64,000 bases of DNA. Origin: Mycteria americana (lineage: Eukaryota; Chordata; Aves; Ciconiiformes; Ciconiidae). Positions 1 through 64,000 of this stretch are shown one piece after another (the first letter of the stretch is position 1; each line of letters opens with the position of its first letter). A model generated the notes under the pieces. That model was given only the letters and a program-made list of their open reading frames with translations. It had not been told where the DNA came from and did no database searches. The stretch covers positions 1,255,560 to 1,319,559 of the forward strand of contig NC_134390.1 in assembly GCF_035582795.1 (NCBI RefSeq). Direction: 5' to 3'. The position numbers were made by a program, and so were the translations under genes.

Positions 1-2240
1 GGTTGCTCGGGCAGAGCCGGTACTCACAGCCCCGGATCTCCACGCGTCACCCGTACGGGGGGTGGGGGGGGTCTCGGCCGGCACCCCCGGGACTGCGGGA
101 GCCGTGCGAGGGTGGGGGCACACGGGGCGTTTCATCGCTGCGTGGAACAGAACAGGGAGAAGCGGTTAAAGCACGTGGGGCAAGGCCAAAAAGGCATAAA
201 ATCTCCCCAAAACCGTAGCGTGGGGAAGCCACCCGACATGGCGGGACCCTCCCGGAAGGGGGGAACAGGGCGGGAGCCGGGAGCTGCCGTCCCCGAAGCG
301 CGGTTGTGCCGCGGCACGGCTTGCCCCGCTCCACGGCGGCAGCCGGACGCCACGGGGGAGGACGAAGGCGAGGCGTATCTGCGCCGCCACCAGAAAAAAC
401 CCAAAAAGCCCGACTTTCCCTCCCCACGTCCCCGTCGAGGGGAAAAGCCGACAGCTCCCACCGAGGAGCAGCGCGAGGCGGCTCCGGGATCCGCGGAGGG
501 CTCTCGACGGGAGAAAATAACAGCAAAAATAGGTGGAAAAGGGGGGAAACGCCTGTCGTTTCCCATCCGGCTCAGGGATGAAAATAAGCCAGGCCTCCAA
601 CCTACCCGGCTGGATCCACCCTCCGAGCTAAAACTCCCGGCAAGTGTTGCAAGGCCGTTGTTGGCACGGTTCGAAGCACACATGAAACTGCTCTGGAAAC
701 CACAGGGGAGAGATGTCAGGCAAAGCCGAAGCAGTCAGACGCTTTTAAACAAGCGAGGCAACAAAGCTGGAGAAATTCCTCCTTAACCCTTACGGAGCAG
801 GAAGGGATTGGGATGGCTTTCCACCTGCGGGCAGCGCGGGGCTGGGGGGGGGGGGGAAACGTTTCCGCTCTCCGATGAGGGGAAGCGGGCACCGCTGCGG
901 AAGCACCGGCTCCGCGCGGGGATGAGATTTGCGGCCGGGGAGGACGCACGGGGAAAGGGTTTTGCCCAGATAAACCCCGGCGGGCAGGCGTCCCGATTCT
1001 CCGCACCGAGCTGTGGGGGGATAAACCCCCTCCCCCTTAAACTCAATAAATGGGTTTAAAACATGTCAGGGAGGGGGATTTTTTTTTTTTAAAAAAAAAA
1101 AAGCAAAAGTTAGCGCTTGGCAGGTTAAAGCCCAAGGAAGGAGCGGCTGCCGCAAGACGATTCGTGTTCGGCCTCCGGCTTGGAGATGGAGGGAGGAAAA
1201 GCGTCTCCCAGATGGGCTGAGCCCAGGATGTGCGGCTCCTGCCAGATGTACGTTAACGGGAGTTATTAGTCGCATAAAAACCGCTCTGCAGCTGCATTTC
1301 TGGCACTGGCGAGGGAGGAATTAATTGCAACACCAGATCACTCCTCCGCTGCCCGGCCAGGAGGAACCAGCACGACCCCGCCCGCGTGCTCCCCTCCGTC
1401 GGACGGAGGAAAGATATATATCTGACCTTCCCGTGAACCGCTGGAAAAAAAAGAAAGAAAAAAGCAGGTTTTCCCCCCAAACTCAGCCCCGCGGGGTCCC
1501 CGCTGCCTGCCTGGGATGTTGGAGGAGGCTGGGGAGCGAGCGGCGGCAGCGGGGCGGGCAGGGAGCCCGGCCGGGGAAGGCGGCATGACACATGTGTTCC
1601 CATTTCCACACGTACCGCCCCAAATCCGTCGCCTCCTCTGAGCTCTCCTCACCTCCCAGCGTGGCGGGGGCTCGGCGGGGACCCCGGAAACATCCCGCTG
1701 GAAGGAGAAGGGGAGAAGGAATTGGGGGGGTGGGCGGAGGATCGGGGGGATCCCCCCTATTCCCGGCACGACGGCGGGGTTGAGCGCAGCCTGGGTGCGA
1801 TGGGTGTGTGTCACCGCCAGGCTGGCGGGGGGGGGGGGACGGGGGGACAGCATGACACATTTTTTGGAGGACTGCTCGGGGTGTGGGGGGGGTTACGAGG
1901 TCTTCCCGGCTGCACCCCCCTCCCCGAGGGGGGGGGGTGGAACTCACGGCCCAATGCCCCGGGACACGAGGTGCCCGCGTTGCGCAAGAGACGCTAAAAT
2001 AGCCCCCACCCCCAGCCCAAAATCTGGGCAGCACCCGCGGGGAAACGCCTGTTTTGGTGGGGGAGGGACTGGGGTGGGGATCTGGTGCCTTGGGGGGGGG
2101 GGACAGCAGCCCCACAAGCACCGGGACCGAGGCGGGGGGGGGATGTTTACGGTCACCTTGAGCTGGTTCGGTCATGGCCATCCTCTTCGTCGCCGTCCCC
2201 GCCGGAGCCCGAGTTTAGGGGTGGTTGGGGACGGGGTGAG
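1..2240. other. CpG-rich flank, no supported gene
   Basis: The stretch is GC-rich and CpG-dense, with short G and C homopolymers and a paired poly-T/poly-A stretch near 1080-1102. Open frames on both strands are what such base composition gives by chance. None has a recognisable domain or a consistent run of splice sites. In human the neighbour on this side of GTSF1 is ITGA5, so this could be the distal flank of that gene, but nothing here matches an integrin exon. Confidence 0.5.
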
Positions 2241-2720
2241 GGGGACGGCGGGGCACTGGGGGCCTGGGGGGACGGGGACACGGTGGGGGGATGAGGCACG
2301 GGCAGGGCAGGGGGGTTACGGGGACACGGTGGGGGGATACAGGGACACACTGAGGTGGGACAAGGATGTGGGTGAGCCTAGGGGTGACGGGGACACACTG
2401 GGGGGCATGGGGACACGCTGAGGGGGGTGACAGGGACACGGGCTGGCCCGGGGGGTTATGGGGATAAACTGGGGGGGGTATGGGGACACGCCAGGGGGGT
2501 GACAGGGACACAGGCTGGCCTGGGGGGTTATGGGGATAAACTGGGGGGGTATGGGGACATGCTAGGGGGGTGACAGGGACACGGGCTGGCCCGGGGGGTT
2601 ATGGGGATAAACTGGGGGGGTATGGGGACACGCCAGGAGGGTGACAGGGACACGGGCTGGCCCGGGGGGTTACGAGGACACACTGAGGGGGTTACGGGGA
2701 CACGGACAGGCCCAGGGGGG
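2240..2720. repeat. Minisatellite, about 71-bp unit
   Basis: Copies of a G-rich unit starting GGCTGGCC recur at 2441, 2513, 2584 and 2655, spacing 71-72 bp. Each contains GGGGGTTATGGGGATAAACT and a GGGGACACG block. The array lies past the 3' end of GTSF1. The G-run spacing could form quadruplexes on the plus strand, which is inference. Confidence 0.85.
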
Positions 2721-3106
2721 TGAGACCCCGCTGTGCACTAGAGCTGTTGCCCCCCCGCTCCCCCCCATGGAGCCCCCTCGGGGGGGGTGGGGGAACAGGC
2801 CCCGCCCCCACTCGTCGGTGCCACAAGGGGCGGGGCCAGCGCGGAGCATGCTGGGAGCGCAGCCAAGGGAGCGCGGGGGGAGCGGGGCCGGCCGGGAGCG
2901 CACCCCGGGGGTCCCCTGGGTCCCCATCCCCGCGGTGCCCCCGTCCCCGGGTCACACAGTCCCCTGGGTCCCCATCCCATGGGTACCCCCAGCGTCCATC
3001 CCACGGGGGTGGCCCGGTCCCCACCCCACAGGGTCCCCTCGGTGTCCCCCGCCCCGGGTGACGGGACACCACGCACACTCACAGGCAGCGTATTTGTAAC
3101 ATGCAT

Positions 3107-3287
3107 TTAAAACCTGTGGGTACGATCACCCCCCGCAGCAGCCGCCGAGGGGGCACCGGCCCCCCCGGCACCGCGGTCTCCGCAGTCCTGGGGGAGAGAC
3201 GGGCACCGCCCCGGTCCTGCCATCCCCGACCACGGTTCCTCCTGTGCCCCCAACTCCGCACCCGCCGCAGGGCATCCTGTGGCTCCC
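3107..3287 (-). CDS. GTSF1: Possible last GTSF1 coding exon (C-terminus)
   Basis: The four clear GTSF1 exons end in phase 2. Reading down the minus strand, an acceptor (GCCAAGGCAG) just above 3287 opens a frame of the right phase, which runs about 59 codons to a TAA ending at 3107. A second acceptor (CCCACAG) just above 3113 gives the same stop after only two residues (Arg-Phe). The predicted tail is Gly/Ala-rich and I cannot match it to the mammalian C-terminus, which varies. Which acceptor is used, if either, cannot be settled from sequence alone. Confidence 0.3.
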
Positions 3288-3440
3288 CTGCCTTGGCTCC
3301 GGCTTGTGGGTGCTGCTGGGGCAGAGCTGGGGGGAAAAAAAAGGACCAGGGGGGTCGGTGCAGGCAGCACCCCAAGGGGGGAATGACACCCAAATGTGGG
3401 CACTGAGGGAGGGGATGTCCCCGGCCCTGCGGGCTCCTAC

Positions 3441-4211
3441 CTGTCGCACGGGAGGAGCAGGTCGTTTGTCCTGACGTTGAGGACGAACGGCGGGGGGTCC
3501 TCCAGGCCTTCCAGCTCTGCAAAGGGTGACGAGATGGGGACGTGCCAGCCTTGGGGTGACACGGCGAGGAGGGGAAGCTTGGCACCTCAGGGACACTCAC
3601 CAGCCTCCCAGTCCTCCTGGCACGGGGGGCCCTGCCAGGCCGCGGGGACCTCCGGTTGCTTCATCCCGTCGCCGAAGGGTGCGTCCATCTCTGAGGGGAC
3701 AGAGGGGACGGTTGGGGGGGGGGGCATGGCTGAGCACGGCCACCGTGGTGGTAGTGGGGGGGCCACGCTATACCGTGGGGGAGGTCAGGCTGGCGCTTGT
3801 CAGGGCAGGAGGCGACATGGCTCCGCAGCTTGGCTTGGGGCACCCTGTGCCTGGCGTTGAAGGGGCAGGTGGCCAGCGTGCGGGCCACCCGCGGGTTGTT
3901 CTGGGGGTGCAAGGAGAGGTGAGAGGTGCTGGGTTGGGGGGGGGGGGGGGAGCCTCTGCCTCAGAGCTGGCTCATCCCTGGCCCCCAGCAGGCCCCAGGC
4001 CCCCGTAGGCCCCAACCTCGGCCCCCAGTAGGCCGCAGCCCCGGCCCTCAACAGGCCCCAGCCCCTCGTAGGCCCCAACCCCGGCCCCCAGTAGGCCCCA
4101 ACGCCGAGCCCCGCTCACCCGCTGGCACTTGACGAGGTGGTAGGGCAGCCGGGACACCCGGACCTGGTGGCTCTTGTCGTAGGGACACTGGACGAGCGCC
4201 TCGGGGTCCAT
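3441..4211 (-). CDS. GTSF1: GTSF1, gametocyte-specific factor 1 (CHHC zinc-finger, piRNA pathway)
   Basis: Four coding exons read down the minus strand: 4211-4119, 3900-3774, 3690-3601 and 3516-3441. Donors and acceptors are GT-AG and phases agree. The protein opens [16 protein letters not shown] and carries two U11-48K-type CHHC zinc fingers. Finger 1 uses C9, H15, H25 and C29; finger 2 uses C43, H49, H59 and C63, with the family signature ATCPFNARH between residues 41 and 49. An acidic or aromatic tail segment follows (CQEDWEA, then PPPFVLNV), comparable to the human stretch around CDEDWD and PFVW. The family binds PIWI-piRNA complexes and is needed for germline transposon silencing. The start codon sits slightly downstream of the human one, so the N-terminus lacks a few residues. 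About 128 residues are secure; the last exon is uncertain (see the separate entry). Confidence 0.92.
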
Positions 4212-4405
4212 GGCGGGGCCCAGGCCCGGCCGGGCCTCGGCGCAACGGACTCCCAACGGGCCTCGCGCGCGCGCCGCCGCGTCGCCACGGCAACGGGGCC
4301 TGGCTTCCGGTACGGCCTGCGGGGGCCGCCGCGCTCCGCTGTCGCCATGGCAACGGGGCCCGGCGGCCGCCGCGGGGCGCCCGCAGCGCGGCTGGGTAGG
4401 CCCGG
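4212..4405 (-). promoter_or_regulatory. GTSF1 promoter-proximal CpG island with two RFX X-boxes
   Basis: The sequence immediately upstream of the GTSF1 start is CpG-dense. It contains two near-identical imperfect palindromes, GTCGCCACGGCAAC at 4281-4294 and GTCGCCATGGCAAC at 4341-4354, exactly 60 bp apart. Both fit the RFX X-box consensus (GTNRCC, 2-bp spacer, RGNAAC). RFX factors drive testis and ciliary programmes, which would fit a germline gene. Use as a promoter is inferred. Confidence 0.6.
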
Positions 4406-4409
4406 GCGG

Positions 4410-5650
4410 TTCTATAGGAGCCCAGGTGATGTTATATGGGCCCTGGGCCGTGCTATAGGAGCCCTGGTGATGTTATATGGGCCCTGGGCAGTGCTATAGG
4501 AGCCCAGGTGATGTCATATGGGCCCTGGGCCGTGCTATAGGAGCCCTGGGCAGTGCTATATGAGCCCAGGTGATGTTATATGGGCCCTGGGCAGTGCTAT
4601 AGGAGCCCAGGTGATGTCATATGGGCCCTGGGCCGTGCTATAGGAGCCCTGGGCAGTGCTATATGAGCCCAGGTGATGTCATATGGGCCCTGGGCAGTGC
4701 TATAGGAGCCCTGGGCAGTGCTATATGAGCCCAGGTGATGTCATATGGGCCCTGGGCCATGCTATAGGAGCCCAGGTGATGTTATATGGGCCCTGGGCTG
4801 TGCTATAGGAGCCCTGGTGATGTTATATGGGCCCTGGGCCGTGCTATAGGAACCCAGGTGATGTTATATGGGCCCTGGGCCGTGCTATAGGAGCCCAGGT
4901 GATGTTATATGGGCCCTGGCCCGTGCTATAGGAGCCCTGGGCACTGCTATAGGAGCCCAGGTGATGTTATATGGTCCCTGGGCCGTGCTATAGGAACCCT
5001 GGGCAGTGCTATAGGAGCCCAGGTGATGTTATATGGGCCCTGGGCAGTGCTATAGGAGCCCAGGTGATGTTATATGGGCCCTGGGCTGTGCTATAGGAGC
5101 CCTGGGCACTGCTATAGGAGCCCAGGTGATGTCATATGGGCCCTGGGCTGTGCTATGGGAGCCCTGGTGATGTTATATGGGCCCTGGGCAGTGCTATATG
5201 AGCCCAGGTGATGTTATATGGGCCCTGGACCGTGCTATAGGAACCCAGGTGATGTTATATGGGCCCTGGGCTGTGCTATAGGAGCCCAGGCAATGTTATA
5301 TGGTCCCTCGGCTGTGCTATAGGAGCCCTGGGCCGTGCTATAGGAGCCCAGGTAATGTTATATGGGCCCTGTGCCACTGTGCTATAGGAGCCCTGGGCAG
5401 TGCTATATGAGCCCAGGTGATGTTATATGGGCCCTGGGCCGTGCTATAGGAGCCCAGGTGATGTTATATGGGCCCTGGGCAGTGCTATAGGAGCCCAGGT
5501 GATGTTATATGGGCCCTGGGCTGTGCTATAGGAGCTCTGGGCAGCATTATATGGGCCTGGGCAGTGTTATATGGGCTCTGAATGCTGTTATATGGGCCAA
5601 GGAGTTGTATATGGGCCCCGGTAGTGGTATATGGGCCTGGATGGTCTTAT
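4410..5650. repeat. Minisatellite, 41-bp unit made of two related halves
   Basis: About 1.1 kb of tandem copies of a 41-bp unit built from GTGATGTTATATGGGCCCTG and a related half containing GCTATAGGAGCCCAG. Copies omit or duplicate one half, so spacing alternates between about 20 and 41 bp. The right end decays into shorter TATATGGGCC-like copies. It separates the divergent 5' ends of GTSF1 and NCKAP1L. Confidence 0.95.
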
Positions 5651-6137
5651 ATGGACCCTGGGTGCTGTTGTCAGGCCATGGCTGGTGCCACACGGCCCTG
5701 GCCGGCGTGACATGGCTGTGGCCAGTGTCACATGGCGGTGCTATACGGTCCTGGTCAGCATAGCACAGCTGGGACTGGTGTTATATGGCTGTGGCCAGCA
5801 CTGCCCGGCTGTCAGCAGTGTCACCTGCCACAGCTGGTGGCCGTGGACGGTGTCACTGGGCCACGGCCAGCGTGACATGGCCACGGCCGGACCTACGTGG
5901 TGGTGGTGTCACACAGCCATGGTGGCATCAGGCATCGGTGGTGTCACACAGCCATGGCGTCAGGCAACGGCAGTGTCACAGGATGGTGGCTGTGTCACGT
6001 GGCGGTGGCCCCAGCTCAGGGCCCAGCCCAGGAAACCCAGGAAGGGGAAGTTGGGTGTTGGGGCCGCAGGGACGATCGGGGGACGCGGGGGACACGGGGT
6101 GGCCCCCCCCCCCACCCCACCCCAGCACATCGCCGCC
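5651..6137 (+). promoter_or_regulatory. NCKAP1L upstream region with clustered ETS/PU.1-like sites
   Basis: Degenerate GTGTCACATGGC-like repeats fill 5690-6000. Just upstream of the NCKAP1L start, 6031-6052 holds three GGAA cores in a row, the last as AGGAAGGGGAAGTT (6039-6052), a good PU.1/ETS-type match. NCKAP1L is haematopoietic-restricted in mammals and its promoter would be expected to use such factors. There is no clear TATA box. The transcription start is not visible. Confidence 0.45.
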
Positions 6138-9100
6138 ATGTCGCTGTCCTCCGTCTACCAGAACAAGTTCGCCGAGAAGCTGACGATCCTCAACGACCGG
6201 GGACGGGGCATCCTCGTCCGCATCTACAACATCAAGAAGGTGGGTGCGGGGTGGGGCCCAGATGGCTGGGTCCCCTGGGGGGGGGGGACGGGTTGGGGTC
6301 CAGGACACCGGGGCGCACCCCCCGATCTAACGGGGAAGAGCCTGGGTTGGGCCTGGAACGAGGGTCGTGAAGAACCAGGGGGTGGTGGGATCGCTGGGGC
6401 AGGGGGGTCTGGTGGGGGAGTCTGAGGCCAGGAAGGGGTTTTGGGGGGGATCTGATGCTGGGGGGGCCCTGCAGACCTGCTCCGACCCCAAGACGCGGCC
6501 GCCATTCCTCGGTGACAAGGCCATGGAGCCCTCCGTCAAGTTCATCAACAAGAAGTTTCCTCACCTGGACGTGCGGAGCAGCACGGTGAGGGACCGGGGT
6601 GTCCCCTCTGTCCCCAACCCCCTGCCTCCCCCACCCCATGCCAGCCCAACCTGCCCCCCACCCTGTGTCACCCCACCCCCAGTGTCCTCACCATCCCCAC
6701 CCCTTGCTGCCCCCATCCAGTGTCCACATTGTCCCCCACATGTCACCCCGGTCCGTGTCGCCCCACTTCGTGTCACCACCACCTGGCTTCCTCTCCATCT
6801 CCCTCTCTTGGTCATCCTGCCACCCCCTTCCCCATGTCACCCCTCCCTGGGTGTTCCCCCTGTGTCACCCCACCCCGGGTGTCCCCACTGTCCCTTTGCA
6901 GCAACACCTGGGGCCGGTGCACAAGGACAAGGGGGACATCGCCCGGGCGCTGGGACCCTTCTACCACTCCTTCCTGGATGTCCTGGAGTTCAGGGTGAGC
7001 TGGGGCACGTGGCGGGGGGCAAAGCAGGGTTTTGGGGGACAGCACTGGCATTTCAGCCCTGGGGGGACAGCAGTGACATGGTCCCTGTCCCCTCCCTTCC
7101 AGGACCACGTCTACGAGCTGCTGAACACCATCGATGCCAGCCAGTGCTTCTTCAACATCGTGAGTGGGGTGCAGGGGGTGGCCGGGAGGTACTTTGGGGG
7201 TGCCACAGCCGTGCCCACGCGCTCACGGTTGTCCCCTCCCCAGCACATCAACTACGACTTCACCAAGAGCTACCTGGACCTGGTTGTCACCTACGTGTCC
7301 CTCGTCCTGCTGCTGGCCCGCATCGAGGACCGCCGGCTGCTCATCGGCATGTACCACTGCGCCCACGAGATGAGCCACGGCACCAGGTGGGTCGGCTGTC
7401 CCCACCGGGGCTGTCCCCACGGACTGTCCCCGCTTGGGGCTGGCCCTGAGGACCGTCCCTGACCCCTGTGCCACTGTCCCCGCAGTGACCCCAGCTTCGC
7501 CCGCCTGGGACAGATGGTGCTGGAGTACGACCACCCCCTCAAGAAGCTGACGGAGGAATTTGGGCCTCACACCAAGGTGGGATGGGGGTCCCCCCAGCCA
7601 GCGGGGCCACGTCCTGCCCCGATCCATCCCACGGCCCCCCCCGTGATGTCCCCCTGTCCCCCAGGCTGTCACCGGCGCCCTCCTGTCCCTCCATTTCCTC
7701 TTCGCCCGGAGGAACCAGGGAGCCGAGCAATGGCGCAGCGACCAGCTCCTCAGCCTGCTCGGCACTGCCGGCACCATGCTCAGCCCTGCCAGCTCTGACA
7801 CCGTGAGTACCACCGCACCGTGGGGACCAGGACAGGGCCCGGGGGAGGCTGCAGGAGGGCTGAGGGCAGTGACACGGTGACGCCTGTGTCCCCAGATGGC
7901 CTGTGAGTACCTGTCCCTGGAGGTGATGGAGCGCTGGATCCTCAGTGAGTCCTTGTGGTGCCCGCGGGTCCCCAGCCCCACACGCGGGCAGCCTGGCTCC
8001 CCGTTTCGGGCTGTCCCCCTGCCTGCTGCGGGGCCGGCAGCGCGGGCAGCCCCTTGCCCGCCTGACGGCTGTGCCCGCAGTGGGGTTCCTGGTGTGCCCG
8101 GGCGCGCTGGGCTCGTCCCCGCAGTGCCTGGAGCTGTGGCGGCTGGCGCTGCAGGGCTCGCTCTACATCACCCTCCTCCGCGACGAGGCCCTCCAGGTCC
8201 ATAAGGTCACCGAGGAGCTGCTCAGCAGCCTCAAGGGGTAACGGCCGTGCCAGCGCCGGGACCGTGGAGGGTGCCAGGGGGGTGCCGCGGTGGGTGCCAG
8301 GGACTGGGGGCTCTGCCAGCAGCCCTGCTGGGTGCCAGGAGATTTCACAGGGTGCCAGGAGGTTGTTTTGGGTGCCAGGGGATTGTGCTGGGTGCCAGGG
8401 GCTATGCTGGGTGCCAGGGGATTTCACAGGGTGCCAGGGGATTTCACAGGGTGCCAGGAGGTTGTTTTGGGTGCCAGGGGGTTGTGCTGGGTGCCAGGGG
8501 CTCTGTGGGGTGCCTGGGGTTCTCCTGGGTGCTGTGCCGGGTGCTGTGCCTGGCACTGCCCGGCCGTGACTCTCTCACAGGTACGGGAAGCGGGTGGCTG
8601 ATCTCAAGGAGTGCAAGGAACACGCCGTGGCTCACAGGTTGGGGACTTGACGGGGGGACAGTGGGGCCGGGGGGGGCTGGGGAAGTTCCCAGGGGTCCTG
8701 GGGAGCTGGGAGGTCCCAGGGTGTCCCTAAGGATTGGACGGTCCTGGGGGTCCCATGGGAGCTGGAGGGATCCCAGGGGCTCCTGGAGGTGCCAGCACCC
8801 CGGGGGGGGGACGGGGGTGCCCCGATTGGGTCCACGCTGGTCCCATGCCACAGCACCCACCTTTGCCACGTGGTGCCTGCGATGTCCCCAGTGGGTGAGA
8901 AGGGTGGCTGGGGAGGGTGGTTGGGTGGCCTTGACCCCCACCCTGACCCCCACCCCGACCTCCCCTTCAGTGCCTCCCTGCACCGGGGCCGACGGGCGTA
9001 CCTGCGCGGGGCTGTGCGGGAGCTGGAGGCGCTGCTGGAGGACCAGCCCGGGCTGCTGGGACCCAAGGTGAGCAGGGTTTGGGGTACAGGGGGTGCGTGG

Positions 9101-12100
9101 GTGCAGGGTCTGGGGTACAGGGGGTGCGTGGGTGCAGGGTCTGGGGTACAGGAGATGTGTGGATGCATGTTTTGGGTGCAGGGGGTGCATGGGTGCAGGG
9201 TTTGGGTGCGAGGGGCTGGGTGCTGCGGCTCTGCACGTGCATGGGGGTGTGCAATGGGTGCGGGTGGGGTCTGTGGGTGGGGTACTGCCGGTGCCATGCG
9301 GTGACGGTGCCCAGGGCCATCGGTGCCAGCCTGGTGGCAGAGCCTGGTGGCAGCACCCCATGCCTGGTGCCCTCTAACCCCCGGCTCTGCCCAGGCTCTC
9401 TTCGTCTTCATGGCGCTCTCCTTCTGCCGGGACGAGGTGAGCTGGCTGGTGCGGCATGCCGAGCACGTCACCAAGACCAAGACGCCTGAGGACTTTGCTG
9501 ACAGGTAGGCACGGCGTGCGGGCACCGGCTCTGCGCGGGGCGGGGATCCGTGCCTACGGGGGGGCACCCCCAGCTGTGGGCAGGCTGGTCTCGTGGTGGG
9601 GTTTGCCGTGGGGCAACGCCGGGGTGCCGTGGGCACGGCTGGCACTGGGGCGGTTTGACGGGGACAGGCTCTGACCGGCGGCTCCGGCGGCAGCCACGTC
9701 GCGGAGCTGCTCTTTCTCATGGAGCAGCTGCGGAGCCTGGTGCGGCGGCAGGTCGGGGTGCTGCAGCGATACCACGTCCAGTACCTGGCCCGCTTCGACG
9801 CCCTGGTGCTCAGCGAAGTCATCCAGGTACCACGGGGCACTGGCAGGGGCTGATCTCTGTCCCCTGTTGGGGTTGTCCCTGTCACCTGTGCCCTACCCTG
9901 GCTGTCCCTGACCCTGTCCCCATCCCCGGCCCCGCAGAACCTCTCCGTGTGCCCTGAAGAGGAGTCCATCATCCTGTCGTCCTTTGTCAGCTCCCTCTCA
10001 GCTCTCTCTGTCAAGGAAGGTATGGTCAGCGTCCCCCCCGCCGCGTCCCTGGCGCTGCCTGGGGACCGATGTCCCCCCTGCCCCGGGAGCCCTGCAGCAG
10101 CCCTGGACCGTGCTGGGCACCCAGGCATGGGCTTGGGGGGCAATGGGGAGACGGCAGCTCCTGGGGGTCCGTGGGGTGGGCGCTGCCACCCCAGACTGGC
10201 ACCCCCAGGGCCAGTACCTCCAGATTAGCACCCCCAGACTGATACTCCCCCCACGCCCCTCCCCACGGCTTTGTCTCCCCCCGTTTCTACTTCCCCGCAG
10301 TTGATGACAAGGAGCAGTTTGATTTCACACCGCTCCGCCTGGACTGGTTCCGGCTGCAGGTGCTGTCCCTGTCCTTTGTCCCTGTCCCCATCCCAATCTC
10401 CATCCTTGTTCCCATCCCCTTCCCTGCTACTGTGCCCATCCCTGTCCTTGTCCTCGTCCTCTTCCCCTGCCCTGCCGTGCCCCTGAGCCTACTGTCCCCC
10501 CAGGCCTACACCAGCGTGGCCAAGGCCTCGCTGCCGCTGGGCTCCAATCCCGACGTGGGTCGCGTCATGAACCTCATCGTCTTCCACACCAAACTGCTCG
10601 ACTCCCTGGAGGAGCTGCTGGCCGAGGCCTCCGACCTCTCTGACCTGTGGTGAGCACCCGCTCTGCCTCAGTTTCCCCACAGTCACGGGGGATCACCCTG
10701 GCTGGGGGTCTTCGAGCCACGTCCTGCACCCCAGCACGCATAGAAAGGTGCCCGCGTGTGCTGGGTGACAGGTTTGGGAAGGGACGGAGGTGGCCGTGGG
10801 GGACATGTCACCCATGGGAGAGGTTGGGCAAGGTTAGGTGACACGTGGACATGGGGACAGGGACAATACACATGTGGCACAGGAGCAGCGTGTCCAGAAA
10901 GACAAATCCCCTCTCCTGCCCTCCCTGCCCCTCTCTCTTCTGCCCTCCCTGCCCCTTTCTTCTGCCCCTCTGCCCCCACCCCTGCAGTTTCTACCCTCGC
11001 CCCATGGAGAAGATGTTTGTGGCGACAATGGATGAGCCCTCCATGCTGCGCTACAGCATCGCCTTCCCTCTGCTCTGCAGCCACTTCTCCTGCTGCGTCC
11101 ACCCCATGTGCCCGGAGGAGGTGGGTCCTGCTGCCCGGGGGGACACAGGGGACACAGGGACACTGTGGCTGGTTGCTGCCCGGCCAGCTATGGAGGGGCT
11201 GGGACAGGCATATGTGGGTAGGGGACAATGGCAGCCCCGTGGCCTCGAGGCAGCTGGCGGCACGCCGCAGACGTGGCCGTGACCTGCATGCCGCGTTGCC
11301 GTGACGGTGCCGTGGCTTTTTCCCTGCAGTATCCCCACCTGAAGGCCATAGCGTTGGGGCTGTGCAACAAGTTCCTGGAGGAGATGGCCCGGCAGGCCAG
11401 CGCCTGTGTCATGGATGCCTGCGCCGAGCAGCACAACCTCAGCGAGCAGGTGAGGGTTGCATCTCCAGGGCCTCCAAGGTCTCTGTGGCCTTTGGGGTCT
11501 CCATCAGCTTCAGGATATCTGTGGCCTTTGGGGTCTCCAGGGCCTCTGAGGTCTCCATGACCTTTGAGGTCTCCATCACCTTCAGGATCTCTGGGGTCTT
11601 TGGGGTCTCTATGGTCTCCAGGATCTCTGTAGCCTTTGGGGTCTCCATGGCTTCTGTGGCCTCCAGGGTCTTTGTGGCCTTTGGGGTTTCTGTGGTCTCC
11701 ATGGCCTTTGTGGCTTCCAGGGTCTCCACAGCCTTTGGGGTATCCATGGCCTCTAGGATCTCTGTGGTGTCTTTGTCCCCTGGGACCTCCACAGCCTCCG
11801 GGGTCTCCAGAACCTCTGTGGCCTCCATGTTCTCCAAAGCCTTGGGACAGCAGAGGCCACGGGGGGAAGACCTGGCAGGGCATGTCCCCAATTCAGCCTT
11901 GGGGATGGTGACCTCTGGTCCTGGAGGCCCCAGCTGGGCTGTCCTTGGTGCCGTGGCCTGTGGTAACCTGCTGCCCGTGTCCGGCAGCTGCTGCCCAAGC
12001 ACTGTGCCTCCACCGTCAGCAAAGCCCGCAACAAGAAGACCCTGAAGCAGCCGGCCAAGAAGGGGGAGCCTGAGCGGGACAAGCCAGGGGCCGAGAGCCA

Positions 12101-15100
12101 GAGGAAGGACCGGACCCTGACCACCAAGTGAGAGCCACCCCGGGGCTGGCGAGGGTGGGCAGGGGGCTAGTGGGGAGCGGTGGCCACCAAACGTCAGGTG
12201 TGAGCATGGTGTGACGTGAGGGCACGGCGTGACCGTGGGGTTGTCCCCATGGGGCTGCGGTGTGGCTAATGGCATCTGTTCCCCCCACCCCAGCATGGAC
12301 AAGCTGCACCTGACGCTGGCCGAGCTGTCCCTGAGCCTCAACCACGTGCCCAACTTCACCGTCTTTGAGCACACGGTGACGCCGGCCGAGTACCTCAGCA
12401 GCCACCTGGAGACACGCTTCACCAAGTAGGGACCGCACCGGGGACGTGGGACATGGCGGGGCCAGGGTGGGCTGTGGGCGCTGCCGGGGAGGGGACGCTC
12501 GGCCACGGCTCTCCAGACGGCCCCTTCCTGTCCCCGCAGAGCCATTGTGGCCATGGCGGGCTACAGCCAGGCCACGCAGGAGGTGGCCCGGCCGTCGGAG
12601 GTGCTGGTGGGGCTGAACGCCTACATGACCTTCATCCAGTCGCTGGGACAATTCGTGGGCTTGGACACAGGGCGCATCATCCGCAGCGTCCTCCTGCAGC
12701 AGACGCAACCCCGCGACGCCGCCGGCGAGCAGACGCTCACCACCATCTACACCAACTGGTGGGTGCCACGATGGGACTGACACTCTCCCTCCCTCGTGGG
12801 AGGTGGTCCCGCGGTGCCGTGGGTCGCCGTGCCGTGGGTCGCCGTGCCCGGCGGTGGCAGCAGCTCGGTGTCCGCAGGTACCTGGAGGCTCTGCTGCGGC
12901 AGGCCAGCACGGGGGCCATCATCTTGGCCCCCGCCCTGCAGGCTTTCACCACGGTGCCCCGGGAGGGCGAGCCCCCCTTCAGCGCCGCCGAATTCTCCGA
13001 CGTCTCAGGTGAGGGATGCAGGGATGCTGCGGGGGGGGGGGATCATCACCCCCCCGACCCGCTCATGTCCCCATCCTTGTCCCCCTCCCTGCAGAGATGC
13101 GGGCGCTGGCCGAGCTCATCGGGCCGTACGGCATGAAGTTCCTGAGCGACAACCTCATGTGGCACGTGGGCTCCCAGGTCACCGAGCTGAAGGTAGGGCT
13201 GGGGACTGGGACCGGGCCTGGGGGACCAAGACCAGGATCAGGGGACAGGGATCGGCGTCGGGCGGCTGGGAGCGGGTTCTGGAGCACGGCGTGACAGGGC
13301 AGGCAGGGCCACCCCGGGGACCATCCCAGTCCCCTGCCTGTCCCCTGGGCTTTCCGGCCAGCGTGGAGGGGAGGCAGAGGGGCCGGGACGCCCGGGTCCC
13401 TCCCGGCCGGCTGCGGGCTCGCCGTGTCCCCGGTGCCACGAGCCTCACGTCCCCTGCAGAAGCTGGTCAACGAGAACATGGACACGCTGGTCCAGCTGCG
13501 CTCCAGCTCCTGCAAGCCCGAGCAGATGGCAGCTCTGCTGCCCCGGCTGACCTGTGAGTTTGGGGGAACTGGGGACACGGAGTGGGGGCGTGGGGCTGGC
13601 ACGCGCGGGTGCGCACGCACGCACGTACGTGTGCACCCACACACGCGCGCACACGTGTCGCCGCTGACCCTTCTCCTCCCGCAGCGGCCGAAAACGTCCT
13701 GAAGCGCATGACCATCATCGGGGAGATCCTGAGCTTCCGCGCCATGGCCCAGCAGGGCCTGAGGGAGGTGGGTGCCCCCCACCCCACGGGTCCCCCACCC
13801 CATGGGACCCCCACCCACAGGCCCCACAGCCCAAGGGGTCAGCAGGAGCCCCGTGAGCTCCTTCTCTCTGCAGGTCTTCTCCCACCACTGCCCCTTCCTG
13901 ATGGGCCCCATCGAGTGTCTGACGGATGTTGTCACCCCCGACACCGACATCCAGGTGGGCACGGAGGGGGACAGGGACAGGGTGGCACCCCCAGTGCTTG
14001 GGACAGCTGTCCCCAGGCAGGGCTGGTTGCTGCTGCCCTGTACCCGCTGCACTGCACGGTGCGACGGGGCGCTGCGTGGCATTGCATGGCACCGTGTGGC
14101 GTTGCGTGGCATTGCACGGTCCCCGACTGCACCCCGCGTCCCCAGCCCTGAGCCTGCGCATCCCCGTTCCCCCAGGTCACCCTGAGCATCTTTGAGCTGG
14201 CCTCGGCCGCGGGGATCCCCTGTGAGGTCGACCCCGCGCTGGTGAACGTCCTCGCTGGCAGCAAGACGGGTACCGTGGGGGTCTGCTGGGGCCGCGGGGG
14301 GCCGTCCCTGAGATCCGTGACCCTGCCACAGACCCCCAGCCCCGCTCACCTTCCCCTACCCTGTGTCACCTCCCTGGGACCCCCGGGGTCCCCTCTTGGA
14401 CCCCTGTCTAGTGTCACCTCCCTCCCTGGCAGACGGCTCGTCCCCGGAGGAGGACTACAAGGTGGCTTGCCTGCTCCTGGTCTTTGTGGCCGTGTCTCTG
14501 CCCCTGCTGGCCTCCGACCCGGCATCCATCTACAACACCGAGGTGGACGGTGAGGCTTGGCCGTGTCCCTGGCAGCTTTGTCCCTGTGTCCCCAGTCCTG
14601 GCTGTGTCCCCATAACCCTGACCCCACAGTTCCCCTGTGTCACACCTTGTGTGTGCTGGGACCCCCGAGGTCATCGGTGCCCCATAACCGCAGCTGAGGG
14701 TTGGTGGGAACAGCAGGACCCCAGGACTGGCAGGGCTGGTGCCCCGTAACCGCAGCCAAGGGAGGTGGGCACAGCGGGGACCCTGTGCTGTCCCCAGCCT
14801 ACCTCTGTCCCCAACCTACCTCTGTCCCCAACCTACCGGTGTCCCCAACCTACCTGCGTCCCCAGGCTACAACAACAACATCCACTGCCTGGCCAAGGCC
14901 ATCATCCACGTGTCGGCCGCCCTCTTCACCGTCCACAACAAGAACATCGAGACCCACCTCAAGGAGTTCCTGCTGGTGAGAGAGGACGGGGGTCACAGCT
15001 GTGCCTGGCCGGGGGTGGGCACCCTCCCGGGGTGGGCACGGTCCCCAGTGCTGATCAGGATCCGTCCCTCAGCTGGCCTCCGTCAGCCTCCTGCAGCTGG

Positions 15101-15738
15101 GCCAGGAGACGGACAAGCTGCGTGCCAGGAACCGCGACTCCATCTCCCTGCTCATGCAGCTGGTGAGTGACGGGAAGGCCTCGGGGTGCTGCTGGGTGGG
15201 CCGTGGGGTGCTCCTGAGTGGGCACATCCCAGCTCCGTGTCTCCGCCGGGCTCCAGCTCTGCCCAGGCTGCTCCAGCCCCGAGACCGCAGCAGGCTCTGG
15301 GTGCTCAGCCCTCGCCCAGCTCCGGTTGAACGTGGGGGGCCGGATCCAGCTCCGACACCCCCGGGGAGAGGCTGGGCTGACTGGGTGGGGGCCGTGCACC
15401 CACCACTGGGGATTGATATTCAGGGAGCGCTTGCCCTCGCTGCAAAGCAATTTAAATGCAAATATTTCAATCTGGAGCTGGGGCACGGGAGCCGTTGGGG
15501 AGGGAGCACCCAGCGCTGCTGGGGAGGGGCTGGGGTCCGGCTCCCCTCTCCGGCGACGGGGGTGAAACTGAGGTAGGGGGGGGCTGCTGACGCTGTGTGA
15601 CCCCGCTTGCAGATCGTGGCGGAGTCGTCCTTCCTGACGGTGGACATGCTGGAGACCTGCTTCCCCTACGTCCTGCTCCGCAACGCCTACCGTGAGGTGT
15701 GCCGGGAAAACCTGCTCAGCAGGGTCCCCTCGCACTGA
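6138..15738 (+). CDS. NCKAP1L: NCKAP1L (HEM1), haematopoietic WAVE-complex subunit, 31 exons
   Basis: A complete gene of about 1,130 aa (human 1,127). Exons: 6138-6239, 6475-6585, 6902-6994, 7103-7159, 7244-7386, 7486-7576, 7665-7802, 7896-7944, 8081-8237, 8581-8637, 8971-9067, 9395-9504, 9694-9826, 9938-10019, 10301-10359, 10504-10649, 10988-11120, 11330-11449, 11988-12127, 12294-12425, 12540-12758, 12878-13008, 13095-13192, 13460-13553, 13685-13767, 13874-13954, 14176-14269, 14433-14549, 14866-14975, 15073-15162, 15613-15738. All borders are GT-AG and phases agree. The start [20 protein letters not shown] and blocks such as [27 protein letters not shown] and [18 protein letters not shown] match HEM1 rather than the paralogue NCKAP1. 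The protein is an all-helical HEM/NAP1 scaffold with no catalytic site. It pairs with CYFIP in the WAVE complex downstream of Rac in blood cells. The C-terminal residues (NLLSRVPSH) differ from human. The gene fits in under 10 kb. Confidence 0.97.
8331..8560. repeat. Minisatellite in NCKAP1L intron 9, about 20-bp unit
   Basis: About a dozen copies of GGGTGCCAGGGGATTTCACA and variants (GGTTGTTTT, GATTGTGCT, GCTATGCT endings) at 19-20 bp spacing, between exons 9 and 10. A weaker GGGTGCAGGGTCTGGGGTAC repeat lies at 9080-9200 in intron 11. Confidence 0.85.
11455..11845. repeat. Tandem repeat with 9-bp register, NCKAP1L intron 18
   Basis: Blocks containing CTTTGGGGTCTCC recur at 36, 72, 36, 45 and 54 bp steps, all multiples of 9. 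Intervening units resemble ATGGCCTCT or AGGATCTCT. Because the period is a multiple of three, the minus strand stays open as a Glu/Thr/Lys-rich low-complexity frame. That frame has no other sign of being a gene. Confidence 0.8.
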
Positions 15739-15930
15739 GCCCAGCCCCCGTGTCACCCCCTCCCCTCAAACCCCTCAAACCACCCCGTGCCAGGACCCCT
15801 GGGTCCTCCCTTGACTGCTGGATGCCACCACGGTGTCCCCAGCTGTCCCCATGCTGCGTGGGGCACCGATGGCCATCTCCGGCCATCTCCGGCCATCGCC
15901 GCCTTCAGTAAACCACTTTCCCCCCCCCGA
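15739..15930 (+). terminator. NCKAP1L: NCKAP1L 3' UTR and probable poly(A) signal
   Basis: The sequence following the stop codon is C-rich, with an AGTAAA hexamer at 15907-15912 about 170 bp beyond the stop. AGTAAA is a known weaker poly(A) signal. There is no AATAAA nearby; an ATTAAA lies near 16145. The exact end is uncertain. Confidence 0.45.
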
Positions 15931-17990
15931 CGGCTGCGTCCAACTCATGGCTGGGGGGCACCCGGGTAATATTTGGGGCTGGCTCTGCCGCAGCACCCCA
16001 GGGTGGGTGCCTAGCCCCGTGTCTCCGGCAGGAATAACCTCCTGTGGGTCCCCCATGGGCGTTCGGGAGGGTCTGGGGGTGCCGGGGGCCTTGGGGGGCT
16101 GGGACACAGAAGCACCGGAGCTGCCGGCAGGATTTACCAGCTTTAATTAAAGCTGCCGCTTTTTGTGGCAATGATCCCGGCTGGCCCCGTGCCTCAGTTT
16201 CCCTTCTCCCGCCCGGCTGGGGATGTTTCAAGTCACGTTTCCCCCCTCCTCCTTTCCCCCGTCTCAGGGTGTTTATTTTTCTCCCGTGCAGCATCTTGGG
16301 GGAAAATTAATGGGGCGAGGGAAGGAGGCGGCAGGGCGGCCGTTGCCATTCCGCTCACGGCCGGCTGCTCCGGGATGAGTCACCGGCCGTGCGGGGAGGG
16401 GGGGACGGCGGCTGCCGTGGCCGTGAGCCCCCCTCGGCAGAACCCCCTCGGCAGGGCCCGGTGGTACCGGGGCCGGGGGAGGCCGAGCGTGCGACCCCGG
16501 CAGCCAAACCGAACCGCAGCCGCGATCGCGTGGCCAAACCCAAGCGTGCGGCCGCCTCGTCCGGCACTAATTGCTTTATTATTTCATCCCGGGGGGAAAA
16601 ACCGCTCTGGAGCGGGCTGGACTCCCCCGCTGCTCCCCTCCGGCTGCGCTCCCGGGGGGCTGAACTCCCCCGAATTAACGCCCAGAACCTGCTGATTATT
16701 CCAGATTGCTGCAAAAGTCTATTTTCGCGCTCATCAATCACGATATTAAGCCGTAACGAGCTGCCGAGGCTCCCCGCCGGCAGCACGGCTTTGTCTCGCG
16801 CGCATCCCTGCCCACGGCCTCTCCCGTGCCCGCCGCCCCCTGCGTCCCCCTCCGCACCGTGGGGTCCCCCCCCCCCTTGTTCAAGTTGTTGCCCCCAGCC
16901 TGGCTCTGAGTCCCCCAAAAGTTTGGGGACCCCAAAATGTCCCCAGCGCGGGGTATGGGAGCTCCCACGCCATGTGCCGGGGGCTGGCAGCCCACCCTGC
17001 TGACCCCGGCATGCAGGTGGGGGTCCCGTGGGTGCCCCCTGCACCCATGGGACACCCCACCAAAGCGGGGGACCCCCATGGGAAGGGGCACAGCCCCCCT
17101 TTTGGAGGCTAAACGGATGCATCCCCAGGCAGCACCCATGGGTGCTAGCCGGCAAAGGCCAGGAGGTGACATGGCCCAGTGGGCAGGGACCTGGCTGAGC
17201 CACCGGGGACGACGGGCCAAGGTGGGGGCTCGGGGATGGTGCCCCGAGGGGGGGTCCCCACCTGGCCCCCCCGTGCCGGTGCCGCGGCGGTGGGTGCTGT
17301 GCACACCTACGGCGTTACATAAGGGCTTATTAATATTCCCCGGGGGCTGCGGGCTCGGCGCGTGCCGCGGGAGGCAGCGTGGGTGCTGCCGTGCCCCCCC
17401 GGCTCGCTGGGACCCACTGGGGGCTCTGGCACCCCGATATCCCCCTGTGTGTGTGCCTGGAGCCCCCCCGGGTCCTCGTCACTGGCCCCTGCACCCCGAG
17501 GTTTCCCGGTGGGACACGGGTGGGGGACCACAGGGTGGGGGACAAGGTGCGTGTGGGGCAGGGGGTGCAGGGGCCATGGGGTGCAGGGGCCGTGGGGCAG
17601 GGGATGGGGGGTGTCCGTGAGCCCACGGGATGGGGTCCCCTCAAGCTCAGGCTGCTCGCAAACCCCCCCGTACCCCCCAGCCCAGGGGGGAGATGCCCGA
17701 ATAGGCCCAAGCAGCCCCCAGGGTTTGGGTAGGTCCTACAGTAAGCTGGGGGCTGCCGCTGCCCCGCAGCCGGTTGGTGGGGACAGTCCCTGGTGTCCGT
17801 GTCACCGGCCTCGGTGACGTGTGACAACGGGGCAGGTCTCGGCAGGGAGCGGGGCTGGGGGAGGTGGGGGTCGCGTTGCCCCCCGCCCCAACCCGCTGCT
17901 CGGAGCAGACCCCCTGCGTGGCACATGGGAGGCCACGGCCCCTCCGTGGGGGGCACCGGGCCGGGGGCTCTGGCCCCTTCCCGGCCTGCA
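15931..17990. other. Intergenic NCKAP1L-PDE1B, with one AT-richer island
   Basis: No gene seen. The notable piece is 16555-16765, an AT-richer, non-repetitive island inside GC-rich DNA. It holds CACTAATTGCTTTATTATTT, then TGATTATTCCAGATTGCTGC, then ATCAATCACGATATTAAG. That is the profile of a conserved enhancer-like element, which is inference. The rest is GC-rich low-complexity sequence with chance open frames. Confidence 0.4.
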
Positions 17991-17999
17991 AACCCAGTG

Positions 18000-18420
18000 A
18001 CACCCCCCATAGCCCCATGGGGGTCCTGGGGTACCTGCACCCCCCAGCTCCATAGGGCTCCCTGGGGTAACACCCCCATAGCTCCATAGGGGTCCTGGGG
18101 TACCCCCCAGAGGTCCTGGGGTACAACCCCTATGGCCCCATAGGGTCCTGGGGTACCACCCCCATAGCCCCATGGGGGTCCTGGGGTACCTGCACCCCCC
18201 AACTCCATAGGGGTCCTGGTGTACCACCCCTATAGCCCCATAGGGTCCTGTGGTGCCCCCCAGGGGTCCTGGGGTACCACCCCCGTAGCCCCATAGGGTC
18301 CTGGGGTACCCCCCAGGGGTCCTGGGGTACAACCCCTATGGCCCCATAGGGTCCTGGGGGACCTTCCCCTCGCACGGCCCTTATGGGGGTCCTGGACACC
18401 TCCCTCCCCATGAGGGTCCC
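18000..18420. repeat. Minisatellite upstream of PDE1B, 20- and 31-34-bp units
   Basis: Repeats of GGGTCCTGGGGTACC joined to CACCCCCATAGCCCCATA, with partial 20-bp units interspersed. It ends a few tens of bases before the PDE1B CpG island. Confidence 0.85.
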
Positions 18421-18479
18421 GGGGCACCTGCCTCCCCCCCAGCCCCATACGGGGGGTCCCGGGGCATCTCCCCCCGCTC

Positions 18480-19171
18480 CCCATCGCCCCGTGGGGGTCC
18501 CGGGGCGCCCGCCCCCCAGCGCCGGGGCTGAGCGGGGCGGTGGGGCTGGGCGGGCCCCGGTTCCCGGCCCCCGCCCCCGGCTCCCCCCGCCCCTCCCCGC
18601 CCTCCCGCCGGTGCCGGCTCGGGGAAAGTTGCGGCGAGCCCCGGTCGGCGGAGGCAGAGCCAGCAGCAGCGGGAGGACCGGGGCACGGCGGCACCGGGGC
18701 ACGGCGGCATCAGCTGCACCGGCGGTACAGGCAGCACCGGAGCACGGCAGGACCGGCGCTTCCCGGCCGAGCATCCCCGGGTAGGAGCGCGCAGCATCCC
18801 CGGTCCCCCGCTGCCGCACGCCGGTTCTCCCCCATCCCCGGTTCTCCCCCATCCCCGGTTCTCCCGCATCCCCAGTTCTCCCCCATCCCCGGTTCTCCCC
18901 CATCCCCGCTTCTCCCCCATCCCCGCTTCTCCCCATCCCCGGTGCCCCCCATCTCGGTGCCTCCCCTCCCGGTGCTCCCACCCCCGGTGCCCGGGATGCC
19001 ATCTTAGCTCCGCCGCCCGGGCCGGTGCTGCCTGCGCAGCCGCCGGGTACCGGGCGGGGAAGGAGGCTGCTACCGGGGCTGCGGGGCGGTACCGGCGGCT
19101 GCTCGGTGCGGCCCGCCGGGCCCCGGGACCGGCCGCGGGGCTGAGGGCGCGTCCCCGCCGCCGCAGGGGCC
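18480..19171 (+). promoter_or_regulatory. PDE1B distal promoter CpG island and 5' leader
   Basis: CpG-dense sequence with a short CCCCATCCCCGGTTCTCC repeat (18830-18935). A good acceptor (CCGCCGCAG) ends at 19166, five bases before the first PDE1B start codon, so an untranslated first exon probably lies inside this island and is spliced to 19167. The start site itself is not visible. Confidence 0.5.
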
Positions 19172-22100
19172 ATGGAGCCGCCGCGGAGCCTCCCGGGGCT
19201 GGAGCCCGACCGCGAAGCGCTGGACCCGGCCGGCGGCTGCCCGTCCCCGCTGGAGATCAAGTCCGCCCCCAGCAAGAAGATCTGGGTCAAGCTCCGGGCG
19301 CTGTGAGTGACCCCCCCGGGACCCCCCACCCCCAAACTAGGACCCCCGAACCGGGACCCCCCACCCTCAAGCTGGGACCCCCGAACCGGGACCCCCCACC
19401 CCCAAACTAGTACCCCCGAACCGGGACCCCCCACCCTCAAGCTGGGACCCCCGAACCGGGACCCCCCACCCCCAAACTAGGACCCCCGAACCGAGACCCC
19501 CCCACCCTCAAGCTGGGACCCCTGAACCGGGACTCCCCCACCCCCAAACTAGGACCCCCGAATCGAGACCCCCCACCCTCAAAGTGGGACCCCCGAACCG
19601 GGACCCCCCACCCTCAAACTGGGACCCCCAAAACCGGGACCCCCCACCCCCAAACTAGGACCCCCGAACCAGGACCCCCCACCCTCAAAGTGGGACCCCC
19701 GAATCGAGACCCCCCACCCTCAAAGTGGGACCCCCAAAACCGGGACCCCCCACCCCCAAACTAGGACCCCCGAATCGGGACCCCCCACCCTCAAACTGGG
19801 ACCCCCAAACCGGGACTCCCCCACCCCCGAACCGAGACCCCCCCACCCTCAAGCTGGGACCCCCGAACCGGGACTCCCCCACCCCCAAACTGGGACCCCC
19901 GAACCGGGACCCCCGAGCTCACCTGAGCATGACCCCCCTCCGAACGCATCACACCCCCCTTTGGGGACCCCCCCGTTCTGCTCCAAGAGCCCCCCGGTGC
20001 CCCCCACCCTGTGTCCCCCCACGCCAGGCCCCCTGGGACCTTCAGCTGCCCCCGGGGGCCCCCTGGAGCCCTTTGCCCCTGGGGACCCCCCAGGTGTCCC
20101 CCATCCCGTCCATGCGCTGCCCCCCACACCCCCATGCAGGACCCCCCTGTCACCCTTGGGACCCCCCCTGCACGGATTGCACCCCCTCGGGGTGGGGGCG
20201 CTGGGACCCCCTTGGGCTGGGGGCACCCACAAGCTTGGGGTGGGTCTGATGGGGCAGCTCTGGGGATGCTGGGTGGGGACCCCCCCAGCGCAGCCCCCAA
20301 CACCCCTCGCCCCGGGTGGCACCGTGGGGTGGGCAGAGGGCTGGGGTGCCCCAACTCTGGGGGGCAGAGCGGGTGCCAGGGTGCTGGCTGGCCCCGGGGA
20401 GGGGGTGACACCCCAGGGTGCTACCCTGTGTCCCCCTCCTCGCCGGGGGGTTCTCGGTGGCCCTGGGGGTGCCACCCCCTCTCCCGGCGTGCAGTCGTGC
20501 TCACGCCTGGGCTCACGTGCGCGCGTGCCCCCTCGTGAACCTGCGGCACGTGCGCTCGTGTGCGTCCTCGTGCGGCGGGTGCAGGCGTGGGCGTGCAAGG
20601 GGCGTGCGCGGCCGCGTGCGCGCACGTGCGCGGGGCCGACCTGCACGTGGCGGCCGGCGAAGGCGCGCTTGCGCGCGGGCGCACGCCGGCGGGCGTGTGC
20701 ACGGCTCCGGTGTGACGGGGGGGACACGGGGCCGGGTGCCCGTGTTGCACGCTCGCCGGCGAGCCGAGCCGCTGAGCGTGTTTCACGCGAGCCCGAGGCC
20801 AGGGCAGGACTCAGCCGGGGCATGAAGCGTCGGTGCCAGAGCTCTCGGGGCGTGCGTGCAAGCCCGAGCGTGCAACTGGCCGCGCGCATTGCTGTGGGCG
20901 TGCAAGCGCCCGGTGGGAGCGTGCACGCGCGTGTGCGGAGGTGCGTGCGAGCACACCAGCGCGGGCGGGAGCAGGGGTGCCGGCGCGTGTGCGCGCACGG
21001 GAGCAAGCGAGCGTGCGCGGGAGCGCGCTGTGCACGCCCGCGTGCCGGCGCGCACCTGAGCGTGCGCCGGGGAGCGTGTGCACGCGCAGGTGTGCGAGCG
21101 CGTGGGCTGCGTCGTGCTCCCGCTCCTTCCCCTCCCCGAAAGCGCTGGCAGCCGCCCCCGCTGCGGGGGCGAGCGGGGGGCCGGGGGGTCCCTGCCTGCG
21201 CCGTGCCTGTGCCCCCACCCCCGGTCCCCCCCTCCCTGCCAGCACCGAGGGGACAGCGGGGACCCGGGGACCGTCCCCAGCTCCCAGCTGGGGTGACGGA
21301 GAGGGGAGCAGCGAGGTGTCCCCGGGGTGCGGGATCCAGGTCCCCTGAGCGCTGGGGACCGGTGGCAGGTCCCCGGGGTGGGGATCAACAGGGACGGGGG
21401 ACCCTGGGGGAAGGAGCTGAGGGGGGGTCGGGGCACCCATGGGTGCGCATGGGGCTGCAGTGTCGGTCCTGGGGGGGTCCCCAGCGCCGGCTGCGCCCCG
21501 AGGCCAACCCTGGGTGTGGGGTGTCCCCGGGGGACGCTGGTGCCACCCTGGGGGGCTGCGGGGTGCCAGCGCCTCTGCAGGCACCCTTGTGCCCGTGGCA
21601 GGCCTGGGACACGGCGGGAGGTGGCACGGGGCGGGGGCTGGCAGCAGCGCGGGGCCGTGGGTGGTGACAGGCAGCCCACGGGGTCCGTGGGCACGGGTGG
21701 CACCCACCCGTCGGCGTGACGCAGCCTGACCCCTGCTCCCGTGGCCGGGCGGTGGCCGTCCCTTGTCCCCTGGGGGTTCCAGCTCCATCCGCAATGGGCG
21801 AGTGACGCAGGGGTCCCCCCGTGGCTGTGCCACCAAGGGTGGGTGTCCCCGAGGGTGGGTGTCCCCAGGGACGGGTGGCTGGGCGCGGGAAGGTGACGGC
21901 CGCCTTCCCCAAGGTCACGTTCCCTCGCAGCTCGCCGCGCTCGGGAGCTTCGCTCTGGCTTTGAACGTGACGTCTGGCCGCCCCCCCGGTCCCCCTCGCT
22001 CGCTGGCAGCCGTCACCGTCACCTTGGTCAGGGGACACGGTGGCCCCCACCCGCCGAGCCAGGTCCGGTCGCTGCGCCAGGGCGAGGTGCGGGCGTGCAA

Positions 22101-25100
22101 CGGCCGTCCGTGCCCTTGCACGCTCGCACGGACCCGCGCTCGCTCGGTTTGCGCGGGCGCCTGCGAAGAGCCGCGTGCGCGCTTGCACGCGCGCGCGTGG
22201 GCTCGTGCCTCCATTTGCACGCTCGTCGGCACGCGGGGGGTCTCCAGCGCCCGACCCGCGCGCGCACGCGTGTGCGGGGGCTGCTGCCCGCCGTGCGGCC
22301 GGGCCGGGGCGATGCTAACGAGGCTTGGGAGGTCGTTAGGTGCTGGGAGGGGTGGGGGGGGCCAGCGCAGGGGCCGTGGGACACAGAGGGGGACACCGGG
22401 GGGGACCTGGGGACGCTTTCGGGGCCTGAGCCTGGCTGCGGCGCGGGTCCCTTGGCGCGGGGCGGTGGCCGTTAATTAAGACAAATTGCAATCAGCCGGC
22501 AGGAAATCCCGAGCCGGGGCGGATGCCGGCCCTCGCCAGCCCTCCTTGCCCTCCCCGCTGCCAGCGCCCCGTGTCCCCCAGCCGAGGGGACCCGGTGGCT
22601 TCGTCCCCTGCCGGAGCGCTGGGGGGGGTCCCCTTGTCCCCCGCCCGCCGTGACCGGGAGCCCTGTCCCCACGCGGTCCCACGGCCCTGCTGGCCCCGGC
22701 GTTCCCAGCGCTGGTGCTGGTCCCTCCTGGGCTGAGCGGGGTCATGGCACTGTCCCCTCCCGGGGACTGTCACCTGGGTCGGGGACGAGTGCCGGCGTCT
22801 CCTGGGTCACTGTCGGTCACGTCCTTCCCGCGGGGTTTTGTGACGCCGGTGGCTGTCCCCAGCGCCGGGGGACAGGGGACACCGTGTCTCCTCTCGGCTG
22901 GTGACCCGCGGGTTTTGGGGCTGGTCCCCAAGGAGCCAGCGTGGGGGGGACGCCGTGGCCCTGGGGTCCCTGTGTCCCCCCTCAGCCCCCCCCACCTTTC
23001 ACTCCGTGCCTCAGTTTCCCCAAAGGACAGAGTTGGTGGGGACAGGGTGGCCGGGGGCTGGCCGGCAGGGACACGCACGACCACGTGTCACCTGCGCGGC
23101 CGTGCACAGACCCGCGTGGCGGGTCCCTCGTGCCCGCTGCCGGCTCTCGTTAGCGCTAACGAGGTGCAGGGCTGCCGGGAGCCGCCGGCCGCAGCAGCCG
23201 TACGGAAGCGGCGTCGCTCCCCCGGGGTTTTCACTCGGGGCTGTGACCCGGGTGACGTTCCCGTGTCTGGCCGCGGGGACACGGGGTGACGGAGCTGGGG
23301 ACGCCGTGGCCCGCCGCAGGGGTCAGCCCTGCCGTGGGGCCGGCCGTGGGAGCAGCGCGGGGGGGCCCTGGCCTCTGCCCCGGGGGCTGCGTGTCCCCGT
23401 CCCGCGGGACTGTCACCGCGTGCTGTCCCCCTCCCCGCGGCCGGGTTTTGGGAGCACCCGGAGGCGTCCCCCACCCAGAGCCACGGGCTGGGCCGGCAGC
23501 GTCACGGGAAACCGCTGGCAGTGGGGCCAGGTGCCGCTGGCCTTGGGGACCATGTGCCCAGGTGGTGGGGACCCAGTGGGTGCTGGTGGTCACTGATGGG
23601 GACCCGGTGGGTTCTGCTGGCAGTGGTGGGGACCCGGTAGGTCCCATGGGGACCCGTTGGGTGCCAGGTGGCAGTGATGGGGACCCAGGGGGTACCAATG
23701 GGGACCTGTTGGGTGCTGGTGGCAGTGATGGGGACCCAGTAGGTCCCATGGGGACCCGCTGGGTGCCAGGTGGCAGTTATGGGGACCCAGGGGGTATTAA
23801 TGGGGACCTATTGGGTGCTGGTGGCAGTGATGGGGACCATGGGTACCGATACGGACCCGCTGGGTGCTGGTGGCAGTGACAGGAACCTGGTGGGTGCTGG
23901 TGGCAGTGATGGGGACCCAGTGGGTGCTGTGTGGCAGCAATGGGGACCAGTGGGTGCTGACGGGGACCCGTTGGGTGCTGGTGGCAGTGATGGGGACCCG
24001 CTGGGTGCCAAGCGGACACCAATGGGGGCCAGTGGGTACCAATGGGGACCTGGTGGGTGCTGGTGGCAGTGATGGGGACCAGTGGGTGCTGATGGGGACC
24101 CGTTGGGTGCTGGTGGCAGTGATGGGGACCATGGGTACCGATAGGGACCCGCTGGGTGCTGGTGGCAGTGACAGGAACCTGGTGGGTGCTGGTGGCAGTG
24201 ATGGGGACCCAGTGGGTGCTGTGTGGCAGCAATGGGGACCAGTGGGTGCTGATGGGGACCCCGTGGGTGCTGTGTGGCAGCAATGGGGACTAGTGGGTGC
24301 TGATGGGGACCTGTTGGGTGCTGGTGGCAGTGATGGGGACCATGGGTACCGATACGGACCCGCTGGGTGCTGGTGGCAGTGACAGGAACCTGGTGGGTGC
24401 TGGTGGCGGTGATGGGGACCAGTGGGTGCTGATGGGGACCCGTTGGGTGCTGGTGGCAGTGATGGGGACCCGCTGGGTGCCAAGCGGACACCAATGGGGA
24501 CCAGTGGGTACCGATGGGGACCCGGTGGGTGCCGGTGGCGGTGACAGCGAGGCCTCTGGGAGGGGACAGGGTGGCCGGAGGGCTAAGCCAGACCAGGGCA
24601 GGGACCAGCGTCCCACCAGGGGCCAGCAGTTGCCCTGTGTCACCCCCCCCCATCCCTCGCCCCCGCCCGGGGGACGCTGGCGGAGCCCTGGGTGGCCGTG
24701 CCGGCCCGTGCCAGCCGGCGTGCGAGCAAGGCGGCTGCAGCGGGAGACATGGCTGCGGAGGCGGCGCTTCCCCGGGCAGCCAGATGGGATTCCCCCTCCC
24801 CTCCCCGCCGCCGCCTCCGCGCCCCCCGCCACGGCAGACACACGGACACACAGACAGATGGTCGGGGGCCGGCCGGCTGCGGGCACACGCGTGTTCAGGC
24901 GTGTGTCAGACGGGGAGGGCTTGCCCCGGGGCGGGGGCCGGGGAGGGGAGCGTACCGCCGTGCGCACGTGTGCGCGTTGGTGGAAAGGTGTGCACGCGTG
25001 TGCGTGTGCGCTGTGGGCGGGTGCCTGCAGGTGCGGGCACACGTGGCGCGTGTGTCGCTGTGCCCAGTGTGCATGGGTGTGCGCCGTCCGTGTGCACGCG

Positions 25101-28100
25101 TGGCGCACACGCGTGTGCGTGCACGCACCTTGCACGTGTATTCGGGCACGTGTGCGCGTGCAGGTGTATTCGGGCACGTGCGCGCGCGCGTGGTACGTGT
25201 GCGTTCAGGCATGTATGTGCACACACACGCGTGTGCACGCTTGCTGCGTGCACACATCTGGGTGCTACCCCTGCCAGGGCTTGTCCCCACGCCTCCCCAG
25301 AGCCCCCCCCCCCCCCCCGGGACGCTGCGGTGTTCCCACGTCCCTGTGTCCCACGCGGGTGTCACAAGCCGGTAGGGCGAGGGCGGCCGCGCTGGGGTCC
25401 CGTCCCCGCGTCCCCACGCTGCTGGGGCACCCGTGGGTGCCGCTGCCGCCCCCCCGCCATGGCAGAGCTGGTGACGCTGCGCAGGGCCCACCTGCGGGGC
25501 CCCATCCTGCGGTGAGTCCCCGTGGACCCCCGGCCCCTCGGCACCCAGCGCGAGGGAGGCTTCTGGGGGGGAAACTGAGGCACGGCAGGGGGGAGGCTTC
25601 TGGGGGGGGGAAACTGAGGCAGGGCACGGGGGGAGGCTTCTGGGGGGGGAAACTGAGGCACGGCAGGGGGGAGGCTTCTGGGGGGGGGAAACTGAGGCAC
25701 GGCAGGGGGGAGGCTTCTGGGGGGGAAACTGAGGCACGGCAGGGGGGAGGCTTCTGGGGGGGGAAACTGAGGCAGGGCACGGGGGGAGGCTTCTGGGGGG
25801 GGGAAACTGAGGCACAGCAGGGGGGAGGCTTCTGGGGGGGAAACTGAGGCACGGCAGGGGGGAGGCTTCTGGGGGGGAAACTGAGGCACGGCAGGGGGGA
25901 GGCTTCTGGGGGGGGGGGGGAAACTGAGCACCCTGACCCTGCTGTGGGTCCCCGGGGTGCAAAGCCACCCCACCACGGAGCCCCCCCACCCCCGGCTGTG
26001 CCCCCCCTTTCCAGTTTTGTCCCTGTTCCCAGGGACGTCCCAGCTGCTCCCGCGGGCTGGCGGGGACTTTGTCCCCGGTGTCACCCAGGGCCCCGCGTGG
26101 GGCGGGGAGCGCCGGCGCTCCCAGGAGGGTGACGCGGTGGGGACAGCCACCCTCCGGGCTGGGGACAGGGTGACCCCCGGGCTCGGGGTGCCGGGGGGGA
26201 GCCCTGCGGCCTTTTGGGCTTCTCCAATGTGGGGAGGGACACCCACCGCCCTGCCCCCACCCCTGCCCAGTTCCCACAGGGGGGTGCCCCCTCCCCAGTC
26301 CTGGGTGCTGGGTGCTGATCTCCAGATGCTGGGTGCTGGGTGCTGAGCTCTGGGTGCTGAGCTCTGGGTGCTGGGTGCAGGATGAGCTCTGGGTGCTGGG
26401 TGCTGATCTCCAGATGCTGGGTGCTGGGCGCTGAGCTCTGGGTGCTGATCTCTGGGTGCTGGGTGCAGGATGAGCTCTGGGTGCTGATCTCTGGGTGCTG
26501 GGTGCAGGATAAGCTCTGGGTGCTGAGCTCTGGGTGCTGATCGCTGGGTGCTGGGTGCAGGATGAGCTCTGGGTGCTGGGTGCTGAGCTCTGGGCGCTGA
26601 TCTCTGGGTGCTGGGTGCAGGATGAGCTCTGGGCGCTGATCGCTGGGTGCTGGGTGCAGGATAAGCTCTGGGTGCTGGGTGCTGAGCTCTGGGTGCAGGA
26701 TGAGCTCTGGGTGCTGATCTCCAGATGCTGGCTGCAGGCTGAGCTCTGGGTGCTGAGCTCTGGGTGCTGGGTGCAGGATGAGCTCTGGGTGCTGGGTGCT
26801 GATCTCTGGGTGCTGAGCTCTGGGTGCTGGTCTCCAGATGCTGGATGCAGGATGAGCTCTGGGCGCTGATCTCTGGGTGCTGGGTGCTGAGCTCTGGGTG
26901 CTGATTGCTGGGTGCAGGATAAGCTCTGGGCGCTGATTGCTGGGTGCTGGGTGCAGGATAAGCTCTGGGTGCTGGGTGCAGGATGAGCTCTGGGTGCTGG
27001 GTGCTGAGCTCTGGGTGCTGATGTCCAGACGCTGGGTGCAGGCTGAGCTCTGGGTGCTGGGTGCTGAGCTCTGGGTGCTGATGTCCAGATGCTGGGTGCA
27101 GGATGAGCTCTGGGCACTGATCTCTGGGTGCTGGGTGCTGAGCTCTGGGTGCTGATTGCTGGGTGCAGGATAAGCTCTGGGTGCTGGGTGCTGAGCTCTG
27201 GGTGCTGATGTCCAGACGCTGGGTGCAGGCTGAGCTCTGGGTGCTGTGTAGGTGCGAGCTGAAGGGTTTGGGGAGCAGGACGGGCTCTGGGAGCAGGGCG
27301 TTGGGTGCAGGGTGCTGGGCACCGGGTGCAGGACGTGCTCTGGGTGCAGGGTGTGGGGTGCTGTGGGGTCAGCTCTGCCCACCGGCTGCAGGGTGCCCCC
27401 CGCACCCCCCCCCCCCCCCCCCCAGCCATTCTGTAGCCGTACTCCCACCGTCGCTCTGGGGGGGGGTCCCCTCGGTCCCCTCACCCGCGCCCACACGGCG
27501 CGCGCCCACGCGTACCGTCCACGCGCGGCGGGGCGCGTCGCCCACCCGCGGGGCAGACCCCCCGCTGCTGCCCACACCCCCCCCCCCCCAGCCCCCCGCC
27601 ACCTCCAGCCCCGGGGGGGCCCGGTGACGCTGCCCGGTGCCCGCAGGCTGCGCTACATGGTGAAGCAGCTGGAGACGGGCGAGGTGAACGTGGAGGAGCT
27701 GAAGAGGAACCTGGAGTATGCCGCCTCGCTGCTGGAGGCCGTCTACATCGACGAGACGAGGTACGGGCAGGAGCCGGGGGGCTGCCAGGGGGGCCCGGGG
27801 CTTGGGGGGCGATGCCCACCCTGATGCCGTCGTCCCCCCCCCGGCCCCGTTCCCGTCCCGCAGGCAGATGCTGGACACGGAGGATGAGCTGCGGGAGATG
27901 GGGTCGGACGCGGCGGTGCCCTCGGAGGTGCGGGACTGGCTGGCGGCCACCTTCACCCAACAGGCGCGGGCCAAGGGGCGCCGGGCGGAGGAGAAGCCCA
28001 AATTTCGTAGCATCGTTCACGCCGTCCAGGCGGGCATCTTCGTGGAGAGGTGGGTGCTGGGTGGGGGGGGGGGGGGCAGAGGGGACGCGGCTGGGTTGGA

Positions 28101-31100
28101 GATGGGCGGGGTGGGAGCCTGGTTTCTGGTGGGTTGGGCACCCAAGGGCTGTGCCTGGCACCCAGGTGGGTCCCCCGGCACCCAGGGCCTATCCCCTGCA
28201 CCAAGGTGGGTCCCCAAGCACCAGGGGCTGTCCCCCAGCGCCCAGGTCTGTCCCCAGCACCCAGCTGAGTCGCCAGCACCCAGGTCTCTCTTTTGCCCCC
28301 AGGGTTTGTCCCCTGGCACCCAAGGTCTGTCCCTGAGCACTCAGGTTGATCCCTGAGCACCCAAGTGGGTCTCCGAGCACCCGGGTCTGTCCCCCAGCAC
28401 CCAGGCTGTCCCCCAGCACCCGGCTCTGTCCCCAGCACCCGCATCAGCCCTGAATCCCCCTGCCCTTGCAGGATGTTTCGCCGGACGTACACGGCCGTGG
28501 GGCCCAGCTACTCCGCCTCCGTCCTGAACTGCCTGAAGGTACCGTGGGGTGCGGGGGGCACCCCCATCCCCTCCCAGGGACGCTGCCCTGGCCCGGCAGC
28601 GCCTGGGCGCAGCCGCCCTGCCCACGCTGCTGCCTCTGCCGGATTCGGCCTGGGATAGCTGGGGGAGATGGCACCCAGCGCCGCTGGGCATGGGCGGGCA
28701 TCGCCGGGCATCGCCTGGAATTGCTGGGCTTCAGCGGACGTTGCCGGGCGTCCCCGGGCACGGCTCGGCATCCCTGGGCACGCCTGGGCTTCACCGGGCA
28801 TCCGTGGCATTGCCCGGCATCGCCGGGCATGGCTGGGTGTCAGCGGGCGTTGGGCTTGCGCTGGGCTAATGCCCCCGTCTCCCCCCAGAGCCTCGACCTG
28901 TGGTGCTTCGATGTCTTCGCGCTGAACCGGGTGACGGACGATCACTCCCTGAGGACCATCGTCTTCGAGCTCTTCACCCGACACAACCTCAACAGCCGCT
29001 TCAAGGTACGCCCGTGATCGTGCCCACCCACCCATGGGTGCTCCCCGGGGCCGGGTGCCTGGCGCGTGCCGGTGGCTTTGCACCGAGCGCATCCGCGAGC
29101 GCGTGTGCCCGTGCCGCAGATCCCCGCTGTCTTCCTCACGACGCTGCTGGACGCGCTGGAAGCCGGCTACGGGAAGTACCGGAACCCCTACCACAACCAG
29201 GTCCACGCCGCCGACGTCACCCAGACCGTCCATTGCTTCTTGCTCCGCACCGGCATGCTGGTACGGGGGTCGTGGGGTGTGTGGGGAGGGTCCCACGGGG
29301 GTCGTGGGCCGTGTCTGGGCCCCGGGCCGGTGCCCGGTGCCGGTCTGGCTGGTCCAGGCGATGCTTGTTGCCACGGAGACGGCGCCACCTAGTGACTACG
29401 CCGTCGCCATGGAAACGTCACCAGGATGATGGGGGGACGACGGGGTGACCCCCGGCTTGGGGAGACGGGCGGGCACACGTGGAGCGACGCCTGGCACGTG
29501 CGTGCGCCCGCACGGCTGTCACGGTTGTCACACGCACGCGCTCGTGGCCTGTCGCGGGCGTGGCCGTGACAGGCGTGCGTGGCCGTGCACGCGGGCGGTC
29601 ACACGCAGTCGTGCAAAAACACCCACCCACGCGCACACACACAGAGAACCCCACACCCATTCGGCCCCCTGCCCCTCGTGGGGTGGCACTGGAGCACCCG
29701 GTGCCCGTCCCCGTCCCCCTGACGCCCGCGTCCCCCCAGCACTACCTGACGGAGATCGAGGTCCTGGCCATCATCTTCGCTGCCGCCATCCACGACTACG
29801 AGCACACGGGCACCACCAACAGCTTCCACATCCAGACCAAGTGAGGGCGGGTGGCACGGCACGGGTGGCACAGCATGGCATGGCATGGGTGGCACGGCAT
29901 GGCACGGCATGGGTGGCACGGCACGGCACGGGTGGCATGGCACGGCACGGGACGGGTGGCACAGCACGGCATGGGTGGCACGGCACGGGTGGCACGGCAC
30001 GGCACGGGTGGCATGGCACGGCATGGCACGGCACGGGTGGCACGGCACAGTGCAGGTGGCATGGCACGGTGCAGGTGGCATGGCATGGCACGGCATGGGT
30101 GGTGTGGCACAGCATGGGGACCCGTTATGGGGACACATGGGACACTGTGGGGCATGGAAAGGACTGAGGGGTACCCAGGGGACACCCAGGGCACCCGGGT
30201 TCATCGGTGTGGCTTGGATACAGGTGTGGTGGCACCCTGGGGACACCCAGGGCCACCGATACGGCTGGGATACAGATGTGGTGGCACCCTGGGGACACCC
30301 AGGGCCACCGATACGGTTGGGATACAGATGTGGTGGCACCCTGGGGACACCCAGGGCCACCGATACGGTTGGGATACAGATGTGGTGGCACCCTGGGGAC
30401 ACCCGGGGCCACCGATACGGCTGGGATACAGATGTGGTGGCACCCTGGGGACACCCGGGGACACCGATACGGCTGGGATACAGATGTGGTGGCACCCTGG
30501 GGACACCCAGGGCCACCGATACGGTTGGGATACAGATGTGGTGGCACCTTGAGGACACCCAGGGCCACCGATACGGCTGGGATACAGATGTGGTGGCACC
30601 CTGGGGACACCCGGGGCCACCGATACGGCTGGGATACAGATGTGGTGGCACCCTGGGGACACCCGGGGCCACCGATACGGCTGGGATACAGATGTGGTGG
30701 CACCCTGGGGACATCCCTCTCCCCAGGGGGGGCTTAGCCTGCCTCCCGCCGTGCCAGGGCCCCACTGTCCCCTCCGTCCCCAGGTCGGACTGCGCCATCC
30801 TCTACAACGACCGCTCGGTGCTGGAGAACCACCACATCAGCGCCGTCTTCCGCATGATGCAGGACGACGAGATGAACATCTTCGTCAACCTTACCAAGGA
30901 CGAATTTGCGTAAGGTCCCTGTCCCCGTCCCCGGGGCCGTCCCCAGCCGGGACGTGGGGCCCTGACGGCGTTTCCCCCCCTCCCCCGGGGCGCAGGGAGC
31001 TGCGGGCTCTGGTGATCGAGATGGTCCTGGCCACCGACATGTCCTGCCACTTCCAGCAGGTGAAGTCCATGAAGACGTCCCTGCAGCAGCTGGAGCGGTG

Positions 31101-32359
31101 AGTACGGGCGCCTGCCCGTGTCGGGGTCCCGGTGGTGGGGAGGGGGGGTGGTGGTTTTGGGGACGAGCCTCAGCGCCGGGGTCCCCTCCCCAGGATCGAT
31201 AAGTCCAAGGTGCTGTCGCTGCTGCTGCACGCGGCCGACATCAGCCACCCCACCAAGCAGTGGTCGGTGCACAGCCGCTGGACCAAAGCCCTGATGGAGG
31301 AGTTCTTCAGGCAGGTAGGGCACCCGCGTCCCCGGGGACAGGCGGTGGGACGCGGGGACCACCCCTTGGGGACGCGGGGACCACCCCTTGGGGACGCGGG
31401 GACCACCCCTTGGGGACACGTCTGCCTTGCCTCGCCAGGGGGACAAGGAGGCTGAGCTGGGGCTGCCCTTCTCGCCCCTCTGCGACCGCACCTCCACGCT
31501 GGTGGCCCAGTCCCAGATCGGTGAGTGGTGGTGGGTCCCTGTCCCCAGCCACCGGCCCCGCCGCGGGCAGGGGGTGTCCCCACCGACGCCGTGTCCCTTC
31601 CCCACCGCAGGCTTCATCGACTTCATCGTGGAGCCCACCTTCTCGGTGCTGACCGATGTGGCCGAGAAGATGGTGCTGCCCCTCGCCGAGGACGGAACCA
31701 AAGCCAAGGGCAACCCGGCGGCCAGCCAGCAGGCCAGGTCGGCCGCGCCGTCCTGCCTCAGTTTCCCCCTCCCCACGGGGAGGTGGCGGGGCTCAGCCTG
31801 GGAGTGGGGGGCAACCCACTTATTTTGGCACCTGGGAGGCGGCAGCGGTGGCTCTGCCGTGCTCCCAGCTGTCCCCGTCCCCGCAGCTCGCAGTGGCGGC
31901 AGCCGTCCCTGGATGAGCACCTGGAGCTGGGGGACATCAAAGCTGACCTGGCCGGCTTCCGCTCCACCTGGGCCAAGTACATCCAGGAGAACAAGCAGAA
32001 GTGGAAGGAGCGGGCGGCCAGCGGTAGGTGACGGCCACCGCGGCCACCGAGGAGGGGATGGGGACCGTCACTGGGATGCATGGGGCCACGTCTGGGCCGA
32101 GCAACCCTGGGTGAGGAGGTGGCCCAAGCACAGGGTGGGTGGCCCGCAGACTTGTGGGGTGGGTGACACGTGGGGGGGGGGGGGCACATGAGTTTGGGGG
32201 TGGGGGTCTCAGCCCCTGTGGGTGGCTGGAGTGACCCCCCCAGCCCTGTGTCCCGCCGCAGGCATCACCAACCAGGCGTCCATCGAGGAGCTGTCGCCCT
32301 GCGAGGAGCAGCCGCCCGCCGTCCCCGGCCGGCACAGGCAGAACGGGGACGTGGAATAG
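19172..32359 (+). CDS. PDE1B: PDE1B, Ca2+/calmodulin-dependent cyclic nucleotide phosphodiesterase 1B (long form)
   Basis: Fourteen coding exons give 549 aa (human 536): 19172-19302, 27647-27760, 27864-28049, 28472-28538, 28889-29005, 29120-29260, 29740-29840, 30784-30909, 30996-31097, 31194-31314, 31439-31520, 31611-31737, 31887-32023, 32262-32359. All are GT-AG with matching phases. The enzyme hydrolyses cAMP and cGMP when Ca2+/calmodulin is bound. The N-terminal calmodulin-binding stretch KKIWVKLRALLRYMVKQLE spans the first splice junction. The HD-type catalytic domain shows the metal ligands in HNQVHAADV (H234), HDYEHTG (H270, D271) and HAADISHPTKQW. NSFHIQTK and EPTFSVLTDVAEK are also intact, so the enzyme looks active. 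The C-terminus is QNGDVE (human QNGNLD). Intron 1 is over 8 kb; the remaining introns are mostly below 0.7 kb. Confidence 0.97.
19310..19925. repeat. Minisatellite at start of PDE1B intron 1, about 35-bp unit
   Basis: Tandem copies of CCCCGAACCGGGACCCCCCA followed by CCCTCAAACTGGGAC or CCCCAAACTAGGAC. The two variants alternate, giving a 70-bp higher period over parts of the array. It begins just past the exon 1 donor. Confidence 0.92.
20500..21110. repeat. Alternating purine-pyrimidine (Z-DNA-prone) tract, PDE1B intron 1
   Basis: About 0.6 kb dominated by GTGCGCG, CACGTGCGCG and GCGTGCAAG steps, not a fixed tandem unit. Similar tracts lie at 22080-22290 and 24880-25260. Long (GC/GT)n alternation favours left-handed DNA. 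A 568-codon plus-strand open frame running through here is a composition artefact. Confidence 0.6.
22300..23560. other. PDE1B intron 1, GC-rich unique-looking sequence
   Basis: No exon, repeat array or RNA gene is evident. A short AT-richer patch with TTAATTAAGACAAATTGCAA lies near 22470-22500. Confidence 0.4.
23560..24545. repeat. Minisatellite, 30-bp unit with higher-order copies, PDE1B intron 1
   Basis: Unit GGGTGCTGGTGGCAGTGATG followed by GGGACCCGGT or close variants. A longer motif (GGTACCGATACGGACCCGCT, then GACAGGAACCTGG, then CTGTGTGGCAGCAATGG) recurs from about 23845, 24134 and 24345, so blocks of several units were copied together. Confidence 0.93.
25459..25511 (+). CDS. PDE1B: PDE1B alternative first coding exon (short isoform, PDE1B2-type)
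   Basis: ATG at 25459 opens MAELVTLRRAHLRGPILR. The donor (CTGCG|GTGAGT) leaves phase 2, exactly what exon 27647 needs, so the protein continues LRYMVKQLE. The human PDE1B2 isoform, as I remember it, starts MANPVPVQRSHLQGPILR, which matches in length, in the HLxGPILR end and in splice position. The short form would be 523 aa and lacks the first half of the N-terminal calmodulin-binding segment. It implies a second, internal promoter. The sequence just upstream (24880-25260) is an alternating purine-pyrimidine tract. Confidence 0.9.
25555..25930. repeat. Minisatellite, 37-39-bp unit, PDE1B intron after the alternative exon
   Basis: About nine copies of GAAACTGAGGCACGGCAGGG plus GGGAGGCTTCTGGGG, differing mainly in G-run length. 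Starts about 45 bp after the alternative exon donor. Confidence 0.95.
26295..27260. repeat. Short-unit tandem array (CTGGGTGCTGAGCTCTGGGT), PDE1B intron
   Basis: About 1 kb of interleaved short units: TGGGTGCTG, AGCTCTGGGTGCTGA, GGGTGCAGGATGAGCTC, GATCTCCAGATGCTG. There is no single fixed period. It keeps an 844-codon minus-strand frame open, which I regard as spurious. Confidence 0.9.
28140..28455. repeat. CAGCACCCAGGTCTGTCCCC tandem repeat, PDE1B intron
   Basis: Roughly a dozen imperfect copies of a 19-30-bp unit (GCACCCAGGTCTGTCCCCCA and variants) just upstream of the exon at 28472. Confidence 0.8.
29360..29420. promoter_or_regulatory. Possible regulatory cluster in PDE1B intron: two X-box-like sites around a CTCF-like motif
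   Basis: GTTGCCACGGAGAC (29367-29380, one mismatch to the RFX X-box) and GTCGCCATGGAAAC (29403-29416, full match) flank GCGCCACCTAGTGACTA (29383-29399). The central motif closely resembles the reverse-strand CTCF core. The block sits about 0.1 kb after the exon ending at 29260 and is not part of a repeat. Confidence 0.4.
29850..30120. repeat. GGCACGGCATGGGTGGCACG tandem repeat, PDE1B intron
   Basis: Short interleaved units of GGCACGGCA, GGCATGGCA and GGTGGCA, starting about 10 bp after the donor of the exon ending at 29840. Confidence 0.9.
30200..30716. repeat. Minisatellite, 51-bp unit, PDE1B intron
   Basis: About ten copies of a 51-bp unit: GGGATACAGATGTGGTGGCA, then CCCTGGGGACACCC, then GGGGCCACCGATACGGCT. 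Because 51 is a multiple of three, all frames stay open and show 17-residue repeats. It ends about 65 bp before the exon at 30784. Confidence 0.95.
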
Positions 32360-33865
32360 CACCGGGAGGAGCGAGGTGGGCGTGGGGGGGGGGGGGTCCG
32401 GGGGGGCAAACGGGGTGGGGGGGATTGGCGGCATCTCTGTGACTGTCCCCCCCCCGCCCCGACGGCAGGTCCTCGTCCAGCCGAGTGACGCCGTCTCGCC
32501 CAAAGTCTTCGACGCCATCGAGTTCAGCACCATTTGCAGGGAAGGAGCCGCCCGGGGCTGCACAAGGACTCGTGCCAGCCTCCGCGCCGGGAGCACCCCC
32601 GGGGCCGGCAGCCCCCCAGCCTGGCCGGCTCCGGCTGCCCGTGCCAAACTGGCCGCCGCGCCGTGTGCCCTTGGGCCGTGGGTGACGGTGATGCCGACCC
32701 TCTCACTGCCACGCCCGCTGGGTTTTGTCCTTATGGCTTTTTAAAAAAGCTTCTTCTCGCCCCGCCGGGGAGCCGGGTGCTCGAGGGGGGGGCTGGGGAC
32801 AATGCTGGCGGTGCTGGGGACAGCAGGGGACCAAGGGATGGGTACGCTGTCACCCCCAGGGCCACCGCCATCTCCTCTGTTCCAGCCGGGTCTATCCGGC
32901 CGCGCGGTGATGGGTGGCCCCAAATGTCCCCCTGCGCTGTCCCCGTCCCGCCCCAAGCATCCCTGTCCTGGGCTACGTGTCGCTGTGTCACTCGGGGCCG
33001 GGGACACGTCCCTGTGGGCTTCCCCTTGGGGTCCTGCCCCACCTGGCGTGGGTGAGGCTGGGAGGTGCGGGGGGCAGCGAGGCGGTGACGGGGCCGCGTC
33101 CGCAGGGCCGGAGCAGCGGTGGGAGCTGGGGTTGGGGCAGGATCGGGCCCTGAAGTGGCAGCGCCAGCCCCTGGCTCCGGTAGCCCCTGGTTGCTGGCAT
33201 CCCCCAGCTCCGGGCTCCCTCCAGCACCTTCTGGCTTCGGTGCGCTCCAGCATCGCTGGCTCCAGCGTGACTCCAGCATCCTCCAGCTCCAGCATGCCCC
33301 CGGTATCCCCCCCCCGCTTCCTCCGCCCTGGCATGCCTCCAGCATCCCGGCTCTGGCGTGCCGTGAGCATCCTCAGCATCCCGGCTCCGGCATGCCGTGA
33401 GCATTCTGCGGCATCCCGGCTCCGGCGTGCCTTGAGCATCCTCAGCATCCTGGCTCCGGCGTGCCGTGAACATTCTGCGGCATCCCGGCTCCGGCGTGCC
33501 TTGAGCGTCCTCAGCATCCCGGCTCCGGTGTGCCTTGAGCCTCTTCCAGCTCCGGCATCCTCCTGCTCTGGCATCCCGGCTCCGGCGTGCCTTGCACATC
33601 CTCCGGTATCCCGGCTCCGGCGTGCCTCGAGCCTCTTCCAGCTCTGGCATCTCCTCCTGCTCCGGCATCTCTGCTCCGGCCCTGCCCCGCTGTGTCCATC
33701 GCCCAGCGCCCGGCCGCCACGGCACGGCCCCTCTGTGTTTGTACTTTTCTACCCCGCGGTAACGCATCGTGTCCCCGCTCGGTCGCTGCTGGCAGAGCTC
33801 CACCTCGCGCCTACCCACACACGCATGTGAAACGAAGCGCCGCCGCTAACGAGCAATTAATAAAC
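32360..33865 (+). terminator. PDE1B: PDE1B 3' UTR with minisatellite and poly(A) signal
   Basis: A canonical AATAAA lies at 33860-33865, about 1.5 kb past the stop. The region holds a possible untranslated intron (donor GCGAG|GTGGGC near 32374, acceptor GACGGCAG near 32468). It also holds a 33-36-bp tandem repeat at 33230-33680 (CATCCCGGCTCCGGCGTGCC, then TTGAGCATCCTCAG). Confidence 0.6.
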
Positions 33866-33869
33866 CGTA

Positions 33870-35040
33870 CGTCACCACCGGCCCGGTTCCCGCGCTCATC
33901 CTGGGCACTGGGGACCCGGCTTGACCCCAGCGGGAGGTGGCGGTGGTTTGGGGGGGGGGGGGGCCAGGACGCCTGGGTCCCTCCCGGAGTGGGACAGGGC
34001 CACGGCCCGGGGCCGGCTGGGAGGGGGACAGAAGGGGGGGGCATGGCTGGATGGGACCCCCGGGGTCCCGGCCCCCCCCCCCCCCCCGCGTCCCCCCGTC
34101 GCGCAGGCAAGGAGGAGGCAGCGGGGAGAAGGGATCCCTTTAATACCGGCTGAGGCGGGGGGGTCCCCGCGCCCACCCGGGCGTGTGCACGCGTGCTCTG
34201 TGTGTGCGCACGTGGGCGTGCATGCGAATCACATGTGCAAAGTGCGCGGGCGTGCCCCCCCCCCCCCCCCCCCCCCCCGTGTCCATGTGTGCACACGTGT
34301 GTGTGTGTGGGGGGGGGGGGGGGGTGCAAACGCCCCGGTCTCCCCCACGCGTGCGTGCACGTGCAGACCCCCCCCCCAACACCCAACATGCGTGTGCAAG
34401 CGTGCACGCCTACCAGCATGTGCGTGCACACACGTGTGCCGGGCGGGGTGCAGCTCCCCGTGTCCCTGGGAGCAGTGGGGCCGCGTGTCCCCCGGCCCGG
34501 GGGTGGCGGTGACAGCGGGGTGGTGGCCCTGGGGACACCCCAGGGCTGGCGGGGGGGGGCGGGGGGGGATGGCACAAGCCGTGCTTGACGGGTGCTGATC
34601 GGTGTCCCCAGTGTCACCCGCCCTGGGGACCTGGGGTGGGGGGGGGCCAGGGGACAGGGCGGGCAGCCCGGCTTGCCGTCGTCCCCAGAGCCCCCCCCCG
34701 GGGGGGGGGGACCTGCCCGCGGCAGTAAAAAAAAAAATCCTCCGGAAGACCCAAAGCAGCCGTTGAAATCTTAGAAAACGATCAGATAAAAAAAATAACG
34801 CGGCCTTCGGCTCCTTCGGCCCGGCCGCGGCCTCGCTCCAGCCGCCGCTGGCACCTGGGGACAGGGGGGAGCCACGCTGGGGACGGGGACCCCGGGGGGA
34901 TGCGGGGAGGGGGGGGGACACACACACACACGGGGACGGCTCCGGTCCCATCCCTGCTCCGTCTCCAGCAATGCCAGAGCCACGTCCCCGCTGCCACCCT
35001 CGCCCTGTGCCGCTGTCCCCTTCTCCTGGCACGGTGCCCA
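33870..35040. other. Low-complexity spacer between convergent PDE1B and PPP1R1A
   Basis: Long C and G homopolymers (34255-34278, 34309-34324, 34071-34087) and an alternating purine-pyrimidine tract (34180-34450). Collapse or expansion errors are likely in assembly here. No gene seen. Confidence 0.5.
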
Positions 35041-35540
35041 GTACACCCCCTCAGCGTCCCAGTAACCCCCCAGTGTCCCAGTGCAGTGTCTCAGTACTCC
35101 CCCAGTGTCCCAGTACACTCCCCCAGTGTCCCAGTGCCCCCCAGTACCCACCCAGTGCCCCAGTACAGTGTCTCAGAACCCCCTCAGTGCCCCAGTGCCC
35201 CCCCAGTGCCCCAGTACGGTGTCCCAGTACCCCCCCAGTGTCCTAGTACAGTGTCCCAGTGCCCCCCCAGTGCCCCAGTACAGTGCCCCAGTACCCTCCA
35301 AGTGTCCCAGTACAGTGTCCCAGTACCCCCCCAGTGTCCCAGTACCCCCCAGTGCCCCAGTACAGTGTCCCAGTAACCCCCCAGTGTCCCAGTACCCCCC
35401 CAGTGCCCCAGTATAGTGCCCCAGTACAGTGTCCCAGTAACCCCCCCAGTGTCCCAGTACCCCCCAGTGCCCCAGTGCCCCCCCAGTGTCCCAGTACGGT
35501 GCCCCAGTACAGCGTCCCAGTACCCCCCCAGCGCCCCAGT
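35040..35540. repeat. CAGTGTCCCAGTACCCCC array downstream of PPP1R1A
   Basis: About 50 short units of CAGTGCCCCAGTAC and CAGTGTCCCAGTACCCC (8-10-bp sub-period). It ends only a few bases beyond the PPP1R1A stop codon, so it would form the 3' UTR of that gene unless an earlier poly(A) site is used. Confidence 0.92.
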
Positions 35541-35546
35541 ACGTAC

Positions 35547-38500
35547 CTACTGGCTGCTGGCAGCACCCTTACTGGCGCCTTCCTTTGGTGCTATATGGGT
35601 GCCCTCCTCGGCCAGGCTTTGCCGCCCATCCCCGTGGGTCCCTGCGGGCGCCGTGGGGCGGGGGGTGAGCGCAGCCCCCCCTCCGCACCCCGCGAGCCCT
35701 CCCGGCACCCCCAAACCCCCTGGCTCCGGGTGCGCGGAGGCTCCGGGGGCAGAGTTAAGGGGCCGGGAAGCAGCAGGACTCACGCTCGCCGGGGCCAGGG
35801 CCACCCTCGTGCGTGGCCAGCGGGCAGGTGCCACCGGGGCTGTGGCTGCGCTCGGTGTCACCGCAGTGGCAGTGGCCGGGGCCACGCTCCTGGCCGGCAG
35901 CGGCCGCCTCCTCCTCCTCCTCGCCCTGCGCCTGCTTGCACAGGTGATGCTCCACCATCATCTGCAGCTCTGCCAGGCAGGGAGCAGCGCTGGGGGGGAC
36001 GTGGGGGACAGCGGTGACCGTCCCCACGCTCCCGGTGACACCGGGGAGATGCGACCCGGCAAGCCTTGCTGGCCTCCCGTCCCCTCCGGTGGCATTCGCC
36101 GTGCCCAGACCCCCCGGGTGCCCACGGGCACGGCCCCAAGGCCAGCGCAGAGGTGGTGGCATCCCACCCGCCTGTCCCCTGCGGCGCCGGGGGGGGGGAC
36201 ACCGTCACCCCCTGTGTGTCCCCCCCCCCCCAAATACCTTTCATGGTCGGGGTGGTGCGGGAAACCTTCTTCCTCTGCCTGGGCGACATGGCCAGACCCG
36301 ACTGCGAGGGAAGGGGAGGTGCGTGAGCGGGGGGCCGGGGGGCACCCTGGGGGTACCCCAAGGGGCTGGGGGCCTCCCCGCAGCCCCCCGTGGCGGCAGC
36401 ACCTACCTTCAGCAGGGGGTTGGGCAGCCGGTCCTCGTCGATCTCTGGGAGGGCAGCGTGGGGGGGGGGGGCAGGAGGAGCCAGGGGTCAGCGGTGGGCG
36501 CGGGGTGCCGGGCTCCATCCTGCACCCCCGACGTGAATCCGGCCCCGCTGGGTCTGCCGTGACCCCCACTCTGTCACCCGTGGGTGCTTGGCGTGGCCGT
36601 GGGGGAGGTCGGGACAGTCCTGCTCCCCCCCGCGCTCCCTCCCCCCCCCGCCCCCAGCATCGCCATCGCCCTCTGCTTTGCCACGGGAACCAGCACCCCG
36701 TCCCCTGCCACGTCCCACGAAGGGTGGCAGAGCAGGGTGGCCTGCGGTGGGTCAGCACTGTCCCCACGCCGGGGTCGGGGCCAGGCTGGCAGCCCCCGGG
36801 CCACATCCTGACCCCCCCCGACCCCCCCCCGGGTCACATCCCGACCCCCCCCCGGGGTGACGCTCAGCCCCGCGGAGCTGCTTTATTCGCAGCCGGAGCC
36901 GCTGCTCCGAGCGGGTGCAGGGTCTGGAGGTGGCACTTGGTGACAGAGTCTCCCAGCCACCGGCGTGTCCCCACAGCAGGGGACAGCTGAAACCACCCGG
37001 CTGGGGAGGGCAGGGAGGCCGTGACGCAGTCGCCAGCCCGGTCAGACCCCGTCCCCAAAGGCCACGCGTCGGGTTGGGCCAGCGACCGAGGAGCTCTTAA
37101 ATGTCACAGCCGGTGTCCCCTGCCAGCAAGGGTGACCCCGTGCCAGTGTCCCCAGCACAGTGTCACCGATGGGCTGAGTGAGACCCGGGGGGCCGGATCC
37201 TGGAAACGCAGCCCTGGAGCGGGGAGGGCAGGGGCTGAGCCGGGCTGGGTGGGACCTGGGGACAGTCCCAGGGTGGGGGACACGGGGTGACTCCTGCTGC
37301 GACCAGCGTGCTGTGGTCCTGAGCGTCGTGTAGGGGGGTCCCTGAGCACCCTGTAGGGGGGTCCCTGGGTGGGCCGGAGCCCAGGGTGACAGGGGTGACA
37401 CGTGCAAGGACCCACCTGGGGATGACTGGTCGCTGCTCAGGACCAGGTTGGCCGGAGTCGGTCGGCGCCTCCGGATCTGGGGGGGGGGACACACACGGGA
37501 CAGATAGGAGAGAATTGGGACCAGAATTGGGACCCGAACCCCATCGCACCCACCCGGAGTCCCGCCAACACCGAGACCCCCCCCGATGTCCTCGTCCCTG
37601 GGGCGGTGGTGGCCCCGTGGGGACAGAGGCCGCCAGCCGGGGCCCCGAGCCCAGCGGCTCCCGTGGTCGGACACACGTGTCTTTAAAATCAACAACTCCC
37701 GGCCAGCCCCTAATGACAGCTGGGAGCTAATTATACCCCAGCCCCGGGAAGCGCTCGGGGACATCGGTGCGGTGACACCGCCGGGGCCCTGCCCTTCCTC
37801 CACGGGCACGGTGTCCTTGCCCAAGGTCGCCTGGAGCATCCCGGGCTGCTCCTGCCCCCCGTCCCCCCCTCGGTGCCTTCAAGGAGGTTTCGCGGCCCCA
37901 TTGGAGGATTCGGTGGCCACGGCGCGGCCGTGTCCGGTGGCAGCAGTGGCAGTGGTGACAGCGGTGACGCTGCGCCCCGTGGCCGCTGCCTCGCCCCCTT
38001 TCCCCGCTGACCCACTAACTGAGTTGCTCCGAAAAACAAATTTCCCAGCGAGGATTCCCTAATGAGGCGGGATGCCTAATGAGATGCTGATGAGATGCTA
38101 ATGAGGCAGGCGAGCGGCTGGGCGGGCGGAGGAAGCCCCCTCCCCACCTTCCCACCTCCCCCAGCCCCAGCCCACCCCCCCGGCCCCCCGGCGCATCTTT
38201 TCCGTGTCGGCCCCGTTACCATAGAAACCCGCGATCTGGATTTTAAACGGAGATTAGAAGGAGCTGGGAATCGCCGGGAATCACTGGGAATCGCCCTCTC
38301 CCTGCCAGGGACACACTGACGAGCCCCCCCCTTGCCCCGCCACTCCAGGGGCGGGGACCAACCCCCCGACACCCAGCGATGGGGCTGGGGTGGGCCGGGC
38401 TCCCCCTGGGGCCGGCCCCGGCCCCGCAGCCCCTGGTGAGGGACCCTGGGGAAGCCAGAGCCACCCCCGGGCTGCTCTAGCACCTCCGAAGCCTCCCCCG

Positions 38501-40854
38501 GCCGCGGGGCAGGGCTGTGCCCCCCAGCACGGGGAGGGGGTGGGGGACATCGGTGTCACCTGCTCAAGGTCACCCAGGTGGAGCCGAGCGCCCCGAGCTG
38601 CGCTCGCCTTCCCGCTCTGGACCAGGCAGGGGACCCGGGCGTCCGGGCGGCTCCTGCCCCGACACCCCGGGGAGGGATGCTCCGGTCCTCCCTCCCTCCA
38701 TCCTTCCCTCCATCCTTCCCTCCATCCTTCTCTCCCTCCCTCCATCCCTCCCTCCCTCCCTCCCCAGCTTGGCCGGGGCGCCACGCTCTCCTGCCGCCGC
38801 TATTTTTAGATCAATCTCCACCATCGATTAAGAAGCGCCACGGCCGAGAGCGGCAGGAGCCCGGGCCCGGCAGCCTGCGGCGGGCACAGCATCGCTGGGG
38901 GGCTGCTCCCTCCAGGCCCGGGGCGGGGGTGACCCCGGGGGGCAGCTGGGATGGGCACGGCATTGGGGACGGGAATCGGGACGGGGGCAGCTCATCTCTC
39001 AGCATGACGGAGCGAACGCCCCCGGACTGTCCCCCCCAGCCTTGGGGACGTGCTGTGCTCAGGGTGGGCTTGGGGACCTGGGCAGAGAGGCAGGACAAAG
39101 CCCTTGGCCAGGCCTGGCACCCACGGGTGGCACCCAGGAGAGCCAGGGCAGAGGGACGCTCTTGGCAGAGATGGGGGTCGAGGAGCTGCGGGACCTGGGG
39201 GGACGTCGGGGACCTCAGAACGTCCATGGGGACAAGGTCCTTTTGGAGGGTGGGGCTGGACAGGCTCGGGGACAACCCTGCGGGACGTGGGGACACCCTG
39301 CCGCAGCCTGGCAAGGGGCTGACAGGGCCCAGCCCCCCGTCAGCGTGAGCCCCCGACGAGGGGAACCCACAGCAGGGCTTTCCCTGCAGGGACACCCCAA
39401 AAATGAGGAGCTGTAAACCCGGCGAGGGGACATCAGCGTCGTCACCTGCTGCCACCACGCGGGAGCGGCCGTCGGGGCCCTGCCGCACCGCCAAGCGCTG
39501 CCGAATCAGGGCTCCCGGCTCCTCTGGGTGGGGAAACTGAGGCAGGGACGGGCAGGGGACTCCCCAGGGCAGGGTCACGCCTGAGCCCCCCCGTAACCCG
39601 GCTGTGACGGGAGGTGGGACGTGGGCACCCCCTGCTCCTCGCCGCAGCCGAGGTGGGTGCCGGGGGTCCCGTGCCCACCGCCCGGCAGCCCCCCCCCTCG
39701 GCTCTCGCCCTCACTCCTGGGGGGGCCACGCTGCAAATGAGCGGTGCGGCAGCCCCAGATGGTGCGTGGCCGTATTTAGCGACAGCGAGATGCTCGCCGG
39801 GGAGGTGGCCCGCGCTCGCCTCCGCACCGCTGGCACGCAGGGGCTCCTCAGCCAGGAGCCACCCGGCTGCTGGGGACCCCCAGTCTGGGGGGGGACGGGA
39901 CGGCTGGGACCCCCGGCTGGAGCCTCCCCCCCCCCCCCCCCATCAGCATCCTCGAGCCCCCGCCGAGCTTCCCACGCCTGGCGACGATGGGGACCGTGGC
40001 GTGGCTGGGTGGTCCTCCCAAGACCCCTCGTGTCGCCGGCAGCCCGTGGGGCTGGGGGGGGGCACGGCGGGAGGGGGGCGAGGTGGGCAGGGAGAGGGGT
40101 GAGGCTGGCGGGGGGGGGGTCCCCGGCTGCCTGCGGGCAGGCCTGCCGCGTCCCCCGGCCGGGCCATCCCGTCCCCGCCGCTATTCTGGGATCCCCTCCA
40201 GCGGGAGCAGGGGTTGAGCAAGGGCTGGAGGGCCCCGGGGGGGGGCCGGGGGGGGCCGGGGGGGGCCGTAACCCTACACCGGCCCCGGGATGGCCCCGGC
40301 GTCGTGTGCTGAGCCAGCACATGGCCCTGGCACCGCCACCCGGGTCCCCACCGCCACCCCATCCCGCCCACCGGGCTGCCGCCGAGGTGTTCGGGGCGCA
40401 GCCGGGGGCGGCACCGGGGGTGTCCCCGCGCTGTCCCCGGTACCGGGGGGCTGCGCCCACCTGGCAGCGCCCGGGCGCGTCCTCCCACGCCGCAGCCGTC
40501 CCCGTGTCACCCACCACCACGCGTCCCGGCTCCCCGCACCCAAGGGTGCTGTCACCGCCCCGACACCGCGGCGGTCGCACCGGGGGGTGCTCGCTGGTCC
40601 CTCCCCGGGCCGTGCCCCGCTGCCGGTGCCCTCGCCGTGCCCTTCCCGTGCCCGCAGCCTCCCGCACCGCCCGGTGCCCCCCTCCCCGGTCCCCGGCAGG
40701 ACCACCCGGCTCCCCCCGTTCCCCCCCCCCCCCGGGTTCCCCCCCTCCCTCCCGTGCCCGGTCCCCCCCCCACCTGCTCGGCTGCCTCCGGGTCGAGGTG
40801 CGGCTCCAGCAGCGGTACCGTGAACTGGATCTTGCGGGGGCTGTTGGGCTCCAT
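35547..40854 (-). CDS. PPP1R1A: PPP1R1A, protein phosphatase 1 inhibitor-1
   Basis: Six exons on the minus strand encode 174 aa (human 171): 40854-40774, 37476-37416, 36444-36407, 36301-36238, 35969-35784 and 35641-35547. All borders are GT-AG and phases agree. MEPNSPRKIQFTVPLLEPHL carries the PP1-docking motif KIQF (residues 8-11). RRRRPTPA holds Thr34, equivalent to the human PKA site Thr35; when phosphorylated it makes the protein a potent PP1 inhibitor. SPRQRKK keeps the proline-directed serine. ELQMMVEHHL follows as in mammals. The middle of exon 5 is divergent: a five-Glu run, then a Cys/His/Gly-rich stretch (GHCHCGD). The C-terminus THIAPKEGASKGAASSQ aligns with the human end THIPPLDSKGANSV. 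That match, plus the phase, supports the last exon over reading through to a stop at the end of exon 5. Intron 1 is 3.3 kb. Confidence 0.95.
38010..38300. promoter_or_regulatory. Possible enhancer in PPP1R1A intron 1 (TAATGAG cluster and X-box)
   Basis: An AT-richer block with four copies of TRATGAGRTGC-like sequence (38060-38107), then the palindromic RFX X-box GTTACCATAGAAAC at 38215-38228. Non-repetitive motif density in a GC-rich intron suggests a cis element; function is inferred. Confidence 0.4.
38690..38830. promoter_or_regulatory. Perfect MEF2 site beside a polypyrimidine tract, PPP1R1A intron 1
   Basis: CTATTTTTAG at 38800-38809 fits the MEF2 consensus YTAWWWWTAR exactly. It follows a 75-bp TCCCTCCATCCT polypyrimidine tract (38690-38765). 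Inhibitor-1 is abundant in skeletal muscle and brain in mammals, tissues where MEF2 acts, so a muscle or neuronal element is plausible. Confidence 0.45.
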
Positions 40855-41030
40855 GGCGGGCGGCGGCTCCGGCGGCTCCCGGCGGCTCCCGGCCCTGCCC
40901 GGGCCGCCCCGGCCCCGCCCCGGCCCCGCCCATCCCCGGCCCCGCCCCGCCCCGCTCCGGTCCCCGGTGCCCGGTCCCCGGTGCCGGTCCCCGCCCGCGG
41001 CGCGCACGGACGGACAGTGGGACCTGCCGG
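40855..41030 (-). promoter_or_regulatory. PPP1R1A promoter, GC-box cluster
   Basis: Directly upstream of the start codon on the minus strand are three GGCGGCTCCC repeats (40861-40890). A run of Sp1-type GC boxes (CCCCGCCC and CCGCCC) follows at 40905-40965. No TATA box; typical CpG-island promoter. Confidence 0.6.
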
Positions 41031-41059
41031 GAGAGACGCAGGGACACAGGGATGGGGAG

Positions 41060-41930
41060 TGGGACCTTGCGCCAGGACACTGGGACGGACACACGGACAC
41101 AGGGGCAGACACACGGGCACAAGGACGGACACACGGACGGACCCTGGACACAGGGACAGACACACGGGCACAAGGACGGACACTCGGACGGACCCTGGAC
41201 ACAGGGGCAGACACACGGGCACAAGGACGGGCACACGGACGGACCCTGGACACAGGGACAGACACACGGGCACAAGGACGGACACTCGGACGGACCCTGG
41301 ACACAGGGGCAGACACACGGGCACAAGGACGGGCACACGGACGGACCCTGGACACAGGGACAGACACACGGGCACAAGGACGGACACACGGACGGACCCT
41401 GGACACAGGGACAGACACACGGGCACAAGGACGGACACTCGGACGGACCCTGGACACAGGGGCAGACACACGGGCACAAGGACGGACACACGGACGGACC
41501 CTGGACACAGGGACAGACACACGGGCACAAGGACGGACACACGGACGGACCCTGGACACAGGGACAGACACACGGGCACAAGGACGGACACACGGACGGA
41601 CCCTGGACACAGGGAGAGACACGCGGGCACAAGGACGGACACACGGATGGACCCTGGACACAGGGACAGACACACGGGCACAAGGACGGACACACGGACG
41701 GGCCCTGGACACAGGGACAGACACACGGGCACAAGGACGGACAGACAGACCGACTCCAGGACACTGGGACAGACACACGGACACCAGGACAGACTGCAGG
41801 ACGCTGGGACAGACACACGGACAGGCCCTCAGACAGACAGAGAGACAGTGGGACAGGCACTGGGACAGACATGGGGGCACAGAGGGCACAGTGGACAAAG
41901 GGACGCCGGGACAGACACATGGGTGACACA
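41060..41930. repeat. Minisatellite, 51-bp unit, upstream of PPP1R1A
   Basis: Unit GGACCCTGGACACAGGGACA, GACACACGGGCACAAGGACG, GACACACGGAC, repeated at exact 51-bp spacing (for example 41139 and 41190) about 12 times. It decays into irregular ACAGACACACGG copies out to 42120. The 17-codon period keeps frames of 680-810 codons open on both strands; I do not accept these as genes. Confidence 0.96.
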
Positions 41931-42129
41931 CGGACACAGGGACGGACACACGGACACAGGGACGGACACACAGCCAGGCACATGGACTGACAGACACCAG
42001 GACACACACCCGGACACGGGCATCGGGACACGGTGACACGTGGGGACGCCTGCAGGGACAGACACACGAGCAGTGGGACAGTCAGACACAGGTGGACGGA
42101 CACCGGGACAGACGGACGCAGGGACGGAC

Positions 42130-42325
42130 ACCGATAGAGAGGCGCACGCCCTCGCACGCTCGGACACGCTCGCGCCCGCGGGCACACGCCGATGGACACG
42201 CGTGTGCACGCGCACGCGCACCCCGTCCCGCACAGACGGGTGCGTGTGCGCACCTGCAGACACGTGCGCCCGCACACGTGGACACACGTGTACCCGTGCA
42301 GCCCCACACGTGTACACGTGCACAC
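42130..42325. repeat. Alternating purine-pyrimidine tract
   Basis: CACACGCGTGTGCACGCGCA-like sequence, Z-DNA-prone, following the 51-bp array. Contains a short CACACGTGTACACGTGCACA stretch. Confidence 0.6.
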
Positions 42326-45300
42326 GGGTCAGAGCCTGGCAGGGACAGGGCAAAGCCACCTCCCGGGTGACAAGGACAGGGACAGGCACCCGCCAACGGG
42401 GACTTCCCGGGAGGCCGCGGCGGGTGCAGGCAGGGCGCGGGCAAAGTCCGGCAGCGCCCGTTTCGACACGGGGAGGCTTTGGCATCGATCGCCTGCGCTC
42501 GGCCTCCCGGCCCCCCCCGGCCGGGGACGCGGCCAGTGGTTCTTGGGGACCGTCCCCCCCCCGCCCAGCGGCAGCCAGCCCTGCACCCCCCTTGTCCGTC
42601 TGTCTGTCCTAACGAGGTCATTAATTGCAGGACAAGGGGGGGGGTCTTGGCGTGGTGTTGGCCCCCGGCTGACTGTGTCCGAGGCGGGGTCCCGGCAGGG
42701 GGGGTGGTGGTGGTTTGGCCCCGATGGCCCGGGAGGGGACGCGGGTCGGCCCTGTGCTGGTGGCCAGGACGGACGGACGGACAGAGGGACGGGGTGGCCA
42801 CCAGGGCCTGGGCATCCCGGGGACATGGATGATGCAGGCAGCGAGATGGTGGGGACGCCCTAAAAAAAAGGATGAAGGATTTAGGGGCAGGGTGGGGACG
42901 AGCATCATCCCCGGGGGGGCACAGGGTGGGGGTCTGCAGGGTGGGGGTCTGCAGGGTGGCCCCACCCATGTGGGGGGCTGCCACCACCCACCCTGCCCTG
43001 GGTCTCCTGCGCAGGGTTGCACCCCCCAGGCCCGACGCTCCCCCATATCCCATGCACCCCCCCCCCCCCCCCAGCAAAGCCCCCCGTGTCCCCCGGGGAG
43101 GGGGAGGGGGAGACCCCCCAAGGGACACGGGGGGGCCCCGCCAGGGCAGCCATAAATGTGTGTCCCATCACTTATTCATGCAGGCAGGAGGCCCGGGCGG
43201 CTGCTGCCGGGATCTGGCAGGAGGAATTCTCTATCTAGGTCAGGCAGGAAGGGGGGGCAGCGGCGGGGGCTGCCGGATCCCCCGGGTGCCCCGGCCATGC
43301 CCCCCGCCGGGCACGGAGCGGGTGCTGGGGGGTCCCTGGGGGGGGGGGGGGCAGGGCAGCGTGGGAAGGGGATGCTGCCCAGCAGCGTGTGGCCGCAGGG
43401 TGCTGGGTGCTGGGGGTCCAGGCAAGGGTGCTGCTGAGCGGGGTGCTCCCCGGCCTGGCCTGGGGGGTGAAAAGGCAGGGGGACCACCCAAACCCCCGCT
43501 CGATCCCCCCCGCCCCCCCCGCCATCCCGGCGGCTCCCCGAGGCCGTGTCCCGCTGTCCTGCTCCGATGCGATGCAGCCGCCGTTAATTATTGATGCAAA
43601 AAAGCACTCGCTGAAGAGCCGCTTCGCGTGGCCGTGCCCCCCCCCCTCCCCAGCCCCCCACACCGGCGGCCCCCCCGCTCCTCCGCCTGTGCTTGGGGAC
43701 CCCCCCCGCGGGCTGTCCCTGCTCCGGGGGTTTAATCCTGCCCCGTCCTGGGGCTCTCCCCGCAGGGACGCTCCGTGCGGCCGCTGACACCCTCCGCCAC
43801 CCCGAGGGGCTTTGCCTTTGGGGTCCCCGCTTCCCTGGATGGGGGTGGGGTGGGGTGTCCCCCTCCTCCCCAGGGACCCCCATGGCTGGTGAGCGATGGA
43901 GGGGGGGGGTCCCCACCCCGTGGCTGCGCATCCCTCCGCTCGCCCTCGCTCTGCCCACAGCCATTTTCGCTCCTCGCCGGGCTTTTATGGGAAAACCCTT
44001 CCGGGCTTCGAGCCAGGCAGGGCCCCATCCCGGCTCCCCGCGGCGGGGGCTGCTTCTGCCGGGGGGGGAAAAAAGGGCCCGGGGGCCGGCGAGGAGGTCA
44101 AAGCATCTTCAGAGCCGTGCGGGCACCCAGCGAAGGCGTTCGCAGAGGGGAATAACCGGGAGAGACGGGGGATGGACCACGGGCTGGCTCCTGCTCGGCG
44201 CCTGGCCGCAGCGATGCCGGAGCAAACTGCGGCGGGAGCCGGGCGTGAGGGTGGCGATGCCTGTGAAATCTGGGGGGGGGGGGGGGGGGCAACGGTTTGC
44301 CCCAGGATCGTGGTTAAACTGGGAGCCCCCCCGGCTGCCATCAGCACCAGAAATATCAATATTCAGACCCTGGTGGCATCCTGGGTCCCTCGGCCATTAA
44401 ACGAAATGTCCCCTGACCCTTGGGGTCCGTGGCCCCCCCAGGCATCCCTGCTGGGGGGGTGGGGGGGTGGGGGTGCTGGATGCGACCGGGGAGCGGAACG
44501 AGGCCGTTTTCCCGCTCCCACCCCGGAGCGGAGCCGGACGAGGGGCGATGCCGAGCGGGGCCGTGCCCGTCCTTCGCAGGGGATGCGCTGGGCGAAGCGG
44601 CTCCCGAGTCACCCAGACCCCCCCCCGAAACCCCGGGCAGGCTGAAGGAATGGTTAATTCAGGGCTTTATCCGCAAACGCTCGCAGGCTAAAAATATCCC
44701 TCCCGCGGGCAGCGCCATTCCCGGCCAGCGCCATGCCGGGAGCTTCCTTGCCTTTTTTGATGGGATCGTGGCTTGCGCCGAGGCAGCGCCCAGGCTCCCG
44801 GCTACGATTAGGGCTGAAACCCGGCTCCCGGGCAACCCGGGGGCGTGGATGAGGGACCAGGGATGTCACCTCGGTGGCCGTGATGTCCCCGCTGGAGGTG
44901 AGCGCTCTCCCCACATCAAAGATGTCCTCGGTGGGGCCGTCCTCGTTACCGGGTGCTTTTATCCCGCCGCTGGAGGAGATGCCGGAGGGTGGGACTGAAG
45001 ATGCCAGGGTGGGATTGAAGATGCCATCCCAGCTTGGCAAATAACCCACGGGGACAACCGCCTCCATCACCTCCTTGCCACCCTTTGAGCCCGGGATGGC
45101 TTTAGCCGTCACCCCAAGAGCCACCCCAGCCCGGCTCGTCCCCCCCTGGGCAGAGCTGCTTCGCATCCCCTTCCTGGGGCCACGCTGGACTCGCCTGGCT
45201 AGCCGGCGATAAGCCACGCGTGCCACGGGCCCATCCAGCGCGGCGGCATCGGCGGCTTGGCACGGCGTGCCGGCCCCCGGGGTGCTCGGCCGGGAGGGAG

Positions 45301-46685
45301 CTGGGCGTTGCGGGGTGCGAAGCGAAACGCCCTCCTCCTCCTCGCATCCCCTGTGCGGAGCCCGCCCGGCACCTCGTGCTGTCTGGGGCCTCGGCACCGG
45401 CCACTGGGGAGACCTCGGGGCCTCGGGACCCCCCGTTGGGGTGTCACAGCCACCCTCGGAGCAGACCGGGTGCAGGGGACCCCTCCAGAAGGTGGGTGCC
45501 CTCTCGCCCATGGCAAGGGCGACCCGGGTGGCTCGATTGGTGCCCGGGCTATTATTAGCCACCCTCGCCCACGTCGGCAGCTCATTAAGTTTTTCCCGTT
45601 GTGGTAGCGGATGTGGGTCAACGTTTGAGGTTTTACTGTTGATTTTTTTAATTTCCTCTTCAAAACAGATGAGTTTCCTCCCTCCTTGCTGACGACAGAT
45701 GCCGCCGGGGGCCGGGCGCGGCGGTGGGCCCTCGCCGGAGATCGGCAGCGCTTGGCGGGGCTGCCCAGCTGCCCCCCGTGCCGGTGAGCGCCGGAGCCAC
45801 GCGGAGGGGTTTGGGGGTGATTTTGCCCCAGGAGGGGCTGCAGGGGTCGGGGGGGGACGAACCTGGGACGGAGGGCGGAAGAGCGGGAGGTGGATGGACC
45901 CGGGTTTGGCGGGGGAGGAGATGGGGCCGTGGGGGCGATGGGAACTCCGGGCATCCGGGAGAGACGATTCCCGCACCCGGAGCAAACGGAAAACTCTTTT
46001 GTGGCAGCAAAGGGACGGGGAGCGGCGTGGGGACCGGAGGGGCCGAGGGGGCCGGGATGTTCCGGGATGTTCCGGGATGTTCCGGGACGCAGCAGGACAA
46101 ACGAGTCCTGGCTTGGTCCCCCCCACCCACGGTCCCGTGCGCCGCAGCCCCTCGCTGGGCTCCGCAAAGCCCCTTTGCCCCCAGGGCCGGGTCAGCGCGG
46201 GGGGGACGGGGGCTGTTACCACTCACATGGGGCGGTCGCAGCGTCTCCGGGGTCCGGGGCTCCCGAGGGGCTGGGAGGGGGAGAACGCCCGAGCACGTGC
46301 CCGGGGCGGGCTGGATGTGGCCTCCACGAAGAGCTCTGCTACGGGGCCGCTGCTCCCTGACCGCCCCCAGCCCGGTGCCCGGCGGTGACGTCCCGGCCCT
46401 GGGCATCACGGGGGTGCGGGGTGGCCCGGGAGGGTGCTGCCGGGTCCTGCCCGGGGCTTCGCCCCGTCCCACACCCTGCTCGGCGAGAGATGAAATGGGG
46501 AAATGGTGACAAGGTGCCCTCCCTCCACCGGGGACTTACCGCGGCTGCGGCACGGCGCTGCAGGGGAGGGGACGAGCCGTGCTGGCCTTGGGCACGAGGG
46601 GCCGGCACCGTGGGGGAAACATGGAAGCGTTTCCCTTCCCACCAGTGTGGGGGGTGACAGCCAGACCGGGATGCCGGGATGCAGG
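42326..46685. other. Intergenic PPP1R1A-TESPA1, no supported gene
   Basis: Mostly GC-rich unique sequence. AT-richer islands with motif content lie at 43140-43240 (CACTTATTCATGCAGG), 43560-43625 (GTTAATTATTGATGC, close to an HNF1 palindrome) and 45540-45680 (includes TTGTGGT, a RUNX core, at 45599-45605). A 522-codon minus-strand open frame covers 44654-46222 without a recognisable domain. In mammals small secreted-protein genes lie in this interval; I found none here. Confidence 0.45.
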
Positions 46686-46689
46686 AGAT

Positions 46690-47440
46690 GGACCAGGATG
46701 CTCCTGCTCCGGTGACGCTCGGGTGATGGTTGGACTGGGATGCTCCTGCTCCAGTGATGCTCGGGTGATGGTTGGACTGGGATGCTCCTGCTCCAGTGAC
46801 ACTCGGGTGATGGTTGGACTGGGATGCTCCTGCTCCAGCAGCGCTCGGGTGATGGTTGGACTGGGATGATCCTGCTCCAGCAGCACTCGGGTGATGGTTG
46901 GACTGGGATGCTCCTGCTCCAGCGACACTCGGGTGATGGTTGGACTGGGATGCTCCTGCTCCAGCAGAGCTCGGGTGATGGTTGGACTGGGATGCTCCTG
47001 CTCCAGTGACGCTCGGGTGATGGTTGGACTGGGATGCTCCTGCTCCAGTGACGCTCGGGTGATGGTTGGACTGGGATGCTCCTGCTCCGGCAGCACTCGG
47101 GTGATGGTTGGACTGGGATGCTCCTGCTCCAGCAGAGCTCGGGTGATGGTTGGACTGGGATGCTCCTGCTCCAGCAGAGCTCGGGTGATGGTTGGACTGG
47201 GATGCTCCTGCTCCAGCGACACTCGGGTGATGGTTGGACTGGGATGCTCCTGCTCCAGCGACACTCGGGTGATGGTTGGACTGGGATGCTCCTGCTCCGG
47301 CAGCGCTCGGGTGATGGTTGGACTGGGATGCTCCTGCTCTGGCAGCGCTCGGGTGATGGTTGGACTGGGATGCTCCTGCTCCAGTGACGCTCGGGTGATG
47401 GTTGGACTGGGATGCTCCTGCTCCAGCAGCGCTCAGCCAT
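46690..47440. repeat. Minisatellite, 42-bp unit, upstream of TESPA1
   Basis: About 18 highly uniform copies of GGGATGCTCCTGCTCCAGTG, ACGCTCGGGTGATGG, TTGGACT at exact 42-bp spacing (for example 46723 and 46765). Variation is concentrated at the CAGTGAC/CAGCAGC site. The 14-codon period creates long Ser/Gln/His-rich open frames that are spurious. Confidence 0.96.
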
Positions 47441-48121
47441 GGGGATGTGTGGCCAGAGCAGGCGGGTGGCTTGAGAAACCCATCCCCTGTGGCTGCAGGG
47501 GTGCTGTGGGGGTCTGCCTGGGCTGGGGGGGTCCTTGTCCCCAGCCAGGACCTGTGCCAGGGAGGCCAGAGGACGAGGGACCAGGTGTCCTCCGTGGGTG
47601 CCATGGAACAGTGCAGGAGCTGGGTGCTGGGAGCCTGGGATCCTTCGGGTCCTTTGGGAACAAGGGACTCCCTGGGGACACGGTCCCCCGCTTTGCTCAG
47701 GGGCCGTAGGATGGGGAGGGGACGAGACTGAAAATCACCTCCCTAGGGGAGCTGGGAGGAGAGAGGCGCCCATTCCCCAGCAGGGAAGGTCGAGGCTCTG
47801 GAGATCTGCATCATCTGCCCCGGAGCGTGCCCAGCCGTGGTGCGGCTCTGGGTGCCTTATCTCGGCCCGTTCGCTCCGGCACCTCCGTCCCTGTCCCCCT
47901 CCAGTCCCTGGGCACAGCGGGTGCCCATTGGCACCCAGGGCAATGCCCGGCCGGGGGCAGATCAGACCTGGGATGCCCAGAGCCCGTCCTGCCCCTGCCT
48001 GCGGAGCACCCGATGGTCCCACCCCACGGGCAGGAGGTGGAGGAGACCTCCCCCCCCCCCCCGATCTTCACGGCTCTCCTGTCCCTTCAGGGAGACCCCC
48101 GGCCCGCCCGGCGCTGCGGCC
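47441..48121 (+). promoter_or_regulatory. TESPA1 5' flank and 5' UTR acceptor
   Basis: Acceptor CTGTCCCTTCAG ends at 48090, 31 bp before the TESPA1 start codon, so at least one untranslated exon lies upstream, probably within this flank or beyond the 42-bp array. No TATA box or clear start site seen. Confidence 0.4.
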
Positions 48122-51100
48122 ATGGAGGGCGCGTCGGTGCTCAGCCCCTCCTCATGGGAGAAGCGGCGTGCGTGGGCCAGGCAGAGCCGGTGCTGGCGGA
48201 CCACCGTGGTGGAGGAGGAGGCGGCCGCAGCCATGCAGGACGTCCCCGAGCTGCAGCCGCCCCACCTGGATGACGTCTTCCTCGAAGGTTGGGGGGACCT
48301 CGAGGTGCACACGGGACGGGGGTCCCCATGTGCTGGGTCATCTCACGGGTGTTTCTGTGTCCCCCCCCCCCCCCACCTAGGAAGCCCCTCCAGCAAGATA
48401 GAGACCTGGCTTCAGGAGTGCGGGTGAGCTGGGGGGCAGGCGGGGGGCAGCTCCACGGGTGCCTCTGCCCTGATGCCATTCCCACGGGGATTTCGGCGTC
48501 ACTGTGGGGGTGGCGAGGGTGGTGGGACGGCGAGGGTGGTGGGACGATGCTCACGCTTGGCCCTTCCTGGAAGTCACACCCGAGCCAGGTGCACGGGTGC
48601 TGGCAGGACGGCGGCGTGTCCCCCCTGCTCGTCCCCGCGCAGGAAGCGCGGGTGGCCCCCGGCCACAGCTCTGCCACGCGCCGGGGTCACCGGCACCGGG
48701 TGCCGGTTCCACACCCGGCATCACACAGGTCCCTCCGGGAAACCCCCGGCTGGGCTGGGAGAAAAACCTCAGCACCGTGCTGGGGGGGTCTCTAAGCTCT
48801 CCCGGGGGTCTGGGGTCCCCGGGATCGGGGGTCTGCCGAGGGGACCCTCCTCCCGAGCATCCCACCATGGCGCATCCATGCAAGCCCAGCCGCTGTCTCC
48901 TTGCTCTCACCCTGCGCCCCATCGTCTGCGTCCCTGTCCCCGCCGCCCGTCCCGTCCCGCTCAGGTCTCCCGTTCCCCCTCCAGCCCCCCGGGATGGGGA
49001 CGGGGGGGGCTGTAACTGGGGTTTCGCTCCGGTGCAGGTCATCGGTGGAGGTCCTGCCGGAGGAGCTGGGCTTGCCGGGCCCCTTCGGTACGTCGGGTTT
49101 GCCCCCACGGTTCTCCTGGGCGGTGCTGAGGCTGGTGGTCCCTGCGTGTCCCCAAACCCACCCAACCCATGCCCGAGGCGCAGGGTGATGGGCAGGGAGG
49201 TCTTTGAGGACCTCGAGACCTGTCCCCAGCTCTGGGTGTCCCCGCGTCTCACAAGGCTTTGCTCTCTCGCAGCGTGTGGGAGCAACGGGACCAGCTTCGA
49301 GGATGACCTGACCCTGGGAGCTGAAGGTACCGACCACCCTCGGGCACGCCGGGGTGTCCCCTCCTGCGGTGTCACTGTCGCCCCACGGGCAGAGCTGCCT
49401 CGGCAGAGTCAGGGGAGCTGGGGACAGGGCGGGAGCAGACCCCCGGGGAGAGCCACCATCAGTAGCTTTTCCTCCAGGAGGGTTTCGTCGGGGCTGGGCT
49501 GTCCCCAAGCTCCGTGTCCCCTCGGGCTCCGGGCTGTGGCTGCCTGGAAGGACATCTCCCAGGGTGGCGAGTGTGGGACGTGTCCCCAGAACACCCCACC
49601 TCACTCCCTGCCGCCTCTCTGCTCCCTCTTCCCAGCTCTTCTGCTACCAGGGAGCGACAAGGCCATGGGCAGGTGAGGTTTCGGGTCCCGGGGGGGGGGT
49701 CGGTGGAGGGGCTGGGGGCACCCCAGCATCCCGCTGCACCCCGTGCGTCCCGCTGGCGGCATCCCCTTCGCTCAGCCCCGTCCTCCTCCTCCCCGCCGCA
49801 GAGCTCTGCGGGACAAGCACCTCAACCTGGGGCACAGCATGGCATCCAGTGCCCTCTCCAGCCTCACCACCAAGACCAGCTCCAGGTAGGAGCTAGGGGG
49901 GGGGTCTCCGGGGGGGGGGGGACGACGTTGGGTCACCCCCTCGCCAGACCAGTCCCCGTAGGGCTGAGCCGGGGCTGCCCCCCCACCCCGCAGCATCTCC
50001 GAGGTCCTGGAGTGGTGGCAGCCGGACGCCGAGGAGATCCTCTACAACCTGGGCTTCGTGCAGAGCGAGCCGGGGGCCGTGGCCCGCATCCCCGCGCGCT
50101 TCTTCTCGGCTCCTTCCTGCGCCAAGGGCATCGACTTCCAGCTCTTCCTCAAGGCCCAAGTGCGGCGCATGGAGATGGAGGACCCCTGCCTGATGCTGGC
50201 CAGTGAGTGACACCTGCGTCCCCAAGCCCCCCGCCCAGGGAGACACCGACGTGTGGGGTGGCATCCACCGTGCTGGCTGAGCTCTGCTCCTTTGGGGTGG
50301 TGGGAAAGACGCTCCCCTGCCTCGGTTTCCCCGTGCATGAGCTGGGGGAACGCACCCAGCCCACCCTGTCCCTGCTGCAGCCTCCTGCCCCATCTCCCAG
50401 CCCCACCGAGCATCCCTCACCCCACAGCCCTCCTGACCCCCCCCCCATCTCCTCCTGGCCCCCCAGGTCGCTTCCAGCAGGTCCAGGCTCTGGCTGCCAC
50501 GGCCGACGCTTTCTTCTGCCTCTACTCCTACGTCTCGCGGACCCCCGTGCAGCGCATCTCCCCCTCCCGCCTCTCCTGGGCTTGTCCCGACGTCCCCGAC
50601 ATCCGCGTCACCCCCAGCCAGCCCTGCACCCTCTCGCCCGTGGACCGCCTGAAGAAGGCTGTGTCCACCATGTGCCTCTACACGTCCCCGTGGGACGGGG
50701 ACAGCCGGCGGGGGCCTGGCCGGGTGCCCACCACCGTGCCCGCCAGCCAGCCCAGCGCCCTGGGGAAGGTGGTGCAGGAGGTGCTGGAGCGAGCACGGGA
50801 GGAACGGTTTCGGTTCGACCCGGCCGATGTCCTCGAGGGCTGGGGAAGGGACGGGGACACAGGGATGGTGCGGCAGCAGCGGGGAGCGGAGGGGGGTCCC
50901 CCAGCTGTCCCCCCGCCGTCGCCGCGCCTGGTGCAGGGTGTCCCTGCGTGTCCCCGTCACGGTGGGGCAGGTGCCCCGGTGTGCCGCGGAGGGGAGCGGG
51001 AGCCGTCCCCCAGGCCAGCCCCAGAGGGGACGCCGGCGGCCGCTGCAAGGGGATGCCTGGAGCGGTCCTGTCCCCGTGGCCGAGGCAGCAGTGACAGCCC

Positions 51101-52330
51101 TGCAGGGGTGGCTCAGGGGGCTGGGGATGCTCCGTGCCCAGCGGGAAGGGGACGGGTCAGCACGGAGGAGCGTCAGCCAGATGCTGCTGCTGCGAACGTC
51201 ACCTTGTCCCCGACGCCGGGTCCCCTGGGCCCCCACGCCGGCCAGGTGTGGGTCACCCCTGAGCACCCAGAGGGGCTGGGATCTGAGGGGGACTCCGGCT
51301 TCGGCTCTGGCTCCTGGGGGACCTCCCCAAGGAAGAAGGCGAGGTCCCGCGGGTGCCGCCCGGGTGACGCCGCTGGGGCACGTTCCCCTGGCTCAGACGT
51401 GCCGAGAGCTGGGGGCCACCGGGCTCGGCGGAGCAGGGGCCGGTGCCGGGGGGGCCCCCCGAGGGATGCCGGGCGGCAGCAGGGCGATGCGCCAGGGCTG
51501 CAGCGTCCCGGGAAGGGCCCCTTGCCCCACCGTCCCGGCTGGCAGGAGCCGGTGGACTCCTTCGAGATGGAGGAGGTGAGGGGCGACGCCCGGGTGATGG
51601 GCGCAGAGGGGTGGGGGGCAGGATGGGGCTGGGAGCGGGGGGCCAGCAGCGCGGGGGGGGTTCCTTCGGCCGGTGGGTGATGCCGGGTGAGCCGGCGCGG
51701 GGCGGGAAGGAGCTGGAGCGGGAAATGTCCCCGGAGCGTTCTCAGGCTTTTAAGGTTTGAATGATTTAGAGCTTCGGATGGAGCCTCTTGCAGGGGGGAG
51801 CTGGGGCCACGGGCACGACGGGCGGCCCCCGCACACGCACGCAGGCCTGCGCGGGCCCGCACGTATGCGCAAGCATCCTTGCACGCACGCGGGGATGCCC
51901 GGGTGCGCGCGGACGCACCTTTGCGCGCGCACGGGCGTGCACTGACGCGCTCGCCCGGTGCAGCTCCTCACCCAGCCCCGCTGCGTCCCGCCCGCAGGTG
52001 CTGAGCGCCAGCGAGGATGATGATGATGATGATGATGACGATGGTGATGCCCGTGAGGAAGCCGGCCGCTCCCTCCATCCCTCCGTCGGGGTCCGGAGAA
52101 GTAAGTCGTAGGCTTTTCCCACCCTTCCGAGGGGCAGAGGGGCTGCCGTCCCAGTGGGTGCCGGGTGCCAGCGTGTGTCCCCGTGTGTCCCCGTGTGTCC
52201 CCGTGTCCCTGCTCCAGGCTTCATGCTGCACGCCAGCAGCGGGCAGTCTGACAGCAGCGGCTTCGTGGAGGAGCCGGTGCTCAGCCAGCTGCCGGCCGCC
52301 TGCCTCCACGGCACCGACCAGACGGGCTGA
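48122..52330 (+). CDS. TESPA1: TESPA1, thymocyte-expressed positive-selection-associated protein (IP3-receptor binding)
   Basis: Ten coding exons encode 655 aa: 48122-48287, 48381-48423, 49038-49087, 49273-49326, 49636-49672, 49802-49885, 49994-50202, 50467-51575, 51998-52100, 52218-52330. All are GT-AG with matching phases. The start MEGASVLSPSSWEKRRAWAR matches mammalian TESPA1. GTSFEDDLTLGAE, RIPARFF (FF at 181-182, the pair that contacts IP3 receptors in this family), GIDFQLFLKAQ and MEMEDPCLMLASRF mark the KRAP/TESPA1 IP3R-binding domain. The protein links IP3 receptors to T-cell-receptor calcium signalling at the ER. Exon 8 is 1,109 bp; after about residue 340 it is Gly/Pro/Arg-rich and poorly conserved, making the protein longer than human (about 521 aa). 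Exon 9 encodes nine consecutive Asp from a GAT microsatellite. The C-terminus SGQSDSSGFVEEP resembles the ITPRID paralogues. Confidence 0.95.
51810..51960. repeat. Alternating purine-pyrimidine tract, TESPA1 intron 8
   Basis: GCACGCACGCAGG, CGTATGCGCAAG and GCGCGCGGACGCACC-type sequence within the 422-bp intron. Z-DNA-prone by composition. Confidence 0.5.
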
Positions 52331-52790
52331 GGCCACCGTCGAGGGACCTGGGCTTGCCCCGGCGCCGGCAGCAGCCACCGTGGCTGGGTGCCGGATGGAC
52401 TGTACCGTACCGCCGCGTTTCGGACGCGGAGACCGTCCTCGGCCGAGGGCTGAGCGCTGTGTGGACACGTGTGTGCGTCTGTGGGTGGGGGTGCACGTGC
52501 GGGTGTGGGTGCACGTGGGGGTGTTCGGCACAGAAAACTCAGGACTTTTGCCCCGAGGGGCATGTGCGTCCCCCCCCCTCCGCCCAGCCTACCGGCTCCG
52601 GGGCTGCGGCTGCACCGGGGCAGCCCCGGGGACGTCTCCCCCACGGCTGGCTCTTGGGGACAGCACCCACACTTTGGTCACCCGTGCTGCGGCGCCTGTA
52701 ACACTAGGACGGGGGTTTGCCGGACAGAGCCAGCAGCGTGCTGGAAAGAAGTTTTAATAAAACTTTAATGAGTTTTAATAAAAGTTCCCA
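52331..52790 (+). terminator. TESPA1: TESPA1 3' UTR with two poly(A) signals
   Basis: Two AATAAA hexamers at 52756-52761 and 52777-52782, each within a GTTTTAATAAAA context, about 430 bp past the stop. The preceding UTR includes a GTGTG-rich segment near 52460-52520. Confidence 0.8.
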
Positions 52791-55700
52791 AAGGGACAAT
52801 GGTGCCCGCGTCCCTGCCTGGAGCTGCTCTGGGGTGGAGACCCCCAGCACGAGCCCCCCCGCTGCCCCAAAAGGGCCTCGCTGGGGACAGAGGAGCTGCC
52901 ACCAAGGCTGGGGTGTTCCTGCCCGACAGACCCCGCGTGCCATCCCACCCCTGCTCGAGGGCTCGTGGCAGGGCTGGGGACCCGTGGTGGCCCCCATGGA
53001 CGCGCGTGCCCCGGCCGGGGTGCAAGCCCAGGGGTAGGGCTGGAGCGGTGGGTGCTGCTCGGGACTTTTTTGGCCTCTCCGTCTTCTCTCGCCCCTGCCG
53101 AGCCTCCCTTCTGCTTCCTTATCGGGGAACTTCACGGCTCCAGGCCTGCTCTTCATCTTCCTGCCACCTTATCTTTCTGGCTCGCTGTTCTTCCCCTCCG
53201 CGCGATCCGGCCATCTGAAGGAAACCGCACTGAGACGATGCCGGGTCTGCGCTGGCTGCTCCTTAACCCGTCCTGCGCTGCCGCCGCCGCTGCCACCGCT
53301 CACCAGGGCAGGGCACGGGCAGCTTCGCTGCTGGCTTTTGCCCCAGGTGATGTGGGCACGGCCCCGAATTGGGTGGTGGAGGGCGGTGGGTGCTGGCTGG
53401 GCTCCCCAGCAGCCTCCTGTGAGGCTCACCCCGAAGTGGCCGCAAGCCACAAATTCAGGGTCCAGCTCTGCTCCTGTCCCCCCAGATCGAGCCAGGGGAT
53501 GGGGACAGGTCACAAGTCACCCCGGGCCAGAGCCCCGTGACCTCAGGAAGGAGCCACCGTGGTCCCCCTCCTCCCCGGGCTCTCATAGTCCCCATCCCGG
53601 CTGCCCACCACAGCGGCGGTCCGTCACCCTCCACCCTTGGGTGCAAGGATGGCACCAGCCCCGGGACATCAGCGCTGGAGTTACTGGACAAGAAAAGTCC
53701 TGGTGGATAAACAAACCCCAGGGCTTCCTGGTGGAGAGCAGCCAAAGACGGGATCATCCTGGATCAGCCCCACGCTCCCTCCGGCACCAAGGCTCGTCCT
53801 GGCTGCGCTGTGGGTCCCATGGTGGGGGACGGTCCCAACCTGCCGGGGCTGCTCCGTTCGGGTTCGGGCTGCCCAGGGCCGCCCTGTATCCTCCTCCTCA
53901 GTCTCTGCAGAGGGGTCCATGGGGGACCCCCCCAAACCCCGAGGCTCCTGCAAGCTCTGGCAGTGACCCCCAGGCGCGTTCCCGGTCCCCTGGCTCTGCC
54001 TGGCTCCGGCTCATCCAAGAAATAAACCCTCCTCTGCCCCCGGATTCGCCGGGCGGGTCCTGGACAGGGCTGTCTGAAGCCTCCTGAGAAAGCTTTGGTG
54101 GAGCACGGCTGGAGCTCAGGACCGGGTTACCCATCCCTGGGGATGCCCGAGGCCAGCCCCATCCCGACGGTGCCGCCAGGAACCATTTGTCAGATCGAAC
54201 TGGGACCCGGCTGGAAACCAGTGTGCTGAAGGGAGGAACCGCTGGGAACAAGTAGCTGGTGACGGGGATGGGGCAGGGGACGTGGCGCGACATCTTCATC
54301 CAGCTTTGCTGCCCAACCCAGGGAGACCTGGCGGCTTTATCAAATTTCACGCGGATGTTGAAGCCCTCGGTGCTTCTGAGACCGGCGCTGGGGGTTTTAG
54401 GGCAGAGATGAACGAACCCGGTGGGATGGAGTACCTTGTAAACGGCACAGCATCAAGAGGAAGCTACGCTTGCGCTCCCTGGCCTCCCCGCGCCGGGTAT
54501 TTGGGTATTTTCTCCCCGAGCCAGGATCCCAGCTGCGATCTGCTCCCCCGTGGGGGGTTTTGGCTCCGCACCCTGCATCCGGCTGCCTGAAATCCCACCC
54601 CAGGGCAGAGCTGGGTGCTCCGAGGTTCTCCTCTCCCTTCTCTTCCCGCCAGAAATGAATGAAGCGGCCTGAGAAGCTGGGTACGCAGCACAAATCCTCC
54701 CTCGGGCACTGGGCAGGAGAAATAAATGGAAAATACCGAGGATTTATCCCCCGTCTCTGAAGCCGAGAGGTAGCGAAGGCTCTGCCTGGGACCAGGGATG
54801 GTGATTTATGGGTGCGAACGGATAAGCGTCCTCTTCCGTGAGCTCTTGCAAAGAGGCCGTGCAATTTCTGAGACCCCGCCTGAGCAGGGACAATGTGATT
54901 TTTGCAGGTTTTAGACGGGAGAATAAAAGACTCGAGACTGCGCAGAGCGTTTAAATTTGGGGCTGAACAACCCACGGCCTGACGCAGAAAGGGCTCAGTG
55001 CGTTTGCTGGCCCAAGGGCTGGAGGAATGATGCGGCCGAGCACCTTCCCCCGGGGAGCGTGAGCTGTTGGAGATGGCAGGGGAGAGGCCAGGAGCCGCAA
55101 GCGTTGGACCTTGTTCTCCATCTGGGTACGGGTTTGCTACGGCACCCCATCCGCCGCCTCGGTAGCACCCCATCCACCGCTTCGGTAGCACCCCATCCGC
55201 CGCCTCGGTGGCACCCCACCCACCTCCCCATCCAGGACCCGGCCTGCTGGAGCACCTCCTGGGGCACGTCCCTGGGTCCCCCCCGCCCCGCCAGCCCAGG
55301 GAGCTGCTCTCGGCACCTCCATAAAGCTTTCCTTAAAGTTTCACCTAAACCTTTTTCCTGCCTCTTCACCCTGGAGGGCTGAAAGCAGCCAGGTGAATCC
55401 CTCCCGGCTGTGCCGTCAGCGCTTGGCTGTGCCGGCATCGTGGCGCGTCACGCTCGGCTGCTCCATCCGCCCCGGCCGCGGTGCGATGCTGACGCAGGGC
55501 TGAGCTGTGCCGGCACCGCGCTTCCCCCTGCCTTGCATGTCCGGAGAGACGTGACATGGCTCCCTCCCTCCCCGCCTCACGTACGCTCCGGACGGGGTTT
55601 GTTTGCTAAGCAGTGCCAGGGAGATTATTCATCCCGGTTTTTTTTCCAGTTCACGGCAGCCTCGGCTCTCCCCGCAGAGCCACGGCTTGTCCTCGTCCTG

Positions 55701-56200
55701 TGCAGCTCGTGGTCCCTCCCGTGCTCCGGCCCGTGCCCTTGGCCTCAGAGCGCCGACCCCCCTTGCCCCAGCTAATCCCTTTAATCAGTGAAGATGTTCG
55801 GAGCTCAACCCGCATCCCCAAAAAGGCAGAGGGACGCTCTGCCCCCCTCATCCCCCAAACGAGGAGGAGCTGGGGCTGGACCGGACCACGAGGACGCTCC
55901 CGCAGCATCCCCGTCCCGCTGCCACCCCGGGGAGCACCGCTCTGCCCCAATTCCCGAGCGGAGCCGTCCTCCCCTCGTCCTACCTCCGTGTTTCAGCGGC
56001 TGCGGGTACCAGGGTGACGACTCCCACCATCACCTCCCCCGTGCGTCCCCTCTCCCCGCCGGGGCCGGCACCCGGCTGGCTTCACGCTCCCCTCCATGTC
56101 ACCAAGCCTCCGCTGCTCCTGCACGTCCCCTCGCTGTCCGTGATCCGTCAAGCGGTGAGAAATAAAGCGCTGGAGCCGAAAATATGCTCCGTGATGAGCA
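52791..56200. other. Intergenic downstream of TESPA1
   Basis: No supported gene. Less GC-rich than the rest. A 23-bp repeat with four copies (CACCCCATCCGCCGCCTCGG) lies at 55140-55220. Isolated AATAAA hexamers occur at several plus-strand positions, including 56161-56166, without a matching reading frame upstream. Confidence 0.4.
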
Positions 56201-56737
56201 GGAAAGGTCTGCGGCTTGGGGGGCTGGCAGTCGAGGAGCATATAGGGGCTGGGGAGTGAGCAGGGGGCTACGGAGTCAGCTTGGAGATTATGGGGCGTGT
56301 GGGAGGGCATGGGAGGCTTGTGGGGGGAGCAGGAGTGTACTGGGGGACTGTGGAGCGTACTGGGGGGGTACGGAGTGCACCGGGACGACGCGGAGCGGCA
56401 GCCATGGAGCGACGCGAGCTGTTGGGGCTTCGAGGACTCAGGGATTGCTTGGCACACGGGGGGCCGGGAGCCCTGGCAACGGGGCCGGGGCTGGTTTGGG
56501 TGCTCCTGGGGCTGGCGGCGGGGCCGGCCGTGCTGCCCGAAGGGGCTGCAGGGCTAATGCGGGCTAACCCTGCCCCTGGCCGGGCGCCCGGGCACGGGCA
56601 TCTCCCCACCCCTGGAAAAATCCCGTGCATCCCCGAGCCCTCCCAGCCCTGCCCCGCTGGTGCCTGCTGCCTTCGTAAGGGACAGACCCCAGCCCTGGCT
56701 CATCCCGTTCGGCCGCTGGCCGAAATCCTCTGGGGTG

Positions 56738-57785
56738 ATGAAGCTCTGCGTCCTCCTGCTGCCGGCCGGGCTCGCCTGGTTGGGCAGGTCCCCAGCGGGA
56801 CGTGGGGTGGCACTGGGGTGGTCCCCGGTGGGGTGCAGGGAGGGGGTCAGGCCATCCAGGCGCGTGCGTCAAGGGGCCGGGTGCAGAGCGGGGGGTGTCC
56901 TGTGCGTGTGATGGGGGGTCCCGCCACCCCGCCGATGCCGTCTCTCTTCCTCCCGCAGTTCCTCTCGATGAGACATCTTCCGCAAGCGCTGCTGCGTTCG
57001 GGGTCCTGCGTGGGAATCCCGATCGCCCGGGGGGTCTGGTGGCCAGGCTGCGAGGCAGAGGTTTGGGAACCCCCCCAAAGACCTCGTGTCCTCCAGGGAA
57101 CGGCAAATCTTTGGGTGTTTTTCTCTTGTTCTGAAGGCGGGGTTGTTCCCGGCGGGTGAGGATGCTCCTGCATCCCTCTCTTCCCTCCGAGGCAGGCGGG
57201 GAAGTGCGTGGGTCGGACCCACGTGGCACAGACCGGGGCTGAGCGGCCCCGGCTCCCTGCAAACCCCGCAGCAAGAGGCAGCTCCCTCGGGGCCGGTGGC
57301 CTTGGCCCGGGTGTCGGCGCAAGGGTCGAGACCTGCCGGGCGTCAGGGCCACCGGTTTCGGTGGGTGGGTGGGTGGGAGGTACCGTGGAGGGGACGAGGA
57401 GCACCCTGTTAGCGGCACATCAGGGTGCTCGGGTAACCCCGTTTCTTCCCACAGACGCTGAGGCCGTCGAGGGGGCTGACGGAGGAGTGCTGGCCCTGCT
57501 CGGTGACCTGCTGGACGGGCCCTTGAAGGCTCTGAGTTCCAACTTCATCGGGTGAGCAGGGAAGGGGGAGCAATGGGCGACGGGAGGGCTCTGCCGCGGT
57601 CAGCGGGGACAGCAATGCTGCCACTCCGAGAGGTGTCCCCAGCTCCTTCCCACCCCGCTGCGCTGGGTGCCGGTGGGGGACGTAGTGGGGAGGGTGCTGG
57701 GGGGCTGGCTGGGTGCTCCCACGAGGGTGGGATGGTGGGACGGGGCCAGGTCTCACCTCTTTGGTGTTTTCTCTCTTCCAGGTGA
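56738..57785 (+). CDS. Candidate small secreted-protein gene (unrecognised family)
   Basis: ATG at 56738 opens MKLCVLLLPAGLAWLG, a typical signal peptide. A second exon (56959-57060, acceptor CCTCCCGCAG, donor GCAGAG|GTTTGG) is 102 bp and phase 1 at both ends. It reads PLDETSSASAAAFG, then a Gly/Arg stretch ending RLRGR. A third exon (57455-57551, acceptor TTCCCACAG, donor ATCGG|GTGAGC) also enters in phase 1 and reads AEAVEGADGG, VLALLGDLLDGPLKALSS and NFIG. Its stop arises at the exon 3/4 junction and is the same spliced (57783-57785) or unspliced (57553-57555). The product would be about 90 aa with a mature acidic peptide and a hydrophobic helix-like tail. The exon 1 donor is the weak point: the phase-1 choice is after 56801, while the better-looking site after 56787 gives the wrong phase. 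I do not recognise the family. Size and layout recall lacritin and dermcidin, near which this locus lies in mammals; homology is unproven. Confidence 0.4.
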
Positions 57786-57989
57786 CCAGCGAGCAGCCAG
57801 GACAGTAAAGTCCCTTCCTTCCTGGGGGAGGCTGGGGACACGGGGTGTCCTGTCGCTGGCAGGGATGCAGCTCCAGGGCTGGGGCTGGGGTGGGGGGACG
57901 CTCTCCTGGGGACACCGGGAGCCCCCACCACCTCCCATGGCTGCCCAGGGCTGTGCCCAGCTCCTTCTCTGCTCCTGCCCTGAGCACTG

Positions 57990-58545
57990 AGCACCCAAAC
58001 CTCCCCGCCATCCCACCAAACCTCCTCGCCATCCCACCAAATCTCCCTGCCATCCCACCAAACCTCCCTGCCATCCCACCAAACCTCCTCGCCATCCCAC
58101 CAAACCTCCCCGCCATCCCACCAAACCTCCTCGCCATCCCACCAAACCTCCTCGCCATCCCACCAACCCACTCTGCCATCCCACCAAACCTCCCCACCAT
58201 CCCACCAGAGCTCCCCGCCATCTCACCAAACCTCCCTGCCTTCCCACCAAACCTCTCCACCATCCCACCAAACCTCCCCGCCTTCCCACCAGACCTCCCC
58301 ACCATCCCACCAGACCTCCCCGCCTTCCCACCAGACCTCCCCGCCATCCCACCAGACCTCCCCACCATCCCACCAGACCTCCCCACCATCTCACCAGACC
58401 TCCCCACCATCTCACCAGACTTCCCTGCCATCCCACCAGACCTCCCCACCATCCCACCAAACCTCCCCGCCATCCCACCAGACCTCCCCGCCATCCCACC
58501 AGACCTCCCCGCCATCCCACCAACCCTCTCCCGATCCCACCCCAG
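57990..58545. repeat. Minisatellite, 21-bp unit
   Basis: About 26 copies of CCATCCCACCAAACCTCCCC plus one base. The variants ACCAGACC, CCACCATC and CCTTCCC occur in clusters, indicating local unit copying. It follows the candidate secreted gene by about 200 bp. Seven-codon period, so frames stay open spuriously. Confidence 0.95.
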
Positions 58546-59480
58546 GGACCTCCACGTCCCCGTGTGTCACGGTGGCTCATCTGGAGCCAGTGCTGGGCTG
58601 GGCTTGCCGACTCAGAGCAGGTTTTGGAACGGTGGAGGACCCAGGACCGGCTCCCGCTCCACGGTGCCATTTGGACTCCCTCCCAGGGCTGGCCCCGGGT
58701 GCCAGCGTGCTCCCCGGGGAGCAGGATGCGTCCCCCTCCTCCCTCCGAGCACCCCTGGCTCTGCACGAGCGTGACGCAGCTCCCTGACACCGGCTCTGGT
58801 TGACTCCCGGCTCATCCCACGGCTCTTCTCGCACCGCGTGCGTGCATCGCTCCAGACCAAAGCCACCCACGAAGCCAACGCCTAAACGCCGCCTGTCTCA
58901 TCCCGCCCGGTGTTTACTTGTAACCCGTGGCCACGAGGGATTGAAACCCAGCCCAGCCGCGGTCTGCTCCAGGGTACGATCCTGCTGCCGGACGGAGGCA
59001 GCTGCTTCGGATGAACCGAGTCTCCCCTGCCTCGATTCCGGTGCCCGCGGCGGGGGGACTGGTGCCGTCCCACGCGTGGTGGTCCCAGGACACCCACCAG
59101 CCCCACAGTCACGGTCTTCAGTCCTTCCCCGGCATGGAGACCACCCCGCTGCTTCCCAGGCCTGCTGGTACCCCTCCAGCTGCAGGGGCTCAGCCGGATC
59201 CAGCTGTGCCCAGCTGTGCCTTTGAGCCTGGCCTGCAACGACAGACCCCGAGACCCCGACCCACAAGACTTCTCTGTCCCCAGGCTCTCATTCCCCTCAC
59301 AGGGCTTGGGTGCCAGGCTCTCTCTCCCTCATTAGCGGAGTTCGTTAACCCCCGGGGCTCTTCCCACCCCCTTCCCGACGGGCGCCTGCCGCTCAGGCCG
59401 CGAGGAGTGGGGACAGTGGGGACAAGGGCCCCTCTCGGGGTCCCCATGGTGGTCCCCAGCTTGCTGTCCCCCCCTCCGAC
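58546..59480. other. Intergenic, nothing supported
   Basis: Unique sequence of moderate GC with no repeat array, no recognisable domain and no consistent splice pattern on either strand. Confidence 0.4.
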
Positions 59481-59489
59481 GCAGGGACG

Positions 59490-61471
59490 ATGACGCTCCG
59501 GGGTTTCCTGGTGCTCTGGGTGCGAGTGGCACTCGAGGTGACGCTGGGTGGCTGGGGGGTGCTTGGGGACAGGCTGGCCACCCCTGCCACATCCAGCATC
59601 TCCCGTCCTCCTCGGGGCTAACGGCTTTCACTCCCTTCCCTTCGCTCCTCGCTGAGGGGGGGGTCACCAGCCCTGGGAGGGGGGTCCTCCCACCCAGGGT
59701 CCCCTTGTCCCGGGCTGCCGACCACCCCGGCCACGGCCCCGGATCCAAAATGCAGCTGTGCCCGCCCCTGCCCACGCACGGAGGTCCCGCGGGGGCCGGG
59801 GCGTGGGATTTGCAGCTCTGACACCCCCCGCTCTGCCAAAAACCCGCCTGGGGGGGGAGGTGTGTGTCGGGGGGGGGGGGGGGGCTGCCTGGTTGCCACG
59901 GCAATGAGGATGATGCTGGCAGCTCCGTGGGAAGCGGGTGATCTTCCTCCCGGCGATGGAGGAGGGAGAAGCTCCGCATCTTTTCGGAGTCGTGGGATGC
60001 TCCGGAGAGACACAGCTCTGGCTGGGACGAGCCTGGAGCGATCTCGAGAAGGGCTCTGTGGGGCGCGGCTTTTCGTTGTACCCCCAAACCCGTGTGCAAG
60101 CGGGGCCCACTGCTGAACCAGCGCTTACTGGTTTCCAGCTTGGGAGACCAGCGAGAAGAGTCTCATGGTTTCGCTTCTCCTTGGAGGATGGACGAAACCC
60201 GGTTGCCCATGACTGGCTCATCTCGTCTCTTCACCCGCGGTGGGGTACCCTAAATGAATTATTTTTTTCCCCCCAATAAACCCCTCCTAGGAATAAACCC
60301 AGCACCTCCTGGAGCAGGCAAATGCCTCGTCCCCGTGCGAAGAGCTGCCTCCTCCTCCTCCCCTCGGCTGGCAGCTCTTCCTCCAGCTGGGCGCAGGGGT
60401 GCGTGCCGCTGCGCACATCTCACCACCGCCTCCCTCCTGGCATTTCTGGGCGGCTTTTTGAGGAAAGAAAGCATTTTTTTTTGGCACGGTTTCGCAGGGA
60501 AAGGTGCGTCGGGCAAGCGCACAGGAGCTCTCCGATGGCAAAGTCCACCTCTGAGCTGGCCAAGGGAAGCGTTGGGGGGTGGATAAACGTATGCAGTGAC
60601 AACTGCAGCGGCCACCTCCGCCTTCCCACCGCAGGTGAGATAAATCTCATCTTAAAAAAACAGCTCTTTTTTTTTTTTTTTTCTTTTTTTTTTTTAATTC
60701 TTTTTCCCAGGAAAAGACTCCTGACGGGGACGCCGAGAGCTGGGACGCGGCGGTGCTGCCGCTCTCTGCAGAGTGGGATGTCCCCGGGGAGACGGCACAA
60801 GTTACTCCCGACAGCTCCTCGCCCCGTAATTGTTCCCCGAGGTGGGTTCGTGCGTTATTAGCGATGGATTTGCTGAGGATGGAGTGGAGCTTAAATTAGA
60901 CTCCGGCTGACAGAGCCCTCCTGGGTTTGTGCCGGCGTCAAAGGCTCGCTCGTGTTTGCCTCTCGCACAAAACGAGGTGCGGCGTTGTCCCTAAACCTTG
61001 AGAATTGACCTTAAAAAGGGACCCGGTTTTGGCTGAGCTGAAAATCTCTGAGTGAGGATGCTCGGGGCAGCGGGGTCCCGGCTGGATGTCACCGCCTGGG
61101 AGCTGGTGACCCCAAAAGACGCTGGGGTCCCCAGTAACTGGAGCGGGGGGTACTGCGGCTGGGGAGCAACCTCCATCCAACAGCTCTGAGGCTTCAGGGC
61201 ATCTTTTTTTCCCAGATCTGAAGCATCCATAGGCGGGAGATGGGCATGGACGTGGTCCCAGCTCGCAGAGGGTCTTTGGCTCGCCGTCCTTTCGAAGAGC
61301 GGGCAGATGGCATCAGGAGACCCTGCGGTCTCCCAGGACCTCGCCTCTCGCTCCGATCCCCTCAGGAGCACCCGTGCGGGCGGTTTGAGTTTGGAGCTCA
61401 GAGCCGTGCCGCTCCTGGAGCCGACCCAGCCGGCTGGGAGACGTCACCGCGATTATTTCAGTTAACTCAAT
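59490..61471 (+). other. Orphan exon-like segments, possibly one unrecognised gene
   Basis: Three segments are compatible in phase. 59490-59537 reads MTLRGFLVLWVRVALE, signal-peptide-like, then GAG|GTGACG. 60711-60841 follows a pyrimidine tract of more than 40 bases ending TTTTTCCCAG, stays open for 43 codons (EKTPDGDAESWDAAVLPL onwards) and ends CCGAG|GTGGGT. 61216-61471 follows TTTTTTTCCCAG and is open to a stop. No family is recognised and the middle and last frames could be chance. Two AATAAA hexamers (60275-60280 and 60292-60297) lie inside the first putative intron, which counts against a single gene. Confidence 0.15.
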
Positions 61472-61620
61472 TTACTGCTATTACTGTCAGCCGGACCTAA
61501 CGACCCGACACGGAGCAGCAGCCCTTAGAGGACCCATTTCTAATTAATTTTAGCTCGTAAACTAATTAATGGATTTACTTGTAAATTGGCAGAAAATCCG
61601 TGTTCCCTGCAAAGAGCAAC
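61440..61620. promoter_or_regulatory. AT-rich island, possible conserved element
   Basis: GTTAACTCAATTTACTGCTA, then ATTACTGTCAG, TCTAATTAATTTTAGCTC and AACTAATTAATGG. Paired homeodomain-type TAATTA cores within an otherwise GC-rich interval. Function inferred only from composition and motif clustering. Confidence 0.35.
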
Positions 61621-62046
61621 CCTTTCTCCCCGGGGAGGCTGGGCATCCTTGGGGATGCTCTGCTCCGACCCTGGCGAACGTCCCCCTCTCTTGCTCCTCC
61701 AGCAAAGTCACCCCTTGGCTGGATCCTGGTGCCCGGGCTCCTCTTCCCCAGGGGATGCTTGCCCTGAGCCGGGGATGCCGGCAAATCTCCGCGCCTGGGT
61801 CGGGGCCAAGCTGGACCAGGTGCCGGGGCAGCTCCTCGCCGCCTTCGGTCCCGGGGGACGGTGCGGGGATGCTCCGGGGGGACGGCAGCCCCGGCTGCGG
61901 AGCCGGAGGAGAGGGGGCGGCAGCTGGGCGAGGAGGTTGCCAAACGGGCAGAGACGGCGGCTCCCGGCAAAGCCGTGCCCGCAGCTCAACATCTGGGGCC
62001 CGTGGTCGCCGTCCAGCCGGCAGCGTCACCGCCTGTGCCAAGGCAT

Positions 62047-62080
62047 CTTCCTCCTCCTCCTCCTCCTCCTCCTCCTCCTG
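62047..62080. repeat. (TCC)n trinucleotide microsatellite
   Basis: An uninterrupted run of about ten CTC/TCC triplets. Non-coding as far as can be seen. Confidence 0.9.
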
Positions 62081-62349
62081 CAGAGCCTGGCTGGGGCAGG
62101 GGGACCCGACACAAACCTCCTGCAGCCTCTGGGGACTTTGGGCGGACCCCAGTAGGCTCTTTGCTGGGATGAAACCGGTCCCAGGAGGCCAGGACCACCT
62201 CGCCGATGCCCGCACGGGGTCCTTTGTCCCCACCCTGAGGGACAGTGGCCGCAGACAGCAGCGGGGGGCACCCCTGGGGCTACCGTGGCGTGGCACCCAG
62301 GGATGCGGGGCTGCGCGGTGCACAGGGCAAAGCCCGTCCCGAAGTCCTG

Positions 62350-64000
62350 GACCCTGGGGCTGTGCTGTACCCCATGTCCTGGCCCCCCAAATCTCTCCTG
62401 TGACCCCGGGGCTGTGCTGTACCCCATGTCCTGGCCCCCCAAATCTCTCCTGTGACCCCGGGGCTGTGCTGTACCCCATGTTCCAGCCCCCCAAATCTCT
62501 CCTGTGACCCCAGGGCTGTGCTGTACCCCATGTTCTAGCCCCCCAAATCTCTCCTGTGACCCCAGGGCTGTCCTGTACCCCATGTCCTGGCCTCCCAAAT
62601 CTCTCCTGTGACCCCAAGGCTGTGCTGTACCCCATGTCCTGGCCCCCCAAATCTCTCCTGTGACCCCGGGGCTATGCTGTACCCCATGTTCTAGCCCCCC
62701 AAATCTCTCCTGTGGCCCCAGGGCTGTGCTGTACCCCATGTCCTGGCCCCCCAAATCTCTCCTGTGACCCCGGGGCTGTGCTGTACCCCATGTCCTGGCC
62801 CCCCAAATCTCTCCTGTGACCCCAGGGCTGTGCTGTACCCCATGTCCTGGCCCCCCAAATCTCTCCTGTGACCCCAGGGCTGTGCTGTACCCCATGTTCC
62901 AGCCCCCCAAATCTCTCCTGTGACCCCGGGGCTGTGCTGTACCCCATGTCCTGGCCCCCCAAATCTCTCCTGTGACCCCAGGGCTGTGCTGTACCCCATG
63001 TCCTGGCCCCCCAAATCTCTCCTGTGACCCCGGGGCTGTGCTGTACCCCATGTCCTGGCCCCCCAAATCTCTCCTGTGACCCCGGGGCTGTGCTGTACCC
63101 CATGTTCCAGCCCCCCAAATCTCTCCTGTGACCCCAGGGCTGTGCTGTACCCCATGTTCTAGCCCCCCAAATCTCTCCTGTGACCCCAGGGCTGTCCTGT
63201 ACCCCATGTCCTGGCCTCCCAAATCTCTCCTGTGACCCCAAGGCTGTGCTGTACCCCATGTCCTGGCCCCCCAAATCTCTCCTGTGACCCCGGGGCTATG
63301 CTGTACCCCATGTTCTAGCCCCCCAAATCTCTCCTGTGGCCCCAGGGCTGTGCTGTACCCCATGTCCTGGCCCCCCAAATCTCTCCTGTGACCCCGGGGC
63401 TGTGCTGTACCCCATGTCCTGGCCCCCCAAATCTCTCCTGTGACCCCAGGGCTGTGCTGTACCCCATGTCCTGGCCCCCCAAATCTCTCCTGTGACCCCA
63501 AGGCTGTGCTGTACCCCATGTCCTGGCCCCCCAAATCTCTCCTGTGACCCCGGGGCTGTGCTGTACCCCATGTCCTGGCCCCCCAAATCTCTCCTGTGAC
63601 CCCAGGCCTGTGCTGTACCCCATGTCCTGGCCTCCCAAATCTCTCCTGTGACCCCAAGGCTGTGCTGTACCCCATGTTCTGGCCCCCCAAACCTGTCCTG
63701 TGACCCCAGGGCTGTGCTGTACCCCATGTCCTGGCCCCCCAAATCTCTCCTGTGACCCCGGGGCTGTGCTGTACCCCATGTCCTGGCCCCCCAAATCTCT
63801 CCTGTGACCCCGGGGCTGTGCTGTACCCCATGTCCTGGCCCCCCAAATCTCTCCTGTGACCCCGGGGCTGTGCTGTACCCCATGTCCTGGCCCCCCAAAT
63901 CTCTCCTGTGACCCCAGGGCTGTGCTGTACCCCATGTCCTGGCCCCCCAAATCTCTCCTGTGACCCCGGGGCTGTGCTGTACCCCATGTTCTAGCCCCCC
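62350..64000. repeat. Satellite-like array, 52-bp unit, with 624-bp higher-order copy; runs off the window
   Basis: More than 31 copies of GGGGCTGTGCTGTACCCCAT, GTCCTGGCCCCCCAAATCTC, TCCTGTGACCCC at strict 52-bp spacing (62360, 62412 and so on). Diagnostic variants CTGTCCTG (62568 and 63192), CTATGCTG (62672 and 63296), GTGGCC (62712 and 63336) and GTTCCAG (62480 and 63104) are each exactly 624 bp, or 12 units, apart. A 12-unit block was therefore duplicated in tandem, at least across 62400-62860 and 63024-63480. A 653-codon minus-strand frame is a by-product of 52 codons per three units. Confidence 0.97.

Follow-up and report, generated by a model that had tools for sequence, protein, structure and literature searches.

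Does a bird carry a small secreted-peptide gene beside TESPA1, as mammals do? The LACRT/DCD/MUCL1/GLYCAM1 cluster is located at human 12q13, and to our knowledge the tear, sweat and milk peptides of the TESPA1 locus are regarded as mammalian inventions; we know of no outgroup. We analyzed a 64,000-nucleotide stretch of the Mycteria americana genome (the window), for which an earlier note had proposed an undescribed small secreted-peptide gene by TESPA1. The analysis is based on this one genome, on statistics and on published papers.

Gene order around the candidate

The neighboring genes were placed by local tblastn searches with human proteins as queries. NCKAP1L (6.1–15.7 kb) and PDE1B (19.2–32.4 kb) were found on the forward strand and PPP1R1A (40.85–35.9 kb) on the reverse strand. 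TESPA1, the upstream neighbor of the candidate, is present on the forward strand at 48091–52330, with first coding exon and stop approximate, and includes KRAP_IP3R_bind matches at 49,983–50,207 and 50,466–50,570. What we take to be its first exon (ca. 48.1 kb) and its C-terminus and stop (ca. 52.33 kb) were picked out in the translations. NEUROD4 follows on the forward strand 12 kb past the end of the window (extended coordinate 75,977) and was confirmed by Pfam (Neuro_bHLH, E 1.4e-48). The candidate starts 4.4 kb past the TESPA1 stop on the same strand, giving the order NCKAP1L (+), PDE1B (+), PPP1R1A (−), TESPA1 (+), candidate (+), NEUROD4 (+). It is thus placed beside TESPA1 within the interval between PPP1R1A and NEUROD4, a position that it shares with the mammalian cluster. 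When the candidate DNA was used as a query against the genome, the single match was the candidate itself, and it is not a repeat. The Rfam search of the window gave no match.

Two other features of the region were observed. A long tandem array of ca. 57-bp GC-rich units, whose reverse strand contains very long open frames, extends from 62.3–64.0 kb on to ca. 65.9 kb. Past NEUROD4, at 92.5–113.5 kb in extended coordinates, the reverse strand includes exons matching Somatomedin_B, XendoU (below the cut-off) and cNMP_binding. We take these exons to belong to ENDOU and RAPGEF3, which are several Mb away in human, and by these gene identities there is a synteny break past NEUROD4 relative to human.

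Exon 3 and the signal-like start codon

The strongest part of the candidate is exon 3 (57455–57551, forward strand), which is entered in phase 1, left in phase 2 and encodes (D/H)AEAVEGADGGVLALLGDLLDGPLKALSSNFIG. Its acceptor at 57455 belongs to the best 1.5% of AG sites (144 kb, both strands) and its donor at 57552 to the best 0.7% of GT sites, while its codon use is in the top 0.8% of stop-free windows. In the exon scan, acceptor–donor pairs 60–260 nt apart and enclosing a stop-free frame were collected from both strands of 144 kb (acceptor score at least 3.5, donor score at least −1) and ranked by a combined score of splice sites and codon usage. Exon 3 reached a combined score of 18.1 and was the 30th among the candidate exons. 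The scan was also extended leftward along the contig by 80 kb, to 224 kb in total, 5,200 of the added bases being N. Altogether 37 exons then scored at least 18, and all but one of them (36/37) were present in named genes, the remaining one being exon 3. Some of the 36 score high by construction because neighboring genes (the exons of NCKAP1L, PDE1B and PPP1R1A, and NEUROD4) supplied the 2,122 training codons of the coding model; named-gene exons outside the training set have no such built-in advantage. Naming was based on matches for NCKAP1L, PDE1B, PPP1R1A, TESPA1 and NEUROD4, and in part on Pfam for ENDOU and the cNMP-binding gene; three further genes of the scan are presumably GTSF1, HNRNPA1 and ITGA5.

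Upstream of exon 3, the ATG at 56738 encodes MKLCVLLLPAGLAWLG. Start codons were considered strongly signal-like when the hydropathy was at least 2.4, a basic residue (K or R) stood close to the start and no acidic residue came early, and this ATG is one of only seven in 224 kb on both strands. According to this hydropathy scan, the first coding exon encodes a putative signal peptide, in agreement with the earlier note. The first 15 codons of exon 1 have a codon score in the top 1.8% of stop-free windows. The putative exon extends either over 56738–56801, with a GT donor at 56802 that is equalled by 16% of GTs, or over 56738–56783, with a GC donor at 56784. Both forms end in phase 1 and neither donor is distinctive, in agreement with the uncertainty that had already been attached to this donor. 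The nearest GT donor (56788) is in phase 2 and would lead to a stop four codons into exon 2. As a whole, exon 1 is plausible.

Among the exons of the 224 kb that score at least 18, only exon 3 follows a strongly signal-like ATG at a distance of 1.5 kb or less. The pairing test is insensitive, since it fails the probable ENDOU start, a likely true secreted gene nearby. The signal-like ATG in question, at 98717 on the reverse strand, probably marks the true signal peptide of ENDOU, because the exons downstream of it match Somatomedin_B and, below the cut-off, XendoU. The odds for exon 3 are also flattering, because the cut-off of 18 was chosen to equal the score of the candidate itself and a reader had preselected the place.

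Selection of this kind inflates the merit of the place and is one of the points in favor of chance. On that reading, GC-rich, pyrimidine-rich intergenic DNA would contain acceptors, an open acidic frame and a signal-like ATG by coincidence. The GC-rich DNA here has many long open frames, five acceptors scoring at least 4 are present within ca. 0.9 kb, of which two play no part in the model of the earlier reader, and exon 2 resembles background. Furthermore, 40 dinucleotide-preserving shuffles of the 23-kb interval at 52.5–75.5 kb did produce an exon scoring at least 18, although there was only one in all 40, a rarity that speaks for exon 3. Against chance, however, no other exon outside the named genes reached 18 in the 224 kb, the next best scores being 15.2 (a Thr-rich stretch), 12.8 and 12.3, and exon 3 occurs together with a polyadenylation hexamer and with one of the few signal-like ATGs. 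Both the exon and its association with that ATG exceed chance, and we consider it unlikely that the candidate as a whole is a product of chance.

Two long frames overlapping the region were rejected as coding, the 299-codon forward frame through 56404–57156 and the 326-codon antisense frame over 56567–57544, both having codon scores at the background level. A second signal-like ATG was observed at 59490 on the forward strand (MTLRGFLVLWVRVALE), with a phase 0 donor after GAG. It is followed 1.2 kb downstream by an exon at 60711–60841 (forward strand) with the best acceptor of 56–62 kb (score 11.4), a donor scoring 4.9 and an open acidic phase-0 frame. This possible second small gene may be due to chance, as the codon score of the exon is negative.

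The middle and the end of the gene model

The earlier note had described two phase-1 exons with good acceptors. Both are open, and the acceptor of putative exon 2 (56959–57060, forward strand, phase 1 to phase 1) is even better than that of exon 3, the site at 56959 belonging to the best 0.4% of AG sites (144 kb, both strands), but only exon 3 has a coding signal. The codon score of exon 2 was reached by 53% of stop-free windows of the same length, and a search of all its frames found only background. Its donor is unremarkable, as 16% of GT sites match it. A short form ending at 57009 (alternative donor 57010) scores above the long form. Every compared model scored lower once exon 2 was added: the GC-donor models 5.3 with and 19.4 without it, the GT-donor models 1.2 and 15.2, respectively. 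Exon 2 is doubtful, not exceeding chance, and it may not be an exon at all. The splice alternatives are numerous, and the exact model of the earlier reader is absent from the 15 best listed for ATG 56738. The top-scoring middle exon for this ATG, 57192–57211, was dismissed as implausibly short (20 nt), and a reading of exons 1–3 in phase 0 throughout results in a truncated exon 3.

The end of the model is clearer. A putative 3'-terminal exon on the forward strand (57782–57825, 3' end approximate) completes a GGG codon and the TGA stop at 57783–57785, the stop thus falling in its first codon. The acceptor at 57782 scores 9.3, in the top 0.09% of AG sites (144 kb, both strands). The sequence and the splice sites bear out the earlier statement that the stop is unchanged with or without the last splice, as GG/G TGA is read either way. 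A possible polyadenylation signal, AGTAAA at 57804–57809 on the forward strand, begins 19 nt past the last stop base. It is the sole AGTAAA in 52.3–60.5 kb and one of the 13 AATAAA, ATTAAA or AGTAAA hexamers on the forward strand of 52.5–75.5 kb. Exon 3 and the 3' exon are well supported. No TATAAA was found on the forward strand of 52.3–60.5 kb.

Exon 3 might also be real while belonging to another transcript, for instance of TESPA1 (as an alternative 3' end) or of NEUROD4 (in its 5' part), with the signal-like ATG as a coincidence. Both genes share the strand of the candidate, and many other upstream starts can be spliced in phase 1 to exon 3 at comparable scores. However, the C-terminus and stop that we take to be those of TESPA1 are recognizable at ca. 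52.33 kb, and the last exon has a stop and an AGTAAA of its own, so we find such an origin highly improbable.

The product would have a length of ca. 48 to 88 residues, depending on splice choice. It had been expected to be acidic with a helix-like tail, and this agrees with exon 3, which has a net charge of −5 and a modelled helix, but not with long exon 2, which has a net charge of +2. AlphaFold2 run on the single exon 3 sequence produced one helix over residues 5–30 (mean pLDDT 82.6, pTM 0.37); short hydrophobic peptides often yield one-helix models. The hydrophobic moment of this helix exceeds that of 97% of shuffles of its own residues. Amphipathicity alone is still not evidence, because 20% of the stop-free local translations equal the moment. 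Pfam searches with an 82-residue model and with exon 3 gave no family up to E 10, and the best match in the PDB sequence search (E 0.065) was an unrelated enzyme, taken as chance. Nor were paralogs detected by protein query in the stork's own genome up to E 10: of the five places matched, three are exons of the candidate itself, and two (E 2.5 and 2.9) were taken as chance.

The uneven quality of the parts could also reflect a decayed or decaying gene, in which exon 3 and splice sites remain and the upstream exons and donors have eroded. The strong exon 3 and the good acceptors, set against the poor donors of exons 1 and 2 and the lack of coding signal in exon 2, point in that direction. Exon 3 and the signal exon are, however, both open and coding-like, and a fast-evolving gene is expected to look similar; we regard decay as quite unlikely.

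Exon 1, exon 3 and the 3' exon are best explained by the proposed undescribed small secreted-peptide gene by TESPA1, but exon 2 and the exon 1 donor remain unsupported. That the gene is real, with its middle uncertain, is more probable than not, and we put at about 0.58 the probability that the forward strand between TESPA1 and NEUROD4 carries a real protein-coding gene, present in a single copy and of the small secreted type. Such a gene may already have received an automatic annotation. Its three supported exons would be parts of one transcript: exon 1 would supply the signal peptide, at least one small middle exon would follow, exon 3 would supply a short acidic helical tail, and translation would stop at the last splice junction, ahead of a very short 3' exon. 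The product of ca. 50–90 residues would be secreted. By comparison with the mammalian products from the side of TESPA1, it could be an acidic peptide with an amphipathic helix, membrane-active or lubricating, that acts on the surface of an epithelium.

Comparison with the mammalian secreted-peptide cluster

The human genes of the region are oriented NCKAP1L (+), PDE1B (+), PPP1R1A (−), LACRT (−), DCD (−), MUCL1 (+), TESPA1 (−) and NEUROD4 (+). Human TESPA1 is thus opposite in direction to NEUROD4 (head to head), with its 3' end pointing towards MUCL1, DCD and LACRT. In the stork, TESPA1 is on the forward strand and NEUROD4 is downstream of its 3' end, both in the same direction. The strands of PPP1R1A, PDE1B, NCKAP1L and NEUROD4 equal the human ones, and TESPA1 is flipped. 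Because TESPA1 alone differs from the human strands, a local inversion is suggested, and the simplest account is that it took TESPA1 together with whatever lay 3' of it. If the candidate was inverted along with TESPA1, it stands where LACRT and DCD would.

The candidate is situated on the 3' side of TESPA1 in this genome. If the human strands are as given above, it shares this side with the mammalian cluster. The earlier note had placed it on the other side of TESPA1, which would then need correcting. The mammalian cluster is located between PPP1R1A and TESPA1, whereas the candidate is located between TESPA1 and NEUROD4. By the same human strands, DCD and LACRT would have the same direction relative to TESPA1 as the candidate. 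LACRT, DCD, MUCL1 and GLYCAM1 also resemble it in being adjacent to TESPA1 in the NCKAP1L–PDE1B–PPP1R1A–TESPA1–NEUROD4 neighborhood and in the signal-peptide first exon, and they may resemble it in the small acidic product and the helical tail. Their mature parts, however, have no sequence similarity to the candidate.

Published descriptions add the following. A human segment of 0.64 Mb includes NCKAP1L, PDE1B, PPP1R1A, LACRT, DCD, GTSF1, GLYCAM1, KIAA0748 (TESPA1) and MUCL1 (PMC2997777), and DCD, MUCL1 and lacritin are treated as one locus (PMC3688712). The dermcidin signal cleavage site is encoded entirely by exon 1 (PMC2361319), in contrast to the candidate, whose exon 1 is short and has an unsettled end. 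In the koala, MM1 and a LACRT/DCD-like gene are reported beside TESPA1 (PMC5054531). MM1 is a small secreted peptide of 98–99 residues, encoded ca. 8 kb from TESPA1 and, like the candidate, without a recognised homolog (PMC5054531). It differs from the candidate in being a marsupial milk protein seen in a proteome; the comparison of the two is one of descriptions. The word "upstream", used in that paper for the position of MM1 relative to TESPA1, may mean the 5' side (PMC5054531).

Pairwise comparisons were made with bovine GLYCAM1, human LACRT and human MUCL1. They gave no sign of homology to these cluster members, the mature part and exon 3 scoring no better than shuffles. For the mature part, 67% of the shuffles scored as high against GLYCAM1, 44% against LACRT and 50% against MUCL1. 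The signal region alone exceeded most of its shuffles, against GLYCAM1 (1.6% as high) and LACRT (4%) and not against MUCL1 (45%), a result to be expected of signal peptides in general. No description of a bird or reptile member of the cluster was found in the titles and opening abstracts searched, a literature in which subscription journals are mostly uncovered. The sequence comparisons do not establish kinship of the candidate to the mammalian cluster, though its product may act as the cluster peptides do.

The position and orientation of the candidate fit the hypothesis that a secreted-peptide gene already lay 3' of TESPA1 in an ancestor and was inverted along with it. In that case the cluster would predate mammals, and the gene of the bird line would be either orthologous to the ancestor of LACRT, DCD, GLYCAM1, MUCL1 and MM1 or a relic of that ancestor; the TESPA1 inversion would have carried it to the NEUROD4 side, and its sequence would have diverged beyond recognition. 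We consider this history doubtful. If true, a sauropsid gene at the 3' end of TESPA1 would date the locus and supply its ancestral state, and genes of this kind could be found by their place after sequence similarity has been lost. The inversion account further predicts that, in amniotes with the human orientation of TESPA1, such a gene would be present between PPP1R1A and TESPA1.
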